A stretch of DNA of 64,000 nucleotides from Aliarcobacter vitoriensis (GTDB lineage Bacteria; Campylobacterota; Campylobacteria; Campylobacterales; Arcobacteraceae): assembly GCF_003316695.1 (NCBI RefSeq), contig NZ_PDKB01000006.1, positions 62,001 to 126,000 on the forward strand, in the 5' to 3' direction. A model generated the notes under the pieces. That model saw nothing but the letters and a program-made list of their open reading frames with translations. It did not search any database and was not told the origin of the DNA. The position numbers and the translations under genes are program-made. Every line of letters starts with the position of its first letter. Within the stretch, counting starts at the first letter, position 1. This document shows, in pieces, positions 1-64,000 of this stretch.

Positions 1-3
1 CAT
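1..3 (-). CDS. Start codon of the next minus-strand gene (cut by window edge)
   Basis: The first three bases are CAT, which read ATG on the minus strand. They are preceded on that strand by AGGAT at a 6-base spacing, a normal ribosome binding site. A gene therefore probably starts here and runs out of the window, 18 bases after the gatA stop codon. In Campylobacter jejuni the gene after gatA is guaB, so guaB is a guess from gene order only; no coding sequence is visible. Confidence 0.45.
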
Positions 4-21
4 TTTAAAATCCTATTTTAT

Positions 22-1380
22 TTATTTAGTATAATTTACAGCTTTTTCCATAGATAAAGCACCATCAAATAAAGTTTGTTCTTCAAAACTATTAGCTATT
101 AATTGTAATCCTATTGGTAAATTTTCTTTATCTTTTGCAACAGGTAAGCTAATAGCTGGTAATCCAGCAAGATTTATAGCTATTGTATATAAATCAGTTA
201 AATACATATCTAAAGCTGAACTATAAGCTCCAAATTTTGGAGCAGTTGTTGGAGCAACAGGAGATAAAATCAAATCTGCACTTTCAAATATCTTATCAAA
301 CTCAGATTTTATAAGACTTCTAATCTTTTGTGCTTTTATATAATAAGCATCATAATACCCTGAACTTAATACAAATGATCCAACCATAATTCTTTTTTGT
401 ACTTCATATCCAAAACCTTGAGATTTTGTTTCTACATACATATCTTTTAGTCCAGTATCACCTTTTCTAGTTCCAAATCGAACTCCATCAAATCTAGCTA
501 AATTTGCACTAGCTTCTGCACTTGCAATAATATAATATGTTGAAATAATTTTATTTGTATCTATCATATTTGTGTGAATAATTTTATGCCCTTGCTCTTC
601 TAAAAGTTTAACTGTTTTATTAAAAGCATTTTTTATATCATCATTTGCTTGTTCAACAAAATTATCAATTACAGCTATTGTAAATTTTTTATTTGAATCT
701 AATTTTGGAGTAACTTTTTCATAAGATATATTTGCACTTGTAGAATCTTTTTCATCATATCCAGCAATAATATCATATAAGATTGCTGCATCTTCAACAT
801 TTTGAGTTATTGGACCACATTGATCTAAAGATGAAGAGTATGCAACTATTCCATATCTTGAAACTCTTCCATAAGTTGGCTTCATACCAACACAACCACA
901 ATAAGCAGCTGGTTGTCTAATACTTCCACCAGTATCAGTACCTAATGCAGCAATAGCCAATCCACCAGAAACAGCAGCAGCACTTCCTCCACTACTTCCT
1001 CCTGGGATTCTTGAGTTATCAATAGGATTTAAAGTTTTTCCATGACAAGAACTTTCTGTTGAACTTCCCATTGCAAATTCATCCATATTTGTAAATCCAA
1101 ATGGACTTAATCCAGCATTTTTTAATTTTTCAATCACTGTAGCATTATATGGAGCAATGTAATTTTTTAAAATATTACTTGAACACGTTAGCTCCCAATC
1201 TTTAACATTTATATTATTTTTAATTGCTATTGGAATACCTGAACCACTTTTATTAATATCTTTATTCTCTAATTGCTCAACATAAGCACCTATATTACTA
1301 TTTTTGATTTTTGAAGCTAAATCTTCTCTTAATTTTTCTATTTCATCACTTTGTAAACTTAGTGCTTCTTTCAATGTCAT
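22..1380 (-). CDS. gatA: Asp-tRNA(Asn)/Glu-tRNA(Gln) amidotransferase subunit A
   Basis: This is the amidase subunit of the GatCAB complex, which converts mischarged Glu-tRNA(Gln), and often Asp-tRNA(Asn), to the correct amide form in the cytoplasm. The 452-residue length is normal for GatA. The amidase-signature triad is visible: Lys54 in AIKNN, the serines of GGSSGGSAAA (129-130) and the nucleophile Ser153 in GTDTGGSIRQP. The glycine-rich signature at 126-160 is intact. The gene starts with ATG after a usable AGGAG-like site. gatB and gatC are not in the window. It is separated from rplQ by about 160 bases containing a terminator, so it is probably transcribed separately. Confidence 0.97.
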   Translation of the reverse strand: MTLKEALSLQSDEIEKLREDLASKIKNSNIGAYVEQLENKDINKSGSGIPIAIKNNINVKDWELTCSSNILKNYIAPYNATVIEKLKNAGLSPFGFTNMDEFAMGSSTESSCHGKTLNPIDNSRIPGGSSGGSAAAVSGGLAIAALGTDTGGSIRQPAAYCGCVGMKPTYGRVSRYGIVAYSSSLDQCGPITQNVEDAAILYDIIAGYDEKDSTSANISYEKVTPKLDSNKKFTIAVIDNFVEQANDDIKNAFNKTVKLLEEQGHKIIHTNMIDTNKIISTYYIIASAEASANLARFDGVRFGTRKGDTGLKDMYVETKSQGFGYEVQKRIMVGSFVLSSGYYDAYYIKAQKIRSLIKSEFDKIFESADLILSPVAPTTAPKFGAYSSALDMYLTDLYTIAINLAGLPAISLPVAKDKENLPIGLQLIANSFEEQTLFDGALSMEKAVNYTK

Positions 1381-1487
1381 ATATTAGTTCTCCTATGGTT
1401 TTTAGGTGTAGTAAACGGCTGATTATATCAAATAATGTATAAAAAAAAGGTAAATAAAAATTTTTAGGATAATTTGAAAATTTATGA

Positions 1488-1517
1488 ATAAAAAAAGGGA
1501 TAGAAAACCTACCCCTT
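1488..1517 (-). terminator. Rho-independent terminator of the rpmJ-rplQ operon
   Basis: On the minus strand AAGGGGTAG, a short T-rich loop and CTATCCCTT form a 9-bp stem with one G-T pair, followed directly by a run of T. It lies just after the rplQ stop codon and is correctly oriented to end the ribosomal operon before gatA. Confidence 0.8.
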
Positions 1518-1539
1518 AAAAGAAATATATTTTTATATA

Positions 1540-1890
1540 TTAGATAAAAGAGATAAATGCCATAGCAGTTGCATCACCTTTTCTAATTCTAGTTTTAATT
1601 ATAGAAGTATATCCACCATTTCTACCTACGTATTTTGGTGCAATTTCATTAATTAATTTTTTTGTAGCTTCTTTTGATTGTAACTCTGCAAATACATATC
1701 TGTGTGTATTTAAATCTGCATTTCTTGCAGTAGTTACTAATTTTTCAATATATCTTTTTAATTCTTTTGCTTTTGGAACAGTTGTTTCGATTTTCTCTCT
1801 TTCAATAATAGCAATTGCTAAATTCTTTAACAATGCTTTTCTATGAGCAGAAGTTCTATTTAACTTTCTATATCCGTGCTTATGTCTCAT
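1540..1890 (-). CDS. rplQ: 50S ribosomal protein L17
   Basis: L17 is a structural protein of the large ribosomal subunit. The protein has 116 residues and begins with the family hallmark [12 protein letters not shown]. It carries the conserved [18 protein letters not shown] and [11 protein letters not shown] segments and ends with a basic core and a short tail, as in other bacterial L17 proteins. It is the last gene of the rpmJ-rpsM-rpsK-rpsD-rpoA-rplQ operon, starting 14 bases after rpoA, and a terminator follows it. Confidence 0.98.
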
Positions 1891-1904
1891 ATTAAACCCT
1901 TATT

Positions 1905-2903
1905 TTATGCTTTTAGTTGCTCTAATTTTCTTCTTAAAGAAGATGCAACATTCTCTGGAAGTGTATTTTCTACTGGATATCCTAATGATTCAAGCTTATC
2001 AGCTATTTCATTATAAGATTTTGTACCAAGATTTTTAATATTTCTTACTTCAACTTCACTCATAAGTACTAACTCACCTAAGTATTTAAGTCCATTTCTA
2101 TCTAAAGCATTAAAGCTTCTAGCAGTCAAATTAAGTTCGTCAATTCTCAAAACTAAATCTTTTAATTCAACTGTATCTTCACTAGAATCACTCATAGATA
2201 TATCTGATAAATCAAAAACTTTATTAAATACTGACATTTGTGAATACATAACAGAAACTGCTTCTCTAAATGCAACAATTGGAGAAATCTGCCCATTTGT
2301 TATAATATTAAATACAGCTTTTTCAAAGTTAGGATTATCTTCAACTAACATCTTTTCAATATTGTAAACTACTTTCTTAACTGGTGTAAAGAATGCATCA
2401 ATTGGAATATAATCTGGTCCAACAATATCTCTAATATCTTCAGATGGCATATATCCAATACCTTTTTGGATAATAACTGTAAATGTTAAATTACAATCAC
2501 TATTTATAGTTGCTAAATGTTCATCTGTTGAAACAATATCAACCTCAGAATTTACTAAATCTTCACCTTTAATATCTCTAGGTCCATTAAATGAGTACTC
2601 AACTGTAACTTGATTTTTATCACTATTTATTTTAAATCTCATATTTTTAAGATTTATAACAAACATTGCAACATCTTCAAGCATTCCTCTTAAAGAATCA
2701 AACTCATGAGTAACACCTTCAATTTTCACAGCAATTGGTGCATAACCAACTGAAGAGCTTAAAAGTAGTCTTCTCAACGGATGAGCTAAAGTGATAGCAA
2801 ATCCATCTTCAAATGGATAAGCTATTATCTTAGCTTCATTAGCACTAATAGCCTCAATTTCAACTTCAGTTGGTAAAAACGGAGTTTCTGCAAACTTTTT
2901 CAT
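1905..2903 (-). CDS. rpoA: DNA-directed RNA polymerase subunit alpha
   Basis: The alpha subunit dimerises to nucleate RNA polymerase assembly; its C-terminal domain contacts DNA and activators. The 332-residue protein has the N-terminal assembly domain with the conserved TLAHPLRRLLLSS segment near residue 40. An acidic linker around 240-250 leads to a C-terminal domain with helix-hairpin-helix features: LTARSFNALDRNGLKYLGEL and NLGTKSYNEI. It lies between rpsD and rplQ, the classic alpha operon position. Alpha-CTD is the usual partner for OmpR-type activators such as the one proposed in this window. Confidence 0.98.
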   Translation of the reverse strand: MKKFAETPFLPTEVEIEAISANEAKIIAYPFEDGFAITLAHPLRRLLLSSSVGYAPIAVKIEGVTHEFDSLRGMLEDVAMFVINLKNMRFKINSDKNQVTVEYSFNGPRDIKGEDLVNSEVDIVSTDEHLATINSDCNLTFTVIIQKGIGYMPSEDIRDIVGPDYIPIDAFFTPVKKVVYNIEKMLVEDNPNFEKAVFNIITNGQISPIVAFREAVSVMYSQMSVFNKVFDLSDISMSDSSEDTVELKDLVLRIDELNLTARSFNALDRNGLKYLGELVLMSEVEVRNIKNLGTKSYNEIADKLESLGYPVENTLPENVASSLRRKLEQLKA

Positions 2904-2922
2904 TGGCTACCTTTTTTATTTT

Positions 2923-3549
2923 TTATTTAGAATATAACTCTACTATTAATCTCTCTTCAACAGGAATAACAATCTCTTCTCTTGAAGGTATTCTTGTGAA
3001 AATCCCAAATACTTTATCTTTATCTACATTAACCCAATCAACCATTCCTGTTTGATTTGTTAATTCTAATGCTCTAACTACTTGAGGATTAGATTTTGAT
3101 TTTTCTTTAATTTCAATTTTTTGTCCAGCTTTAACTAGGTAAGAAGGAATATCAACTTTTTTACCATCAACTAAAACATGTCCATGAGTTGTAATTTGTC
3201 TAGCAAATGCTCTTGTTGTAGCAAACCCCATTCTATATACAACATTATCTAATCTTTGTTCAATTAATGAAATAAGAATAGCCCCTGTGTTTCCTTCTCT
3301 TCTAACTGCTTCTTTGAAGTAGTTACTAAATTGTTTTTCAGAAACACCATACATAAATTTAACTTTTTGTTTCTCTCTTAATTGTAATCCATACTCAGAA
3401 ACTTTAGCTCTTCTTTGTCCGTGTTGTCCTGGAGCAAATGGTCTTTTTTCTAAAGCACTTTTACCTGAAAGTCTTCTCTCACCTTTTAAACCAAGATCTG
3501 CTTCAAGTCTTCTTTCGATTTTTTCTACTGGTCCTCTATATCTTGCCAT
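2923..3549 (-). CDS. rpsD: 30S ribosomal protein S4
   Basis: S4 is a primary 16S rRNA-binding protein of the small subunit. The 208-residue protein starts [14 protein letters not shown] and contains [19 protein letters not shown], then an S4 RNA-binding domain around residues 95-160 with the conserved [20 protein letters not shown] core. It ends RLIVELYSK, typical of S4. In E. coli S4 represses its own operon translationally; whether that holds here cannot be read from the sequence. It starts 10 bases after the rpsK stop codon. Confidence 0.98.
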
Positions 3550-3559
3550 TATTTACTCC

Positions 3560-3952
3560 TTACACTCTTCTTCTTTTAGGAGGTCTACAACCATTATGTG
3601 GTAATGGTGTAACATCTTTTAACCAAGTAACTCTAATTCCATTGATTGACCCAACTGATTTAACAGCAGTATCTCTTCCAGAACCTGGTCCTTGAATTTT
3701 AATTCCTACATTTTTAATTCCATGCTCCATAGCTTTGTTTAAAGCATCTTCAACTGCAGCTTGTGCAGCAAATGGAGTTGATTTTTTAGAACCTTTAAAT
3801 CCTAAGTTTCCAGCACTTGACCATGCAATTGCATTTCCAGCATTATCTGTAACTGTAACCATTGTGTTATTAAAACTAGCAGCTATATGAACTATTCCAT
3901 CAGCAATGTTTTTTCTTACAATTTTTTTTCTAGTAACTTTTCTTTTTGCCAT
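3560..3952 (-). CDS. rpsK: 30S ribosomal protein S11
   Basis: S11 lies in the platform of the 30S subunit near the mRNA exit. The 130-residue protein is the usual length. It carries the conserved [24 protein letters not shown] segment, [15 protein letters not shown] and the C-terminal [10 protein letters not shown] and [15 protein letters not shown] signatures. It is in the operon between rpsM and rpsD, separated from each by about 10 bases. Confidence 0.98.
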
Positions 3953-3962
3953 CTATAATTCC

Positions 3963-4331
3963 TTATTTAGTTGCTGCACCAACAGTTTTCTTTTTACCTT
4001 TTCTTGTTCTAGCATTAGTTTTAGTCTTTTGCCCTCTACAAGGTAAACCTTTTCTATGTCTTAATCCTCTGTATGAACCTAAGTCCATTAAAGATTTAAT
4101 ATCCATAGCAACTTTTTTTCTTAAATCCCCTTCTACTAGGTAGTTTTCTTGGATCTCTTTTCTAATTAAAGCTGCTTCATCTTCTGTTAATTCAAATGCT
4201 CTTTTATTAAAATCAATTCCAGTAGCATTTAAAATAAGTCTTGAATTATGTAATCCAATTCCAAAGATGTATGTTAAAGCATACTCCATTCTTTTTTTGT
4301 TTGGTAAATCAACACCCGCGATTCTTGCCAT
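3963..4331 (-). CDS. rpsM: 30S ribosomal protein S13
   Basis: S13 sits in the head of the 30S subunit and contacts the 50S subunit and the P-site tRNA. The 122-residue protein starts [22 protein letters not shown]. It has the helix-hairpin-helix region with [10 protein letters not shown], then [21 protein letters not shown], and ends with the lysine-rich tail [16 protein letters not shown]. All of these are family signatures. It follows rpmJ by 5 bases. Confidence 0.98.
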
Positions 4332-4336
4332 GTGTC

Positions 4337-4450
4337 TTATCCTTGTCTTTGTTTATGTTTTTTGTTTTCGCAGATAACTCTTACGATACCTCTTCTTTTG
4401 ATAACTTTACATTTATCACACATTGTTTTCACTGAAGCTCTTACTTTCAT
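4337..4450 (-). CDS. rpmJ: 50S ribosomal protein L36
   Basis: This 37-residue protein reads [20 protein letters not shown] followed by a short basic stretch ending KHKQRQG. The zinc-ribbon ligands of the C-type L36 are visible: CDKC at 11-14, then Cys27 and His32. It is the first gene of the operon in this window. infA, which often precedes rpmJ, is absent from the 232 bases upstream, so the operon appears to begin here. Confidence 0.95.
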
Positions 4451-4496
4451 AAGCTGTATCCTTCTTTATTTGTGTTTAAATTTCCACTATTCAACA

Positions 4497-4521
4497 GGAA
4501 AAGTTCTTAAAAAACTTTTCC
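4497..4521 (-). promoter_or_regulatory. Leader hairpin upstream of the rpmJ operon
   Basis: GGAAAAGTT and AACTTTTCC form a perfect 9-bp stem around a 7-base loop, about 47 bases upstream of the rpmJ start codon on the minus strand. Promoter-like TATAAAATATACT and TATTTTATAG stretches lie further upstream (about 4530-4555), so the hairpin would be in the 5' leader. No T-run follows it, so it is not an ordinary terminator. It could be a ribosomal-protein autoregulatory element, but its pattern matches no leader I recognise. Confidence 0.35.
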
Positions 4522-4682
4522 AACTCTCTATAAAATAGTTAGTATATTTTATAAAAACTTCTTCAATGGTTGAAAAAATGGAATTGGATTATATTTAATT
4601 ATTACTTAAAGCTCGTTGAATATTAAAATCTTCTTTAATTTAAATTATAGTAACATTCTCCATATATAAAATAAGGATATAA

Positions 4683-5045
4683 ATGTCAGTAATATTTAAA
4701 AATGAATTTATAAATATACAAATTGAAGATAGCGAAATTCCTTGGCTTAAGATATTTACAAATGAACAAATAAAAGAGTTTTCACAGTGTAATAAACAAA
4801 CAAAAGAAGAGATATGGAAATATCTCGATATTATAGAAAAAATTATGATTAAACACTTTAACCCAGATAAAATAAATATTGCATCATTTGGAAATTATGT
4901 ACCTCATGTACATTTTCATATTATGGCAAGATTTAAAGAAGATTCTTTTTTCCCTGAACCAATGTGGGGTAAAAAGCAAAGAGAGTCAAAATTAAATTTA
5001 CCATCTTTTGAAAAGTTTTATGAAGAGTTAAAAAATAATTTTTAA
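4683..5045 (+). CDS. HIT-family nucleotide hydrolase
   Basis: HIT proteins hydrolyse or transfer nucleotides from substrates such as diadenosine polyphosphates or AMP-lysine-type compounds. The 120-residue protein has the histidine triad HVHFHIMARF with His75, His77 and His79, at the expected place in the C-terminal third. The N-terminal half has the ISIQ/W-like strand pattern of short HIT proteins. It starts with ATG after AAGGAT and stands alone, convergent with the DHH gene. The physiological substrate cannot be assigned. Confidence 0.88.
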   Translation: MSVIFKNEFINIQIEDSEIPWLKIFTNEQIKEFSQCNKQTKEEIWKYLDIIEKIMIKHFNPDKINIASFGNYVPHVHFHIMARFKEDSFFPEPMWGKKQRESKLNLPSFEKFYEELKNNF

Positions 5046-5050
5046 CTCTT
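5023..5050. terminator. Bidirectional hairpin between HIT and DHH genes
   Basis: AAGAGTTAAAAA and TTTTTAACTCTT form a perfect 12-bp stem with a 4-base loop. It overlaps the stop codons of the two convergent genes. The A/T-rich arms would supply a U-rich 3' side in both directions, so it plausibly terminates both transcripts. Confidence 0.5.
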
Positions 5051-5978
5051 ATCCATCTTGATTAATTTTTGATATTAACTCTTCTAAAATCTGTTCTGAT
5101 TTATCATTATATATTTGACATGCTCCAGCTTTTTTGTGTCCACCGCCACCATATTTAAGCATTAATTCACCAATATTTGTATTTGATGTTTTATTTATAA
5201 TAGATTTTCCTGTACTAAAAACTGTTTTTTCTTTGTCCTTAGCCCAAAATATATGAATAGAAATATTTTGTTCAGGAAAAAGTGTATATACCATAAATCT
5301 ATTCCCAGGATATATAATTTCTTCATATCTATAATCAATAATTAAAAGATTGCCAAAAACTTTAGTACACTTTTTAAGTTGCTCTTTAAACTGCTCTTCA
5401 TATTGAAAATATAAATCAACTCTTTCTTTTACATCAGGTAATTCTAAAATTTCATCAATATTATGTCTCGAACAATAATCAATTAAATCCATCATTAACT
5501 GATAGTTTGATATCCTAAAATTTCTAAATCTTCCTAAACCTGTTCTACTATCCATTAAAAAACTAAGTAATGCCCAAGCTCTAGGTTCAACTATATCTTC
5601 ATAAGTAAAATCTGCACTATCAGCCTTATTTGCTCCTAACATCATACCAGTAAAATATCCTGGAAATATCTCATCTCCATCATAATAGTCATAAACAACT
5701 TGTGCAGCACTTGCTGCATTTGGGTCTATGATATGATTATCTTTTTTCTCATTTCTTAATGTTTCACTAAAATGGTGATCAAAAGCCAAATAAACACCTT
5801 CAACATAAGGAAGATTTGTTGTTATATCATTTGAAGTTATCTCAATTTTACCATCTTGCATATCTTTAGGGTGAACAAATGTAATTTCATCAATAATGTC
5901 AAGATATTTTAATAATGTCCCACAAACAAGTCCATCCATATCGCTTCTAGTAACTAATCTATACTTTTTATCATTCAT
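5049..5978 (-). CDS. DHH-family phosphoesterase
   Basis: DHH phosphoesterases are Mn-dependent enzymes acting on short oligonucleotides, pAp, cyclic dinucleotides or polyphosphate. The 309-residue protein has the N-terminal motif RSDMDGLVCG (first Asp pair), the AFDHHFSE signature near residue 87, LGANKADSADF and a C-terminal DHHA1-like GGGGHKKAGA. All metal-binding motifs look intact. It follows leuB by 15 bases on the same strand, so it may be co-transcribed with leuD-leuB, but no functional link to leucine synthesis is evident. Its substrate is unknown. Confidence 0.88.
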   Translation of the reverse strand: MNDKKYRLVTRSDMDGLVCGTLLKYLDIIDEITFVHPKDMQDGKIEITSNDITTNLPYVEGVYLAFDHHFSETLRNEKKDNHIIDPNAASAAQVVYDYYDGDEIFPGYFTGMMLGANKADSADFTYEDIVEPRAWALLSFLMDSRTGLGRFRNFRISNYQLMMDLIDYCSRHNIDEILELPDVKERVDLYFQYEEQFKEQLKKCTKVFGNLLIIDYRYEEIIYPGNRFMVYTLFPEQNISIHIFWAKDKEKTVFSTGKSIINKTSNTNIGELMLKYGGGGHKKAGACQIYNDKSEQILEELISKINQDG

Positions 5979-5993
5979 ATAATTTTCCTAAAA

Positions 5994-7061
5994 TTATCTA
6001 TTTATGTACTCTACTATTTTATCACCCATTGCACTGCAATTTAAAACTTCTTTTGCATCATATGACGCTAAATCTTTTGTTCTATATCCATCTTTTAGTA
6101 CAATTTTTATTGTATCTTCTATCAAATTTGCAGCTTTTTCTTCATTTAGAGAATATCTTAGCATCATTGAAGCACTTAAAATTGTGGCTAATGGATTTGC
6201 AATTCCAAGCCCTGCAATATCTGGTGCTGAACCATGAATTGGCTCATAAATAGCTGTTTTATCTCCTGTAGAAGCTGAAGGTAATAATCCAATAGAACCA
6301 ACGACCATTGAAGCTGTATCACTTAAAATATCTCCAAAAATATTTCCTGTAACTATTACATCAAATTGTTTTGGATTTCGTACAAGTTGCATTGCAGCAT
6401 TATCTACATACATATGAGAAACTTCAACTTCTGGATAGTTTTTAGCAACTTCATTTACAGTATCTCTCCAAAGTTGTGAAACTTCTAAAACATTTGCTTT
6501 ATCAACAGAACAAACTCTTTTATCTCTTTTCATCGCTAATTCAAAGGCTGTTTTTGAAATTCTTTCAATTTCAGGTTTTGTATAAACCATAGTATTATAT
6601 GCTTTAAAACCATCATTTTCTCTAGGTTTTCCAAAATAAATTCCACCAATTAACTCACGAACAACCATGATATCACAACCTTGAATCACTTCAGGTTTAA
6701 GTGTTGAAGCATTTACAAGTTCATCATAAACAATTGCTGGTCTTAAATTTGCATATACACCCATCTCTTCTCTAAATTTTAGAAGTCCTGTTTCAGGTCT
6801 TAATTCTCTTGGAAGTGTATCCCATTTTTCTCCACCAATTGCTCCAAATAAACAAGCATCACTTGCTAATACTCCATCTATTGTCTCTTGAGGAAGAGGA
6901 ACTCCTGTTGTATCAATAGCAATACCACCCATTAAATACTCTTTATAACTTAAAGTAAATCCACATTTTTTAGAAGCTGAGTTTAATACTTTAATTGCTT
7001 CATCAACAATTTCAGGACCAATTCCATCACCTTTGATTATAGAAATATTATAATTTTTCAT
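5994..7061 (-). CDS. leuB: 3-isopropylmalate dehydrogenase
   Basis: LeuB oxidises and decarboxylates 3-isopropylmalate to 2-oxoisocaproate with NAD+, the third step of leucine synthesis. The 355-residue protein starts [18 protein letters not shown]. It has the substrate loop with [21 protein letters not shown], the Lys of CSVDKANVL, the Asp-rich metal site in [12 protein letters not shown] and the NAD site [13 protein letters not shown]. Its start codon directly follows the leuD stop codon with no gap, so the two are translationally coupled. leuA and leuC are not in the window. Confidence 0.97.
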
Positions 7062-7562
7062 CTATTTTGCCTTTTTCATTTCTTCTTTTGCATAATTTAT
7101 TAATCCACCAGTTGCAATTAATTCTTGCATAAAAGGAGGAATTGGAATAAATTTATATACTTTTTTAGTTGTATTATTTGTAATTTCACCTTTATCTAAA
7201 TTTATAGATATTTCTTCACCCTCTTTTATCTCTAAAGATTCAGGTAATTCAAAAATAGGTAATCCCATATTAAAAGCATTTCTATAAAAAATTCTAGCAA
7301 ATGATGGAGCTACAACAGCAGCTATCCCAGCAGCTTTTAAAGCTATTGGAGCGTGTTCTCTACTTGAACCACATCCAAAATTTTCTCCAGCAACTATAAT
7401 ATCGCCTTTTTTTAATTTTTTTGGAAAATCTGGATCAGCATCTTCCATAACATATTTTGCTAAATGTTCTGGATCTGAACTATTCAAATAACGAGCCGCT
7501 ATGATAACGTCAGTATCAATATTTGCTCCAAAATTCCAAACTTTACCTGTAATTTTACTCAT
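7062..7562 (-). CDS. leuD: 3-isopropylmalate dehydratase small subunit
   Basis: LeuD is the swivel-domain subunit that pairs with LeuC to isomerise 2- to 3-isopropylmalate. The 166-residue length fits the short LeuD class. It has the conserved FGANIDTDVIIAARYL opening, AGENFGCGSSREHAP near residues 59-73 and FARIFYRNAFNMGLP. It begins with ATG preceded by AAGGAC. The large subunit gene leuC is not adjacent upstream, where instead there is the rpoD promoter region on the other strand. Confidence 0.97.
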   Translation of the reverse strand: MSKITGKVWNFGANIDTDVIIAARYLNSSDPEHLAKYVMEDADPDFPKKLKKGDIIVAGENFGCGSSREHAPIALKAAGIAAVVAPSFARIFYRNAFNMGLPIFELPESLEIKEGEEISINLDKGEITNNTTKKVYKFIPIPPFMQELIATGGLINYAKEEMKKAK

Positions 7563-7676
7563 ACTTTGTCCTTATATTATTAAACACTAAATTCATTGAA
7601 GTAAAAATTTTATCCAATATTTTAGTAAACTTTGTTTAAATAAGTAATCCTTAATACGATATTCAAATTATTTGGG

Positions 7677-7682
7677 TATAAT
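7677..7682 (+). promoter_or_regulatory. Probable -10 element of rpoD
   Basis: A perfect TATAAT preceded by TTTGGG lies 41 bases upstream of the rpoD ATG, in the intergenic region between divergent leuD and rpoD. Campylobacterota sigma-70 promoters typically have a strong -10 box and a poorly conserved -35, which fits. Confidence 0.6.
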
Positions 7683-7723
7683 GTTTGACTATTTCATAAT
7701 ATAAAGAAGGATTTTCTAAAACT

Positions 7724-9595
7724 ATGAGTGCAAAAGATATAAACAAAATTATTGAGCAATTAATTAAAGAGTATAAAGATTCAGTATTAACTTACGAAAA
7801 AATCATTAAAATCTTTCCAAAAGCACCAACAGGTGCAACGATAAAGAAGATTTTAGCATTAATTCAGTTATACAACGTAACAGTTATTAGTTCTCAAGAA
7901 CAAGCTAAACTTCTAAATGATGAGGAAGCTAAAAAAAGAAGAGAACAAAGAGAAAAACTAATTGAAAATGAAGATGATGAGTTTGACTTATTAAAAAATA
8001 AAGAGCTAATGGAATGGTCAAGATCAGATTCTCCTGTAAGAATGTATTTAAGAGAAATGGGACAAATCCCACTTTTAACAAAAGATGAAGAGGTTGAAAT
8101 ATCTAAAAAAATTGAAACTGGAGAGGATATTATCCTTGATGCTATATGCTATGTTCCATATTTGATTGATTTTATTTTAGAATACAAAGAACCATTAGTT
8201 AATAGAGAAAGAAAAGTAAAAGAGTTATTTAAAAACTTTGATGATGACAATGAAGAAGAGGAAGAAGAAGATTTAGAAACTGATGAGTATGAAGATGATG
8301 AATACTCAGAAGATGATGATAAAAAAACTTCTGGAACAAAACAAAGAAAGTTAGATAAAAGAGCTCAAACTATTATAGAAGCTTTTAAAGAACTTGAAAA
8401 AGCTAAAAAAGAGTGGTTAAAATTTCAAGCAAAAGAAACAGCGAAATCTGATGATGAAGCAGATATGATGACTTTCAATCTTGCAACTTCTTTTAAAAAG
8501 AAGTTATTAAAAGAAGCTTTATTAGATTTAGGACCAACTTCAAAACTTATAACTGAAATTGTAAAAGCTATGGAAACATCGTTAAAATCTGAATCAGGTT
8601 TTGATAGTGAATTAAAAAGATTAGAGTATAAATTACCACTTTTTAATGAAAATTTACAAAAAAATCACCAAAAAATATTAGAAAATATTGTAAATTTATC
8701 AAAAGCACAAATTACTGCAATGGTTCCAGAAGCTACAATGGTTTCAACTTATATGGAAATCAAAAAATTATTCCAAACAGCTGAAGCTTCTAAAGGAGGA
8801 TTTGATTTAACTCCTGAAGAATTAAAAGCAGTTTTAGAACAAATAAAAAGAGGAAAAAGAATAACTGACACTTCTAAAACAAGAATGGCTCAATCAAACT
8901 TAAGACTTGTTGTATCTATTGCAAAAAGATACACAAATAGAGGTTTAGCTTTCTTAGATTTAATTCAAGAAGGAAATATCGGACTTATGAAAGCTGTTGA
9001 TAAGTTTGAGTATAAAAAAGGTTATAAATTCTCAACTTATGCAACTTGGTGGATAAGACAAGCAATAAGTAGAGCAATAGCTGATCAAGCAAGAACTATT
9101 AGAATACCTATTCATATGATTGAAACAATCAATAGAATCAATAAAATAATAAGAAAAGGTGTTCAAGAAACTGGTAAAGAGCCAGATGTTGAAGAAATTG
9201 CAAAAGAAGTTGGATTACCTGTTGATAAAGTAAAACAAGTAATTAAAATAACAAAAGAACCAGTTTCTCTTGAAGCTCCTATTGGAAGTGATGATGATGG
9301 TAAGTTTGGAGATTTTGTACCAGATGAAAAAGCTCCAACTCCAATGGACAATATTATGAAAGAGGATTTACAAGGTCAAATTGACCAAATTCTTGGACAA
9401 TTAAATGAAAGAGAACAAGCTGTTATCAGAATGAGATTTGGTCTTATGGAAGATGCAAGTGATAGAACACTTGAAGAAATTGGAAAAGAACTTTCAGTTA
9501 CAAGAGAAAGAGTTAGACAAATTGAATCAAGTGCTATTAAAAAATTAAAACACCCAAAAGTAGGTAAAAATCTTAAAAATTATGTAGAGAGTTAA
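7724..9595 (+). CDS. rpoD: RNA polymerase primary sigma factor RpoD (sigma-70)
   Basis: This is the housekeeping sigma factor that directs RNA polymerase to -10/-35 promoters. The 623-residue protein has an N-terminal region 1.1-like helical segment, [16 protein letters not shown] of region 1.2 near residue 105 and a non-conserved region with an acidic stretch around 170-205. Region 2 contains [20 protein letters not shown], followed by [13 protein letters not shown]. Region 4 carries the helix-turn-helix with [17 protein letters not shown]. The ATG is preceded by AAGGA. It is transcribed alone; the next gene is convergent. Confidence 0.98.
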
Positions 9596-9605
9596 TCTCT
9601 ACATA
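9581..9605. terminator. Hairpin between convergent rpoD and tpsB genes
   Basis: TATGTAGAGA and TCTCTACATA form a perfect 10-bp stem with a 5-base loop that contains the rpoD stop codon. No T-run follows on the plus strand, so termination efficiency is uncertain; it may serve both convergent genes. Confidence 0.45.
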
Positions 9606-9611
9606 ATCGTT

Positions 9612-11276
9612 CTAAAAGACCCATCCAGTTTGAAACAATATCTTACTATTTTGATGAGAAGTTTTTTCACTTGAAATTGGGTCAGAGTTTAAGGTCCATG
9701 CCACTTGTACTTTTGCAAAAAAATCTTTATAGTTTGCATAGTATCCAAACCCTACATCTTGAAGTGTTCTTCTTTGAAATGTAATATCTTGATTTTTCTC
9801 TTGATATACATTTCCCATATCATAAAATGTTCCTATTTTATGATTATATAAAGATATACTAGGAAGTTTTGAAAATAGCTCTACATTTATCATATATCCA
9901 TTTTCAGCACTTTGTTCATTAGAAGGATAGACTTTTACTCCATAAGCTCCACCCAAACTTAAATCTTCACTTCCATCTAGGTTTTTATTTCCTAGTACTT
10001 TTTGAGCTATTAGATTTGTATTTAGTGAAAATATTTCAGAAAAAGCTATCTCATTTGAGATATAAGTATCTACTTTATTATAGTTTCCACTATTTAGATT
10101 ATTATATTTTGAGCTCAAATCTCCTGTTGTAAAATTTAGATTTGCAAATATTCTTGATGGGAACTCTCCAATACTATAATATTTTTCAAAATCAAGCGAA
10201 ACCACAAAAGAATCTATAGTTTTATCTTCATATTTACTACCAGTTATATAATCTTTAAACTCTTTATGATAATACTTTCCTTTTAACCAAAATGATTGAT
10301 TTGTACTTCTTTGTAATGGATAGCTTAATCCCGCCTCATATATATTTGCATTACCTTTTGCATCTAAATCTTTATACTCTTTAACTAAATTATAGTTTGT
10401 TCTAGTATATGCAACATCTGCTTTTAAACCATAAGAATTTAAAGGTAGTTCATAAGCAAATCTTCCATTTTTCAAATCAGCACCATTTGAAACAAGTCCT
10501 GAAACTGACAGTTTATCTCCCAAAGTTGCAATACTATTTATATTTACTAAAGATTGAGTTCTATACAAACCTGTATATCTACTTCCAAAGTTATCAGCAA
10601 CTACATAACCATCTACTCTTGGAGTTGCAGTAGTTTCAATATTAAAGTTACTTGTTCCTACATCAGCTCCTGGGCTAATTTCTGCTTTAGATACTTTAAC
10701 ACCTGCTCTATCATTTATAAGTAACATAGCTTTTTGGATTACATTTGTATCAATAACAGAAGAGGATTTTGTGTTATCAAAAATATCTTGAACTACACTA
10801 TTTCTAACTAAAGAGTTATTAGTTATTTTAAACTCACCATAGTTTCCCTCTAAAATAGAGATATTTAAAATATTTCTATTTTGTTCAAGGTTTTGAGCAG
10901 GTAGATATGCACGTGCAACAAAGTAACCTTTATCTTGATATAGTTTAGAGATAATAGAAGACAAAGTTTGAATTTGAGTAAAAGTCAAATCTTTGTTTTC
11001 AAACTCTTTAATAGAGTTTAAAATATCATCTGTAGATATTTTTGTATTACCCTCTATCTTAAATCCTTTTATAAGAATAGTTTTACTATCTCCCATATCT
11101 TTTAAGCTATCTTGTTGTACCCCCTCTATTTTTACAATATCTTTTTGTTTTATTGGAATATCTTTTGGTGCTTGTATCTCTCTTTCTATACTTGAGCTAT
11201 TTGGTATTGGACTTGCTCCTAAAAGTAAGCTAGAGCTTAACACTGAAAGAGTTATTATTTGATTTAGTTTTATCAT
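9612..11276 (-). CDS. Two-partner secretion transporter TpsB (ShlB/FhaC/HecB family)
   Basis: TpsB proteins are outer-membrane 16-strand barrels that secrete a dedicated TpsA exoprotein. The 554-residue protein has a signal peptide (1-22, ending SLLLGASP) and a proline-containing linker. A POTRA domain follows, with KGFKIEGNTKIS and VARAYLPAQNLEQNRNIL at about 68-145. The rest is a beta-barrel domain with the family loop LSLGGAYGVKVYP near residue 440 and a C-terminal aromatic residue (GWVF). It starts 8 bases after TpsA and shares its promoter. In Aliarcobacter, similar pairs are listed as hecA/hecB; I do not assign the symbol. Confidence 0.92.
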   Translation of the reverse strand: MIKLNQIITLSVLSSSLLLGASPIPNSSSIEREIQAPKDIPIKQKDIVKIEGVQQDSLKDMGDSKTILIKGFKIEGNTKISTDDILNSIKEFENKDLTFTQIQTLSSIISKLYQDKGYFVARAYLPAQNLEQNRNILNISILEGNYGEFKITNNSLVRNSVVQDIFDNTKSSSVIDTNVIQKAMLLINDRAGVKVSKAEISPGADVGTSNFNIETTATPRVDGYVVADNFGSRYTGLYRTQSLVNINSIATLGDKLSVSGLVSNGADLKNGRFAYELPLNSYGLKADVAYTRTNYNLVKEYKDLDAKGNANIYEAGLSYPLQRSTNQSFWLKGKYYHKEFKDYITGSKYEDKTIDSFVVSLDFEKYYSIGEFPSRIFANLNFTTGDLSSKYNNLNSGNYNKVDTYISNEIAFSEIFSLNTNLIAQKVLGNKNLDGSEDLSLGGAYGVKVYPSNEQSAENGYMINVELFSKLPSISLYNHKIGTFYDMGNVYQEKNQDITFQRRTLQDVGFGYYANYKDFFAKVQVAWTLNSDPISSEKTSHQNSKILFQTGWVF

Positions 11277-11284
11277 CTTTTTTC

Positions 11285-14200
11285 CTACTTATTTATCATA
11301 TTTTGGAAGTTTCTAGCTTCTTCTTCTTTTGTTGGGGCATTTATCCCACCATTTACAATCTCTACACCAAATTTATTATTGAAGCTTAAAGCTTGAGTAT
11401 TTAAGTTTGTATTTAATCTTTGATTATCTATTTGTGTTGTTTGTGCAATCTGATGAAAAATACTATCTACTACATCTTGTATATTTGGAGTTTCAGGTTT
11501 TGGAGTTTCAGTTTTAGCCTCAACTATTAATTTACCCTTTTTAAAATCTATCTCATAATTTGGGTTATCCAAACTACCTTTTTCTATATCATAACTCCCT
11601 ACTTCACTATTTTGTGTAGCATTTGTACTTAAAGTTCCATTTAAAGTATCATTTTCTATTAATCCATTTGCTACATAAGTTAAGTTTGGATTATTTTCAC
11701 CTTGTTTTTTATTTTTATTATCAGCAGTTACAGAAATATCTTTTTTTATAATATTCAATGTTCCTTGTGCTACATTAATATTATAATTATCAGATGTTCC
11801 ACTAATATTTGTTTTAGTAGTTCCAACATTTTTACTAGAGCTTATTGTAGTTATTCCACTTAGATTTAAATCAGCTTCTGTATCACTTCCTAAAAGCTTA
11901 TTTTCTCCAAATGTATATCCATTTACACTTTGAGTTTGACCGTTATAAACTAAACTATTTGAGTTTGCGATAATATCTAGGTTGGCTTTATTTATAGTCA
12001 AAGTTCCTTTTGTACCAACTCCTGCAACTATGAATTCATCAAGTGATACAACACCTATATTAGAATATGTTCCTGCATTTTTATATGCTGTTATATCATT
12101 ATTATCAACATCTACAAATTTGAAATTTACTCCAGCTGTACCAAAGATAGCTTGTGAAGTGTAGATAGAACTTAAATTTTGAAGTAAACCATTGTAAGTA
12201 GTTGATTGATTTCCTAAATTTGCAGTAAAAGTTTTTGGAGCAATAGCCCAAACATATTTATTATTTACGCTATCATATTTTAATATTGGAGTTGAAGAAA
12301 TTACACTACTATCTGCAACTATATCCCAACTAGCATCTTTAAAGATTTTTCCATAAGACATCTCCTCTGTTGTAAGTCCTGTAACTCCAGTTTCTATACC
12401 AGCTCCTACACCATTTCCACTAAACTTTGTTTTATCATAAAAAGAGTTTGTGATTGTTCCATCATTAGATCCAACCAATCCACCTAAAGAAGAAGTACCA
12501 CCTACACTTACACTAGCATATGAGTTTGTAATTTTTCCATCCTTATTATTATGTCCAACCAAGCCACCCTTCTCAGAACCATTACCACCTACAGTTGCAC
12601 TTGCATATGAGTTTAAAATTATTCCAGAGTTAGCTCCAGCTAAACCTCCGATCCATATACCATTTCCAGTTATTACTCCAGTAACATATGAATTTGTAAT
12701 ATCAGTATAATAATTAACCCCAACTAGTCCTCCTGTAAAACTTCCTCCTGTAATATTTACATTTAAAAGTCCAATATTTTGAATATTTGAACCTGATTGA
12801 GTATGACCAAATAATCCAGCTTCATTTAGATTATTTTGTCTATTTATATATAAATCTGAAATAGTATTTCCTAAACCATTAAATTTGAATAAAGCTCTAT
12901 TATCATTATTACCTATTGGGTTCCATCCTTCTCCAGTTCCTATATATCCAGCTGTTGATCTATCTATATTATTTAAGAGATTAAAATAGTAGCCTCTAGT
13001 TACAATATTTGAGTTATTAATATTTTGTAGTTGTGTCCAGTTTGTAATTGTATATGGGTTTAATGCTGTTCCAAAACCACCATTAAATAGTATAGATTTA
13101 GATTTATATTCATCTTTTGTAACACCTAGTAAATAAGGAAGAAGAACTACTTCATATCCACTTACACTGGCTCCACCTCCAGTTGTTCCCCAGCCACTAA
13201 TATTTGAAAATGAAGATAAAATTTCTGCTTTTGTTTTTCCATGATAAGTTTTATCTCGCATATCAGCTTGATTTGTTTCTTTATCATAATATGAGTTTGT
13301 AATGATTCCACCATTATTCCATCCAATCAATCCTCCTGCGAAAGAACTTTCACTAACTACTATTCCACTTGCATATGAGTTTGAAATTGTTCCATTATTT
13401 TGTCCAACCAAACCACCTACATTAGAACCATCTCCACTGCCACCCACTGAACCAAGAGCATATGAGTTTGAAATTTTTCCAAAAGCAAAATTACCCCCAA
13501 CCAATCCACCTACAATATTATTTCCACTTACAGTTCCACTTGCATATGAGTTTTCAATTGTTCCAGAAGGAAAATTACCCCCAACCAATCCACCTACAAT
13601 ATTATTTCCCCTAATATTCAGATTTTCTAATCCAATATTTTTTATAGTTGCACTATTATTTATATATCCAAACAACCCAATATAATCTTGAGTTGGTCTA
13701 TTTATATATAAATCTGAAATAGTATGTCCTAAACCATCAAATGTTCCTGTAAAAACATTTGTAGCATCTCCAATCGGATTCCAACCTTCTCCATTTCCAA
13801 TATATCCAGTTGTTAATCTATCTATATTATTTAAGAGATTAAAGTAGTAACTTCTAATTACATTATTTGAGTGATTAATATTTCGCAACTGTATCCAGTT
13901 TGTAATTGTATATGGATTTGCTTCTGTTCCATGGCCATCTTCAAACCAAGTGTTTGAAAGTTTTGTAACATTTTTTAAAAATGGTAATTCTGCAGTTCCA
14001 CTTGCACCATTTCCTCTACCCTTTGAAAAATCAGTTTCCCATTCACTACTTGCACTTTTTAAAGCAGTTGCAATTTCTATTTTTGTTTTTCCGTAAGCAC
14101 TATCATTCATAGAAGCTGTATTTGTTGCATTATCATAATATGAGTTTGTAATCGTTCCACCAATATTCTCTCCAACTAATCCTCCTACAAAAGAACTACT

Positions 14201-15970
14201 ACTTACAATTCCACTTGCATATGAGTTTTCAATTATTCTTCTATTAACTCCAACTAATCCGCCTATATAAGAATTAGTACCAATACTCACTGAACCAAGA
14301 GCGTATGAGTTTGCAATTGTACTAACATTATCTCCAACCAATCCACCTACATAACTATCTCCACTTACAGTTCCACTTGCATATGAGTTTTCAACTGTTC
14401 CATCATTAAGTCCAACCAATCCTCCTACATTACTTTGTCCAGTAATATTTATATTCTCTAATCCAATATTTTTTATAGTTGCACTATTATTTGTAAATCC
14501 AAATAGTCCAACAAAATCTTGAGTTGGTCTATTTATATATAAATTAGAAATAGTAAAACCTTTACCATCAAATGTTCCTGCAAATCTATTTGCACTATTT
14601 CCTATTGGATTAAATCCTGCTGTTCCCCATTTTGCTGTATCTGTTTTTGTAGCACTTGCATCTATATCTCTTCCTAGTTCATATTTTCCATTTAGTGCTG
14701 TTTCTATCAATTGCATTTGATTTATATTATTTACAATTACTTTTCCATTTGTACCAAATACTACTTTACCTGTTGTATTAGCTGCATTAAAATATACTCC
14801 ACCGTTTGTAGAGTTTGTATTATTTATTGTTGCATTTACATTTATATTATCTGCTATTAATTTTAGTTGTTTATCTGTACTCCAAGTGATATTTTGATTT
14901 ACAGTTATATTATTATCAGCTTGTAGTTCTAGATTTGTTCCAGCTAAAGCATTTTGTATAGCAGTTGCACTTACACTTCCACTATTAAAATCACTTCCAC
15001 CGTTTGCTTCAATTGTCATATTAACTGGGTCAAGTAGCCATTTATTTGCAGTGATTTTAAAACTATCTTTTACAGATAAGTTTTCTCCACTTGTTTCCAC
15101 AAATGAGTTTTTAGCTTTTATTTCCCCATCTATATTTGCTGTTCCACCGTGAGCAAAAAGTATTACTTCATTTGTTTTACCTGTAATATCATCTAAACTA
15201 TTTGCTTCTATAATTCCTGTATTATTTACTACACCTTTAAGCAGTTCATTTTTTGCATTTGTTGTAAGATATACATTTCCACCATTTGCAACTATTAAAT
15301 TATTGTTTTCAACAAGTGAGTTTAAAGCACCTTTTGTTACTTTTAGTGAGATATTTTGATTTTCATTTAAAGTTATAGAGAACTCATCTGCTCCTGTTAG
15401 ATGAACAGTTCCTTTATGTACTTTTATATCACCATTGTTTATTACACTATTTGCAACAAATACTGCATAGGCTTTATCGTTTAGGTTTATATCACCTTGA
15501 TTTTCAATACTCTCTTTTGAGTTACCTTTAAAAGAGTAGTTACCTTTTTGAAAGTCATCATCTGATAGCTCTTTAGTTGTTACAAGAAGTCCAGAAGTAT
15601 TTACTTTAGCATTTTTACCAAAGAGTGTACCATTTGAGTTTAAAATCCAAACTTGTCCATTTGCGTTTAATGCTCCATCTATAATAGATTTTTCATTTCC
15701 TATTACTCTGTTTAGAGTTATTGAGTTTTGATTTGGTTGATTAAAGTTTACTGTTTCATTTTTAGAGATACTAAAATCTTGCCAATTTATAGAGGCTTTT
15801 TGGCTACTTTGGTTTATATTTGTAGTATTTCCATTTTGGTTTATTGTTGCATTTCCGCTTACTACTGTTCCACTACTTGGAGCTGAGTATAGATTTGAAG
15901 CAACAACAAGGGAAATCAATCCACCTTTTAGTATTCTAAATCGGTTTTTATATTCATGATTTTGATACAT
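11285..15970 (-). CDS. TpsA filamentous hemagglutinin-like exoprotein with GLUG and MBG repeats
   Basis: This is a predicted large secreted adhesin exported by the adjacent TpsB. The 1561-residue protein has a long signal sequence (about 1-30, ending NLYSA). An N-terminal TPS secretion domain (about 30-260) follows, with NFNQPNQNSITLNRV, NGQVWILNSNGTLFG and NTSGLLVTT. A repeat region at about 415-1180 is built of three modules, each rich in GGLVG and NSYASGTV units (GLUG motif). MBG-type beta repeats occupy about 1230-1480, and the C-terminal tail ends NFQNMINK without an LPXTG or autotransporter barrel. The ATG at 15970 has AAGGAG upstream. Transcription probably starts at the operator-controlled promoter near 16006. 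The ligand is unknown. Confidence 0.9.
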   Translation of the reverse strand: MYQNHEYKNRFRILKGGLISLVVASNLYSAPSSGTVVSGNATINQNGNTTNINQSSQKASINWQDFSISKNETVNFNQPNQNSITLNRVIGNEKSIIDGALNANGQVWILNSNGTLFGKNAKVNTSGLLVTTKELSDDDFQKGNYSFKGNSKESIENQGDINLNDKAYAVFVANSVINNGDIKVHKGTVHLTGADEFSITLNENQNISLKVTKGALNSLVENNNLIVANGGNVYLTTNAKNELLKGVVNNTGIIEANSLDDITGKTNEVILFAHGGTANIDGEIKAKNSFVETSGENLSVKDSFKITANKWLLDPVNMTIEANGGSDFNSGSVSATAIQNALAGTNLELQADNNITVNQNITWSTDKQLKLIADNINVNATINNTNSTNGGVYFNAANTTGKVVFGTNGKVIVNNINQMQLIETALNGKYELGRDIDASATKTDTAKWGTAGFNPIGNSANRFAGTFDGKGFTISNLYINRPTQDFVGLFGFTNNSATIKNIGLENINITGQSNVGGLVGLNDGTVENSYASGTVSGDSYVGGLVGDNVSTIANSYALGSVSIGTNSYIGGLVGVNRRIIENSYASGIVSSSSFVGGLVGENIGGTITNSYYDNATNTASMNDSAYGKTKIEIATALKSASSEWETDFSKGRGNGASGTAELPFLKNVTKLSNTWFEDGHGTEANPYTITNWIQLRNINHSNNVIRSYYFNLLNNIDRLTTGYIGNGEGWNPIGDATNVFTGTFDGLGHTISDLYINRPTQDYIGLFGYINNSATIKNIGLENLNIRGNNIVGGLVGGNFPSGTIENSYASGTVSGNNIVGGLVGGNFAFGKISNSYALGSVGGSGDGSNVGGLVGQNNGTISNSYASGIVVSESSFAGGLIGWNNGGIITNSYYDKETNQADMRDKTYHGKTKAEILSSFSNISGWGTTGGGASVSGYEVVLLPYLLGVTKDEYKSKSILFNGGFGTALNPYTITNWTQLQNINNSNIVTRGYYFNLLNNIDRSTAGYIGTGEGWNPIGNNDNRALFKFNGLGNTISDLYINRQNNLNEAGLFGHTQSGSNIQNIGLLNVNITGGSFTGGLVGVNYYTDITNSYVTGVITGNGIWIGGLAGANSGIILNSYASATVGGNGSEKGGLVGHNNKDGKITNSYASVSVGGTSSLGGLVGSNDGTITNSFYDKTKFSGNGVGAGIETGVTGLTTEEMSYGKIFKDASWDIVADSSVISSTPILKYDSVNNKYVWAIAPKTFTANLGNQSTTYNGLLQNLSSIYTSQAIFGTAGVNFKFVDVDNNDITAYKNAGTYSNIGVVSLDEFIVAGVGTKGTLTINKANLDIIANSNSLVYNGQTQSVNGYTFGENKLLGSDTEADLNLSGITTISSSKNVGTTKTNISGTSDNYNINVAQGTLNIIKKDISVTADNKNKKQGENNPNLTYVANGLIENDTLNGTLSTNATQNSEVGSYDIEKGSLDNPNYEIDFKKGKLIVEAKTETPKPETPNIQDVVDSIFHQIAQTTQIDNQRLNTNLNTQALSFNNKFGVEIVNGGINAPTKEEEARNFQNMINK
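12420..14720 (-). repeat. Three diverged module repeats inside the TpsA gene
   Basis: Three approximate copies, at about 14720-14100, 13905-13230 and 13035-12420, share the order of a NNIDR or RDID segment, GWNPIG-like or FNPIG, a GTFDG or KFNGLG turn, ISDLYINR, LFG, IKNIGL, several GGLVG units and a final TNSYYD or TNSFYD. The first two are closest: both have RPTQD, NNSATIKNIGLEN and ENSYASGTVSG. These look like internal duplications that lengthened the adhesin stalk. Boundaries are approximate. Confidence 0.75.
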
Positions 15971-16005
15971 CTTTATCTCCTTTATTTTTTAATTTACATT
16001 TCTTA

Positions 16006-16035
16006 ATTATAGATAAAGAGTGTGATGAAGTGTGA
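16006..16035 (-). promoter_or_regulatory. Operator/promoter of tpsA-tpsB (site 1)
   Basis: On the minus strand the heptamer TCACACT occurs twice with TCA between them (operator bases 16019-16035), then 7 bases, then a perfect TATAAT (16006-16011). The TpsA start codon lies 36 bases beyond the -10 box. The same arrangement occurs at 16539-16568 and 21236-21265. A tandem direct repeat with 10-bp period just upstream of the -10 is the usual layout for class II activation by an OmpR/PhoB-type regulator, and such a regulator is encoded at 16602-17294. Confidence 0.8.
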
Positions 16036-16167
16036 TGTTTTTTACTTTTTTAAAATAAATTTTGAAATTTATAGTTAGATTTGATTAAAGTAGCTATAAA
16101 ATGGAGATAGTAGAAATAAAGAAATTTTGAGAATTTTAAATAGAGTTAAAAAATAACATAAAATACT

Positions 16168-16353
16168 TCACTTTTTTACTATTTTATAAAATTTAGCATT
16201 TGCAATATTTTGGAGAAACTTTGGTTCAATCTCATGTAAGGCAATAATATTTACAAAATTACTATCCATATACCAACCTTTACCAGTATCTTTAATTTTT
16301 TCTATTTCAAATAGTTCTATTAGCTCATCTTTTGAAACAATAATTTCTTCCAA
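16168..16353 (-). CDS. Small protein of unknown function (61 aa, TTG start)
   Basis: I do not recognise this protein. It is 61 residues long, acidic in its first third (EEIIVSKDELIELFEIEKIKD) and lysine-rich at the end, without a signal peptide or membrane segment, so it is probably cytoplasmic. The start codon is TTG, supported by AGGAG five bases upstream and the 20-base gap to the preceding 43-residue gene. The two small genes form a unit behind operator site 2, so they are probably controlled together with the TpsA adhesin and the receptor operon. Confidence 0.6.
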   Translation of the reverse strand: MEEIIVSKDELIELFEIEKIKDTGKGWYMDSNFVNIIALHEIEPKFLQNIANAKFYKIVKK

Positions 16354-16373
16354 ACTAACTCCTAAATATATAA

Positions 16374-16505
16374 TTAGATCTTAATCCAACTATCTTCATC
16401 ATCTATTTCAAACTCTTCTTCTATTTCACATATAATAAAATTGCAAATCCCCTTATTTGCAATTTCAATGTTTTGATAGTTATGATTTATATAATTATTT
16501 AACAT
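16374..16505 (-). CDS. Small acidic protein of unknown function (43 aa)
   Basis: This short gene encodes 43 residues: MLNNYINHNYQNIEIANKG, a hydrophobic ICNFIIC stretch and an acidic EIEEEFEIDDEDSW tail. The ATG has AGGAT seven bases upstream, and a promoter with operator site 2 lies 34 bases further upstream, so it is the first gene of its transcript. It matches no family known to me. Two cysteines, at about 21 and 26, may be of interest. Its place between the regulator gene and tpsA suggests a role in the same regulon, but the function is unknown. Confidence 0.55.
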   Translation of the reverse strand: MLNNYINHNYQNIEIANKGICNFIICEIEEEFEIDDEDSWIKI

Positions 16506-16538
16506 GTAATATCCTATAAATTGTTTCCTAGAAATTGA

Positions 16539-16568
16539 ATTATAGAAAAAGAGTGTGATGAAGTGTGA
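16539..16568 (-). promoter_or_regulatory. Operator/promoter of the two small genes (site 2)
   Basis: The minus strand has the same 17-base tandem element TCACACT-TCA-TCACACT (16552-16568), 7 bases and TATAAT (16539-16544) as sites 1 and 3. It lies between the response regulator stop codon and the 43-residue gene. The -10 box is 33 bases upstream of that start codon. Confidence 0.8.
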
Positions 16569-16601
16569 AGTTTTTAATAAAAAATAGTTAAATTAAAGAC
16601 T

Positions 16602-17294
16602 TTAACTATTTTTTAAAATGTAACCAACACCATAAACATTTACAATAGTATTTTTAGGAAGTTTTTTTCGTAGATTACTAACCAAAGATTTGACACTATC
16701 AAGTGATATTTCAATAAAAATATCACTCCAGCAATGAGACATAATATTTTCAATAGTTATATCTTTATTTCTATTTATTATAAAAAGTTCTAGCAAAGAG
16801 AGCTCTTTTTTACTTAATTTTATTTCAATATTTTTATTAAATAGTTTTTGGTTAGTTTGATTAAAATATATATTTTCATCAAATCTTATGATTTTTTCTG
16901 AACTTCTTAATAAATCAATAGAAATTTTATTCAACATATCTTTAACTTTTTTTAAAGTTGCAGGTTTTATTAAATAGTAATTTACATCTATATTGATTGA
17001 TTCTAAAAGTAAACTATCATTTGAATGTGCAGTTATTAACACTATCTTTGTCTTATAGTCATTTTCTCTCAAAATCTTTGTTAGTTCAATTCCTGTTAAA
17101 TGTGGCATATAAATATCAAGTATGAGAACATCTGGTTTATGTTGTTTATAAAGTTCTAAAGCCTCATTCCCATCATCTGCAGTAAAAACCTCTTTAAAAT
17201 AGCTAGAAAAGTATTCCAACATCTCTTTTTGAATAGCTTTATCATCCTCTGCATAAAGTAGAGTAAAATGCTTTAAACTATCTTTATTGCCCAT
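16602..17294 (-). CDS. OmpR-type DNA-binding response regulator
   Basis: This is the output regulator of the adjacent sensor kinase. The 230-residue protein has a receiver domain with the acidic pair in YAEDDKA (16-18), phospho-acceptor Asp60 in VLILDIYMPH, Thr88 and Lys110 in YLIKPAT. A winged-helix DNA-binding domain (about 135-230) carries LSKKELSLLEL and SVKSLVSNLRKKLP and ends VYGVGYILKN. It overlaps the kinase gene by 11 bases. It is the obvious candidate to bind the three tandem operators at 16019, 16552 and 21249, including the one that drives its own operon, which would be positive or negative autoregulation. Confidence 0.92.
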   Translation of the reverse strand: MGNKDSLKHFTLLYAEDDKAIQKEMLEYFSSYFKEVFTADDGNEALELYKQHKPDVLILDIYMPHLTGIELTKILRENDYKTKIVLITAHSNDSLLLESINIDVNYYLIKPATLKKVKDMLNKISIDLLRSSEKIIRFDENIYFNQTNQKLFNKNIEIKLSKKELSLLELFIINRNKDITIENIMSHCWSDIFIEISLDSVKSLVSNLRKKLPKNTIVNVYGVGYILKNS

Positions 17295-18660
17295 TTTTAT
17301 CTCCTATTTTTTGTGAAATATTTAAAATAAATTTTGCCCCAATAGAACTATTTTCAACTTTTATATCACCAAAACTATTTAACATAATAATTTTTGCAAT
17401 ATAAAGTCCCATTCCAGTTCCACCAGTTTTATGTTTTGTTGTGAAATAAGGATCAAAGATTTTATCTAAATTCTCACTTTTTATCCCACCTGCATTATCT
17501 TGTATTTCTATATAAATATTTATTTCATCTTCATAAATATTTATATTTATCTCTTTTTCTTTTATATCTCTTTGTTCAAATATATCTATGGAATTTGATA
17601 AAATAGAAAAAATAACTTGCATAAATTCACTCTCATAAGCACATATAACACTATCTTGTTTATTTAGATTTACTTTTATATTTTTTAATGAAGGACTTAA
17701 AACTTTTATACTTTTTTCTATTGCTTGATCAATTTTAAAATTTTGTTTATCTTTATTTGGATTTAAAAAATCTCTAAATGTGTCTATTGTATTTGACATA
17801 AAATATATAGTATTTGATATATCTTCTAATCTTTGTTGTAGATACTCCTCATCATAATTTTTAAGTTCTATATTTCTATCTGTATTTAATAATATTGCAT
17901 TTATTTTCATCAAAGGTTGTCTCCATTGATGAGCAATATTATCAATCATCTCTCCCATAGAAGCAAGACGATTTTTTTGCATGATATTTTTTTCATAAAT
18001 AATTCTTTTTTCAACCTCTTCCTCTATCTTTTTTATCATTTTATATGCACTATTGTTTATAACAGAAATTTCATTTTTAAAACACTCTTCTTCAAAGCTT
18101 ATTTTATCATTTAAACTATAATTGAGCATTTTATCTTTTAGTTGCATTAGAGATTTTAGATTATATTTAATAAGAAATGATGAGATAAATAAAGATACTA
18201 TAAAAAATATAGCTATAAATACTATAAATTTATTAAATTCATTTAAAAGTTTTGAGTAAATAGATGAAAATGTATAATAAACCTTTAACTCTCCTATTTT
18301 CTCTTTTAAAATAGTATCTTCCAAAAGCACATGGTATATTCTTGATTTTTTAATATCTTTTTTTATATTTTCGTAAATTACTTTATTATCAAGGTCTAAA
18401 ATATCAATCCCAATTATTTCACTATGTGCTTGCATACTTTCACTAATTAGCTCTTTTATATTTTCTTCCAAACCTAAAGTAAGATTTATAGAGATTATTG
18501 GTGATATAGTTTTTACTATTGAATCTATTTTTTCATTCTCAAGTAAAATTAACTGATTAGAAACTATTGTATAATTTTTATAAATAAACACAGCTATAAA
18601 AAAGCTCATAACCACAGTATTTATAATAATGATTTGTGTGATAATATTTAAATTTTTCAT
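17284..18660 (-). CDS. Membrane sensor histidine kinase
   Basis: This is the predicted kinase partner of the downstream response regulator. The 458-residue protein has a transmembrane helix at about 6-26, a periplasmic sensor region of roughly 115 residues and a second helix at about 145-165. A coiled linker leads to the phospho-acceptor region RLASMGEMIDNIAHQWRQPL with His near 243. The HATPase domain has the N box NSIDIFEQ, DNAGGI, FDPYFTTKHKTGGTGMGLYI. The HQWRQPL form is common in Campylobacterota. Its ATG overlaps the stop of the YfiR-like gene (ATGA), implying that the kinase signal comes from that periplasmic protein. Confidence 0.92.
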   Translation of the reverse strand: MKNLNIITQIIIINTVVMSFFIAVFIYKNYTIVSNQLILLENEKIDSIVKTISPIISINLTLGLEENIKELISESMQAHSEIIGIDILDLDNKVIYENIKKDIKKSRIYHVLLEDTILKEKIGELKVYYTFSSIYSKLLNEFNKFIVFIAIFFIVSLFISSFLIKYNLKSLMQLKDKMLNYSLNDKISFEEECFKNEISVINNSAYKMIKKIEEEVEKRIIYEKNIMQKNRLASMGEMIDNIAHQWRQPLMKINAILLNTDRNIELKNYDEEYLQQRLEDISNTIYFMSNTIDTFRDFLNPNKDKQNFKIDQAIEKSIKVLSPSLKNIKVNLNKQDSVICAYESEFMQVIFSILSNSIDIFEQRDIKEKEININIYEDEINIYIEIQDNAGGIKSENLDKIFDPYFTTKHKTGGTGMGLYIAKIIMLNSFGDIKVENSSIGAKFILNISQKIGDKNGQ

Positions 18661-19193
18661 TTTAATATCACTACATTAAAAATAGAATTTTGTAGTTCAA
18701 TTCCGCTATCTTTTAAATTCTGAAGCTTTAAAAATATATTTACTTTTGAACTAATCTTTAATCCAAAAATGACTCCAAAGTCTAAATAACTATCATCATA
18801 AGTAAAACTCAATCTACCATTTTTAGATAAAAGTTCTGTTATCTGAACAATTTTATCTTTTTTACCAAGCAAAAAAAAGTAAGCTGTTGAAATATTACTA
18901 CTTATAAAATCATTATATCTTATAAGATTTACTTCAAAAGTAAAATCTTTTAAAGTTATATAATTTTTTTCTAACATTTCTTTTAAAATTTGTGCAGAGT
19001 TTAAATCTATATCATCATATAAAATAGTTAAAAGTATTTTATTATTTATAAGTTTATTCTCTAAATTATTATCAGCAATTATTATTTTTGGAAATACTTT
19101 TGCTTGAAAATCTAAAAGATTTATATTGTAAACTCCATTTGCAAAAGTAAATATTGACAGATATAAAATAAGTAAAAGTTTATTAAAAATCAT
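18657..19193 (-). CDS. YfiR-like (DUF4154-type) periplasmic signalling protein
   Basis: YfiR in Pseudomonas is a periplasmic repressor of a diguanylate cyclase; related domains occur fused to or beside kinases and GGDEF proteins. The 178-residue product has a signal peptide (1-18, ending TFANG). The C-terminal third resembles the family: LLSKNGRLSFTYDD, FGVIFGLKISSKVNIFLKLQNL and a final hydrophobic strand. The assignment is from remembered family features and the parallel protein at 61564, so it is moderate. It overlaps the receptor gene by 11 bases and the kinase by 4, placing it between an outer-membrane receptor and an inner-membrane kinase as a possible signal carrier. Confidence 0.7.
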   Translation of the reverse strand: MIFNKLLLILYLSIFTFANGVYNINLLDFQAKVFPKIIIADNNLENKLINNKILLTILYDDIDLNSAQILKEMLEKNYITLKDFTFEVNLIRYNDFISSNISTAYFFLLGKKDKIVQITELLSKNGRLSFTYDDSYLDFGVIFGLKISSKVNIFLKLQNLKDSGIELQNSIFNVVILK

Positions 19194-21207
19194 ATCTAAA
19201 ACTTACAAACCAAGTTGTACCCTCTCTTAGCATTTTCTCATCTTTTGTATTGTATCCATAGTAAAAATACTCTTTATCTAAGATATTTTTTGCTCCAAAA
19301 TATAGTTTTGCATCTTTTGAAATATTATGAGTAAGAGTTAAATCAAGTAAAGCAACATCACCTATTTTATTACCATTTAAAAGATTTTTAGAACCATAAT
19401 ATCTAATCAATGGGCTAATAGTAAATTTAGAATTTATTGGATAAATATATCCTAAAATTGTAGTTATTTTTGAAACTATTGGTGTATCTATTTTTAAGTT
19501 TTCATAACTATTTTTATAAGCAAAACTATTAAAACTAGCATTTAAAATTACTTTTGAACGATTCTCAAAACTTTTACTATACTCTAGCTCTGCTCCATAG
19601 TTATATTCATCTTGCTTTTTATTGTAGTATTGTAAAGAATCTTTATACCTATAACCATCAATAGAATTTATATACTTTTGATAGTATAAATTTAACTTTA
19701 ATTTCTCATCATTTTGTTGATAAATATACATCAATTCAACACTTTGTAGTTTTTCTGCTTCTAAAGCTTGGTCTTGAGAGTTTATTATATGCCCTACAAA
19801 ATAGTCTTCTATTAAAGATGGATTTCTATTCGCTTGAGAAATAGAGAATTTATATATATTTATATCATCATTAGAGTAAACAGAACCTAATCTAAAGTTT
19901 AAAAGCTTTTTATAATCTTGATAGTCATCAATTCCAAGATTTGCTAAAAGAGTTAAATTCTCATTTACACTATAAGTATCTGCTAAAAAATATGACATAT
20001 TAGTTTTTGAACTCTCATCACTTATAAATCCTTGCTTTCCTGAAAACTCTTTTAACTCCTTTTGTACTGGGAAATAGGCATCATATTTTGGAATGTATTG
20101 TCCTAAACCTGTTAGATAATCTACATTTGTATAGTATTTATTTTTTGGAATTTGGATTAAAGAACCATAAACTCCATATTCGATTTTATTATTTGTAAAG
20201 CTAGTATTTTTTACTAAAAGTGATATATAACTCTCTCTTTGAGTATAATCAACTTTAAAATGTGGGTCATAGATTCCAACATTATTTGGTTCAAATTTAT
20301 ACATATAAGTATTCATTTTATAATTACTTTGTACACTTCCTATCTTCATTTCCAAAATATTGTTTGTATTTAAGAAAGTATCATAAGTTATTTCATTTGA
20401 AAACATCTCATATTTTGAGTAACCATCATCACTCCAATCTAATAATCCAGTAGTACCATAATTGTTTTGTCTATTATTTTTTATATAATTTGAAGATATT
20501 TTAAAGTTTTTATTTTCTAAAGAAGCACCAATTAAAATATCTTCAATTCCTTCTAAAGATTCTTGTTTTCTATCAAAATTTGTTCCAAAATCTATAGAAT
20601 TAGTCAAAATAGCACTAGGGGCATCTACTTTTTTATTGTGTTTCAAGTAACTTGTAGATAATTTTAGTTTCCAATTATCATTTAATTTTTCATTTAAAAG
20701 TAAAGAGAAATTCTTATTATCAAAGCTTCCTGTTCCAAAAGCAATATTACTTTTATTTTTTGTGATAATATCAATAACAGCTACAAAACCACCTTGATCA
20801 TAAATAGTTGAAGCATTTCCTTTTGATATTTCTATTCTATCAATTAGACTAATTGGAAAATTTTCAAAATAGTTTGAAGATACACTAACTCCATTTATTC
20901 TATATTTTATTTTCTCTTGAAAACTATTTAAAGGTTGAGTATATCCTCTTACAGATACAATAGAGTTAACAGAAGTTGTTTTAAAAGCTTGAATTCCAGC
21001 AACAAAATTTAAAGCTTCAGACAAAGTATTTATTCCTAATGTTTGTAGATCATTAGCATATAAAACTGTCATTGCTGTTGGTTTATAATCAATATTTAAG
21101 TTAGATTTATCACTATATTCATTTAAATCATCTAATATATTTTCTAGTTCTTGAGAAAATAAAAGTATAGGAAGTAATAAAAATATAAATACTATTTTAA
21201 AAAACAT
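19183..21207 (-). CDS. TonB-dependent outer-membrane receptor
   Basis: This is a predicted 22-strand receptor for uptake or sensing of a ligand. I start it at 21207, giving 674 residues, because the upstream ATG at 21237 falls inside the -10 box, while the internal one precedes a clear signal peptide (FFKIVFIFLLLPILLFSQ) and has a GAGAAG site. The plug domain spans about 35-155: MTVLYANDLQTLGINTLSEAL, VSVRGYTQP, RIEISKGNASTIYDQGG. The barrel ends with DF in VSFRYDF. There is no N-terminal signalling (STN) domain, so signalling may go through the YfiR-like protein encoded next. The ligand is unknown. Confidence 0.9.
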   Translation of the reverse strand: MFFKIVFIFLLLPILLFSQELENILDDLNEYSDKSNLNIDYKPTAMTVLYANDLQTLGINTLSEALNFVAGIQAFKTTSVNSIVSVRGYTQPLNSFQEKIKYRINGVSVSSNYFENFPISLIDRIEISKGNASTIYDQGGFVAVIDIITKNKSNIAFGTGSFDNKNFSLLLNEKLNDNWKLKLSTSYLKHNKKVDAPSAILTNSIDFGTNFDRKQESLEGIEDILIGASLENKNFKISSNYIKNNRQNNYGTTGLLDWSDDGYSKYEMFSNEITYDTFLNTNNILEMKIGSVQSNYKMNTYMYKFEPNNVGIYDPHFKVDYTQRESYISLLVKNTSFTNNKIEYGVYGSLIQIPKNKYYTNVDYLTGLGQYIPKYDAYFPVQKELKEFSGKQGFISDESSKTNMSYFLADTYSVNENLTLLANLGIDDYQDYKKLLNFRLGSVYSNDDINIYKFSISQANRNPSLIEDYFVGHIINSQDQALEAEKLQSVELMYIYQQNDEKLKLNLYYQKYINSIDGYRYKDSLQYYNKKQDEYNYGAELEYSKSFENRSKVILNASFNSFAYKNSYENLKIDTPIVSKITTILGYIYPINSKFTISPLIRYYGSKNLLNGNKIGDVALLDLTLTHNISKDAKLYFGAKNILDKEYFYYGYNTKDEKMLREGTTWFVSFRYDF

Positions 21208-21235
21208 TTTCTTCTCATTTTCATAAAATTCTAAC

Positions 21236-21265
21236 ATTATAGTTAAAAAGTGTGATGAAGTGTGA
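21236..21265 (-). promoter_or_regulatory. Operator/promoter of the receptor-YfiR-kinase-regulator operon (site 3)
   Basis: The minus strand has TCACACT-TCA-TCACACT (21249-21265), a 7-base spacer and TATAAT (21236-21241), the same as sites 1 and 2 although the spacer bases differ. The -10 is 29 bases upstream of the chosen receptor start codon. This places the regulator gene in its own regulon. Confidence 0.8.
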
Positions 21266-21301
21266 TATTTTTTCTAAAATAATTAAATTTATATTTTTTA
21301 C

Positions 21302-21859
21302 TTATATTTCAACTTTGTTAATAAATTTGGTAAACAATACTCCTATAGGTACAATCCCTAAACCAATGATAAAAGCTAATGGTACAAAAACTTCATTGTT
21401 ATTTAAAGCAAAAAATCCAAAAATTAAAACAACATATCCTAAAATCCTATAAATAGATAAAAATCCACCTGTACTAAAAAGTGTATTTTTAAAGGTATTT
21501 TGTTTTACCCTACTTTTCTCTTCATCTATTATCTCTTTTATCTTTTGTGGAGTTAATTCATCTTCTGGAATTTCTTTGTATTCACTATATAAATCATAAG
21601 GGTCATCTATCTCATCTATTTTATCTCTATCTTCACTTAAAATAGTAGAATTGTCATCTATATTTGCTAATCTATTTTGAATATTTTTTCTATATGACAA
21701 AAATGATGCAATAGTTATAAACAATGATGAGAAAAATGCAACTTGTATATTTAAAAGCCACAAAGTATTTTGAAAAAATATTGCATAAAGGCTAAGGCAA
21801 AGGTTTAAAAATATAAAAACCTTTGCAAAATTTAGAATTTTACTATTTATCTTCGTCAT
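21302..21859 (-). CDS. Predicted membrane protein of unknown function
   Basis: The 185-residue protein has two hydrophobic helices near the N terminus (about 12-30 and 36-55). An acidic, charged cytoplasmic segment follows (about 75-118, with DKIDEIDDPYDLY and a KIKEIIDEEKSRVK helix), then two more helices at 130-155 and 158-178. The pattern suggests an inner-membrane protein with a central cytoplasmic loop. I know no function. Its start overlaps the end of the AtpZ-like gene by 17 bases, so it is the last gene of a hemL-ppnP-atpZ-like cluster. Confidence 0.75.
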   Translation of the reverse strand: MTKINSKILNFAKVFIFLNLCLSLYAIFFQNTLWLLNIQVAFFSSLFITIASFLSYRKNIQNRLANIDDNSTILSEDRDKIDEIDDPYDLYSEYKEIPEDELTPQKIKEIIDEEKSRVKQNTFKNTLFSTGGFLSIYRILGYVVLIFGFFALNNNEVFVPLAFIIGLGIVPIGVLFTKFINKVEI

Positions 21860-22151
21860 CTAAAGATTTATCACCATATTTTGCTCTATGAGCATATCGT
21901 GGGTCATTTTCCATACCTTCATAAACTTTTTGAGCTCTTTTATAAGCTCTATATACATTAAGACCAGCTGCGGCTATTCCCCAAAAAACTCCCAACCAAA
22001 GAGTCCAAGTATAACCTGTCAAGTGTTTTAAACCTAATCCAATAGCAACTCCAATAACAACTGCAGCAACCATAGAAATACCTACTGATAAACTATCTAA
22101 AGCTTCTATTTTATCTCTATGTTTTGGTTTTTGTTCTTTTAAATCTTCCAT
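21843..22151 (-). CDS. AtpZ/AtpI-family small membrane protein
   Basis: The 102-residue protein has two closely spaced transmembrane helices (about 20-42 and 50-68), with LDSLSVGISMVAAVVIGVAIG and a TLWLGVFWGIAAAGLNVYRA pattern. These match the AtpZ/AtpI family, which is associated with ATP synthase assembly or Mg2+ handling. The C-terminal tail is charged (EGMENDPRYAHRAKYGDKS). The ATP synthase genes are not in the window. It lies 11 bases after ppnP and overlaps the next gene. Confidence 0.75.
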   Translation of the reverse strand: MEDLKEQKPKHRDKIEALDSLSVGISMVAAVVIGVAIGLGLKHLTGYTWTLWLGVFWGIAAAGLNVYRAYKRAQKVYEGMENDPRYAHRAKYGDKSLDDEDK

Positions 22152-22162
22152 ATTTTTCCAAT

Positions 22163-22477
22163 CTATTTTATATAACTACAACAGTAATCGCTTATTGTTT
22201 TTACTTTTATATCAAAGCTAGAATTTGCAGGAACACTAAAAGAACTTCCACTTTTGTAAGTTTTCCACTCATTTTCACCTTTCAATCGTACTTCAACATC
22301 ACCTTCAATTATCTCCATAATTTCAGCTTCTGCTGTTCCAAAAAGATACTCTCCAACCATCATAATCCCTAAAGATTTTTTACTTCCGTCAGTATCTATA
22401 AATGTTCTACTAGTAACATTTCCATTAAAATATATATTAGATTTTTTTATCAATTCTACATTTTTAAAACTTTGCAT
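22163..22477 (-). CDS. ppnP: Pyrimidine/purine nucleoside phosphorylase PpnP
   Basis: PpnP is a small cupin that phosphorolyses several nucleosides to base and ribose-1-phosphate. The 104-residue protein has the family features VTSRTFIDTDGSKKSLGIMM, GEYLFGTAEAEIMEIIEG, a WKTYKSGSSFSVPANSSFDI stretch and a final YCCSYIK, with the normal length. It follows hemL by 8 bases on the same strand and may be co-transcribed with it. Confidence 0.9.
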   Translation of the reverse strand: MQSFKNVELIKKSNIYFNGNVTSRTFIDTDGSKKSLGIMMVGEYLFGTAEAEIMEIIEGDVEVRLKGENEWKTYKSGSSFSVPANSSFDIKVKTISDYCCSYIK

Positions 22478-22485
22478 TTTTTACC

Positions 22486-23766
22486 TTATAAATCTTTCAT
22501 TACTTCTTTTGCTGCTTTTATACAATCATCTATCTCTTTATTTGTAATTTTTGTACAAATAAATCCAGCTTCATATTGGCTACAAGCAAAATAAAAACCT
22601 CTTTTTAACATTTCTTGATGAAATTTAGCAAATCTTTCAAAATTGCAATTTCCTACTTCTTTAAAATTTTTTGGCTCATTTTCACAAAAGAAAAATCCAA
22701 ACATACTTCCTCTTGTGTTTACTTGCAATGAAATATTACACTCTTTTGCAACTTTTTTTAATCCATTTACAAGTCTTAAAGCTTTTTTAGATAAATCATC
22801 ATATATCTTTGGATTTGCTTTTAATTTCTTTAAACTTTCAAGTCCAGCTGCCATAGCTACTGGATTTCCACTTAATGTTCCTGCTTGGTAAATTTTACCT
22901 TCAGGAGAAAGATAACTCATAATCTCTTTATTTGAAGCAAATGCACCAACAGGCATTCCAGCACCTATTACTTTTCCAAAAGTCAAAATATCAGCTTGTA
23001 CTTTTAAAATTCCACTTGCTCCTTTTAAACTTGCTCTAAATCCACTCATAACTTCATCAAAAATTAGTAACGCTCCATGTTTATCACAAAGCTCTCTACA
23101 AGCAACTAAAAACTCTTCTGTTGCAGGAACTAATCCCATATTACCAGCAATTGGTTCGATTATAATACAAGCAATATCAGAACTCTCTTCAAAGCATTTT
23201 TCTAATTGTGCTATATTGTTATATTCGCACAAAAGTGTGTGTTTTGTTAAATCAGAAGGAACGCCAGGACTACTTGGACTTCCAAAAGTTGCCATTCCAC
23301 TTCCTGCTTGAACTAGTAGTGAATCACTATGTCCGTGATAACAACCCTCAAATTTTATAATATCATTTTTATTTGTAACACCTCTTGCTAATCTTATAGC
23401 ACTCATAGTAGCTTCTGTTCCAGAACTTACAAATCTAACTTTATCGATATTGTCATACATATCAACAATTTCATTAGCTAATTTTGTTTCTAAATTTGTA
23501 GGTGCTCCAAATGAAAGACCTTCTTTTGCAGTTTTTATAACAACCTTTTCAATATCTTTATCACAATGTCCAAAAATCAGTGGTCCCCAACTTTGTACAA
23601 AATCTAAATATTTATTTCCATCTATATCATAGATATATGCACCTTTCCCTTTTTTTATAAAAGGTGGTGTTCCTCCAACGCTTTTAAATGCACGAACAGG
23701 AGAATCAACACCTCCAGGGATTACTTTACAAGCTTTTTCATAAGCTTTAATAGATTTTTTAAACAT
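22486..23766 (-). CDS. hemL: Glutamate-1-semialdehyde 2,1-aminomutase
   Basis: HemL converts glutamate-1-semialdehyde to 5-aminolevulinate, the C5 route into heme, using pyridoxal phosphate. I use the start at 23766 (426 residues, the family length), which has AGGAA six bases upstream. An upstream in-frame ATG at 23796 would add ten residues without a good site. Visible motifs are [63 protein letters not shown] and the PLP lysine in [15 protein letters not shown]. Nothing is missing. Confidence 0.97.
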
Positions 23767-23835
23767 ATATATTCCTAAATAATTATTTATTTTCATTTTA
23801 CTATAAGTTATATAAGCAATTGGTTATTTAAATAT

Positions 23836-24174
23836 TTAAACAATTTTTGGTACAACAATTTGAACTAAAAACATATAAAAAACAGTTGAACCAATGATGC
23901 TTAAAAGTACATTATTAAACCTTATATGAAGAAAAATTGTTATAAAAATAGATAAAATTTCAGCTATTCCAAAAGGAACTTCTAAAAAATCTACACTTTT
24001 TATTGTGTAAAAAACTAAAATAACCATTATTGCCAATGGCATTGCTTTTTCAAAAATGAGTAAAATTTGTGATTGTTTTTCTTGTTTTCTAAAAATTATA
24101 AAAGGTAAGAAACGAGTCAACATAGTAGCAATCATTGCAACTAGAATAACTAAAATGATTTCTAAATTACTCAA
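23836..24174 (-). CDS. azlD: AzlD-family branched-chain amino acid exporter subunit
   Basis: AzlD is the small membrane partner of AzlC in a branched-chain amino acid export pair. The 112-residue protein is almost entirely hydrophobic, with about four transmembrane helices. It has the family pattern TMLTRFLPFIIFRKQE near residue 18 and KAMPLAIMVILVFY. It overlaps azlC by four bases (ATGA), so the two subunits are translationally coupled. The substrate is inferred from the family only. Confidence 0.85.
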   Translation of the reverse strand: MSNLEIILVILVAMIATMLTRFLPFIIFRKQEKQSQILLIFEKAMPLAIMVILVFYTIKSVDFLEVPFGIAEILSIFITIFLHIRFNNVLLSIIGSTVFYMFLVQIVVPKIV

Positions 24175-24860
24175 ATTTGTATCCTTCCTCTAAATAAAAT
24201 AATAAAAATTGTACAAATAGTCAAACAAACAATCAACATATATTCATTTGGTAAAAATAGTCCAAAAATTCCTACTATACAAGATATTAAAAGAACGATT
24301 TTTGATTTCAATTTTTTATATAACTCTATTGCTAAAACAACAAAAAGTGATGTTAGCATAAACCCTATTCCTGTTGAATCAAAATTTAAAAATTGTCCAA
24401 AATAAGAACCTAAAAATACACCAAAAACCCAATATATTTGACTCAAAAGTGTTATAAAAAAATATACTTTTTGTTTTTCATCATTTTTTATATCTATTAG
24501 TTTAAAAAGTGCAAAAGTTTCATCTGTAAGCGAAAATATAGAGTATTTTTTAACTAATCCTTTTAGGTTTTTAAAATCATTTAACATCGAAATACCATAG
24601 AAAAAGTGTCTAAAATTTACTAAAAATATTGTTATAAAAACCTCAAATAAAGATGCAAAAGACAATATAAAAGCAACAACTAGGAATTCAGCACTTCCAG
24701 CATAAACTAAAGCACTCATAAGGGTAGCAAAATACCAAGGAATATCAGAGCTTACAGCAAATATACCAAATGCCATACCTAAAGGAATATATCCAAAAAA
24801 AATAGGAGATGTGATTTTTATGATTTGTACGAGTTTCAAGAATGCCTTTTCAAAAAACAA
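24171..24860 (-). CDS. azlC: AzlC-family branched-chain amino acid exporter subunit
   Basis: AzlC is the large membrane subunit of the AzlCD exporter. The 229-residue protein has the N-terminal signature PIFFGYIPLGMAFGIFAVSS, then LMSALVYAGSAEFLVVAFI and NFRHFFYGISML. These three conserved segments are typical, and about seven transmembrane helices follow. It starts with ATG 24 bases after the end of the short divergent promoter region shared with the tonB-like gene. Regulation by an Lrp or similar protein is not visible. Confidence 0.88.
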   Translation of the reverse strand: MFFEKAFLKLVQIIKITSPIFFGYIPLGMAFGIFAVSSDIPWYFATLMSALVYAGSAEFLVVAFILSFASLFEVFITIFLVNFRHFFYGISMLNDFKNLKGLVKKYSIFSLTDETFALFKLIDIKNDEKQKVYFFITLLSQIYWVFGVFLGSYFGQFLNFDSTGIGFMLTSLFVVLAIELYKKLKSKIVLLISCIVGIFGLFLPNEYMLIVCLTICTIFIILFRGRIQI

Positions 24861-24922
24861 AATTATATCTTTAAAAAGTTTATATCTATTTTATACTATG
24901 CCAAATTTTCAAGAAAATTTAA

Positions 24923-24928
24923 TATAAT
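24923..24928 (+). promoter_or_regulatory. -10 box placed for a leaderless tonB-like transcript
   Basis: TATAAT ends 6 bases before the ATG of the TonB-like gene. A normal start point 6-7 bases after the -10 box would coincide with the A of ATG, and no Shine-Dalgarno sequence lies in between. The transcript may therefore be leaderless, unless an upstream promoter is used. Confidence 0.4.
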
Positions 24929-24934
24929 TCGCCT

Positions 24935-25684
24935 ATGAGAATTATTGCTATATCTTTTATCATTTCAATATTAATTCATCTTCTCTTATTTATAGAGTAC
25001 AAAAAGAATGATGATACAAAAAAAGATGTACCAAAAGAGCATGTAGAAAAAACTGAGGTTAAGATGGTAAAACTTCAAGAAAAAAAATCCTCACCAGAAC
25101 AAATACCAACACCACCAACTCAAAAAGTAGAGAAAATAGAACCTATACAAAAACAAGAAATCCAAAAGAAGCAAGAAACTGTAAAACAGATACAACCTAA
25201 ACCAAAAGATATAAAAAAAGCAAAAGAGTTTCAAGATAAAATTTTAAAAGAGCAAAATGTAAAAAATAAAAAAACAATACAAGAAAAAACTTTAGAAGAC
25301 TTTTTAAGCCAAAAAGAACCTATAAATAAAGAAGTTTTAAATGAACTTCAAAAGCTTTATGGAAAAGAGTATGATAATTTTACTAAAGTTCAAAAAGCAT
25401 ATTTAGAGAAAAATATAAATAACTTTCAAGTTATTACACAAAGAGTTTTAAATCGTATAGGTTATCCAAAATTATCAGCATATTTAAGAATTGGTGGAAT
25501 AAATGTTGTAGAATTTATGTTTCATCCAAATGGAGATATTAGTGATTTAAAAATAATTGGACCTTCTGGATACTCTGATTTAGATAAACACTCTATTGAA
25601 TTAATAGAAATTGCGTATAAAGAATATCCAAAGCCTAGTGAACCAACAAAAATAAGATTTAAAGTTCACTACATAGCACATTAA
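24935..25684 (+). CDS. TonB-like energy transducer
   Basis: TonB couples the inner-membrane proton motive force to outer-membrane receptors, of which this window encodes three. The 249-residue protein has an N-terminal anchor (about 1-20, with the His of SILIHLLLF that is typical of TonB anchors). A long lysine/proline/glutamine-rich periplasmic region (about 25-130) follows, then a C-terminal TonB domain with YPKLSAYLRIGGINVVEFMFHPNG and VHYI. No exbB or exbD is adjacent. The gene appears monocistronic between azlCD and convergent rodA. Confidence 0.8.
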   Translation: MRIIAISFIISILIHLLLFIEYKKNDDTKKDVPKEHVEKTEVKMVKLQEKKSSPEQIPTPPTQKVEKIEPIQKQEIQKKQETVKQIQPKPKDIKKAKEFQDKILKEQNVKNKKTIQEKTLEDFLSQKEPINKEVLNELQKLYGKEYDNFTKVQKAYLEKNINNFQVITQRVLNRIGYPKLSAYLRIGGINVVEFMFHPNGDISDLKIIGPSGYSDLDKHSIELIEIAYKEYPKPSEPTKIRFKVHYIAH

Positions 25685-25689
25685 AATAT

Positions 25690-26799
25690 TTACATTTTTC
25701 GTTCATAATTATAAATATCCATATACCTAAATGCTATTAAATTTTCCAATATTGCAAAAGTTACTATAAAATTCAAAAATGAGCTTCCTCCATAGGAGAA
25801 TAGTGGTAAAGGTATCCCAACAACAGGTGCAAAACCTATAACCATCAAAATATTTACACTCATATTTAAAAATATAAGTAAGGCTAGTCCAGAAGCAAAA
25901 GCTTTGACTACGAAATCATTTTTAAAAAAATAGTTTATTGTAAAGAGATGAAATATTATTAATAAATATAAAAATATAAGTCCCAAAGCACCTAAAAAGC
26001 CATGTCTTTCAACCAAATATGCAAAAATAAAATCACTTGTTGCTATTGGCAAAAATTTTAACTGAGTTTGTGTGGCTTCGTTACTATCTTTTCCAGTAAG
26101 TCCACCTGAACCAATTGCTATAATACTTTGCTGTACATGGTAACTAGGTTTTTCAGCAACTATAAAATCGTGAACTCTCTTTTTTTGATAATCTTTCATT
26201 ATATAATTATAGGATAATGGTATAATTACAGATAAAATAGCAACTATACCTAGCCATATTTTCCAATTTACTCCTATTATGAAAAGTATTCCATAACCAA
26301 CAAGTAGCATTACTAAAGCAGTTCCCAAATCTGGTTCTTTTGCTATAAGAAAAAATGGAATCATAATATATATAGAAAAATATCCGAAATCTTTTAAACC
26401 ATATCCTCCTATTGGTGGTGGACGATGGTGTATTAAATATCCAAGCATTAAAATGTATATTGGTTTTATAATTTCTGATGGTTGAATAGTTGTATCAACT
26501 ATTGGTATATGTATCCATCTTTTAGCTCCAAGTTTTGTAACTCCTATAAACTCAACAGCTAATAAAAGTATAATTCCTATCCAGTACAAAATAGGCACTA
26601 ATCTTAGGTTTCTTCTTATAGGTAACATAAAAACTAAAAAAAATATAAACAAAGATACACTATAATAAAAAATCTGTTTATTAGCTAATGCTTCATTTAC
26701 ATCTTCAATTAATACATAAGATAGTATTATCAAAGGTGAAATAAATAGTAATATTAAATAATCAAAATGTGAAATAATTCTTTTATCAAGTAATCGCAT
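25690..26799 (-). CDS. rodA: Rod-shape SEDS peptidoglycan glycosyltransferase RodA
   Basis: RodA polymerises glycan strands for side-wall growth with PBP2, encoded here at 33358. The 369-residue protein has about ten transmembrane helices and the SEDS motifs: AKRWIHIPIVDTTIQPSEIIKP, KEPDLGTALVMLLVG, SIIAIGSGGLTGKDSNEATQ and a C-terminal GIPLPLFSYGGSSFLNF. The RHGFLGALGLI segment is also present. It ends 5 bases from the convergent tonB-like gene, and its start is 19 bases from the divergent pseudouridine synthase gene. Confidence 0.95.
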   Translation of the reverse strand: MRLLDKRIISHFDYLILLFISPLIILSYVLIEDVNEALANKQIFYYSVSLFIFFLVFMLPIRRNLRLVPILYWIGIILLLAVEFIGVTKLGAKRWIHIPIVDTTIQPSEIIKPIYILMLGYLIHHRPPPIGGYGLKDFGYFSIYIMIPFFLIAKEPDLGTALVMLLVGYGILFIIGVNWKIWLGIVAILSVIIPLSYNYIMKDYQKKRVHDFIVAEKPSYHVQQSIIAIGSGGLTGKDSNEATQTQLKFLPIATSDFIFAYLVERHGFLGALGLIFLYLLIIFHLFTINYFFKNDFVVKAFASGLALLIFLNMSVNILMVIGFAPVVGIPLPLFSYGGSSFLNFIVTFAILENLIAFRYMDIYNYERKM

Positions 26800-26818
26800 A
26801 ACAAAAGAGTAGCATAAA

Positions 26819-27805
26819 ATGTATAAAAATTTTATTGTAGAAGAAGAGACAAGATTAGATAAATTTTTAAGCTCTAAAATAGAAGCTTCAAGAAATCAAA
26901 TTGAACAATTAATCAAAAAAGATTTTGTAAAAGTTGATGGGAAAACCACTATTAAAAATGGATTGAAATTAAAATTAAATCAAAATGTTGAAGTTTTTTT
27001 CCCAGAAAATGAATTATCAAATATAAAAGATATAGATTTTATAAAAAATTCATTGAAAGATAAAGAAATATCAATTATATACGAAGATGATTCAATTTTA
27101 ATAGTAAATAAACCCATAAATTTAACAATACATGATGCCCCAAGTGTAAAAGATGCAACTTTAGTTGATTGGCTAAAACTTAAAAATATCTCACTTTCTA
27201 CAATAAGTGGAGAAGAAAGACATGGTATTGTACATAGACTTGATAAAGGAACAAGTGGAATAATTATCATTGCAAAAACAAATCAAGCTCACTTAGAACT
27301 ATCAAAACAACTTGAAACTAGAGAGGCAGGAAGATACTATTTAGCATTGATTGATTTACCTTTAAAAGATAATATTGTTGTGGAAGAACCAATAGCTAGA
27401 AATCCTAATAATCGCTTAAGAATGGCTATTGTAAAAGATGGAAGATATTCAAAAACTGCATTTTGCAAACTAGAAACAAGTAAAAATGAAAAGTTTGAGT
27501 TAATTGCTTGTAAACTATCAACTGGAAGAACTCATCAAATAAGAGTTCACTTAAATTCCTTAAATAGGCATATCATTGGAGATAATTTATATGGATTTAA
27601 GAGCGAATTAAGTAAAATAGATGGATTTTTTTTACACGCTTATTGTTTAGTATTTACTCATCCTGTCACAAAAGAAAAGATGAGTTTCACAGCTAATATT
27701 CCTAAACATATGGTAGATTTTTTAGATAATAATTTTAATATGGAGAGAATTTATGAAAGAATTGAAACATCTAGTATCTTTAATTGCTTTAATTTTTCTA
27801 ATTAG
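26819..27805 (+). CDS. RluA-family 23S rRNA pseudouridine synthase
   Basis: This enzyme isomerises specific uridines in large-subunit rRNA (RluD/RluC type). The 328-residue protein has an N-terminal S4 RNA-binding domain (about 1-65) with TRLDKFLSSKIEASRNQIEQLI. The catalytic domain contains EDDSILIVNKP, the active-site motif HGIVHRLDKGTSGIIIIAK with the essential Asp near residue 142, AGRYYLALI and LSTGRTHQIRVHL. Its last 53 bases overlap the next gene in another frame. It heads a cluster ordered as in C. jejuni: rluA family, flpA, trmB, ftsE, ftsX, envC-like. The exact target uridine is not decidable. Confidence 0.9.
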   Translation: MYKNFIVEEETRLDKFLSSKIEASRNQIEQLIKKDFVKVDGKTTIKNGLKLKLNQNVEVFFPENELSNIKDIDFIKNSLKDKEISIIYEDDSILIVNKPINLTIHDAPSVKDATLVDWLKLKNISLSTISGEERHGIVHRLDKGTSGIIIIAKTNQAHLELSKQLETREAGRYYLALIDLPLKDNIVVEEPIARNPNNRLRMAIVKDGRYSKTAFCKLETSKNEKFELIACKLSTGRTHQIRVHLNSLNRHIIGDNLYGFKSELSKIDGFFLHAYCLVFTHPVTKEKMSFTANIPKHMVDFLDNNFNMERIYERIETSSIFNCFNFSN

Positions 27806-29021
27806 TGGTTGTGCAAATATTTTTAATACAACAACTACACCAAAAGTTAATAATTCATTTCAAACTGTAAACTACAGTTCAATCAAATCAATTCCAGATA
27901 TGGCTTCTATTGGTTTTGAATGGCAAAGAATCGATGACCATAGAGTTGTTGGATATAATTTTTATAGAACAGAACTAAGTAAAGGTGAAAAAACTTTAAA
28001 ACTTATAAAAGCTACTGATAGTAGATATGTAACGCACTATGTTGATAAAGGTTTAGAACCAAAAACTAAATATGCTTATCAAATTTCAGCAAGATTGAGT
28101 GATGGAAGTGAATCACCAACAACAAATGCTTATATAGTAGAAACTCTACCTAGGATAAAACCCGTTGAATTTGCACAAGCTATATCAAATCTACCAAGAA
28201 AAATAAAACTTATTTGGCATCCACATTCAGATCCTAGAGTTAGTTATTATAGAGTTGAAAAATATAACACTTTGATAAATGAATGGATTTTTCAATCAAA
28301 AATAACACAAAGATTATCAGCTGAATATATAGAAACTGGATTAAAAGACAATACAACTTATAAATACAGAGTTAAAGCTTTCTCTTTTGAAGATGTAGAA
28401 TCAGCACCAAGCCCAATTTTGGAAGCAAAAACAAAGCCTGTGCCTTTACCTCCAAGAAATATAATAGCATCAAACAATATACCACAAAGTGTATTTTTAA
28501 CTTGGGAAAAATCTCCTACTGCTGATGTTGTAGAATATAATATTTACAGAAGTAGTTATAAACTTTTAGGTTATAGTAAAATTGCAACAGTAAATGCAAA
28601 CTCAACGGAATATACAGATAAAATCAGTAGTTCAGGAAAAGAGTATTTTTATAAGGTAACTGCTGTGGATAAAGATGGTCTTGAAAGTAGCGAAGATGTA
28701 GATGCGATAAGAGGTATTACTCTAGCTCCACCACTAAAACCAACTATAACTTTGGCTCAAATTCAAGGTAATAAAGCTATTTTAAACTGGCAAAGTGGAG
28801 ACAACAGAGCAGTTTCTTATAATGTAAATAAAAAAGTAAAAAAATATCTAATCTTTTCTGATACAACAAAATTTGAAAATATTAGTGGACTTAGATTTGA
28901 AGATAATGATATTGTTGATGGAGTTGAATATCGTTACTCAGTTCAAGCTGTAGATGAATTTGGTATAGTATCAGCAAATAGTGATGAAGCTAAATTAACG
29001 CTTTCTAATTCAAGATTATAA
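27753..29021 (+). CDS. flpA: FlpA-like lipoprotein with fibronectin type III domains
   Basis: FlpA of Campylobacter jejuni is a surface lipoprotein that binds host fibronectin. This 422-residue protein has a lipoprotein signal peptide with lipobox LISGC (Cys20). Four repeats of fibronectin type III character follow, marked by GFEWQRIDDHRVVGYNFYR, IKLIWHPHSDPRVSYYRVEKY, VFLTWEKSPTADVVEYNIYR and AILNWQSGDNRAVSYNV, each ending with a TKYAYQ/TYKYRV/YFYKV-type strand. The length and neighbours match FlpA. Adhesin function is inferred from the homologue. Its start lies 53 bases inside the preceding gene, with GGAGAG-like bases upstream. Confidence 0.82.
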   Translation: MKELKHLVSLIALIFLISGCANIFNTTTTPKVNNSFQTVNYSSIKSIPDMASIGFEWQRIDDHRVVGYNFYRTELSKGEKTLKLIKATDSRYVTHYVDKGLEPKTKYAYQISARLSDGSESPTTNAYIVETLPRIKPVEFAQAISNLPRKIKLIWHPHSDPRVSYYRVEKYNTLINEWIFQSKITQRLSAEYIETGLKDNTTYKYRVKAFSFEDVESAPSPILEAKTKPVPLPPRNIIASNNIPQSVFLTWEKSPTADVVEYNIYRSSYKLLGYSKIATVNANSTEYTDKISSSGKEYFYKVTAVDKDGLESSEDVDAIRGITLAPPLKPTITLAQIQGNKAILNWQSGDNRAVSYNVNKKVKKYLIFSDTTKFENISGLRFEDNDIVDGVEYRYSVQAVDEFGIVSANSDEAKLTLSNSRL

Positions 29022-29023
29022 TT

Positions 29024-30217
29024 ATGCCTCATATAGTTTTTGAAAAAAATAGCTTAATCAAAACTCCTATAAAAGATAAAAATATAGAGTTTTTGTTTAC
29101 AGCTGTTTCATATCATACAGAAGAACAAAATAGAAAAACAGAATATAAAATTGCTGTAAAAAATGAAGATAAAGAATTTTTACTTACAATAAAAAACAAA
29201 GATGAAGACTTTTTAATAAAATCAGATAAAACTACAAGAATATCACCTGTTACTTTTATAAAAGATGCTTTAAATAGTTATGTAAAATTAAATAATTCAA
29301 AAACTATATTTTCAAATACAAATAATCTAAAGCAAAAAAAAGAACAAGAGCATAAATATTTAAAAGATATAAACTACTTTGTAGATGAATTTAAAACTTC
29401 AAAAGAGATTCAAATTGAAATAGGATTTGGAAGTGGAAGACATCTTTTGTATCAAGCAAAAAACAATCCCAATATACAATTTATAGGACTTGAGATTCAC
29501 TATCCATCAATAGAACAACTTTTAAGACAATTGGAACTACAAAATATTACAAATGTTTTAGTTGTAAACTATGATGCAAGACTTTTTATGGAGTTTATAG
29601 AATCAAATCAAGTAGGAAAAATATTTGTTCATTTTCCTGTGCCTTGGGATAAAAAACCACATAGAAGAATATACTCAAATGAGTTTATTAGTGAAGCATT
29701 AAGAGTTTTAAAAGTTGGAGGAACACTCGAACTTAGAACAGATAGTAGAAAATATTTTGATTTTTCACTAGAACTTCTTACAAATCTTAACAAAGCAAAT
29801 ATATCTATAGATATAAATAAAGATTTAGAAGTAACAAGTAAATATGAAGATAGATGGAAAAAGCAAGGTAAAAATATTTATGATGTAGTTTTAACTTCAA
29901 AAAATGAAGATAATATGACAGATTTAAATTATGATTTTAGCTTTGATTTTACAATATCTTTTGAAAGATTTTTAAACCATATTCCATATAAGGCTATTAT
30001 TTTAAAAAACTTTTTTGTTCATATAGAAGAGTTTTATACAATAATAGATGAAGAAAATTCAGGTTTGATAAAAGTTACAATGGGGAATTTTGATAGACCA
30101 GTTACTAAATATCTTTTAGTAAAAAATGGTGTAATTTCATACTATCAAGGAAATCCTCTTCCTACAAGTTCAAATATTCAAGCTCATAAAAAATTAAAAG
30201 AGATTGTGTCTATATGA
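29024..30217 (+). CDS. trmB: tRNA (guanine-N7-)-methyltransferase
   Basis: TrmB methylates G46 of tRNA with S-adenosylmethionine. The 397-residue protein is long for the family but normal for Campylobacterota. An N-terminal extension of about 120 residues precedes the methyltransferase core (about 128-270), with IQIEIGFGSGRHLLYQA, FIGLEIHYPSIEQLLRQ and VHFPVPWDKKPHRRI. A C-terminal extension follows. In the usual TrmB motif the residue after FP is Asp (FPDPW); here it is Val, a possible change at the active site. It starts 2 bases after flpA and overlaps ftsE by 4. Confidence 0.88.
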   Translation: MPHIVFEKNSLIKTPIKDKNIEFLFTAVSYHTEEQNRKTEYKIAVKNEDKEFLLTIKNKDEDFLIKSDKTTRISPVTFIKDALNSYVKLNNSKTIFSNTNNLKQKKEQEHKYLKDINYFVDEFKTSKEIQIEIGFGSGRHLLYQAKNNPNIQFIGLEIHYPSIEQLLRQLELQNITNVLVVNYDARLFMEFIESNQVGKIFVHFPVPWDKKPHRRIYSNEFISEALRVLKVGGTLELRTDSRKYFDFSLELLTNLNKANISIDINKDLEVTSKYEDRWKKQGKNIYDVVLTSKNEDNMTDLNYDFSFDFTISFERFLNHIPYKAIILKNFFVHIEEFYTIIDEENSGLIKVTMGNFDRPVTKYLLVKNGVISYYQGNPLPTSSNIQAHKKLKEIVSI

Positions 30218-30876
30218 TCGTAGCAAGAGATTTATATCTAACTTATGATAATAATAAGTATATTATTAAAAGAGGTAATTTCAGTATAAAACCAAAAGAG
30301 TTCGTATTCATTGGTGGAACTTCTGGGAGTGGTAAATCAACATTATTGAAATCTTTTTATGGAGATATTCCAATAAAACACGGTAGTTTAAAAATATCTG
30401 GTCAAGAAGTTTTTGGAATAAAAGGTAAACATCTAAGGCTTCTAAGAAAAGATATTGGAGTAATTTTTCAAGATTATAAACTAATTAATGAGTTTACAAT
30501 AGAAGAAAATATTATGATTCCTCTTAGAATAAATAATTACTCAGAAGAAGTTTCAAAACTTCAAGCTGATAATTTATTAAAGCATGTAAAATTATCACAT
30601 AGAAAAGGCTACTATCCAAATCAGCTAAGTGGTGGAGAGCAACAACGAGTTGCAGTAGCTCGTGCTTTAGCACACAATCCTAAAATAATAATTGCAGATG
30701 AACCTACTGGAAATTTAGATGATTTTAGTGCTGATGTTGTATGGAACTTATTAAAAGGAGCAAATGAACAACTTGGAATTACAGTTGTTGTTGTAACACA
30801 TAGAGTTCCTAAAAATTTAGGTATAAATTTTAGACAATTATCAATAGAAGATGGGATAATATATGAAGTCTCTTAA
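30214..30876 (+). CDS. ftsE: Cell division ATP-binding protein FtsE
   Basis: FtsE is the ATPase of the FtsEX complex, which links the division ring to peptidoglycan hydrolase activation. The 220-residue protein has Walker A GGTSGSGKST (about 34-43), Q-loop IFQDYKL, signature LSGGEQQRVAVARAL and Walker B IIIADEPTGNLDD, followed by VVVVTH. It overlaps trmB by 4 bases and ftsX by 14 bases. The adjacency to ftsX and an EnvC-like gene is the expected functional unit. Confidence 0.95.
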   Translation: MIVARDLYLTYDNNKYIIKRGNFSIKPKEFVFIGGTSGSGKSTLLKSFYGDIPIKHGSLKISGQEVFGIKGKHLRLLRKDIGVIFQDYKLINEFTIEENIMIPLRINNYSEEVSKLQADNLLKHVKLSHRKGYYPNQLSGGEQQRVAVARALAHNPKIIIADEPTGNLDDFSADVVWNLLKGANEQLGITVVVVTHRVPKNLGINFRQLSIEDGIIYEVS

Positions 30877-31681
30877 AGCTATTTTTGCATTTTTAATCCC
30901 CCTACTATCAATGTTAATAACTTTTTGTATATTTTTAATAATAGACAATATTGTTGACAATTACAAAACTAAAATTTCAAGAGATTACTCTATTGTTATA
31001 GTTGCTACAAATCCTATAAATAAAGAATCTCTAAATGAATTAGCTGGAATAAAAGTAGAGAATATTCAAGTTTTACCAAATGATAAAATTATTGAAAATA
31101 TAAAAGCAAATTTATCTTCTAATTCTATTGAATTATTAAGACAAAAATTACCATATTTTTATCAAATTTATTTAGAAATTTTTCCTACAAGTAGCGATTT
31201 GGAAGTTATCAAAAAAACATTACTTTCAAATAAAGATATAAAGAATGTAGAAGTTTTCTATAAAAACCATAATCAAGTATATTTACTACTACTAATTTTA
31301 AATAGTGTATCTTTTATACTATTTTTTATAATTACAATTTTTGCAATAATAATAATTGCAAAACAAATAAAACTTTGGTTTCATGAGCATCATATCAAGA
31401 TATCAATATTAAGACTTCATGGAGCATCAATACTTTACAGTGCATCTTCTGTTTTAAAATATGCACTAATTAGTTCTCTTTTAGCATTTTTAATTGCAAC
31501 TGGATTTTTAACTTATATTTCTCAAAATATAGACCTACTATTTCCTTTAGAACTTCAAGATATTGTTGATATCAAAATAGATATTATCAAAGAGATAATA
31601 AAAATATTTATCTTATCTTTTTGTATATCTATTTTTACAATTCTTGGAGTTCTTCTAAAATATAAGATAAACAATGATTAA
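30863..31681 (+). CDS. ftsX: Cell division protein FtsX
   Basis: FtsX is the membrane subunit that passes FtsE ATPase cycles to a periplasmic activator. The 272-residue protein has one transmembrane helix near the N terminus (about 5-28) and a periplasmic domain of about 110 residues. Three helices follow at about 145-170, 195-220 and 245-267, with ISILRLHGASILYSASSVLKYAL between the second and third. This topology is characteristic of FtsX. It overlaps both neighbours by a few bases. Confidence 0.92.
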   Translation: MKSLKAIFAFLIPLLSMLITFCIFLIIDNIVDNYKTKISRDYSIVIVATNPINKESLNELAGIKVENIQVLPNDKIIENIKANLSSNSIELLRQKLPYFYQIYLEIFPTSSDLEVIKKTLLSNKDIKNVEVFYKNHNQVYLLLLILNSVSFILFFIITIFAIIIIAKQIKLWFHEHHIKISILRLHGASILYSASSVLKYALISSLLAFLIATGFLTYISQNIDLLFPLELQDIVDIKIDIIKEIIKIFILSFCISIFTILGVLLKYKINND

Positions 31682-32924
31682 AATAGTTTTTTTAATATTT
31701 GCATCATCTTTTTTACTTTTTTCATCAACTATTGATAAGAAAATTCAACAAAACCAAAAGATTTTAGACTCTAGTAAAAAAAGTAAAGATGATACAACTT
31801 TAAAAGTAAAAGAGTTAGCTGATAAAATAGAAAATCAAAATAATAATATTTCAAAATTAGAAGAAGATATTATAAAAATAAATGAAGATATAGAGCAACA
31901 TCAAAAACTTCTTGAGAATTCTCAACTTAAATTAAATGAATTGCAATCAAAATCAGAAGATTTATTAAAAGAAAAAAACAGTAGTGAAGAAGAGATAATA
32001 AACACAATTGTTGAAGAATTCTCTATATCTATGGCATTAAAATTGGCTTCAATAAACTCTTTTCAAGAACTTATTGACAATGAAATTTTTAATCTTTTAT
32101 CTCAAAACTCTCAAAAAAAAGTTTTACAATTAAATGAAAACTACAATAAAATATCTGAAAACACAAAAGCAAATCAGCAAGAAATAAATAAGCTAAACAC
32201 TTATATAAAAGATAGATTAAAAACAAAAGAACAATTTACAGCTTTAAAAACAAAACATGCTAGTTCTTTAGTAAATCTTGAAAAAGAACATAAACTATAT
32301 CAAGAAGAATTAAAAAAAGTAGCTCTTCAACAAGAATCTTTAAATAAAATTTTATCTGATTTAAAAATTGTAAAGCAGCAAGAGATAAAAAAAGCACAAC
32401 AAGAAGAAAAAGATAAAGTTAGTCAATCTAGCGAAATACAAACAACAAATGTAAGAAATCAAAAATTTGCAAAAGATTTAGATTTAGATGTTAGAAAAAT
32501 AGGTTCTTCAACAGATGGAGTTAAAATAGCAAAATATACTGGAGCAAAAACAATAGCTCCTTTAAAATCTTTTAAAGTTGTAAAAAACTTTGGAACATAT
32601 TATGATCCAGTTTACAAAATAAAGTTGTTTAATGAATCTATTGTCTTACAGTCAAATGATAAAGATTCAAAAGTTGTTTCAGTTTTAAATGGGAAAGTTG
32701 TATATGCTAAAAAAAATGCTGGAATGCTTGATAATGTTGTAATAATCCAACACGAAGCTGGAATACATACTATTTACTCACATTTAGATGATATAGCTCC
32801 AAATATAGTTGTAGGGAAATGGGTTCAAAAAGGTTCAGTTGTAGGAAGAGTAAACTCTAATCTTACATTTCAAGTTACAAAAGATTCAGCTCATATAGAT
32901 CCAAAAGATCTATTTAAAATTTAG
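31674..32924 (+). CDS. EnvC-like murein hydrolase activator (degenerate M23 domain)
   Basis: EnvC-type proteins bind FtsX and activate amidases during cell separation. The 416-residue protein has a signal peptide (1-20), a long coiled coil (about 20-260, rich in K/E/Q/N heptads) and a C-terminal LytM/M23 fold (about 290-416) with VVSVLNGKVVYAKK, VIIQHEAGIHTIYSHLDDI and GSVVGRV. The first zinc-binding HxxxD motif is absent: the equivalent stretch reads YKIKLFNESIV. The enzyme is therefore probably inactive and acts as an activator, as in E. coli EnvC. The coiled coil and the link to ftsEX support this. Confidence 0.88.
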   Translation: MIKIVFLIFASSFLLFSSTIDKKIQQNQKILDSSKKSKDDTTLKVKELADKIENQNNNISKLEEDIIKINEDIEQHQKLLENSQLKLNELQSKSEDLLKEKNSSEEEIINTIVEEFSISMALKLASINSFQELIDNEIFNLLSQNSQKKVLQLNENYNKISENTKANQQEINKLNTYIKDRLKTKEQFTALKTKHASSLVNLEKEHKLYQEELKKVALQQESLNKILSDLKIVKQQEIKKAQQEEKDKVSQSSEIQTTNVRNQKFAKDLDLDVRKIGSSTDGVKIAKYTGAKTIAPLKSFKVVKNFGTYYDPVYKIKLFNESIVLQSNDKDSKVVSVLNGKVVYAKKNAGMLDNVVIIQHEAGIHTIYSHLDDIAPNIVVGKWVQKGSVVGRVNSNLTFQVTKDSAHIDPKDLFKI

Positions 32925-32932
32925 GCTTATTT

Positions 32933-33361
32933 ATGGTAAGAAATAGTTTAGATAATCCAGTTTTTATATTTTTTTTACTAGTTTTTGCTGTTAGCATAAA
33001 TTTTTTAGCTTCAATTCATTTTTTAGTTATAATCTTTGCTGGTATTATCTCAACTGCATTTTATAGAACTTTAAAACAAAGATATTATTACTCTTTTGTA
33101 CTTGTAATTATTGCATTTTTATTTATTGAATTAAATATGGGATTAAAACCATTTTCTTTATCTTTATTATCATTTTTTGTATATTTATTTATTATTCCAA
33201 GATATGAACAAAGCCATGTAAATGGATATTTGTACATAATCTTTTTCTATATTGGTTTAGCAATTATGTGGTATATATTTTTCAATTTTGATACTATTTT
33301 TAGTTATATTCTTATAGTAAATCTAATCATAGATCTTATTATATTTGGGATATTTTTATGA
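32933..33361 (+). CDS. Small multi-span membrane protein, possibly MreD-like
   Basis: The 142-residue protein is nearly all hydrophobic, with about five transmembrane helices (roughly 10-25, 27-45, 55-72, 75-95 and 103-140) and few charged residues. It overlaps the PBP2 gene by 4 bases and follows the EnvC-like gene by 8. In many bacteria the small membrane protein MreD is encoded just before mrdA (PBP2), and the length and topology would fit, but no sequence motif settles it. It is therefore best treated as unknown with a plausible role in cell-wall elongation. Confidence 0.7.
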   Translation: MVRNSLDNPVFIFFLLVFAVSINFLASIHFLVIIFAGIISTAFYRTLKQRYYYSFVLVIIAFLFIELNMGLKPFSLSLLSFFVYLFIIPRYEQSHVNGYLYIIFFYIGLAIMWYIFFNFDTIFSYILIVNLIIDLIIFGIFL

Positions 33362-35136
33362 ATTGGAGATTAAATCTTATATATATTTTTGTAACTCTTA
33401 TTTGTATTATGATTCTTTCAAGAGTATATTTTTTAAGTATTAAATCTAATACATATTATGAAGAATTATCGCAAAACAACTATATAAAGAAAACTTATAA
33501 AGCACCTACAAGAGGAGTTATTGAAGATAGAAATGGAGAACCATTGGCTCTGAATCAAATGGGATTTTCTATACTAATAAAACCTCATTTAAGAGCAAAA
33601 AAACATCAAGAAAAATTAGAAAATATAATCAATATAATAGTAGAGCAATTTCCACAATATGAAAAAGATAAACTAATTAAAGATTATATGAGAAATGACT
33701 CACCTTATAATCATGAATTTATAAAAATCATTGATTATGTACCATATGAAGATATCTTTTCAAAATACACATTTTTAGCAACACAAGAAGATATAAAAAT
33801 AGAATCTTCATCTAAACGATACTATCCACATAAAGAACTAGCCGCTCACATTATTGGATATGTTGGAAAAGCTTCAAAACTTGATATCGTAAATAACGAA
33901 ATAGCAAAATATAGTGGAATTGTAGGTAAAAGTGGTATAGAAAGATTTTACAATGAAAAACTTCAAGGAAAACTCGGATATAAAGATACAAAAGTTAATG
34001 CTTTAAATAAAGAAATAGAAGTAATAGATGAAAAAGAACCATCAAATGATAATAATGTAAGAATTACAATTGATGTAAATTTACAAAAATATCTTCAAGA
34101 ATTATTCATTGATAAAAGTGGTTCAATTGTTGTAATGGATGCACAAAACGGTGAAATACTTGCAGCTGGTTCATTTCCTGAATATGATAGTAATATATTT
34201 GCAAGAGGAATTTCACAAGCTGAATGGAATGAAATGAGAAATGATTTTAATCACCCTTTTACAAACAAAATAATAAATGGTCTTTATCCTCCTGGTTCTG
34301 TTATAAAAATGGGAGTTGCACTATCATTTTTAGAAAATGGAATAAGTGATAAATTTACTGTTGATTGCTCTGGTTCATTACCTATTGGAAATAGAAATTT
34401 TAGATGTTGGAAAACAACAGGACATGGACATATCAATTTTAGAAGTGCCATAGCACAAAGTTGTGATGACTTTTTTTATAAAGGTAGTTTAAAAATTGGT
34501 ATAAATAAAATATCTGCTACTTTAGATAAATTAGGAATTGGTCAAAAAACAGGAATTGATTTAGACAATGAATTTATAGGAATAAATCCAAATAAAGAGT
34601 GGAAAGAAAAAAGACTAAAAAAACCTTGGTACATAGGAGAAACTGTAATTACTTCTATTGGTCAAGGAAATATGCTTACAACACCTTTACAAATTGCTAG
34701 ATATACAGCATTTTTTGCTTCTGGGAAATTACCTAAGCCACACTTAACAAGTGAATCTTATGAAGAACCTATAGAATTAGATTTTAAAAAAGAGTATGTA
34801 AAATTGATGCAAGAAGGTATGTTTGATGTTTCAAATGCTCCGTCAGGAACAGCAAAAAGATATACAACTTCAAAAGTAACAATTGCTTCAAAAACAGGTA
34901 CAGCACAAGTTGTATCTATTCCACAATCTGAAAAAGTAAGGATGAAGGAAAGTGAACTTGAGTATTATCAAAGATCTCATGCTTGGATTACAGCTTATGG
35001 ACCATATAAAAATCCAAAATATGTTGTAACAGTAGTACAAGAACACGGTGGAGGTGGTGGTAGTGCCACAGGTGGAGTTGCTAGTAGAATTTTTGATAAA
35101 CTATATGAGTTAGGTTATATTACAGAACTTGAATAG
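33358..35136 (+). CDS. mrdA: Penicillin-binding protein 2 (elongation transpeptidase)
   Basis: PBP2 crosslinks peptidoglycan during side-wall growth, working with RodA. The 592-residue protein has an N-terminal anchor (about 5-25) and a pedestal domain with TRGVIEDRNGEPLALN. The transpeptidase domain shows all three catalytic motifs: SxxK in PPGSVIKMG, SxD in AQSCDDFFYK and KTG in IASKTGTAQVV. GRSGIERFYNEKLQG-type linker residues are also present. The gene overlaps the preceding membrane-protein gene by 4 bases. It is the natural target of mecillinam-type drugs in other species. Confidence 0.95.
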   Translation: MNWRLNLIYIFVTLICIMILSRVYFLSIKSNTYYEELSQNNYIKKTYKAPTRGVIEDRNGEPLALNQMGFSILIKPHLRAKKHQEKLENIINIIVEQFPQYEKDKLIKDYMRNDSPYNHEFIKIIDYVPYEDIFSKYTFLATQEDIKIESSSKRYYPHKELAAHIIGYVGKASKLDIVNNEIAKYSGIVGKSGIERFYNEKLQGKLGYKDTKVNALNKEIEVIDEKEPSNDNNVRITIDVNLQKYLQELFIDKSGSIVVMDAQNGEILAAGSFPEYDSNIFARGISQAEWNEMRNDFNHPFTNKIINGLYPPGSVIKMGVALSFLENGISDKFTVDCSGSLPIGNRNFRCWKTTGHGHINFRSAIAQSCDDFFYKGSLKIGINKISATLDKLGIGQKTGIDLDNEFIGINPNKEWKEKRLKKPWYIGETVITSIGQGNMLTTPLQIARYTAFFASGKLPKPHLTSESYEEPIELDFKKEYVKLMQEGMFDVSNAPSGTAKRYTTSKVTIASKTGTAQVVSIPQSEKVRMKESELEYYQRSHAWITAYGPYKNPKYVVTVVQEHGGGGGSATGGVASRIFDKLYELGYITELE

Positions 35137-35192
35137 TTTTACTTTAAGAATTTTTAGTTAGAATTACAACTCATTTTATATAGGATATTTAT

Positions 35193-35921
35193 TTGAGAAT
35201 ATTTTTATTCATACTTTTTTTAACTAGTTTCTCTTTTGCACAAGATCCACTACCAATGGTAAATCTTTCAATAGCTGCCATAGAAGAACCTGTTCAATTT
35301 GTAAAAACTATAAATATAGCTATTATACTAGCTTTAATGGTTCTTGCACCATCATTACTACTTATGGTTACTTCATTTACAAGAATTGTTATTGTTCTAG
35401 CTCTTTTAAGACAGGCTCTAGGTTTACAACAATCTCCGCCAACACAAATTATTATATCGCTATCACTAATATTAACTATTTTTATAATGGAACCTTATGG
35501 TAAAAAAGCTTGGGATGAATCAATAGTTCCATATATGGATGAAAAAATATCATATCAAGAAGCCTTTACTAAAGGTGTTGCACCTTTTAAAGATTTTATG
35601 ATAAAAAATACAAGAGAATCTGATTTAGCTTTATTTTATAGAATAAAAAAAGAGTCAAATCCAAAAAATATTGATGATGTAGCTTTAACTTTATTAGTTC
35701 CAGCTTTTATTGTGAGTGAATTAAGAACTGCTTTTGAAATAGGGTTTTTAATCTTCTTACCATTTTTAATTATTGATATAATAGTAGCTTCCATCTTAAT
35801 GAGTTTAGGTATGATGATGTTACCCCCTGTTATGATATCCTTACCTATAAAAATAATATTCTTTATTGTTGTTGATGGTTGGCTATTAATTATTGGAAAT
35901 CTCGCACAATCCTTTAAATGA
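35193..35921 (+). CDS. fliP: Flagellar type III export protein FliP
   Basis: FliP forms the core of the flagellar export gate with FliQ and FliR. The 242-residue protein starts at a TTG with AGGAT six bases upstream and has a cleaved signal peptide (ending FSFAQ), which is typical of FliP. It carries the signatures LVTSFTRIVIVLALLRQALG and PPTQIIISLSLILT, then VPAFIVSELRTAFEIGFLIFLPFLIIDIIVASILMS-type helices (quoted only in outline) and MMLPPVMISLPIKI. It is the only flagellar gene in the window, as in other Campylobacterota, where flagellar genes are scattered. Confidence 0.95.
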   Translation: MRIFLFILFLTSFSFAQDPLPMVNLSIAAIEEPVQFVKTINIAIILALMVLAPSLLLMVTSFTRIVIVLALLRQALGLQQSPPTQIIISLSLILTIFIMEPYGKKAWDESIVPYMDEKISYQEAFTKGVAPFKDFMIKNTRESDLALFYRIKKESNPKNIDDVALTLLVPAFIVSELRTAFEIGFLIFLPFLIIDIIVASILMSLGMMMLPPVMISLPIKIIFFIVVDGWLLIIGNLAQSFK

Positions 35922-35951
35922 CAATTTTTTAATCTCTAGGTTTTTATATCA

Positions 35952-37898
35952 ATGAAAAAAATTTTATATTTTAGTACAATATTTATTTCTTTATTATTCT
36001 TTTCACATTTTTTTTACTATTTACCAAATATTAATAATCTCACAGTTAATACTTATTTAGAAAAAAGTAAACTTATGAGAGAAATGTTTTTGGAAGAAGT
36101 AAAAAAAGAACAAGAAAAAACAACAATTTTTACATATCTTATAGGTCAAGATTCAAGAATTATAGAATCTTTAAAAACAAATCAAACAGAAAATTTAAAC
36201 TATGATATTGTTATGGATTTTTTGCATAACAATGGAGATTATAAAGATATTTGGTTTCAAATAATATCTAAAGAAGGTAATGTTGTTTATAGAAGTTGGT
36301 CAAAAACAAAAAATGATAATATTTTAAGTTTTAGAGAAGATTTAAAAGAATTAGTAAAAAACCCAAAACCAACACAATCTATTACTTCTGGAATTTCTGA
36401 TTTAGTTTTTGTCACTACACAACCAGTATATGATAGAACTGGAGTATTCATAGGTTTTATTGAACTTATATCGCATTTTAATTCTGTTGCAAATACTTTA
36501 AAAGATAACAAAATTGAACCATTATTCATATTGAGTGAAGAAAAAAGTGCAATAATAACTGAACCTTTTACAAAAATATTTTTAGGAAACAACTACATTG
36601 CAAATTTAAATGCTTCAAAAGATATTTTAAATTTGGTTCAAGAGCATAAAATAAATAATTTTATTGAGATTGAAAACTTTATTAGTATTAGTCAATATTT
36701 AGCAACAAATATAGAGATAAAAGATGTTGAAGGAAAAAGTTTAGGTCTATTCTTAATGTTTTTAGATAAAAAAAATATTGATTACTCAAATATATCAAAT
36801 TTTCAAACTCAATACTTAACGTTTATTATTTTTTCTATGATTATTTATGCTTTTATATTTTTATACCTTTTAAAAGTTTCTTATACAAAAGAACTAAAAG
36901 CAGAAGTAAGTAAAAAAACTCAAAAAATAGATGATCAACAAAGAAAACTAAAATCTTTAATAACCATATATGATAAAAATGTAATATTTTCAAAAACAGA
37001 TTTACAAGGCTTTATAACACATGCAAGTTCAGCTTTTTGTGATATTAGTGGATATACAAAAGAAGAGCTTATTGGAAAACCTCACAATATAGTAAGGCAT
37101 CCTGATATGCCAAAAGAGTTTTTTAAAGATATGTGGAAAAACTTAAAAGAAGAAAAAAGAGTAACAGTTGAGATAAAAAATCTTAGAAAAGATGGTTCGT
37201 ATTATTGGGTAATTGCTGATTTAGAACCTGAATATGATGAAAAAGGAACTCATATTGGATATTTTTCTGTAAGAGAGGATATTACAGCAAATAAAGAGAT
37301 AGAAGAACTACAAAGAGATATTATTTTTACTATGGGAAGTATTGCTGAAGTAAAATCAAAAGAGACAAGTGAGCATGTAAAAAGGGTAGCTAAATACTCA
37401 AGAGTTTTAGCAAATGCACTTGGATTAAGTGAAAAAGATATAAAAATGCTTGAACTTGCAAGTCCAATGCACGATATAGGTAAAATTGCTATTCCAGATG
37501 AAATTTTACATAAACCAGCAAAACTAACTTTTGAAGAGTTTGAAATTATGAAAACTCATGCACAAAAAGGCTATGAAATGTTACATATTTCAAATAGACC
37601 ATTATTTAAAGTAGCTTCACAAATTGCTCTAACTCATCATGAAAAATATGATGGAACTGGATATCCAAATGGATTAAAAGGTGAAGATATACCAATTTTT
37701 GGAAGAATTACAGCAATTGTAGATGTATTTGATGCAATTGCTAGTGATAGATGCTATAAAAAAGCTTGGGAAATGCCTAAAGTTTTAGAATATATAAAAA
37801 GTGAAAGTGGAAAACAATTTGATCCCAAATTAGTTGATTTACTATTTGAAAATATTGATAAATTATTAGAAATAAAAGAGTTGCATAAAGATGGATAA
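35952..37898 (+). CDS. Membrane sensor with PAS and HD-GYP domains (putative cyclic-di-GMP phosphodiesterase)
   Basis: HD-GYP proteins hydrolyse cyclic-di-GMP. The 648-residue protein has an N-terminal transmembrane helix (about 3-22), a periplasmic sensor region of about 260 residues (possibly dCache/sCache type) and a second helix at about 288-308. A PAS domain lies at about 348-440, with FCDISGYTKEELIGKPHNIVRHPDMP, and an HD-GYP domain at about 455-640. The catalytic motifs look intact: HDIGK near 505 and HHEKYDGTGYPNGL near 560. With the GGDEF protein at 61564 it is one of two cyclic-di-GMP proteins in the window. It starts with ATG 30 bases after fliP. Confidence 0.92.
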   Translation: MKKILYFSTIFISLLFFSHFFYYLPNINNLTVNTYLEKSKLMREMFLEEVKKEQEKTTIFTYLIGQDSRIIESLKTNQTENLNYDIVMDFLHNNGDYKDIWFQIISKEGNVVYRSWSKTKNDNILSFREDLKELVKNPKPTQSITSGISDLVFVTTQPVYDRTGVFIGFIELISHFNSVANTLKDNKIEPLFILSEEKSAIITEPFTKIFLGNNYIANLNASKDILNLVQEHKINNFIEIENFISISQYLATNIEIKDVEGKSLGLFLMFLDKKNIDYSNISNFQTQYLTFIIFSMIIYAFIFLYLLKVSYTKELKAEVSKKTQKIDDQQRKLKSLITIYDKNVIFSKTDLQGFITHASSAFCDISGYTKEELIGKPHNIVRHPDMPKEFFKDMWKNLKEEKRVTVEIKNLRKDGSYYWVIADLEPEYDEKGTHIGYFSVREDITANKEIEELQRDIIFTMGSIAEVKSKETSEHVKRVAKYSRVLANALGLSEKDIKMLELASPMHDIGKIAIPDEILHKPAKLTFEEFEIMKTHAQKGYEMLHISNRPLFKVASQIALTHHEKYDGTGYPNGLKGEDIPIFGRITAIVDVFDAIASDRCYKKAWEMPKVLEYIKSESGKQFDPKLVDLLFENIDKLLEIKELHKDG

Positions 37899-37984
37899 TA
37901 AATTCAAGTTATAATATAATAAATATTTATTTATAACTATAATATTTTTTTATAATTCTTAAGAAAATATATTAATTTTTAGGT

Positions 37985-37990
37985 TATAAT
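37985..37990 (+). promoter_or_regulatory. Probable -10 box of the efflux operon
   Basis: A perfect TATAAT in GGTTATAATTCTAAG lies 27 bases upstream of the TolC-family gene. A near-repeat (TTATAATTCTTAAGAAAAT) lies about 37 bases further upstream and also contains TATAAT, so there may be two promoters or an operator copy. Confidence 0.5.
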
Positions 37991-38017
37991 TCTAAGAAAA
38001 ATATTTAGGAATTAATT

Positions 38018-39370
38018 ATGAAAAAAATTTATATATCTTTTTTTCTATCAACAATCCTTTGTTATGCACAAAGTATAACTTTTCAAGAAGTTTTAAATCA
38101 ATCATTAGAAAATAGTAAAGATTTAAAAAAACAAGAACTGAATATAGATCTAGCAAAACAAGATAGAAAAATAGTTGATAGTTTTTCATATGGAAAATTA
38201 GAGATAAATTCACAAATAAGTAGAACAAATCACTCTGGATATGTCTTTAATTCTAAATTATCAAGTAGAGAAGCAACTTTTAAAGACTTTGGATTTTCTC
38301 AAATGAATGAAGGATTAAATACTACTCCAAAAGATTTAAACTATCCAGATGATAGAACAAATATAAACTCTTATGTATCTTATGATATTCCACTTTTTAT
38401 GGGATTTAAACTACAAAATCTAAAAGATATTACAAAACTTCAAGAAAAAGCAAATGAACATTTATACAATCTTGACAAAAAAAATTTAGAGTTTGAAGTT
38501 TTAAAAGCTTATAACGGTGCGGTAGTTGCTAAAGAGTTTGTAAAAGCTTTAGAAAAAGCAAAAAAAACTATAAAGTTTATATCAAACGCAGCATCAGAAT
38601 TTCATAAAAATGGACTTGTTACAAAAATAGATGTAAATGAAGCAAAAGTTTATGAACTCAATATAAATTCTAGTTTTATTGAAGCTCAAAATAACTTCAA
38701 TCTAGCCTTAGCTTACCTAAAATTTTTAACTTCAAATGAGGAGATAAAAAATGTTGAGGATTTAGAAAATATATATTTTGACTTAAGTAATTTTGATGAA
38801 TTATACAAAAAAGCCTTAAATCAAAGAGATGAAGTAAAGATGCAAAATATAAGTATTGAAGCAAATAAAAAAAATATAGATGTACAAAAAGCATCATATT
38901 ATCCAACTGTTTTCTCTCATTTAGAATATGGTTTCAATGACAATGATTTTACAGCTTCTAAAGACAAAGATTACTATATGGCACTTTTAGGAGTAAAACT
39001 GACACTTTTTGATAGTTCAATAAGTGCAAATGTTCAAAAAAGTAAAATTGAACACTTGAAAGCAAATCTTGATTTTGAAAAACTAAAAGATGGTATAAAA
39101 CTAGAACTTGAAAAGGCCATTTTAGATTTTCATACAAAGCAAGAGATTTTAAAAGAAAAAATAGAAGCTAAAAATCTTGCACTTGAAGTTTTAAATCAAT
39201 CACAACTTCAATATAAAAATAGACTTATACCTATGACAACTTTGCTTTTACAAGAATCAAATTATAGAAAGGCTGAAGCTATGTTAATCAATGCAAGATA
39301 CGAAAATTCATTGGCTTTAGCCAATTTGAACCTTGTTTTAGGACAAAATTTAAAAAAGGATAATCAATGA
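38018..39370 (+). CDS. TolC-family outer-membrane efflux protein
   Basis: This is the predicted outer-membrane channel of a tripartite efflux pump. The 450-residue protein has a signal peptide (1-18, ending LCYAQ). It contains the long alpha-helical repeats of the TolC family: FQEVLNQSLENSKDLKKQE near the start, VLKAYNGAVVAKEFVKALEKA in the first half and LDFHTKQEILKEKIEAKN with YKNRLIPMTTLLLQES in the second. The length is typical. It overlaps the adaptor gene by four bases (ATGA) and heads a four-gene operon. Confidence 0.9.
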   Translation: MKKIYISFFLSTILCYAQSITFQEVLNQSLENSKDLKKQELNIDLAKQDRKIVDSFSYGKLEINSQISRTNHSGYVFNSKLSSREATFKDFGFSQMNEGLNTTPKDLNYPDDRTNINSYVSYDIPLFMGFKLQNLKDITKLQEKANEHLYNLDKKNLEFEVLKAYNGAVVAKEFVKALEKAKKTIKFISNAASEFHKNGLVTKIDVNEAKVYELNINSSFIEAQNNFNLALAYLKFLTSNEEIKNVEDLENIYFDLSNFDELYKKALNQRDEVKMQNISIEANKKNIDVQKASYYPTVFSHLEYGFNDNDFTASKDKDYYMALLGVKLTLFDSSISANVQKSKIEHLKANLDFEKLKDGIKLELEKAILDFHTKQEILKEKIEAKNLALEVLNQSQLQYKNRLIPMTTLLLQESNYRKAEAMLINARYENSLALANLNLVLGQNLKKDNQ

Positions 39371-40092
39371 AAAAATTTTTAATAGCTAGTTTATGTTTTA
39401 TAAATATTTTTGCAAACTCTTTAGAGTTAGATGGAATAGTACAATCACAAAATGAAAAAATTATCTCAAGTAAAATGATGGGATATATAACAAAAATATA
39501 TGTTCAGGAAGGAGATAGTGTAAAAAAAGGTGATATTTTATATGAAATAGATGCTTCTGATATTGTTTATAATGCTGAAATTTTACAAAATCAAGTAAAA
39601 AATCTTGAAGTAAATTTAAACAGATATAAAAATCTTTTAGAACAAGATTTAGTTTCAAAGTTTGATTATGAACAATTAGCTTTAAATCTAGCAACTGCCA
39701 AAGCAAAACAAAAAGAGTTAAATTCACAATACAACTATTTAAAAATCAAAGCTTCGAACAATGCTTTGGTAATTAAAAAAAATATTAAAGAAGGTGAGAT
39801 GGCAATGCCTGGTATGCCACATCTTATTTTAACTGATTTAGATGATTTAATAATAAAATCAAACATAGCAGAATCAAATCTAAAAGATATAACATTAAAT
39901 CAAGAAGTAAATATAAAAATACCTTCTCAAAACTTTGAAACTATTGGAAAAATAACTGCAATTTTCCCAAATCTAGCTTCAAATACACACTCTTTTGCTA
40001 TAAAAATATCTTTTGATAAAAAAGATTTTACAATTTATCCCAATATGTATGCAAAAATTTTTATAAATTTAGGGAAAAAAGATGAACAATGA
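39367..40092 (+). CDS. RND efflux periplasmic adaptor (membrane fusion protein)
   Basis: This adaptor joins the inner-membrane pump to the TolC channel. The 241-residue protein is on the short side for the family. A signal peptide (1-17) is followed by a biotinyl-lipoyl hairpin domain with SKMMGYITKIYVQEGDSVKKGDILYEID. A coiled-coil hairpin lies at about 65-120, and a beta-barrel domain with MAMPGMPHLILTDLDDLIIKSNIAESNLKDI and NVKIPSQNFETIGKI-like strands follows (abridged). It overlaps tolC-like by 4 bases and the pump gene by 11. No lipobox is seen. Confidence 0.9.
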   Translation: MKKFLIASLCFINIFANSLELDGIVQSQNEKIISSKMMGYITKIYVQEGDSVKKGDILYEIDASDIVYNAEILQNQVKNLEVNLNRYKNLLEQDLVSKFDYEQLALNLATAKAKQKELNSQYNYLKIKASNNALVIKKNIKEGEMAMPGMPHLILTDLDDLIIKSNIAESNLKDITLNQEVNIKIPSQNFETIGKITAIFPNLASNTHSFAIKISFDKKDFTIYPNMYAKIFINLGKKDEQ

Positions 40093-41656
40093 AAATAGAA
40101 CTAGAAAACTAAATATTGCAGGAAAAACTGCAAAAATTTTCATAAATCATCCTTTAACTGCAATTTTGGGTATATTTATCTTGATTTTAGGATATTTTTC
40201 ACTTTTAATAATGCCTAAAGAGGAAAATCCACAAATAAAAGTAAGTGGAGGAGTTGTAATTGTAGCTCTTCCTGATGCAAAAGCTAGTGAAGTTCAAAAA
40301 GTTATAATAGAACCTTTGGAGAAGAAAATAAGAGAAATTCAAGGGGTTGAGCATATCTACTCTTTTGCAAGAGATAGTGTTGGTATAGTACAAGTTCAAT
40401 TTTTCATTGGAGAAGATAAAGAGATATCAAATCTGAAATTATATGATCAAGTTATGAGAAATATGGATTTAATGCCTAAAAATGCTATGCAACCAATTAT
40501 AAAAACTATGGATATTGATACAGGTATTCCAATAGCAACTATTGCATTTTACAGTGCAAAAAAAGATGGAAAAGATTTAGTATCAAATACAGAACTTTTC
40601 AATGAAGTAAACAAACTATCAAAAGAGATAAATAAGATAAAAAATGTTGCTTCAGTGGATTTAAAAGGAGACAAAAAAGAGCAATTTAATATTTTGGTTG
40701 ATGCAAATAAATTAAGTTCATACAATCTAGCACTTGCTCAAGTTATGAAACAAATTCAATCTTTGAACTTCAATACACCAAATATTTCAACCAATACAAA
40801 AGATAATGAAACTGTAGTTTTTTCTATAAAACAAGCAATACAAAATGAAAAAGATTTGGAAAATCTTATAGTTTCTTACAATTTTCAAACACCTATTTAT
40901 CTAAAAGATATAGCAACAATAACAAAATCTTATGAAATTCAAAATAAAAAAGATGCCTATATTTACCAAAAAGATGAAAATGGAAATATGCAAAAAAGCA
41001 GTCAAATAACACTTAGTGCCTCAAAACTAAAAGGTTCAAACTCTGTAAAAATAAATGAAGAAATATTTAGTTTTATGGAGTCAATAAAAGATGAATTATT
41101 GGCAAAAAACATAAAATATACAATAACAAGAGATGATGGATACACTGCAAACAATGCAGTAAATGCTTTGGTTACAGATTTACTTGTTTCTATTGTAATA
41201 ATCTCTATTTTGCTTATTTTTACTTTAGGATTTAAAGAAGCTATGATAGTTTCGCTTACAGTTCCTATGATTTTATCTTTAACACTTTTTATAGGATTTA
41301 TGCTTGGAGAAACAGTAAATCGTATCACACTTTTTGCTTTAATTGTATCTTTAGGAATGTTGGTTGATGCAGCTATTATAGTAATAGAAAATATTCACCG
41401 ACACAAAAAAGAAAATCCAAATATGGACTTGGAAACTCTAAGTATTCAAGCTACAAATGAGATAGGAAATCCTACAAATATTGCAACAATTGCTATTATT
41501 ATGGTGTTTATTCCTATGTTTTTTGTTGGAGGAATGATGGGAGAATTTATGCACCCTCTTCCTGTTTTTGTACCTATTTCACTTGCTGTTTCACTCTTTA
41601 TAGCTTATGCTTTTACTCCATATTTAGTTAAAAAGTTTTTAGGAGCTAAAAAATGA
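40082..41656 (+). CDS. RND efflux transporter, N-terminal half (split pump)
   Basis: This 524-residue protein corresponds to the first half of an RND (AcrB-like) pump, normally one chain of about 1040 residues. It has TM1 (about 23-45), a porter domain with GGVVIVALPDAKASEVQKVI and IREIQGVEHIYSFARD, and TM2-TM6 at about 365-515, including GMLVDAAIIVIENIHRH, where the usual Asp-Asp pair of TM4 is Asp-Ala. It stops at GAKK, just before the position where TM7 begins. The stop codon overlaps the start of the next gene in ATGA after an A6 run; one extra A would join both frames. The drug or ion substrate is unknown. Confidence 0.88.
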   Translation: MNNENRTRKLNIAGKTAKIFINHPLTAILGIFILILGYFSLLIMPKEENPQIKVSGGVVIVALPDAKASEVQKVIIEPLEKKIREIQGVEHIYSFARDSVGIVQVQFFIGEDKEISNLKLYDQVMRNMDLMPKNAMQPIIKTMDIDTGIPIATIAFYSAKKDGKDLVSNTELFNEVNKLSKEINKIKNVASVDLKGDKKEQFNILVDANKLSSYNLALAQVMKQIQSLNFNTPNISTNTKDNETVVFSIKQAIQNEKDLENLIVSYNFQTPIYLKDIATITKSYEIQNKKDAYIYQKDENGNMQKSSQITLSASKLKGSNSVKINEEIFSFMESIKDELLAKNIKYTITRDDGYTANNAVNALVTDLLVSIVIISILLIFTLGFKEAMIVSLTVPMILSLTLFIGFMLGETVNRITLFALIVSLGMLVDAAIIVIENIHRHKKENPNMDLETLSIQATNEIGNPTNIATIAIIMVFIPMFFVGGMMGEFMHPLPVFVPISLAVSLFIAYAFTPYLVKKFLGAKK

Positions 41657-43308
41657 GATTAGAAAAAATAATATTAGATATTTTGAACTCTAGTTCAAAA
41701 ATAAAAATGGTTTATTTAATCACAATAATTTTGTTTATACTATCAATTTTAACTTTTCCAACAAAAATAGTAAAAGCAAAAATGCTTCCTAGCAAAGATT
41801 CTGATAGCTTCTCAATTTATATAGATTTAAAAGATGGTTCAAGTTTAAATCAAACAAAAGAGGTAGTTGATTGTGTTGTAAAAAATATTCAAGATGATGA
41901 AAATATCACGAATATTTCAGCATTTTTAGCACAAGGGCAACCTATTGATTTTGCTGGACTTGTAAAACAAAGTTCTTTAAAATACAAAGATAGTCAAGCT
42001 GAACTTATGGTAAATATAAAAAGAGCAAAAGAGAGAAACATATCTAGCTACAATTTAGTAAATAGCTTAAGATTTGATGCACAAAAAAATTGCTCAAACT
42101 ACGAAGCAAATATAAAATTTATAGAACTTCCTGCAGGTCCTCCTGTACTTGCTTCATTGGTTGCTGAAATATATGGTGGAGAAAATTTTGAAAATAGAAG
42201 AGATTTTGCAATAAAAATAGCAAATATTTTCAAAAATCAAACAACTTTGGTTGATATTGATATTCTTGCTGATGAAGATTTTATAACTTATGATTTGGAT
42301 ATTTTAAACAACAAAACTATTATGAGTCAAGTTGATTTGGAACATCTAAAAGCTACACTTTATCTAGCTTTTGAAGGTATGCAAATAGGAGTTATAAATG
42401 ATAAAAATGCACAAAGTCAAATTCCTATATTTTTAAGACTTGATGATTCAAGAAATTTGCAAAACAAATCAAAAGAAGCTTTAAATTCTAAGTTAAATAG
42501 CCTAAAAATTATGAATAATATGGGACAAATGATAAATATTTCTGAACTTGTAAATATAAAACAAAATATAAAAGAGCCAGAAATAACTTCAAAAAATCTA
42601 AATCCAATTATAAATGTGATAGCTGAAACTTCAAATGATAGCCAGATTTATCCACTTTTAAACTCAAGAGATGAAATGATAGAAACTTTATCAAATGAGT
42701 ATGAAATTATTAAAACAGATATGTTAAATCTATCTTTTATTGATAAAAAAACAGATGAAAGATTTAATTTAGTATTTGATGGAGAGCTAAAAGTTACAAT
42801 AGATACTTTTATAGACTTAGGAACAGCATTTATCATAGCTTTAATTTTGATATTTTTACTTATGGTAGTTTATTATAAAAATTTTGCTTTAAGTGGTGCG
42901 ATAGTTCTATCTAGTTTTATCTCTATTATTGGAGTTATTTTGGCACATATTGTTATGGATATATTTACAAATGATACTTTTTATCTAACAGCAACTTCTC
43001 TTATAGGATTTATTGGTCTTATAGGGATAAATTCAAGAAACTCAACTTTGATTATAGATTTTGCAAAACAGTTAGTACAAGAAAATGGTTTAGGAATAAA
43101 TGAAGCAATAGCAAAAGCAGCAGCAACACGGTCAAAACCTATTATTTTAACAGTTTTAGTACTTGTTTTTGCAAGTTCTTTAATAGCAAATGATGCTGTG
43201 TTTGGTGGGCTTGGAGTTGCACTTATAGGTGGGACTTTAATCTCTTATGTGGTTTCTATGTTTTTTGTTCCTATTGTGATAAAAAATAGCCTTAAAAAAA
43301 TAGTATAG
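41653..43308 (+). CDS. RND efflux transporter, C-terminal half (split pump)
   Basis: This 551-residue protein is the second half of the RND pump. It has TM7 (about 17-37), a porter domain with FSIYIDLKDGSSLNQTKEVVD and ELPAGPPVLASLVAEIYGG, and TM8-TM12 from about 390 to 545. The latter includes LIGFIGLIGINSRNSTLIIDFAK and AAATRSKPIILTVLVL, both typical of the second RND repeat. It begins with ATG overlapping the first half's stop codon. An independent ribosome binding site is weak (AGGAG lies 12 bases upstream), so translational coupling or frame fusion is likely. Confidence 0.88.
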   Translation: MRLEKIILDILNSSSKIKMVYLITIILFILSILTFPTKIVKAKMLPSKDSDSFSIYIDLKDGSSLNQTKEVVDCVVKNIQDDENITNISAFLAQGQPIDFAGLVKQSSLKYKDSQAELMVNIKRAKERNISSYNLVNSLRFDAQKNCSNYEANIKFIELPAGPPVLASLVAEIYGGENFENRRDFAIKIANIFKNQTTLVDIDILADEDFITYDLDILNNKTIMSQVDLEHLKATLYLAFEGMQIGVINDKNAQSQIPIFLRLDDSRNLQNKSKEALNSKLNSLKIMNNMGQMINISELVNIKQNIKEPEITSKNLNPIINVIAETSNDSQIYPLLNSRDEMIETLSNEYEIIKTDMLNLSFIDKKTDERFNLVFDGELKVTIDTFIDLGTAFIIALILIFLLMVVYYKNFALSGAIVLSSFISIIGVILAHIVMDIFTNDTFYLTATSLIGFIGLIGINSRNSTLIIDFAKQLVQENGLGINEAIAKAAATRSKPIILTVLVLVFASSLIANDAVFGGLGVALIGGTLISYVVSMFFVPIVIKNSLKKIV

Positions 43309-43321
43309 AAGAGATTCATAT

Positions 43322-43816
43322 ATGAACGAAAAACTAAAAAAATATATTAAAAGTATCATAAAATACACTATTCTATTTGTAATAGTTTTAAATATCATAA
43401 GTTATTATAAAAGTACTGATTTAAATAAAGAAAAACTTGATATAAAAAGTTTTACTCTTTTAGATGGCTCTATTTATGAAATAAAAAATGACAAACCTCT
43501 TCTAGTACATTTTTGGGCATCTTGGTGTCCTATTTGTTCTCTTGAAGAGCAAAATATTGAAAAGATTTCAAAAGATTATGAAGTTTTAACAATAGCCACT
43601 CAATCAGGAAACAACAAAGAAATCGAAGAGTATTTAAAAAATAACTCTTTAACTTTCAATGTTGTAAATGACGAAGATGGGATTTTAAGTAAGAAATTCA
43701 ATATAAAAGCATTTCCAACAACCTTTATATATGATGAAAACCAAAATCAAAAATTTACTGAAGTTGGCTATACATCGACTTTTGGACTATATTTAAGAAT
43801 GTGGTGGAGTAAATAA
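43322..43816 (+). CDS. Membrane-anchored thioredoxin-like protein (TlpA/ScsD type)
   Basis: This is a periplasmic thiol-disulfide protein. The 164-residue product has an N-terminal membrane anchor (about 12-28) and a thioredoxin fold with the active site FWASWCPICS (Cys69, Cys72). It contains the cis-proline segment AFPTTFIYDE near residue 135. The sequence resembles the ScsD/TlpA group that protects or reduces periplasmic thiols. It follows the split pump by 13 bases and is probably the last gene of the efflux operon, though a functional link is not proven. Confidence 0.88.
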   Translation: MNEKLKKYIKSIIKYTILFVIVLNIISYYKSTDLNKEKLDIKSFTLLDGSIYEIKNDKPLLVHFWASWCPICSLEEQNIEKISKDYEVLTIATQSGNNKEIEEYLKNNSLTFNVVNDEDGILSKKFNIKAFPTTFIYDENQNQKFTEVGYTSTFGLYLRMWWSK

Positions 43817-43865
43817 AAAGTTCAAAACAAGTGATTTTTGGATAAACTTCCACAAAAATAATATT

Positions 43866-43871
43866 TATAAT
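43866..43871 (+). promoter_or_regulatory. Possible -10 box of argC
   Basis: TATAAT lies 11 bases upstream of the argC start codon, with TTGGGGTAAAAA between them, so the leader would be very short. AGG-type ribosome binding bases are limited to GGGG. The assignment is by position only. Confidence 0.35.
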
Positions 43872-43882
43872 TGGGGTAAAAA

Positions 43883-44833
43883 ATGAAATTTAAAGTATTT
43901 GTTGATGGGCAACATGGAACAACTGGATTAAAAATCCATGAAATGTTAGAAAATAGAGATGAAATTGAACTTTTAACAATAGATGAAAAAGATAAAAAAA
44001 ATACAGAAAAAAGAAAAGAGCTTCTAAATAGTGCTGATTTAGTGTTTTTATGTCTTCCAGATGATGCTGCGATTGAGTCTGTGAGTTTAATAACAAATGA
44101 AAATGTAAAAGTAATAGATGCAAGTACAGCTCATAGAACAAATAAAGAGTGGACTTATGGAATACCAGAACTTACAATTAAACAAAGAGATAAAATAAAA
44201 AATTCTAAAAGAGTTTGTGTTCCAGGTTGCCATGCAAGTGGTTTGATAATGGCTATGAAACCTCTAATAAAAGAGAAAGTTTTAAACAAAAGTCATAAAA
44301 TAATTTGCCATTCAATAACTGGATATAGTGGTGGTGGAAGTTCTATGATAAGTGAGTATGAAAATGGTGAATTTGAAGTATTTGGAGCTCAAAGACCTTA
44401 TGCACTAGCTTTAAATCATAAACATTTACCTGAAATGAAATATATTTTAAAACTAAAAAATGCTCCATTGTTTACTCCAAGTGTTGGAAATTTTAAACAA
44501 GGGATGCTTGTTATGTCTTATTTAACTAAAAAAGGTTTAAATAAAAAACTAAACAAAGATAAAATTATAAAATTGTATAAAGAGTACTATAAAGATGAAC
44601 TTTTTATAAAAATAATTGAAAACAATGATGAATATTTGGAAAGTGGTTTTTTAAATCCTATGAGATGTAACAATACAAATAGCTTAGAAATTTCTGTTTA
44701 TGAAAATCAAACTGATTTAGTAGTTATATCAAGACTTGATAATCTAGGAAAAGGTGCTAGTGGTGCTGCTGTTCAGTGTATGAATATCATGCTAGGACTT
44801 GAAGAAAGAAAAGGTTTAGAGATAAAAATCTGA
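43883..44833 (+). CDS. argC: N-acetyl-gamma-glutamyl-phosphate reductase (type 2)
   Basis: ArgC reduces N-acetylglutamyl phosphate to the semialdehyde in arginine synthesis. The 316-residue protein is the shorter type 2 form. It has an N-terminal NAD(P)-binding start with VDGQHGTTGLKIHE, ADLVFLCLPDDAA, the catalytic Cys116 in VCVPGCHASG, the loop YSGGGSSMI, and a final GKGASGAAVQCMNIMLGL. It is transcribed alone, and no other arginine genes are adjacent; argG is at the far end of the window. Confidence 0.93.
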   Translation: MKFKVFVDGQHGTTGLKIHEMLENRDEIELLTIDEKDKKNTEKRKELLNSADLVFLCLPDDAAIESVSLITNENVKVIDASTAHRTNKEWTYGIPELTIKQRDKIKNSKRVCVPGCHASGLIMAMKPLIKEKVLNKSHKIICHSITGYSGGGSSMISEYENGEFEVFGAQRPYALALNHKHLPEMKYILKLKNAPLFTPSVGNFKQGMLVMSYLTKKGLNKKLNKDKIIKLYKEYYKDELFIKIIENNDEYLESGFLNPMRCNNTNSLEISVYENQTDLVVISRLDNLGKGASGAAVQCMNIMLGLEERKGLEIKI

Positions 44834-44973
44834 TATTTGAGATAGATTAAAATCTATATTTTTAAGAATGAGTTACAAGGTAAAAGAAAGGACAATTTAT
44901 TAACTTTAGCTCCTAATCTAAATTGATGTTAAAAAATCTGAAAATATAAAAAAACCTTGAAACCCATACTTAA

Positions 44974-45003
44974 AAATACAAAGAGAAAAACCTCTTTGTA
45001 TTT
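44974..45003. terminator. Hairpin terminator after the DUF4198 gene
   Basis: AAATACAAAGAG and CTCTTTGTATTT form a 12-bp perfect stem with a 6-base loop. On the minus strand it ends in a T-rich stretch (TTTTTAAG), as expected for terminating the receptor/DUF4198 operon, which ends at 45019. It also faces argC from the other side. Confidence 0.7.
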
Positions 45004-45018
45004 AGTTAAAACTATTTA

Positions 45019-45795
45019 TTATTGTACTTGAAAAGTTAAAGTAGAAGAGTAAAACAGTTCATCTACTTTATCTTGCATATCTTTTGGAGATTTTACAGTA
45101 TGTTCAACTTGTAAAAGCCAATATCCAGAATGATTTAATTTTATATTTGCAATTCCATCTTTATTTGTAGTTGTTGCAAGTGCAAAATCTCCTTTATTTG
45201 AAAATCCAGAATAAGTTCCAACTATTTTTACATTATCTAATGGCTTATTATTAAACAACACTTTTATAGTTAAATATTCTCCATCTTTTAATTTATTTGG
45301 ATTTTGCATAGGAATTATCTCTAAAGTTTGTCCTACAGCTTTTGAATAATTTTCATCTTTCGCTTCACCAACACTTATAATTGCCTTAGCAAACCTATTA
45401 AATTGTTTACTAGAAATTACATTATCTAAACCCTCTTTTGTTCCAGCTTTCCAAGTTTTATTACCTTTATTATCAAGATATTGAGTATAAAAAGCTGGAT
45501 TTGTTTTACCTAAAACCAGATAATTTCCATCATTTTTCAATACTGCTTTATAGCCTAAAAGTTTATCATCAAGATTACTTTGTTTATCTCCTTCAACTAT
45601 TTTGAATTCTGCTTTTGCCTCATAAACTTCATCTATTGGATAGATATGTCCACTTCCTGTATATAGATTTGTTATTGCACCTAATTTATTTACTTGTGGA
45701 GTATAACTTGAAGAGTGTATCCAAAAATCATGAGCCAAACTTTGAACTGTTGACAATGTAGTAAAAAGAACTACAAATCCTATTTTTTTAATCAT
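45019..45795 (-). CDS. DUF4198-type periplasmic protein
   Basis: The 258-residue protein has a signal peptide (1-21, ending SLAHDFW) and beta-rich content. Its start AHDFWIHSSSY and its end, with DGIANIKLNHSGYWLLQVEHT, match the DUF4198 family, which is often encoded next to TonB-dependent receptors and metal or nickel/cobalt uptake genes. It lies 16 bases downstream of a TonB-dependent receptor and probably shares its transcript. The function is unknown; a periplasmic binding or metal-handling role is an inference from context. Confidence 0.8.
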   Translation of the reverse strand: MIKKIGFVVLFTTLSTVQSLAHDFWIHSSSYTPQVNKLGAITNLYTGSGHIYPIDEVYEAKAEFKIVEGDKQSNLDDKLLGYKAVLKNDGNYLVLGKTNPAFYTQYLDNKGNKTWKAGTKEGLDNVISSKQFNRFAKAIISVGEAKDENYSKAVGQTLEIIPMQNPNKLKDGEYLTIKVLFNNKPLDNVKIVGTYSGFSNKGDFALATTTNKDGIANIKLNHSGYWLLQVEHTVKSPKDMQDKVDELFYSSTLTFQVQ

Positions 45796-45811
45796 TTTTT
45801 ATCCTTTATTT

Positions 45812-47974
45812 TTAAAATTTATAATTTATACCAAACTCAAAGCTTCTTGCATCACCTAAAAATACTTGTGTATCTCTTCTTGCTGTTGTAGCGAACATCT
45901 CATCTGTTAAGTTTTTAAGTAAAAATGAGAATGTTGTATTTTTATTGTATGTATAATCAAGTGTTAAATCAACAGTTGTATAACTTGGTAATTTTACTGA
46001 ATTTGCAAAACCTATGTTGTCTGTATAAAAAGAATCTACATATTTAACCCAAGTTCCAATACCTAAATTTGAAATAGGAATATATCTAATTCCTAAATTT
46101 GCCACATATTTTGGAATAGAACTTGGTGTTTTTCCAGCATAATCAACACCATTATGAACAAAATCATCATATTTTGAATCTGTATAAGATAGATTTGCAT
46201 CTATTTGAATTTGTTCTATTGGTTGAATACCTAAAGCTATTTCAAAACCTTTTGAACTTTGTTTTCCAACATTTAACAATCCAGTTCCTGGCATTGGATT
46301 ATTTACAAACATATTCTTTTTAGTTATTTTATATGCACTTGCAGTAAACTCTGCTTTATCATCTAAAAATGATTGTCTTAATCCAACCTCAAATTGTTCA
46401 GCTTTAGTTAAATCTAATTTTGTTTGTGCAGCACTCATTGTAAGAAAACTAGCACTTGCATCTCCTGATTCAAAAGATGAAGCATAAGAAGTATAAAGAG
46501 TTGTTGAATCTGTTAAATCATAAACCAAACCACCTCTATATGAAAATTTATTATGTGTTTTATCAATTTTTTGGGCAATAGGACTGCTAAGCCCTGCTTT
46601 AAAATCATATTTTATATCATAAGTATCATGTCTAATTCCTGCTACAAGTTTTAAATTATCCATTATACTTAACTGGTCTTCCATATAAACGCCAATTTGA
46701 TTTAATTTTATATCAACATCAGGTTTTTTATAATCATCTGTTGTTGGTTTAAAAAAGTCCTTATAATACATTTTTGTTGGATTATACATAGGAGTATTTA
46801 TTATATTTCCAGCATATGTTGATTGTTCTCTATTTAGTTCTAATCTACTTATATCAAGACCTACAAGAAATCTATTTTCAAGCCCAAAAAAATTACCTTT
46901 ATGGATTAAATCCAACCTATTTCCTATTAAATCTTGTTTTTGACTAGAGTCATAACCTCTTCTTTGAACCATAGTTGGATTTGCTTTATCTTGTACAGCC
47001 AAATATAATCTTCTAATATCAGAATCTGCATTTTGATAATATATTTGATTTTTTAACTCTATATTTTGTGTTGGATACCATTCAAGATTATTTTTTATCC
47101 ATAAACTATCACCTTTATCTATACCATCTTCTAAATTATTATAATTTATTTTTCTAACACTTTTATCCAATTTACCATTTACTAAAGGTGTTCCTTGATA
47201 GTCATGCTTTCCATCATCTTTAGATTTTTCAATAGATAATGTTGTAAGTAAATTATCATTTAATTTATAAAGCAATGAAGCACTCAAAGAGTCAATATCT
47301 CTTTTTTCTCCATCATAATTTGAACCTAATTGTCTAGTAAGTACATCCACTCTGTAAGCCAATTTATCTTCAACAGCTACACCACCTGTTCCAAAATTAA
47401 ATCTATAACTATCATAACTTCCAGCTTTAAATCCTAATTCTGTTTCTTGTTTTGTAAAACTTGGTTTTTTTGTGATTAAATTTACAGTAGCTCCTATCGA
47501 GCCTTCACCATTTAATACTGAGCTTGCTCCTCTTATAACTTCTATTCTATCAAGATTTGAAACATCTAAAGTTCTTTTTGAAAAAATTGTCCCATTTAAT
47601 TTTATTCCATCTTGTAAAAAATCAATTCCAGGATAACCACTAAATCCTCTTACAGAATAATTCCCAGTTGTTCCATGACCAGAACTTCCACCAGTTATAC
47701 CAGTTGCTTTTGTAACAGCTCTTATTACTGTACTATCCCCTCTTTGCCCCATTGTTTTAGAGTTTATCACTTCTACACTTGCGGGAGTTTCTTTGATAGT
47801 TAAGCCAAGCCTTGAACCAGTTGATGTTTCTTGTTTTAATTGATTTGTGTATCCAGTAGAGTTACTTTGAGTTTCACTTACTGTAATAGTGTCTAATTTT
47901 GTAGTTTCATTCGCACTTAAATATGTACTTGTAATTAAAAGTGTAGCAACAGAAACTGCTAATTTTATTTTCAT
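45812..47974 (-). CDS. TonB-dependent siderophore-type receptor
   Basis: This is a predicted outer-membrane receptor for a ferric siderophore or similar metal complex. I start it at 47974 (720 residues) because AGGAG lies there and a clean signal peptide follows (KIKLAVSVATLLITSTYLSA); the upstream ATG at 48010 lies in an operator palindrome. After the TonB box region DTITVSE comes a plug with SRLGLTIKETPASVEVI, YSVRGFSGYPGIDFLQDGIKL and RIEVIRGASSVLNGEG. The barrel ends in FEFGINYKF. The ligand is not predictable. It is paired with the DUF4198 gene downstream. Confidence 0.92.
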   Translation of the reverse strand: MKIKLAVSVATLLITSTYLSANETTKLDTITVSETQSNSTGYTNQLKQETSTGSRLGLTIKETPASVEVINSKTMGQRGDSTVIRAVTKATGITGGSSGHGTTGNYSVRGFSGYPGIDFLQDGIKLNGTIFSKRTLDVSNLDRIEVIRGASSVLNGEGSIGATVNLITKKPSFTKQETELGFKAGSYDSYRFNFGTGGVAVEDKLAYRVDVLTRQLGSNYDGEKRDIDSLSASLLYKLNDNLLTTLSIEKSKDDGKHDYQGTPLVNGKLDKSVRKINYNNLEDGIDKGDSLWIKNNLEWYPTQNIELKNQIYYQNADSDIRRLYLAVQDKANPTMVQRRGYDSSQKQDLIGNRLDLIHKGNFFGLENRFLVGLDISRLELNREQSTYAGNIINTPMYNPTKMYYKDFFKPTTDDYKKPDVDIKLNQIGVYMEDQLSIMDNLKLVAGIRHDTYDIKYDFKAGLSSPIAQKIDKTHNKFSYRGGLVYDLTDSTTLYTSYASSFESGDASASFLTMSAAQTKLDLTKAEQFEVGLRQSFLDDKAEFTASAYKITKKNMFVNNPMPGTGLLNVGKQSSKGFEIALGIQPIEQIQIDANLSYTDSKYDDFVHNGVDYAGKTPSSIPKYVANLGIRYIPISNLGIGTWVKYVDSFYTDNIGFANSVKLPSYTTVDLTLDYTYNKNTTFSFLLKNLTDEMFATTARRDTQVFLGDARSFEFGINYKF

Positions 47975-47994
47975 ATTTTCTCCTATTTTATTTA

Positions 47995-48009
47995 TGCAAC
48001 TAGGTTGCA
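47995..48009. promoter_or_regulatory. Palindromic operator A upstream of the siderophore-type receptor
   Basis: TGCAAC-TAG-GTTGCA is a perfect 6-bp inverted repeat, 20 bases upstream of the receptor start codon. A second copy with the same arms lies at 48044-48058. The two dyads flank a likely promoter, a repressor-type layout suiting a TetR- or MarR-like protein. The binding protein is unknown. Confidence 0.65.
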
Positions 48010-48043
48010 ATTATTTCGTGATTCTAATATTTTTTATCTTACT

Positions 48044-48058
48044 TGCAACTTAGTTGCA
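48044..48058. promoter_or_regulatory. Palindromic operator B upstream of the siderophore-type receptor
   Basis: TGCAAC-TTA-GTTGCA repeats the arms of operator A with a different central triplet. The centres are 49 bp apart (close to five helical turns), so both could be contacted by one looped complex or by two dimers on the same face. Confidence 0.65.
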
Positions 48059-48151
48059 TATTTTTATTCTTTTAAATAATTAGAATTTCAATAAGAAAAT
48101 TTGTGATTTTTGTAAAATAAGAGTTTAAAGGAGTTGAATATTTTTTATTTA

Positions 48152-48229
48152 CTAATTGTTCTTTATAATATGCACCCCCCCCCCGAAACTCAATACCGTA
48201 GCAACTGAAATTGCCATTCGTATTTTCAT
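48152..48229 (-). pseudogene. Orphan TonB-receptor signal peptide ending in a poly-G tract
   Basis: A 25-codon frame reads MKIRMAISVATVLSFGGGVH and ends soon after. Its first 12 residues closely match the signal peptide of the receptor at 47974 (MKIKLAVSVATLL), and both have a purine-rich site upstream. The three glycines come from a run of ten G on the minus strand (48175-48184). Changing the run length to 9 or 11 does not reach any receptor sequence, because no barrel follows. It looks like the remnant of a duplicated or deleted receptor gene, possibly after repeat-mediated loss. Confidence 0.55.
48175..48184. repeat. C10/G10 homopolymer tract
   Basis: Ten consecutive C (plus strand) stand out in a genome with very few GC runs. 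Such tracts are phase-variable by slippage in Campylobacter and Helicobacter. Here it sits just inside a truncated reading frame upstream of the siderophore-type receptor. Confidence 0.9.
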
Positions 48230-48255
48230 ATTTTTCCCTTTATTTTTATTTAATA

Positions 48256-48291
48256 TAGTAATTATTACTAATATTATGGAATGAATATTAG
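48256..48291. promoter_or_regulatory. Overlapping AT-rich dyads upstream of the orphan signal peptide
   Basis: TAGTAAT-T-ATTACTA (48256-48270) is a perfect 7-bp dyad. It overlaps CTAATATT-8 bases-AATATTAG (48268-48291), a perfect 8-bp dyad. They lie 27-62 bases upstream of the truncated receptor start, where an iron-responsive (Fur-type) or other operator would be expected. No consensus that I can assign is present. Confidence 0.4.
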
Positions 48292-48401
48292 TCACTATTT
48301 TCTTAATTTTTGCTTATTGTTAATGAAAAATGAATTGATTATTAATAATTTTTAGTTTGAAATTTAAATATTTTTTATCAAAATATTCACTAAAAATCAG
48401 C

Positions 48402-49247
48402 TTATAAAATAGTTATTTTACTTCCGAAGTCAGACATTCCACAAGAGTACATAGCACTCGTAACAATAGCATCTATTCCTAAAGAAGCATACTCTTTAGC
48501 ATTGTTTATATTTATTCCTCCACTACATACTATTTTTACATATTTATAGCTTTGATTTCGTAATTGTACAACTTTTTTTATATCTTCTTTTGACATTTTA
48601 TCTAGCTGTAAAACATCAACTCCATATTCTAAAAGATGTTCGCTATCTTTAAAAGTTGAACTTTCGACTACTATTTTCTTTTCTGGCATTTTTATTTTAA
48701 AAGTTTCAATATCTTTATAAAATTCTAAATCATCTTTATATACAACACGGTGATTTGGAAAAAATAGCAAACTTTCACTAAGATTCAATCTATGAACAAG
48801 TGCTCCACCATTTAAAATAGATTTTATACAAAATTTTTTTGCAAAAGGATAAGTTTTTCTTGTAGTTAATAATTGACAATTAGGATTTACCTCAGCAATA
48901 TTTTGCTTCATTGTTGCTGTATATGTAGCTATTTTAGAACTATATTCAACTATTAGTTGTGTTGTTCTCCAAATTTTATGGATATTTTCATAAGTTCCAA
49001 TAAAACTTAAGACTAAATCACCTTTGGAAGCTTTTGTTTTTGAACTTAGATAATGCACAACTTCACAATTCATAAGTTTTGCTATTTGACAAGACTCTTC
49101 ACTACAAGATACAACGATATCTTCTCTTGTAAAAATATCCAATTTAGCTTTCAGATTTGATTTTTCTTGTAAAGATGTAGTTAGATCTAAATATGGTAAA
49201 TCATCACTTAAAAGTTCTAAAAGTTCATTATCAGAAAATAATATCAT
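48402..49247 (-). CDS. modD: ModD-like protein (NadC-related phosphoribosyltransferase fold)
   Basis: ModD belongs to the quinolinate phosphoribosyltransferase fold and is usually encoded beside molybdate transport genes; its reaction is not established to my knowledge. The 281-residue protein starts DNELLELLSDDLPYLDLTTSL. It has LLTTRKTYPFAKKFCIKSILNGGALVHRLNLSES, quoted here only to mark the TTRKT and GGxxHRLxLS segments, and the C-terminal SGGINI and LGIDAIVTSAMY of the barrel. No modABC genes are nearby. It starts one base after the preceding unknown gene's stop codon, so the two are co-transcribed. Confidence 0.8.
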   Translation of the reverse strand: MILFSDNELLELLSDDLPYLDLTTSLQEKSNLKAKLDIFTREDIVVSCSEESCQIAKLMNCEVVHYLSSKTKASKGDLVLSFIGTYENIHKIWRTTQLIVEYSSKIATYTATMKQNIAEVNPNCQLLTTRKTYPFAKKFCIKSILNGGALVHRLNLSESLLFFPNHRVVYKDDLEFYKDIETFKIKMPEKKIVVESSTFKDSEHLLEYGVDVLQLDKMSKEDIKKVVQLRNQSYKYVKIVCSGGININNAKEYASLGIDAIVTSAMYSCGMSDFGSKITIL

Positions 49248-49248
49248 T

Positions 49249-49758
49249 TTATGCGATATTTGGAACTAAGAAATCAGTCTTTTTAAGAAGTTTAGAGCCT
49301 TTTTTATTAAATTCACTCTCTAATTTACCTCTATTCTTACAAATATACTCTAAAACAAGTGGTTCTTGCTTTTGAATAAGATTTAAAATAGCAAGTTTCA
49401 TAGAAGTATAAAACTCTTCTTCACTATAAATAGATTCTGCAATTTTTTCTATTATAACTTTATTTGAATTCTCTTCAAAGCTCTCTTCTAATAGTATTGT
49501 AACTTTTTTTGCAACTTTATAGTTTGTGATATGACGAAGAAGCTTATAAAATTTTAGTGATAAATCTAAAAGATAATCTTGACTTCCCATATCTTCAATA
49601 CGACTTATCTTTCCTGTTTTTAAAAATTCTACCAACTCTTCATCTGTAAAAGCATACTCTATAAGAGAAATTATCTTCCTTTTATCTTGCTTCTTCCATT
49701 TATAATATGTTGGGGCAGAAAACTCAAAAAGCTTCGTCATAATCATCTCTTTAGTCAT
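49249..49758 (-). CDS. Unknown protein with a possible N-terminal helix-turn-helix
   Basis: I do not recognise this 169-residue protein. Its first 35 residues (TKLFEFSAPTYYKWKKQDKR) look like a short helix-turn-helix of the type that begins some regulators. The rest is helical and charged, without membrane segments or a signal peptide. The ATG at 49758 has AAGGAAAG upstream. It is directly followed by modD (one base apart). It could be the regulator of modD or of the nearby receptor operators, but that is only a guess from position. Confidence 0.7.
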   Translation of the reverse strand: MTKEMIMTKLFEFSAPTYYKWKKQDKRKIISLIEYAFTDEELVEFLKTGKISRIEDMGSQDYLLDLSLKFYKLLRHITNYKVAKKVTILLEESFEENSNKVIIEKIAESIYSEEEFYTSMKLAILNLIQKQEPLVLEYICKNRGKLESEFNKKGSKLLKKTDFLVPNIA

Positions 49759-49817
49759 ATCTTTCCTTTTTTTAAATTATGTCATTATATACTTAAATAA
49801 ATAATGATTTTATTAAG

Positions 49818-52511
49818 CTATTTTAAATCTTGCCAAGAGTCACCAACTGCAACAGATACTTTAAGTGGTATATTTAAAACAAAGATATTTTCCATAATAT
49901 CTTTTATATCTTCTTTAACTTCATCTACATACTCATCTTTTATTTCAAATATAAGTTCATCGTGGATTTGTAAAAGCATTCTTACATTTTCATTATCTTT
50001 ATATTTTAGATGTATTTTTATCATAGCAAGTTTTATCAAATCAGCTGCACTTCCTTGAAATAGAGTATTTACTGCTTCTCTTAAAATTCCAGCTTGTAAA
50101 ATAGGACTTGCTCCTTGAAAATCAAAAAGCCTTTTTCTATTTAACAAAGTTTTTACATAGCCTTTTTGTATTACTCCATCTTCTATAGATTTTAAATACT
50201 CTTTTACACTTTTAAATGCTTCAAAATATGAATTAATATATATTTTTGCTTCTTTTATACTAATACCCAATGTATGTGCTAATTTCTTACTTCCCATTCC
50301 ATACAAAAGACCAAAATTGATAGTTTTTGCAATAGCCCTTTTACTTTTAGCTTCATCTTCTCCAAAAATTTTTACAGCTGTTTGTAAGTGAATATCTAAA
50401 TCTTCTTTAAATGCTTTAACTAAAGCTTCATCTTGACTAAAGTGTGCAAGTAATCTTAGTTCAATTTGAGAATAATCTACTCCTACAAGTTTATATCCAT
50501 CTTTTGCTACAAAAGCTTTTCGTATTTGTATCTCGCTTTGAGATCCAACTGGAACATTTTGTAAATTTGGAGTTTTTGAACTCAATCTTCCAGTTGCTGT
50601 TCCTGTTTGTAAAAATGAACTAAATATTCTATGCTCTTTATCTCTTAATCCAAATTCTAAAAGTGGTTCAATATATGTAAATTGGATTTTAAAAGCCTCT
50701 CTATATTTTAATACCAATGGTACAACTATATGTTTATCTTTTAAACTTTCTAAAACAGATTCATCTGTAGCATATCCTCTTTTAGTATTTTTATAAGATG
50801 TAAATCCTAGTTTTTCAAATAATATAATACCCAACTGCTTTGGAGAATTTATATTAAAATTCTCATCAACGGCTTGATGTATTTGAGAAGTTAATTCAAT
50901 CAAATATTGAGAAATCATCTCTTTATATTTTCTTAAAAGATTAACGTCTATTTTTATACCTTTTTGCTCCATTGATGCTAATACATATATAAAATTAAAC
51001 TCCAACTCAAAAGCTATATTTAAAAGTTCTTCTTCTTTTCGTTCTTTAAAAATATCAAGTTGTCTATTAAACAATTTTAAAGTCCATAAAGCATCTTCTG
51101 CTGCATATTCACAAGCTTCTGCTAGTTCAATAGATGAGAAATCTTCACCTTTTTTAACAATATCATCAAAAGCTATCATTTTATGTCCAAACTGCTTTTC
51201 AACTTGATAATCTAGTCCTATTTTTTCACTTGTATTTAATAACCAAGATAATATCATAGTATCGGCATATAGTTTTAAATCTAAGCCAAAGTTATTTTTG
51301 ATTATTTGCCAATCATATTTAAAGTTTTGAAAAATTAATTTATATCTATTTAAAATTTCAATAGTTTTTCTAGCAACATCATGTGAGATTTGATTTCCCA
51401 CACCTAAATAACTATGAGCTATTGGAACATAATATGCTTTATTCTCTTCATAGCAAAAAGAGAAACCTATAATTTTTGCTTTTGCTGTATCAAGATTTGT
51501 AGTTTCTGTATCAAAAGATATATAACTATCTCTTGGTATTTTATTTATAGCTAGACTTAAATCATTTTCATTGTCAAGTAAAATGTATTCTATTTTTTCG
51601 ATTGATTTCTTTTGTGGTGATTGAGGAATCTCAGTTTTATAGCTAAGCCCATTTTTGTTTACTCTTTCTAAAATTTTAGTCATATCATATTTGATTAACT
51701 CATCAGAAATTTTAAGTATAGGATTTTCTAAAGGCAAAGTAAATTCATCAAGATTTGATATTACATGACAATCATTTTTTAAAGTTACAAGTTTTTTAGA
51801 TAAAAAGGCATTATCTTTACTTTCAAGTAAAAGTTCTTTTGTTCGTTTTTTTTCAATATTTTCAATATTAGAATATATATTTTCAAGACTTCCAAATTGT
51901 TCAATTAAACTTTGTGCTGTTTTTGCTCCAACACCTCTAACTCCAGGTATATTATCAGCTGTATCCCCAACAAGAGATTGATAGTCTGTAAATTGTTTTG
52001 GTGTAACTCCATATTTTTCTATACATTTTGCTTCGTTAATAACTTGCTTTTTTGTAGGGTCAAACAAATACACACTGTTGTCATCATCTATTAACTGATA
52101 TAAATCTTTGTCATGCGATACTATTCGTACTTCCAAACCTTTTTCTTTTGCATCTTTTGCTATACTTGCAACAATATCATCTGCTTCATACCCAGTTCTT
52201 ATGGCTATTTTAAAACCCATTTTTTCTACCCAAGATATTGCTATTGGAAGTTGAGTTAATAAATCCTCTGGAACATCTGGACGCTGTGCTTTGTAGTTTT
52301 CAAATAATTCTGTTCTAAAAGTATCACCTTTGGAATCAAGTGCAAAAACAATATAATCTGTTTGAAAATCTTTTCCAATACCAGCAATAAAATTTGTAAA
52401 TCCAGTCAAAAGACCTGTTGGTAACCCCTCATTTGAACGCAATGGTGGTAAGGCAAAATAACTTCTAAATAAAAATCCAAATGTATCTATAATCGTAATA
52501 CTTTTTTTCAT
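49818..52511 (-). CDS. polA: DNA polymerase I
   Basis: PolA fills gaps and removes RNA primers during replication and repair. The 897-residue protein has an N-terminal 5'-3' exonuclease (about 1-290, with ALDSKGDTFRTELFENYKAQRP and GDTADNIPGVRGVGAKTA). The 3'-5' exonuclease domain retains the DxE motif in YISFDTETTNLDT near residue 333, so proofreading may be active. The polymerase domain has TGTATGRLSSKTPNLQNVP, VGVDYSQIELRLLAHFS, RAIAKTINFGLLYGMG and LLQIHDELIFE. All catalytic aspartates are present. It is likely monocistronic. Confidence 0.97.
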   Translation of the reverse strand: MKKSITIIDTFGFLFRSYFALPPLRSNEGLPTGLLTGFTNFIAGIGKDFQTDYIVFALDSKGDTFRTELFENYKAQRPDVPEDLLTQLPIAISWVEKMGFKIAIRTGYEADDIVASIAKDAKEKGLEVRIVSHDKDLYQLIDDDNSVYLFDPTKKQVINEAKCIEKYGVTPKQFTDYQSLVGDTADNIPGVRGVGAKTAQSLIEQFGSLENIYSNIENIEKKRTKELLLESKDNAFLSKKLVTLKNDCHVISNLDEFTLPLENPILKISDELIKYDMTKILERVNKNGLSYKTEIPQSPQKKSIEKIEYILLDNENDLSLAINKIPRDSYISFDTETTNLDTAKAKIIGFSFCYEENKAYYVPIAHSYLGVGNQISHDVARKTIEILNRYKLIFQNFKYDWQIIKNNFGLDLKLYADTMILSWLLNTSEKIGLDYQVEKQFGHKMIAFDDIVKKGEDFSSIELAEACEYAAEDALWTLKLFNRQLDIFKERKEEELLNIAFELEFNFIYVLASMEQKGIKIDVNLLRKYKEMISQYLIELTSQIHQAVDENFNINSPKQLGIILFEKLGFTSYKNTKRGYATDESVLESLKDKHIVVPLVLKYREAFKIQFTYIEPLLEFGLRDKEHRIFSSFLQTGTATGRLSSKTPNLQNVPVGSQSEIQIRKAFVAKDGYKLVGVDYSQIELRLLAHFSQDEALVKAFKEDLDIHLQTAVKIFGEDEAKSKRAIAKTINFGLLYGMGSKKLAHTLGISIKEAKIYINSYFEAFKSVKEYLKSIEDGVIQKGYVKTLLNRKRLFDFQGASPILQAGILREAVNTLFQGSAADLIKLAMIKIHLKYKDNENVRMLLQIHDELIFEIKDEYVDEVKEDIKDIMENIFVLNIPLKVSVAVGDSWQDLK

Positions 52512-52586
52512 AACTCTTCTTTCAATATTGGCTTAAGGACTTATAATATAATAAAAACTTTTAAAAATGGGTTATTATAAAAATAT

Positions 52587-52601
52587 TACAATTTGTAATG
52601 T
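52587..52601. promoter_or_regulatory. Palindrome upstream of the micro-ORF
   Basis: ATTACAA-T-TTGTAAT is a perfect 7-bp dyad with one central base, in the intergenic region between polA and kdsB. Its shape suits a dimeric repressor site. The cognate regulator is unknown. Confidence 0.45.
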
Positions 52602-52604
52602 TTT

Positions 52605-52649
52605 TTGCTGTTTTGATTTTTTTTCGATAATATTCAAAAAACAGCAAAA
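52605..52649. promoter_or_regulatory. Long hairpin in the leader of the micro-ORF
   Basis: TTTTGCTGTTTT and AAAACAGCAAAA form a perfect 12-bp stem around a 21-base loop, ending 38 bases before the micro-ORF start codon. It is followed by AGTAATTTG and not by a T-run, so it is not a clear terminator. It could be a regulatory leader or the end of an antisense transcript. Confidence 0.45.
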
Positions 52650-52687
52650 GTAATTTGTTGAAAATACTAACATTTTGGAGGTCTTAA

Positions 52688-52753
52688 ATGAGTGAAACAT
52701 TTATCATTGCAAGTAGTTTATTTGCTTTTATCAGTTTTTTTACTTGTGTATAG
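52688..52753 (+). CDS. Hydrophobic 21-residue micro-ORF
   Basis: The frame encodes MSETFIIASSLFAFISFFTC plus a final valine: one short hydrophobic helix, probably a membrane peptide. The initiator ATG has TGGAGG seven bases upstream, one of the strongest ribosome binding sites in the window and unlikely in AT-rich noncoding DNA. A dyad and a long hairpin lie just upstream. Small hydrophobic peptides of this kind include type I toxins and regulatory membrane peptides; nothing decides between these. It is followed 62 bases later by kdsB. Confidence 0.5.
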   Translation: MSETFIIASSLFAFISFFTCV

Positions 52754-52776
52754 TCTTTTTATAAATTTATAGAGTT

Positions 52777-52782
52777 TATAAT
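52777..52782 (+). promoter_or_regulatory. Probable -10 box of kdsB
   Basis: TATAAT in TTTATAATATAATAAATC lies 33 bases upstream of the kdsB start codon, after the micro-ORF stop codon. A second overlapping copy (TATAATA) follows. Confidence 0.5.
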
Positions 52783-52815
52783 ATAATAAATCTTTCTAAA
52801 CAAAGGATAAAATAT

Positions 52816-53535
52816 ATGATAATAATTCCAGCAAGACTAAATTCAAGTAGATTTGAAAATAAGATTTTAGTAGATATTTTGGGTCTTCCAATGGTTATAA
52901 AAACGGCAAAACAAGTGAGTTCTTTGGACAAAGTAGTAATAGCAACTGATAGCCAAAAAGTAATTGATTTAGCTTACAAATATGGTTTTGATGCAGTATT
53001 AACATCAACTGAACACAATAGTGGTACAGATAGAATAAATGAGGCTGTAAATAGACTAAATTTAAGTGATGATGAAATAATTATAAATGTTCAAGCAGAT
53101 GAACCTTTTATTGAAGAGAGTGTCGTAAAAAGCGTTATGCAAAAAGTACAAGAGATAAAAAATCAAGAAGATATTTTGATAACTTCTTGCTATAAAGAGA
53201 TAAACAGTGAAGCGGCTGATGATCCAAATTTAGTAAAAGTTGTATTAAATGAAAAAGAAAATGCAATATATTTTTCAAGAGCAAAAATCCCATATCACAG
53301 AGACCACAAAGAGAATTCTAGCTATTTTGGACATTTAGGAATATATGGATTTACAAAAAAATCTCTAAATAAATTTTGTAGCTTAAACTCTTCAAAATTA
53401 GAAGATATAGAAAAACTCGAACAATTAAGAGCAATAGATAATGGCTTTAAAATAGCCATGGTAAAAGTTGAATCAAAATCATTTGGAATAGACACAAAAG
53501 AGGATTTAGAAAGAGCTTTAAAATTATTTAAGTAA
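52816..53535 (+). CDS. kdsB: 3-deoxy-manno-octulosonate cytidylyltransferase
   Basis: KdsB activates KDO as CMP-KDO for lipopolysaccharide inner-core synthesis. The 239-residue protein has the N-terminal nucleotide-binding motif IIIPARLNSSRFENKIL, then VVIATDSQKV, STEHNSGTDRINEAV, IINVQADEPFI and YFSRAKIPYHRD. The C-terminal HLGIYGFTKKSL and LEQLRAIDNGFKI segments are also normal for the family. It starts with ATG after AAAGGATAA and ends in a terminator shared with the next, convergent gene. Confidence 0.95.
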   Translation: MIIIPARLNSSRFENKILVDILGLPMVIKTAKQVSSLDKVVIATDSQKVIDLAYKYGFDAVLTSTEHNSGTDRINEAVNRLNLSDDEIIINVQADEPFIEESVVKSVMQKVQEIKNQEDILITSCYKEINSEAADDPNLVKVVLNEKENAIYFSRAKIPYHRDHKENSSYFGHLGIYGFTKKSLNKFCSLNSSKLEDIEKLEQLRAIDNGFKIAMVKVESKSFGIDTKEDLERALKLFK

Positions 53536-53561
53536 GAAGGAAGATTTAAATCTTTCTTCTT
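53534..53561. terminator. Bidirectional terminator between kdsB and the sensor kinase
   Basis: AAGAAGGAAGATTT and AAATCTTTCTTCTT form a 14-bp inverted repeat with a single G-T pair. It overlaps the kdsB stop region and ends five bases before the convergent kinase gene's stop codon. The A/T-rich flanks give U-tails in both directions. Confidence 0.6.
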
Positions 53562-53565
53562 ATAT

Positions 53566-55254
53566 TTAATAAAAATTCAAATCAATACAAAACATACTTC
53601 CATCATCTACATTTTTATGATACAGTTTTCCATTGAAACTATCTTCTATAATTGTTTTAGACATATAAAGACCTATTCCACTTCCAGAAACTTTAGTTGT
53701 AAAATATGGTTCAAAAATTTTATCTTGTATATCATAGATACCTTTTGCATTGTCAAATATACAAATAATATTTTTATTAAGTTCAATTGATATTTTAGGA
53801 TTTTCTACACTATTTTTATTTAGTGCATCAATTGCATTACTTATAATATTTAAGATTACTTGAGAAAACTCATTTTCGTATCCACATATATAAAAATCAT
53901 CGCCATTTACAACTACATCTATTTCATACAAAGATAAAGAACTTGAACAAATATTTAATGCTTTTTGAATAGATTTTAAAGCACCAAAATCACTTTTCTC
54001 TTTTTTTATAGAGTAAAAATCTCTAAAATCTTTCAATGTTTCAGACATATATGAAATCTGATTATTTGCTTCTGAAATTTTATCTTCCATATATTTTTTA
54101 TTTAATTTATTATGTTTAAAAGCTGTGTGAATATTCATAAATAGATATCCCAAATGTGTTAATGGTTGTCTCCATTGGTGAGTAATATTACTGACCATTT
54201 CTCCCATTGAAGATAACCTATTTTGATGTATCAATAAACTCTGCTTTCTTTTTTTATCATCTTCACTAAGCTTAATTTTATAAGATAATGCAAAAGCTAA
54301 AATCAAAGATTCTAGTGGAATAATAAAATGAATTAAGTCTATTGTAAAAATAGGATTTATAGTTTTATTAAAAAAATAACTTTGAAAATCTACAAAAATA
54401 TATGTAAATATAACAATACTCCAAGAAATAATATAAAAAATAGTTGATTTTGCTTTATTTTTTTTATAAATTACAATGGCACTAATAAGATAAATCAGCA
54501 AAAACCAAGAAAATGAAATACTTATATCAAAAAAATACAAAACTAATTCAAACAAAAATATATACATTAAAAATGTTAAAATTTTATTTAGAAATGGTGC
54601 ATATTTTTTGGTATTTAAAAACTCTTTTGTAAATAAGTTTGAAAAAATCAAAAACCCAAAAATTAAAAATTGATATATTAAATATGAAAAAGAATAATCT
54701 TTAAAAGAGAAATATATTAGTAAAAATATAAAAACTTGTGTAATAGAGTAATATATAAAGCTCTTCTCTTTATTGAATATATACAAAGCAAAATAGTAAA
54801 GAAAAGTTGCAAATATGATACCATAGCTTATGCCATATAACTCTTTTCGTATAATATTATCTTTTAAATAGCTATCCTTTTGCAATAAAGAAATAGTTAA
54901 ATCTACTTCATTGATTGGTGTAAATACTTTTACATATATATCTTTATTGTCCTTTATCTCTATAACATTTGATTCTATAAAAAAGTTGTTATTTTCAAAT
55001 TCTACTGGATTGATAAATAGTTTTGAATATAGAGTTAGAACATACTTATTTTCGAAATTATTTCCATTAAGTTTTATTTTAAGCCAATAGTTTGAAGAAG
55101 AATCAAATTTAATATTGGGAGAACTTTTATCAAAATCTTTAACAAATTTAATATTCTCAAAAGTAAAACCATCATCTTCAACAATATATACATCAAACAT
55201 TGGATTAGCAAACATCGTATTGATAAAAATTAATATTAATATAAAAAATTTCAT
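53566..55254 (-). CDS. Sensor histidine kinase with 7TMR-DISM-type sensor
   Basis: The 562-residue kinase has a signal peptide (1-16) and a periplasmic beta domain (about 17-130, 7TMR-DISMED2-like, with SSNYWLKIKLNG and FINPVEF). Seven transmembrane helices follow (about 140-325), then the phospho-acceptor region RLSSMGEMVSNITHQWRQPL with His near 359. The HATPase domain has NAIDALNKN, DNAKGI and FEPYFTTKVSGSGIGLYM. The kinase core resembles that of the other system at 17284. The start codon overlaps the response regulator stop codon (ATGA). 7TMR-DISM sensors bind small ligands or carbohydrates; the signal is unknown. Confidence 0.92.
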   Translation of the reverse strand: MKFFILILIFINTMFANPMFDVYIVEDDGFTFENIKFVKDFDKSSPNIKFDSSSNYWLKIKLNGNNFENKYVLTLYSKLFINPVEFENNNFFIESNVIEIKDNKDIYVKVFTPINEVDLTISLLQKDSYLKDNIIRKELYGISYGIIFATFLYYFALYIFNKEKSFIYYSITQVFIFLLIYFSFKDYSFSYLIYQFLIFGFLIFSNLFTKEFLNTKKYAPFLNKILTFLMYIFLFELVLYFFDISISFSWFLLIYLISAIVIYKKNKAKSTIFYIISWSIVIFTYIFVDFQSYFFNKTINPIFTIDLIHFIIPLESLILAFALSYKIKLSEDDKKRKQSLLIHQNRLSSMGEMVSNITHQWRQPLTHLGYLFMNIHTAFKHNKLNKKYMEDKISEANNQISYMSETLKDFRDFYSIKKEKSDFGALKSIQKALNICSSSLSLYEIDVVVNGDDFYICGYENEFSQVILNIISNAIDALNKNSVENPKISIELNKNIICIFDNAKGIYDIQDKIFEPYFTTKVSGSGIGLYMSKTIIEDSFNGKLYHKNVDDGSMFCIDLNFY

Positions 55255-55904
55255 ACTATTTTTAATTGATAACCCATTTTTGATATATTTTGCAAAGCAT
55301 CAGTTGGAAGTTTTTTTCTAAGACTTTTTACAACAGACCTTAAAGCATCTTCACTCATATATCCTTTCCATACAAAATTTTCCAATTCTTGATAGTATGT
55401 AATTCTATTGATATTTCTTAAAAGAATTTCTAAAAACAATATCTCTTTTTGTGTAAGTTTTATAAGTTTTTCATTTTTAATAAGTGTTTTTTTCGATAAA
55501 TCAAATTTAACACCATTTCCAAAGTCAAATATATTTTCTATATTTTTACTAGCTTCTTTTAAAGCTGTAAAAAGCTTATCTTCGCAGATTGGTTTTGTAA
55601 TATATTTTACAAGTTTTAGTTCAACGGCTTTTATTAAAAATTCTGTGTCTATCCTTGCAGTTACCACAATAATTTGTGTTTTTAAATCATCTTTTCTTAT
55701 TTTTTCAATCAATTCTAAACCATTTATTTTTGGCATTAGAATATCACAAATAATAATATCTGGTTTTATTTTTGTATATTTATCAAAACCATCGATAGCA
55801 TCTTTTGCTTCATAGACAAAATCGCTGATATAAGATAAATATTCTATTGCATTTTTTCTAATAAAATCTTCATCTTCAATATACAATATTTTCAAATTTT
55901 TCAT
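55251..55904 (-). CDS. OmpR-type DNA-binding response regulator
   Basis: This is the partner of the following kinase gene, overlapping it by 4 bases. The 217-residue protein has a receiver domain with YIEDEDF, phospho-acceptor Asp54 in IIICDILMPKI and Lys104 in YITKPIC. A winged-helix domain (about 125-215) carries LTQKEILFLEIL and RSVVKSLRKKLP and ends KMGYQLKIV. It is paralogous to the regulator at 16602. A divergent outer-membrane protein gene starts 88 bases away and is the obvious target, but no tandem operator of the TCACACT type is present there. Confidence 0.92.
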   Translation of the reverse strand: MKNLKILYIEDEDFIRKNAIEYLSYISDFVYEAKDAIDGFDKYTKIKPDIIICDILMPKINGLELIEKIRKDDLKTQIIVVTARIDTEFLIKAVELKLVKYITKPICEDKLFTALKEASKNIENIFDFGNGVKFDLSKKTLIKNEKLIKLTQKEILFLEILLRNINRITYYQELENFVWKGYMSEDALRSVVKSLRKKLPTDALQNISKMGYQLKIV

Positions 55905-55961
55905 ATTTCATTATATATTAAAGAATATAAAAAATCCCCTTTTTTTAACACTTTTTTCAAT

Positions 55962-55967
55962 TATACT
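55962..55967 (+). promoter_or_regulatory. Probable -10 box of the outer-membrane protein gene
   Basis: TATACT in CAATTATACTTTC lies 25 bases upstream of the start codon. The preceding stretch AACACTTTTTTCAAT is where a regulator would bind, but no clear repeat is visible. Confidence 0.4.
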
Positions 55968-55992
55968 TTCTTAAAAATAATCAGGAGATAGT

Positions 55993-56901
55993 ATGAAAAA
56001 AATATTTTTATCAATTGCAATAGCCTCTTCTTTATATGCAGAAGAGCATAATTTTGTTGAATTAGGTGTTATTTATACAAATACAAAAGATAATTTTTCC
56101 ACAGATAGTAAAAAAGAAATCTATTCTTACAATAATTCTAAACATGAAGATAGTATTTCACCAAATATAAACTTCTATTATGGAAAAAATATAAGTGAAA
56201 ATTACCATATATATTTAGAATCTATTTATCAAGAAATAAACTTGGGTAATATATATTACACAGAATATGGAAATTTTTATTTTGGAGCAAAAACAAAGCT
56301 TTTTGAAGATGAGTGGGAAAATCCATTTGAATTAAATAGAAGTAGAAAAAAAACAGATGTAAACCAATATGGTGGATTTTTTGCTTATGAGTTTTTAAGT
56401 TCTGATTTTTCATCGTCATTGATTAAATATGAGTATGATAAAAGAGATTACGATAAAGATTTGTTAGTAAATGAGTTAAAAAGAGAAGCAAACATTCACT
56501 CGCTATCTTTAGAAAATTTTATAAATTTTGATTTTTTAGATGAAGATACAACAATTTTTACAAATTTAAAAGCAAAAAAATATGATGCTATTGGGAAAGC
56601 AAGTTCATACAATACATTTGGAATTGATATTGGATTTTCAACAAATATTACAAATAAATATAATGTTATGTTACTAACAAATTTTTCACAAAAAAGATAT
56701 GATGAAAAAAATCCTATACTAAATGAAAAGATTCACTCAGATATAGTAAGTTTTTTTGCTAGAAGTGAATATAAAGAACCTTTTAACTTTAAAAATACAT
56801 TTCTCAGTCTTACAATAGGATATGAAGATGAAAATACAAATAACTCATTTTATGATAATCAAACAAGCTTTGCTATTTTTGGAATAGGATACAGTTTTTA
56901 A
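55993..56901 (+). CDS. Predicted outer-membrane beta-barrel protein
   Basis: The 302-residue protein has a signal peptide (1-16, ending SSLYAEE) and alternating aromatic beta-strand patterns throughout (NFVELGVIYTN, INFYYGKNI, FAIFGIGYSF). It ends in a C-terminal Phe, as expected for an outer-membrane barrel recognised by BamA. It may belong to the DUF2860-like group, but I cannot confirm that. The ATG follows CAGGAGATAGT, a strong site. It is divergent from the kinase/regulator pair and could be controlled by it. The substrate is unknown. Confidence 0.75.
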   Translation: MKKIFLSIAIASSLYAEEHNFVELGVIYTNTKDNFSTDSKKEIYSYNNSKHEDSISPNINFYYGKNISENYHIYLESIYQEINLGNIYYTEYGNFYFGAKTKLFEDEWENPFELNRSRKKTDVNQYGGFFAYEFLSSDFSSSLIKYEYDKRDYDKDLLVNELKREANIHSLSLENFINFDFLDEDTTIFTNLKAKKYDAIGKASSYNTFGIDIGFSTNITNKYNVMLLTNFSQKRYDEKNPILNEKIHSDIVSFFARSEYKEPFNFKNTFLSLTIGYEDENTNNSFYDNQTSFAIFGIGYSF

Positions 56902-56912
56902 ATATTTATACC

Positions 56913-56940
56913 AAGTAGCAAATTAAAATATTTGCTACTT
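56913..56940. terminator. Terminator between outer-membrane protein gene and lptB
   Basis: AAGTAGCAAAT and ATTTGCTACTT form a perfect 11-bp stem with a 6-base loop between two convergent genes. It fits termination in both directions. Confidence 0.65.
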
Positions 56941-56948
56941 ATTATGCA

Positions 56949-57671
56949 TTAGAAACTAAAATCTTCTCCTAAATAGTGTTCTTTTACTTTTGCATCATTT
57001 TTTATCTCTTCTGAAGTTCCACTACTCAACAAACTACCAGCCTTCATAACATAAGCTCTATCACAAATTTGTAGTGTTTCTCTAACATTGTGGTCTGTTA
57101 TTAAAACTCCTATATCTATCTTTGTTAATTGATGAATTATCTCTTGAATATCTTTAACTGCAATTGGATCAACTCCAGCAAAAGGCTCATCTAAAAGTAA
57201 AAATTTTGGTTTTGAAACCAAAGCTCTTGCTATTTCTGTTCTTCTTCTTTCTCCTCCTGAAAGAGAAACTCCTTTTCTTTGTCTTATTGGTTCAATATTA
57301 AAAAGCTCCAAAAGTTCTTCAACTCTTCTTTTTTGTTCATCCTCATCATCATATATAATCTCAGCTGCCAAAAGTAGATTGTCTTCAACACTTAAATCTT
57401 TAAAAATAGATGACTCTTGTGGTAGATAACCTATTCCTTTTAATGCTCTTTTATGAAGTGGTAGTTTTGTTATGTCTTCTTTATCAAAAAACACTGTTCC
57501 ACTACTTGGTTTTACAAGTCCACAAACTGTATAAAATGTTGTTGTTTTACCTGCTCCATTTGGTCCTAAGAGTCCAACTATTTCTCCACTTTTAACTTCA
57601 AGAGAAATTCCATGTAAAATCTCTGTTTTTTTAATACTTTTTTTAATATCAACTATTTCTAACTTATGCAT
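56949..57671 (-). CDS. lptB: Lipopolysaccharide export ATP-binding protein LptB
   Basis: LptB powers lipopolysaccharide extraction from the inner membrane with LptF and LptG. The 240-residue ABC ATPase has Walker A GLLGPNGAGKTTTFY, the LptB-typical Q-loop segment GIGYLPQESSIFKDLSVEDN, signature VSLSGGERRRTEIARAL and Walker B FLLLDEPFAGVDP. LITDHNVRETL and the final YLGEDFSF complete the family pattern. It overlaps tsaE by 8 bases and is the last gene of the S4 protein-trpD-tsaE-lptB run. Confidence 0.96.
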   Translation of the reverse strand: MHKLEIVDIKKSIKKTEILHGISLEVKSGEIVGLLGPNGAGKTTTFYTVCGLVKPSSGTVFFDKEDITKLPLHKRALKGIGYLPQESSIFKDLSVEDNLLLAAEIIYDDEDEQKRRVEELLELFNIEPIRQRKGVSLSGGERRRTEIARALVSKPKFLLLDEPFAGVDPIAVKDIQEIIHQLTKIDIGVLITDHNVRETLQICDRAYVMKAGSLLSSGTSEEIKNDAKVKEHYLGEDFSF

Positions 57672-58077
57672 CTATTTTATACAACCTTTTATCATTTTCT
57701 TTAAAAATATTTATAACAACAACTTCATAACCATAGTTTTTTAAAAGTTCTTCTAGTTTTTCATCGCCCCATTCAACAAAATGTATGCCATTTTTTTCGA
57801 ACTCTTCAAGCATTCCTAAACTTATAAATTCATCTAAGGTTTTATTATACAAATCATAATGAAATATTGCATCCGAATATATAGCTTGTAAAGAAAAAGT
57901 CGGTGATGTTACTAAATCATCAAATCCCAAAGAATGAACAAAACTTTTAACCAAAGTTGTTTTGCCACTTGCTAAATCACCTCTTAAAATAGCTACACAA
58001 TCTTCAGATAAAATATTTTTTAAATTATCAATTAAAATACCTATTTCATCCAAGCCTAATAAAAACTCTTTTTTCAA
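57664..58077 (-). CDS. tsaE: tRNA threonylcarbamoyladenosine biosynthesis ATPase TsaE
   Basis: TsaE is the small ATPase that supports threonylcarbamoyl transfer to tRNA A37 with TsaB and TsaD. The 137-residue protein has Walker A AILRGDLASGKTTLV, the family segments LVTSPTFSLQAIY and FHYDLYN, and IHFVEWGDE near the end. The length is normal. It follows trpD by 11 bases. Confidence 0.92.
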   Translation of the reverse strand: MKKEFLLGLDEIGILIDNLKNILSEDCVAILRGDLASGKTTLVKSFVHSLGFDDLVTSPTFSLQAIYSDAIFHYDLYNKTLDEFISLGMLEEFEKNGIHFVEWGDEKLEELLKNYGYEVVVINIFKENDKRLYKIDA

Positions 58078-58088
58078 AAATCAACCTT

Positions 58089-59075
58089 TTAACAACTCAA
58101 TTTTTGTGAAATTTTAATAATCTGTTCCAATTTCTCTTTTGCTTTTCTACTATCGATTATCTCTTTAGCTATTTGTATACCATCTTGAAAATCTCTTGCT
58201 TTACCATCTACAATTAAAGCTGCTGCTGAATTCAATAAAACAATATCTCTTTTTGCTCCATCTAAATCGCCATTTAAAATATCTCTTGTAATTTGGGCAT
58301 TAACTTCTGGACCAGCACCAACAATATCATCTTTTGAACTCAATTTTATTCCATAGTTTTCTGGATTTATTTCCAACTCTTCAATTTTCCCATTTAATAA
58401 AAGTGTTGCATAAGTAATATCTGAAACAGATATTTCATCCATTCCATCATTTGAAGATACAACCATAGCTCTTTTGCACTCCAACAAATCCAAAGCTGTT
58501 GCTATTTTATTGATATAATCTTTATGAAATACTCCAATAACTTGTTTTTCAACGCTAGCTGGATTACATAACGGACCTATTATATTCATAATTGTTCTAT
58601 GTGGAATCGTTTTTCTAACAGGAGTTATAAATTTCATAGCAGGATGGTGATTTGCTGCAAACATAAAAGCAAACCCAGTATCTTCAAGCATTTTAGCAGT
58701 ATCTTCTAAACTCAAACTCAAATTTATTCCCAAAGCTTCTAGCATATCAGCACTTCCACTTTTACTTGTAACACTTCTATTACCATGTTTTGCCACATAA
58801 CAACCACCAGCTGCTAACAAAATAGAAACGGTACTAGAAATATTGAAGCTATAACTTTTATCTCCACCTGTTCCAACAATATCGATTGATTTTTCTTGTA
58901 ACTCTTTTGAAATTGGAAGTGGTATAACGTAATCCCTCATAGCACTTGCAGCTCCTGCAAGTTCAGAAGCAGTTTCTCCTCTTTCATATAAAGCTAAAAA
59001 ATAATCTTTAATCTCCTCATGACTTAAATTATTTTGAAAAATCTCATCAAATTTTGCTTTTGTTTCAATAAACAT
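58089..59075 (-). CDS. trpD: Anthranilate phosphoribosyltransferase
   Basis: TrpD joins anthranilate to PRPP in tryptophan synthesis. The 328-residue protein has the glycine-rich PRPP loop VGTGGDKSYSFNISST. VAKHGNRSVTSKSGSADMLEALG, quoted only to mark its start, the metal site NDGMDEIS and the IIGPLCNP segment are also present. Its start is one base from the S4-domain gene's stop codon. No other trp genes are adjacent, so it is a dispersed pathway gene. Confidence 0.95.
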   Translation of the reverse strand: MFIETKAKFDEIFQNNLSHEEIKDYFLALYERGETASELAGAASAMRDYVIPLPISKELQEKSIDIVGTGGDKSYSFNISSTVSILLAAGGCYVAKHGNRSVTSKSGSADMLEALGINLSLSLEDTAKMLEDTGFAFMFAANHHPAMKFITPVRKTIPHRTIMNIIGPLCNPASVEKQVIGVFHKDYINKIATALDLLECKRAMVVSSNDGMDEISVSDITYATLLLNGKIEELEINPENYGIKLSSKDDIVGAGPEVNAQITRDILNGDLDGAKRDIVLLNSAAALIVDGKARDFQDGIQIAKEIIDSRKAKEKLEQIIKISQKLSC

Positions 59076-59076
59076 T

Positions 59077-59325
59077 CTAATCTATCCTTTGTACATATTC
59101 ATCTATTTTTGATTTTGGTGTTGATTTTGTAGTTGGTATTTGTAAAATCTTGAATTTTTCACTACTTTCAAGGTATTTTATTTCGATAATATCCCCTATT
59201 TTTACCTCTTTTGCTTTTTTCACAGCTATATTATTTAAAAACACAACTTTGTGTTCTAACATATCTTCAGCAACGGCTCTTCTTTTTGTTATATTAACGG
59301 CGTTTAAAAATTTATCTATTCTCAT
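59077..59325 (-). CDS. S4-domain RNA-binding protein
   Basis: The 82-residue protein is almost entirely one S4 RNA-binding domain: MRIDKFLNAVNITKRRAVAE, then FLNNIAVKKAKEVKIGDIIEI. It is similar to Hsp15 or RqcP-like proteins that bind stalled large subunits. The exact role is unassigned. It heads the trpD-tsaE-lptB run, one base from trpD. Confidence 0.82.
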   Translation of the reverse strand: MRIDKFLNAVNITKRRAVAEDMLEHKVVFLNNIAVKKAKEVKIGDIIEIKYLESSEKFKILQIPTTKSTPKSKIDEYVQRID

Positions 59326-59419
59326 AGAAAATATTATAACTAAAATAAACTAAAATATTTTTAACCTATTTTTGATTAAAAATTGTGTATTATAGAATAA
59401 TCTTTATCTTTGGAGTTTT

Positions 59420-61555
59420 ATGATTTTTAGATATATTATTTTATCATTTTTATTGATATTCAATTCCTTTTTAAATGCAAATGAATACAAATTTGACTTA
59501 ATGGATGATATATTTGATTTAGACTTAGAACAACTTAAAACTATGAAACTAACTACAGCTTCAAAATCAATTCAAGTTTTAGATGTTGCTCCTACAAAAA
59601 TCATAATAATTACAAAAGAGCAAATAGAGCAAAGAGGTTATAGAGGACTTGATGATTTATTAAATGATTTACCTGCAATTCAAATATTAAGACATGCAGA
59701 TAGTGGAATAATAAATCAAATTGGTATTCGTGGAATTATGGGTAACAACTACTTCAAAATTCTTCAAGATGGTATAGAAATAGACCAAACAGATGGAGAA
59801 TTTATGAGTGTTTCTATGCAATATCCACTCATTGGAATAGAAAAAGTAGAAATACTTTATGGTGCAGCTTCTGTTATTTATGGGGCTGATGCTATGAGTG
59901 GAGTTATCAATCTTGTAACTTCTTCTAAAGAAAATGGACAAATAGGAGTTTGGGCAGGAAAAGATAGATATAAATATTTTTATGCAAATCAAAGTATAAA
60001 GATAAACGATGGACTTCTTTCATATAAGGCTCATTTGCATACAGATCAAGACTATAATTTTGACAAAAAATATCGAGATAACTTTAAAAATACAAATCAA
60101 TCTAATAATTTTCAACCACATGAAACAAAATCTGCTTCTTTAAAATATTTAAAAGGTGGCTTTGATATTGGAGCAAATTATAGTTATTCTTCTGAATCTA
60201 CACTTATTTCAATGAATGGAGATAATGCAAATAAAAATAGGAATATTTTTGATAAGAATGCAAACTTAAATACTCAAAAAATCAATACTTATTTAAGATA
60301 TGAAACTGATATTTTTTGGGATATGTCATCAACAACAACTCTAAGTTATAGCCAAACTGAATTTTTAAATGATAGTTATTTTAGAAATAGATATACAGGA
60401 TGTGATGCAGACTATAACTGTTTCAAAGGCTACCAATATTCAAAATCTAAAAAATATAGTTTAGAAGAAACTTTAAATAAACAAATAAAAAACCATGATA
60501 TAACTATTGGAACAAATTTTGATTGGTATGATGTAACACCTATTGGTTATCAAGGTATAAAAAAAGGAAAAGATAAATTATATTTAATTCAAGATGGAAA
60601 TAATGCTTATCTTTCAAATATTAAAGCTCCAAATTATGAACAAAAATGGCATAATATTGCATTTTATATCCAAGACCAAATAACATTAAATGATAATTTT
60701 GAAATAGCTTTAGCAGCAAGATATGATGAAAATTCAAACTATGAATCTTCTTTTAATCCAAGAATTGCCTTAATACATAAGAATAATTCTTTAACACAAA
60801 AATTTATATATTCTCAAGCTTTTTTAGCACCTTCAAATAATGTTAAATATAAATCTTATGGTGCATTAAACAAAGATTCTAATGGAGAATTATATTTTAA
60901 TGAAGCAAGAGTAGGAAATTCAGATTTACAACCAGAGAAAAGTAAAACTTATGAATACAATCTATTTTTACATCTTTCAAGTAATGACCAAATAGTTTTT
61001 TCTACTTACTACACAAATATAGAAGATATTATTCTAATAGAAGAACCTCTTCCTAGTGGAAAATATAATGACATTCAAATAAATAATCCCAAAAGTGCTC
61101 AAAATGCAGCAGACTCTCACATATATGGTGGAGATATATCATATATGGGACACTCTTACTTTTCGGGATATGATATAAACTATTGGGCAAATTACAGTTA
61201 TATAAATGGAAAAATAGACTATGAATACGACTATAATTTACCATTTCTTGCATCACATGTATTTAAAGCTGGAAGTACTTTTAGATACAAAGATTTTACA
61301 TTCTCACCATCACTTAGATGGTTAAGCCCAATAAAAGTTGCACCTTTTGATGATATTACAGACAGAACTACAAATGGTTATTTCATAGCAAATTTATATG
61401 CTAGTTATAATATTACAAAATCACAAAAAATAGCACTTAGAGTAGATAATATTTTTGATGAACACTATTTTACTCCAAGATATAATTCATCAAAAAGATA
61501 TGTTTCACCACAAGATACCAGAATGACTTATATTTCATATACAATTAATTTTTAG
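59420..61555 (+). CDS. TonB-dependent outer-membrane receptor
   Basis: The 711-residue receptor has a signal peptide (1-20, ending LNANE) and a plug domain. The plug has APTKIIIITKEQIEQRGYRGL, IGIRGIMGNNYFKILQDGIEID and KVEILYGAASVIYGADAMSGV. The barrel ends in a C-terminal Phe (YTINF). The ligand is unknown. A ribosome binding site GGAG lies eight bases upstream of the ATG. It is followed after 8 bases by a YfiR-GGDEF protein, so the pair is probably one transcript and one signalling unit, parallel to the receptor-YfiR-kinase operon at 17-21 kb. Confidence 0.9.
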   Translation: MIFRYIILSFLLIFNSFLNANEYKFDLMDDIFDLDLEQLKTMKLTTASKSIQVLDVAPTKIIIITKEQIEQRGYRGLDDLLNDLPAIQILRHADSGIINQIGIRGIMGNNYFKILQDGIEIDQTDGEFMSVSMQYPLIGIEKVEILYGAASVIYGADAMSGVINLVTSSKENGQIGVWAGKDRYKYFYANQSIKINDGLLSYKAHLHTDQDYNFDKKYRDNFKNTNQSNNFQPHETKSASLKYLKGGFDIGANYSYSSESTLISMNGDNANKNRNIFDKNANLNTQKINTYLRYETDIFWDMSSTTTLSYSQTEFLNDSYFRNRYTGCDADYNCFKGYQYSKSKKYSLEETLNKQIKNHDITIGTNFDWYDVTPIGYQGIKKGKDKLYLIQDGNNAYLSNIKAPNYEQKWHNIAFYIQDQITLNDNFEIALAARYDENSNYESSFNPRIALIHKNNSLTQKFIYSQAFLAPSNNVKYKSYGALNKDSNGELYFNEARVGNSDLQPEKSKTYEYNLFLHLSSNDQIVFSTYYTNIEDIILIEEPLPSGKYNDIQINNPKSAQNAADSHIYGGDISYMGHSYFSGYDINYWANYSYINGKIDYEYDYNLPFLASHVFKAGSTFRYKDFTFSPSLRWLSPIKVAPFDDITDRTTNGYFIANLYASYNITKSQKIALRVDNIFDEHYFTPRYNSSKRYVSPQDTRMTYISYTINF

Positions 61556-61563
61556 GAAAAACT

Positions 61564-63066
61564 ATGAAGATCTATATATCAATACTTATTTTTTTATTAT
61601 CAATAAATAATACATTTTCAGATGAGATAAAAGAAGAACAAATAAAAGTTGCGTATGTTTACAATTTTTTAAAAAATATCTCTTGGAAAAATGATGAGAA
61701 TATAAAAAGCTATAAATTGATGATAGTTTCTCAAAATCAAACATTAAACAATATGTTTAAGATGTTAGCTTCAAGAAAACAATTAAACGATAAAAATATA
61801 GAAGTAATTATTTATAATAATACTAAAGTAGATAACATTCAAGCTATTTTTATAGATAAATCATCAGAAGTTGAATATGAAAAATTATATTATGAATATG
61901 AAAAAAACAATACTCTATTAATAAGCGATAATTATGCAAACAAAAAACAAGTTATGATAAATCTACTTCAAAATGATTCAAAAATAACTTTTGAGATAAA
62001 TAAAGCAAATATTTTAAATAGAGATTTGACTGTATCACCAGATATTATACTTTTAGGTGGAACAGAAATTGATGTAGCTCAATTATATAAATCTTCTCAA
62101 GTTCAATTAAAAGAGCAAAAAGAGACTATTACCTCTTTAAATAAAAATATTGAAGACAAAAACAAAGAATTAAAAGAACAATTAAAAGCAATAGACCAAC
62201 AAAAAACAATAATTAGTGATCAAATAAAAAATATAAAAGTTCAAAATGAACAATTAACTTTACAAAAAAAAGAATTATCACAAATTTACACTAGCATAGA
62301 AGAACAAAAAGAGAAACTTTTTATTGCTCAAAATGAGGCAATAAAAAAAGAAAAAGATATAAAAAATTTAATAAATTTACAATTAGAACAAGAAAAAACT
62401 TTTGAAGATGCAAAAAACAACCTAGATCTTCTAATGAAAAAAATAGATGAACAAAATAGCAGTATCTTAGTAAAAGAAGAAATTATTACAAATCAAAAAA
62501 ATATAATTTTTGTATTCTTTATTTTATTAATTATTATCTTAGCCCTTGGATTAAATGTTTTACGACAAAATAGACTTCTAAAAAATTTATCTGAAACTGA
62601 TACTTTAAGTGGATTATACAATAGAAGATATACTCTAAAAAGACTAGAAGAAGAAGTTTCAAGATTTAAAAGATATAAAACTCCATTTTCAATAATCCTT
62701 TTGGATATAGATTTCTTTAAAAAGATAAATGACACATATGGTCACGATAAAGGAGATTTTGTAATAAAACAAATATCTGAAATCTTTAAACAACATACTA
62801 GAAAAACCGATATATGTGCAAGATGGGGAGGCGAAGAATTTTTAATATTAGCTTCAAATAGTGATATCCAATCGGCAACAAAATTAGCTGAAATTTTAAG
62901 AAAAGTTGTAGAAAATAGTGATTTTGGAATAAATCAAAAAGTGACAATAAGTCTAGGAGTTGCAACTTTAAGTGAAAACTCAGATCAAGATGTAGTTTTA
63001 AAACTTGCTGATGAATTACTGTATAAAGCAAAAAGTTCAGGAAGAAACAAAGTTATTGCTGCTTAA
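61564..63066 (+). CDS. YfiR-type sensor with GGDEF diguanylate cyclase domain
   Basis: The 500-residue protein joins a signal peptide (1-19), a YfiR/DUF4154-like periplasmic domain (about 20-170), a long coiled coil (about 175-315), one transmembrane helix (about 316-335) and a GGDEF domain (about 345-500). The YfiR-like part has IKVAYVYNFLKNISW and SPDIILLGG. The catalytic motif GGEEF is intact, and an inhibitory RKTD (RxxD) lies five residues before it, so it should make cyclic-di-GMP with product inhibition. It is an in-line version of the separate YfiR-like protein and kinase at 17-19 kb. It follows the receptor by 8 bases. Confidence 0.9.
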   Translation: MKIYISILIFLLSINNTFSDEIKEEQIKVAYVYNFLKNISWKNDENIKSYKLMIVSQNQTLNNMFKMLASRKQLNDKNIEVIIYNNTKVDNIQAIFIDKSSEVEYEKLYYEYEKNNTLLISDNYANKKQVMINLLQNDSKITFEINKANILNRDLTVSPDIILLGGTEIDVAQLYKSSQVQLKEQKETITSLNKNIEDKNKELKEQLKAIDQQKTIISDQIKNIKVQNEQLTLQKKELSQIYTSIEEQKEKLFIAQNEAIKKEKDIKNLINLQLEQEKTFEDAKNNLDLLMKKIDEQNSSILVKEEIITNQKNIIFVFFILLIIILALGLNVLRQNRLLKNLSETDTLSGLYNRRYTLKRLEEEVSRFKRYKTPFSIILLDIDFFKKINDTYGHDKGDFVIKQISEIFKQHTRKTDICARWGGEEFLILASNSDIQSATKLAEILRKVVENSDFGINQKVTISLGVATLSENSDQDVVLKLADELLYKAKSSGRNKVIAA

Positions 63067-63129
63067 ATCGTTTTATATTAAATTTTAGATAAAATCAGCG
63101 AAATTTAATAACCAAAATAGGAAATATTT

Positions 63130-64000
63130 ATGAGTAAAAAAGATATAAAAAAAGTTGTACTTGCTTATAGTGGTGGTTTGGATACTTCTATTATTTTAAA
63201 ATGGCTTCAAGATGAATACAATGCTGAAGTTATCACTTTTACAGCCGATTTAGGACAAGGCGAAGAAGTGGAACCAGCACGAGCTAAGGCTATAGCTTGT
63301 GGTATTAAACCAGAAAATGTATATATTTTAGACGTTAAAGAAGAGTTTGTAAAAGATTATGTTTTCCCAATGTTTAGAGCAAATGCTATTTATGAAGGTG
63401 AATATTTACTAGGAACAAGTATTGCAAGACCACTTATTGCTAAAAAACTTGTAGAAATTGCAAATGAAAAAGGTGCAGAAGCAGTAAGTCACGGAGCAAC
63501 AGGGAAAGGAAATGACCAAGTTAGATTTGAACTTGGAGCATTGGCTTTAAATCCAGATTTAAAAGTTATTGCACCTTGGAGAGAATGGGAGTTAAATTCA
63601 AGAGAAAGTTTACTTGAATATGCTAGAAAGAATGGTATTGAGATAGCACAAAAACACGTGGATGAAAACGGAAATCCAAAAATAAGCCCTTACTCTATGG
63701 ATGCAAATTTACTTCATATCTCTTATGAAGGTTTACACTTAGAAAATCCAGCAAATGAGCCAGAAGAAACTATGTGGTTATGGACAAATTCTCCAGAAAA
63801 AGCACCTGATGAAGCTGAATATATAACTATTGGATATAAAAATGGAGACCCTATTTCTATAAATGGAAAAGAGTTATCTCCTGCAACTTTACTTAAAACT
63901 TTAAATGATTATGGAAATAAACATGGAATTGGAAGAGTTGATATTGTTGAAAATAGATATGTTGGTATGAAGGCTCGTGGTTGCTATGAAACTCCAGGTG
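63130..64000 (+). CDS. argG: Argininosuccinate synthase (cut by window edge)
   Basis: ArgG joins citrulline and aspartate with ATP in arginine synthesis. The visible 290 residues begin [20 protein letters not shown], with the ATP-binding P-loop SGGLDTS. The segments [24 protein letters not shown] and [13 protein letters not shown] are also present. The frame is open to the window edge (the usual protein has about 400 residues). The ATG has AGGAAA upstream. It follows the GGDEF gene by 63 bases and probably has its own promoter. Confidence 0.96.

Follow-up and report, generated by a model that had tools for sequence, protein, structure and literature searches.

In Helicobacter pylori the essential orphan regulator HP1043/HsrA has a genome-wide role and recognizes TTTAAG-N5-TTTAAG, a box with a period of 11 bp (PMC5253667). 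PceSP (TCS2) of Sulfurospirillum acts at the site CTATW-N17-CTATW, which mostly overlaps the -35 and has been studied by EMSA, and its targets serve organohalide respiration (PMC7755780). The DccRS system of Campylobacter jejuni governs few promoters, mostly those of periplasmic and membrane proteins (PMC9449129). In Mycobacterium tuberculosis, the PhoP box consists of 7-bp direct half-sites (TCACAGC) bound by a tandem OmpR/PhoB dimer; its 4-bp spacer is strict, and a 3-bp spacer cut affinity about 20-fold (PMC4832192).

Genomes of the Arcobacter group are rich in two-component systems, with 78 such genes in A. butzleri (PMC2147049), and the targets of the group's regulators are mostly unpredictable from sequence. 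Here we describe a locus, within a window of 64,000 nt (the whole stretch of DNA analysed), whose sequence is enough to name one regulator, its exact DNA box and what is likely to be its complete regulon. The predicted signal route begins at an outer-membrane receptor and ends at a system for adhesin secretion.

The response regulator of this locus (RR) resembles DccR in being OmpR-type, in belonging to the same phylum and in having few promoters. The DccRS box is reportedly WTTCAC-N6-TTCACW, placed over the -35 region; it shares the core TCAC with the box described here, but it has a period of 11 rather than 10 and no ACACT core. The best matches of RR in nine sampled genomes from two other large families of the order are 25-36% identical and lack the recognition helix of the box-linked clade, which is absent from the regulators of these nine genomes. 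The two families supply the bulk of the order's remaining members, and we take them to be Campylobacter- and Helicobacter-like. This comparison with the regulators of the nine genomes lends no support to orthology with DccR.

Like HP1043/HsrA, RR is of the OmpR/PhoB type and is a proposed activator that would bind its own promoter at tandem repeats which lie immediately before the -10 in place of a -35 (PMC5253667), but its regulon appears local rather than genome-wide and its box has the shorter period. The system shares with PceSP its phylum, its nature as a local two-component system and predicted control of its own operon and neighbouring clusters (PMC7755780), whereas site sequence and target functions differ. 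The PhoP half-sites are likewise 7-bp direct repeats beginning TCACA, and among solved structures PhoP ranks second as a match to RR. However, the spacer here is 3 bp in 27/27 sites, and the helix contacts Glu215 and Tyr217 of PhoP align with Lys and Leu in RR. Finally, A. butzleri has an FHA-type exoprotein with a HecB/ShlB-type transporter, a HecA/HecB-type two-partner secretion system that is like the TpsA/TpsB pair here in type and stems from the same bacterial group; we know of no regulator or operator described for it (PMC2147049), whereas the pair here has box 1.

Results

The sequence TCACACT-TCA-TCACACT (TCACACTTCATCACACT) occurs in the window in three exact copies on the minus strand (16019-16035, 16552-16568 and 21249-21265), and the whole window holds no further site with up to 3 mismatches. 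At each copy exactly 7 bases (CTTTATC, CTTTTTC and TTTTAAC, respectively) separate the box from a TATAAT, and the last T of the TATAAT lies 36, 34 and 29 positions from the A of the ATG (15970, 16505 and 21207). The first-pass annotation had described the operators, differing spacers, unchanged -10s and start distances in just these terms. Its operator stands as described except in length: the alignment of 27 sites from three families, with the consensus TNACACTTCRTNACACTYTT, shows a conserved element of about 20 bp, TNACACTTCR-TNACACTYTT, wider than the 17 bp originally noted.

Pattern searches of the genome (2.43 Mb; 2,426,792 bases in 66 contigs) returned only these same three sites at up to 2 mismatches, against 0.0002 exact copies expected per genome under a first-order Markov model of window composition. 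All three precede genes and are no more than about 5 kb away from the regulator gene, so the frequent occurrence elsewhere that would have spoken against the earlier reading was not seen. A pattern search of viral contigs found no box, and a phage origin is thus not indicated. No -35-like hexamer paired with any of the three -10s was found, promoter 1 having been checked at 16-18 bp. Absence of a -35 is common in Campylobacterota promoters and is thus weak evidence for activation.

Table 1. Features of the box-associated locus, in window coordinates.
Feature	Position	Strand	Evidence or context
TpsB-type outer-membrane transporter	9612..11276	-	POTRA_2 PF08479 4.4e-16, ShlB/FhaC/HecB PF03865 8.3e-20; 8 bp behind exoprotein gene
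TpsA-type exoprotein, 1561 aa	11285..15970	-	TPS secretion domain PF05860 5.9e-31, GLUG repeats PF07581 5.3e-38, MBG domain PF18676 9.5e-22; behind box 1
Promoter 1 -10 element TATAAT	16006..16011	-	7 bp from box 1
Box 1, 20-bp form TCACACTTCATCACACTCTT	16016..16035	-	exact 17-mer and 27-site alignment; upstream of two-partner-secretion genes
61-aa ORF	16168..16353	-	TTG start, AGGAG upstream; second gene after box 2
43-aa ORF	16374..16505	-	first gene after box 2
Promoter 2 -10 element TATAAT	16539..16544	-	
Box 2, TCACACTTCATCACACTCTT	16549..16568	-	upstream of two small ORFs
OmpR/PhoB-type response regulator (RR), candidate box-binding protein	16602..17294	-	PF00072 7.9e-25, PF00486 2.2e-14
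Sensor histidine kinase	17284..18660	-	H-box motif HQWRQPL; HATPase_c PF02518 8.2e-16
178-aa protein	18657..19193	-	N-terminal signal-like stretch; conserved in 6 genomes of genus
TonB-dependent receptor	19183..21207	-	Plug + beta-barrel, PF07715 3.2e-15, PF00593 1.1e-23; first gene of operon
Promoter 3 -10 element TATAAT	21236..21241	-	
Box 3, TCACACTTCATCACACTTTT	21246..21265	-	upstream of receptor-kinase-regulator operon

Box 3 heads an operon of receptor, exported protein, kinase and regulator, as the first-pass annotation had placed RR. The receptor is assigned as TonB-dependent on its plug and barrel domains, both matched by Pfam; its NCBIfam matches were weak and far below cut-offs. Although the ORF finder starts this gene at an ATG inside the -10 (21237), the start that has a plausible ribosome-binding site is at 21207, the one assumed earlier. 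The 178-aa protein matched no Pfam or NCBIfam family and resembles YfiR by eye only; because its AlphaFold2 model, built from two sequences, had a pLDDT of 43, the model was not used for fold searches. RR carries a receiver and a Trans_reg_C winged-helix domain, both above gathering scores, which places it in the OmpR/PhoB class. Its phosphoacceptor is by sequence Asp60, within VLILDIYMP, and its recognition helix is SLDSVKSLVSNLRKK.

The first-pass annotation proposed a small regulon but left unnamed two of its parts, the two-partner-secretion adhesin system and the two small ORFs. Behind box 1, a TPS-domain TpsA adjoins a TpsB with POTRA and ShlB/FhaC barrel domains, the arrangement of two-partner (type Vb) secretion. 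Behind box 2, the 61-aa ORF is an extra copy of a small protein present in 31/31 genomes of the genus, with no Pfam or NCBIfam match. The site-2 leader is nearly invariant and contains a perfect hairpin, TTGCAAAT-AAGGGG-ATTTGCAA; the region had no match in Rfam. We prefer a coding reading of site 2 to a small RNA, because the fold of the complete transcript is only marginally better than that of shuffled sequences (z -1.37) and indels in the 43-aa ORF between species are multiples of three.

In the genus, 7 genomes have the box and 6 an RR orthologue, with 6 shared (hypergeometric 9.5e-6, related genomes not being independent samples). Orthologues in the genus are 67-100% identical, after which identity drops to about 40%. 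The seventh box genome is a deletion relic in which 45 receptor residues follow the box and the regulator is missing; in one genome an IS-like ORF disrupts the regulator gene. Among 22 genomes of a second family, 6 have an RR orthologue (about 40% identical), and these are the same 6 that have the box (1.3e-5, again from related, non-independent genomes). Across 299 genomes of the order and 397 of the phylum, the box was found only where a regulator orthologue is present, plus the relic just described, and a scan of 84,980 species gave three box records, all from Campylobacterota.

All 27 aligned sites have a 3-bp spacer between half-sites, a repeat period of 10 and 7 bp to a -10, while the flanks vary. 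The -10s of distant members are weaker (CATACT, TAAGAT, CATCAT). Kinase and regulator always travel together, and this core stays beside the box while sensors and targets differ between families. On the input side there is either a MASE6 membrane kinase or a two-helix kinase combined with a TonB receptor and an exported protein; the predicted targets are, by family, a two-partner adhesin, lipoproteins of about 1050 and 600 aa, or a 1475-aa surface-like protein.

In all 12 regulators linked to a box the recognition helix follows the pattern S-[IL]-x-S-[VI]-K-[SN]-x-[VI]-S, which paralogues lack. One boxless regulator (G013, L094) has a long branch and is placed within the box clade at modest support values (89/66), and clade membership alone is thus no predictor of a box. 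A second boxless regulator (G243, 41% identical) falls outside the box clade. The sister clade differs in both its helix and its tandem box, the latter being GATACTT-N4-GATACTT (11-bp period) beside a type I secretion operon.

Discussion

Based on these comparisons, the three sites are very probably binding sites of RR, which would activate three promoters, its own included, in a phosphorylation-dependent, class II-like manner. The first-pass annotation had put forward the motif as a candidate operator for this regulator, and co-occurrence in two families, constant spacing and the different box of the sister regulator point the same way; comparative genomics largely supports that interpretation. 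In the mechanism that we infer, an outside signal would enter by way of the TonB-dependent receptor together with the 178-aa exported protein and would then reach the histidine kinase, which would phosphorylate RR at Asp60. A pair of regulator molecules in head-to-tail orientation would occupy the repeat with its 10-bp period. The bound repeat would stand in for the missing -35, at about -36 to -17, and the regulator would touch RNA polymerase on the -10 just downstream. The result would be activation of the signalling operon itself (feedback), of the TpsA/TpsB pair for adhesin secretion and of the two small ORFs.

The same binding could instead mean repression, with RNA polymerase blocked at all three promoters until the signal frees them. 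In favour of this, the box overlaps the core promoter, the -10s in this genome are perfect TATAATs and many promoters of the phylum function with no -35 (PMC5253667), so that these promoters might be active unaided. We nevertheless consider repression unlikely, since a blocking protein would tolerate drift in the distance to the -10, which is constant across three families, and the weaker -10s of distant members are expected if help is needed. Furthermore, two regulators from this phylum, HP1043 and PceP, bind repeats that cover the -35 or immediately precede the -10, and both have been argued to be activators (PMC5253667, PMC7755780).

A different DNA-binding protein might read the box, RR being a passenger of the gene cluster. 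The link between box and regulator consists of co-occurrence and helix correlation, the former would fit any protein travelling with the locus, and kinase and regulator are never separated. Yet the regulator and kinase core remains by the box when targets and sensors change, and the kinase is not DNA-binding. In addition, the sister regulator has its own tandem box, and members of this regulator family usually bind direct repeats with a period of about one helical turn (PMC4832192). We regard a passenger role as very improbable. That the repeats are remnants of a recent duplication or a mobile repeat without regulatory role, as the identity of the three 17-mers might suggest, can be rejected with near certainty on the genome-wide site count and the 27-site alignment: in keeping with the selection claimed earlier, spacers and flanks differ among the three sites, orthologous sites of other species retain flanks of their own, and sites persist across families at the same distance from the -10 ahead of genes, with none elsewhere in the genome.

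The box itself appears to be unpublished; its kind, the OmpR/PhoB direct-repeat box, is known. Open-access literature yielded nothing relevant on the motif for Arcobacter, in line with the first-pass annotation, and no description of the regulon, such absence being no proof.

With activation by RR as the preferred reading, the exchange of sensors and targets between families suggests that RR and its box make up a conserved output module serving exported proteins. We think it reasonably probable that Campylobacterota possess, in the kinase core, the regulator and the TNACACT box, an ancient and portable output module for exported or surface proteins, kept in at least three families with inputs and targets exchanged, and that the sister regulator controls the type I secretion operon. 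The other helix and 11-bp-period box of that sister would indicate that matched helix-box pairs of close relatives show specificity splitting. The pairs of the two clades (TNACACT, period 10; GATACTT, period 11) provide a natural test of changing DNA specificity and repeat spacing in OmpR-type regulators.

Results

The three TCACACT-TCA-TCACACT 17-mers described in the first-pass annotation, with their 7-base spacers, TATAAT hexamers and start-codon distances, were all matched exactly in our analysis. Its expectation of a small number of sites genome-wide also held, as the A. vitoriensis genome contains only these three and no other at two or fewer mismatches. With the window GC at 0.267, the number of exact 17-mer copies expected under a first-order Markov model is 5e-6 per 64 kb and 0.0002 per whole genome. 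A promoter scan found no paired -35-like hexamer for any of the three TATAATs. Site 3 precedes an operon of overlapping genes that ends with the regulator proposed to bind the box; the 178-aa protein of this operon appears YfiR-like by eye only.

Features of the regulon in the window and in relatives (G, genome; L, locus in a relative)
Feature	Source	Coordinates (strand)	Remark
Box site 1	window	16019-16035 (-)	
Box site 2	window	16552-16568 (-)	
Box site 3	window	21249-21265 (-)	
TonB-dependent receptor	window	19183-21207	behind site 3
178-aa exported-looking protein	window	18657-19193	behind site 3
Histidine kinase	window	17284-18660	behind site 3
OmpR/PhoB-type response regulator	window	16602-17294	behind site 3
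TpsA-type exoprotein	window	11285-15970	behind site 1; TPS domain, GLUG repeats, MBG domain
TpsB transporter of exoprotein	window	9612-11276	behind site 1
43-aa ORF, leader and start	window	16374-16532 (-)	behind site 2
61-aa ORF	window	16168-16353	behind site 2
43-aa ORF grown to 79 aa	G014, L066	9741-9980	
Common copy of 61-aa protein	L172	5758-5976	
Box and receptor remnant of 45 residues	A. cryaerophilus LMG 9065, L062	11515-11773	
Split regulator gene	G005, L061	12141-14377	460-aa IS-like ORF
About 1050-aa lipoprotein family	L060	13567-16746	next to box, second family
	L069	10743-13883	
	L086	8871-12020	
	L087	826-3984	
Second box (GATACTT)	L096	5914-5931 (-)	
	L097	7223 (+)	
	L098	7938 (+)	
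	L101	6891 (+)	
Third box variant	G001:C1	1228655-1228686	
	G006:C1	1502603	
	G010:C1	1673090	
	G011:C1	1545553	
	G017:C114	28220	

The genus was searched with a 30-position pattern in which the NNN and the spacer were left free and the 20 fixed positions together allowed at most two mismatches. The box was present in 7 of 31 genomes, with three sites in four, two in one and one in two. Five other genus genomes carry regulator orthologues (97, 90, 87, 69 and 67% identity), the next-best match anywhere in the genus being about 40% identical. The seventh box genome, A. cryaerophilus LMG 9065, retains a single box before a receptor remnant, the remainder of the receptor-kinase-regulator unit being gone. 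In G005 an IS-like ORF splits the regulator gene, and the kinase, the receptor and one box remain. The order receptor, 178-aa protein, kinase, regulator is conserved in six genomes, the TpsA/TpsB pair in five and the two small ORFs in four.

Outside the genus, a search of 299 genomes from the order located the box in G144. This genome belongs to a different family, and its box directly follows a regulator with 43% identity to that of the window. Close orthologues of the G144 regulator (at least 54% identity to it) occur in 6 of the 22 genomes of this second family, and the box (two or fewer mismatches) in exactly the same six. A third family is represented by G198, with two box variants, one preceding the regulator gene itself. 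The phylum scan (397 genomes) added only G055, where the regulator is also present. The pattern TCACACTNNNTCACNCTNTTTNNNTANNAT, scanned over 84,980 species (one genome each), returned three records, all from the same phylum, a count from which records near the window may be missing. The co-occurrence probabilities, 9.5e-6 (hypergeometric) for the box in 6/6 orthologue-bearing genus genomes, own included, and 1.3e-5 for the second family, serve as guides only, because relatedness makes the genomes non-independent samples; more weight falls on the recurrence in three families.

The consensus of 27 aligned sites is TNACACTTCRTNACACTYTT, comprising two 10-bp units, four weak positions and the -10. 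Position 2 is free in both half-sites (C, T, G or A), and the flanks hold little information, the exception being a run rich in A that immediately precedes the box in genus members.

A phylogeny of 44 regulators places all 12 linked to the box in one group (support 97/96), which also includes the boxless long-branch L094 and is nested with a boxless sister clade in a larger group (99/98). All 12 carry the recognition helix S-[IL]-x-S-[VI]-K-[SN]-x-[VI]-S-x-LRKK; in nearly all paralogues shown, K or R replaces its last S and the preceding residues also differ. The sister clade (L027, L034, L036) has a helix with NGLKN[ML]VKRLRKK, and its neighboring genes encode an ABC transporter for type I secretion and a TolC-like outer-membrane protein that carries an OmpA domain. 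Between these genes and the sister regulators, upstream of the former, lies a second box, GATACTT-N4-GATACTT-N8-TATAAT. It stands beside a sister-type regulator in seven genus genomes at 0-1 mismatch (G002, G003, G006, G010, G013, G017, G021), the tree covering those of G003, G010 and G013. The same architecture but another helix, half-site and period is what direct reading of the box by the regulator would predict.

Discussion

The 20-bp box spans about -36 to -17, the usual -35 region, when the -10 is numbered -12 to -7. Repeats of this type are bound by tandem dimers of OmpR/PhoB regulators (PMC4832192). Two proteins of the same phylum that are argued to be activators, HP1043 (PMC5253667) and PceP (PMC7755780), recognize repeats located over the -35 or immediately 5' of the -10. 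The distance from 17-mer to -10 is 7 in 27/27 sites, and this constancy argues for contact with RNA polymerase. We therefore favor phosphorylation-dependent activation, in which a regulator dimer would occupy the box in place of a -35, contact RNA polymerase and feed back on its own operon. Repression from the box is improbable. Given the receptor and the 178-aa protein, the signal may be an external ligand that is perceived across the outer membrane.

Inputs and targets are exchanged between genomes. The second-family kinase has a MASE6-type membrane sensor, and the box there precedes lipoproteins of two sizes, about 1050 aa and about 600 aa; the lipoproteins tested match no family (Pfam and NCBIfam for the larger). 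The box precedes a 706-aa and a 1475-aa protein in G198, and in G005 an NMT1, SBP_bac_3 and GGDEF sensor protein that itself precedes the receptor operon. In G084 the regulator lies in the opposite orientation, and the box is nonetheless present ahead of the lipoprotein. Regulator and box are therefore the stable pair, and sensor and target vary; the targets usually include an exported or surface product.

The first-pass annotation knew of no published description of the motif, and we likewise found none of the box or regulon in the open-access literature. Direct-repeat boxes through which an OmpR/PhoB regulator controls a local regulon are already well known; what goes beyond routine is that regulon, regulator and matched sister pair can all be named from sequence alone.

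Both small ORFs are probably translated, given the third-position bias of the 61-aa ORF (4, 5 and 12 substitutions by codon position, G000 versus G008) and the in-frame-only indels of the 43-aa ORF. The 61-aa ORF duplicates a small protein that 31/31 genus genomes encode. In the two genomes examined for it, the common copy of that protein immediately follows a different response-regulator gene, a hint that this family works with response regulators. Across species, the 43-aa ORF hardly varies in its leader and start, which include a perfect hairpin, TTGCAAAT-AAGGGG-ATTTGCAA, possibly an RNA element within the coding region. In G014 this ORF has grown through in-frame repetition of an 18-bp unit, giving EIEEEF repeats.

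TpsA exoproteins range from 1127 to 2092 aa across species; their N-terminal parts align at 54-77% identity and the remainder differs. A third box variant, GATACTTTTnTAATACT before TATAAT, suggests that boxes of this sort form a wider family; one copy, in G001, lies directly upstream of another response-regulator gene.
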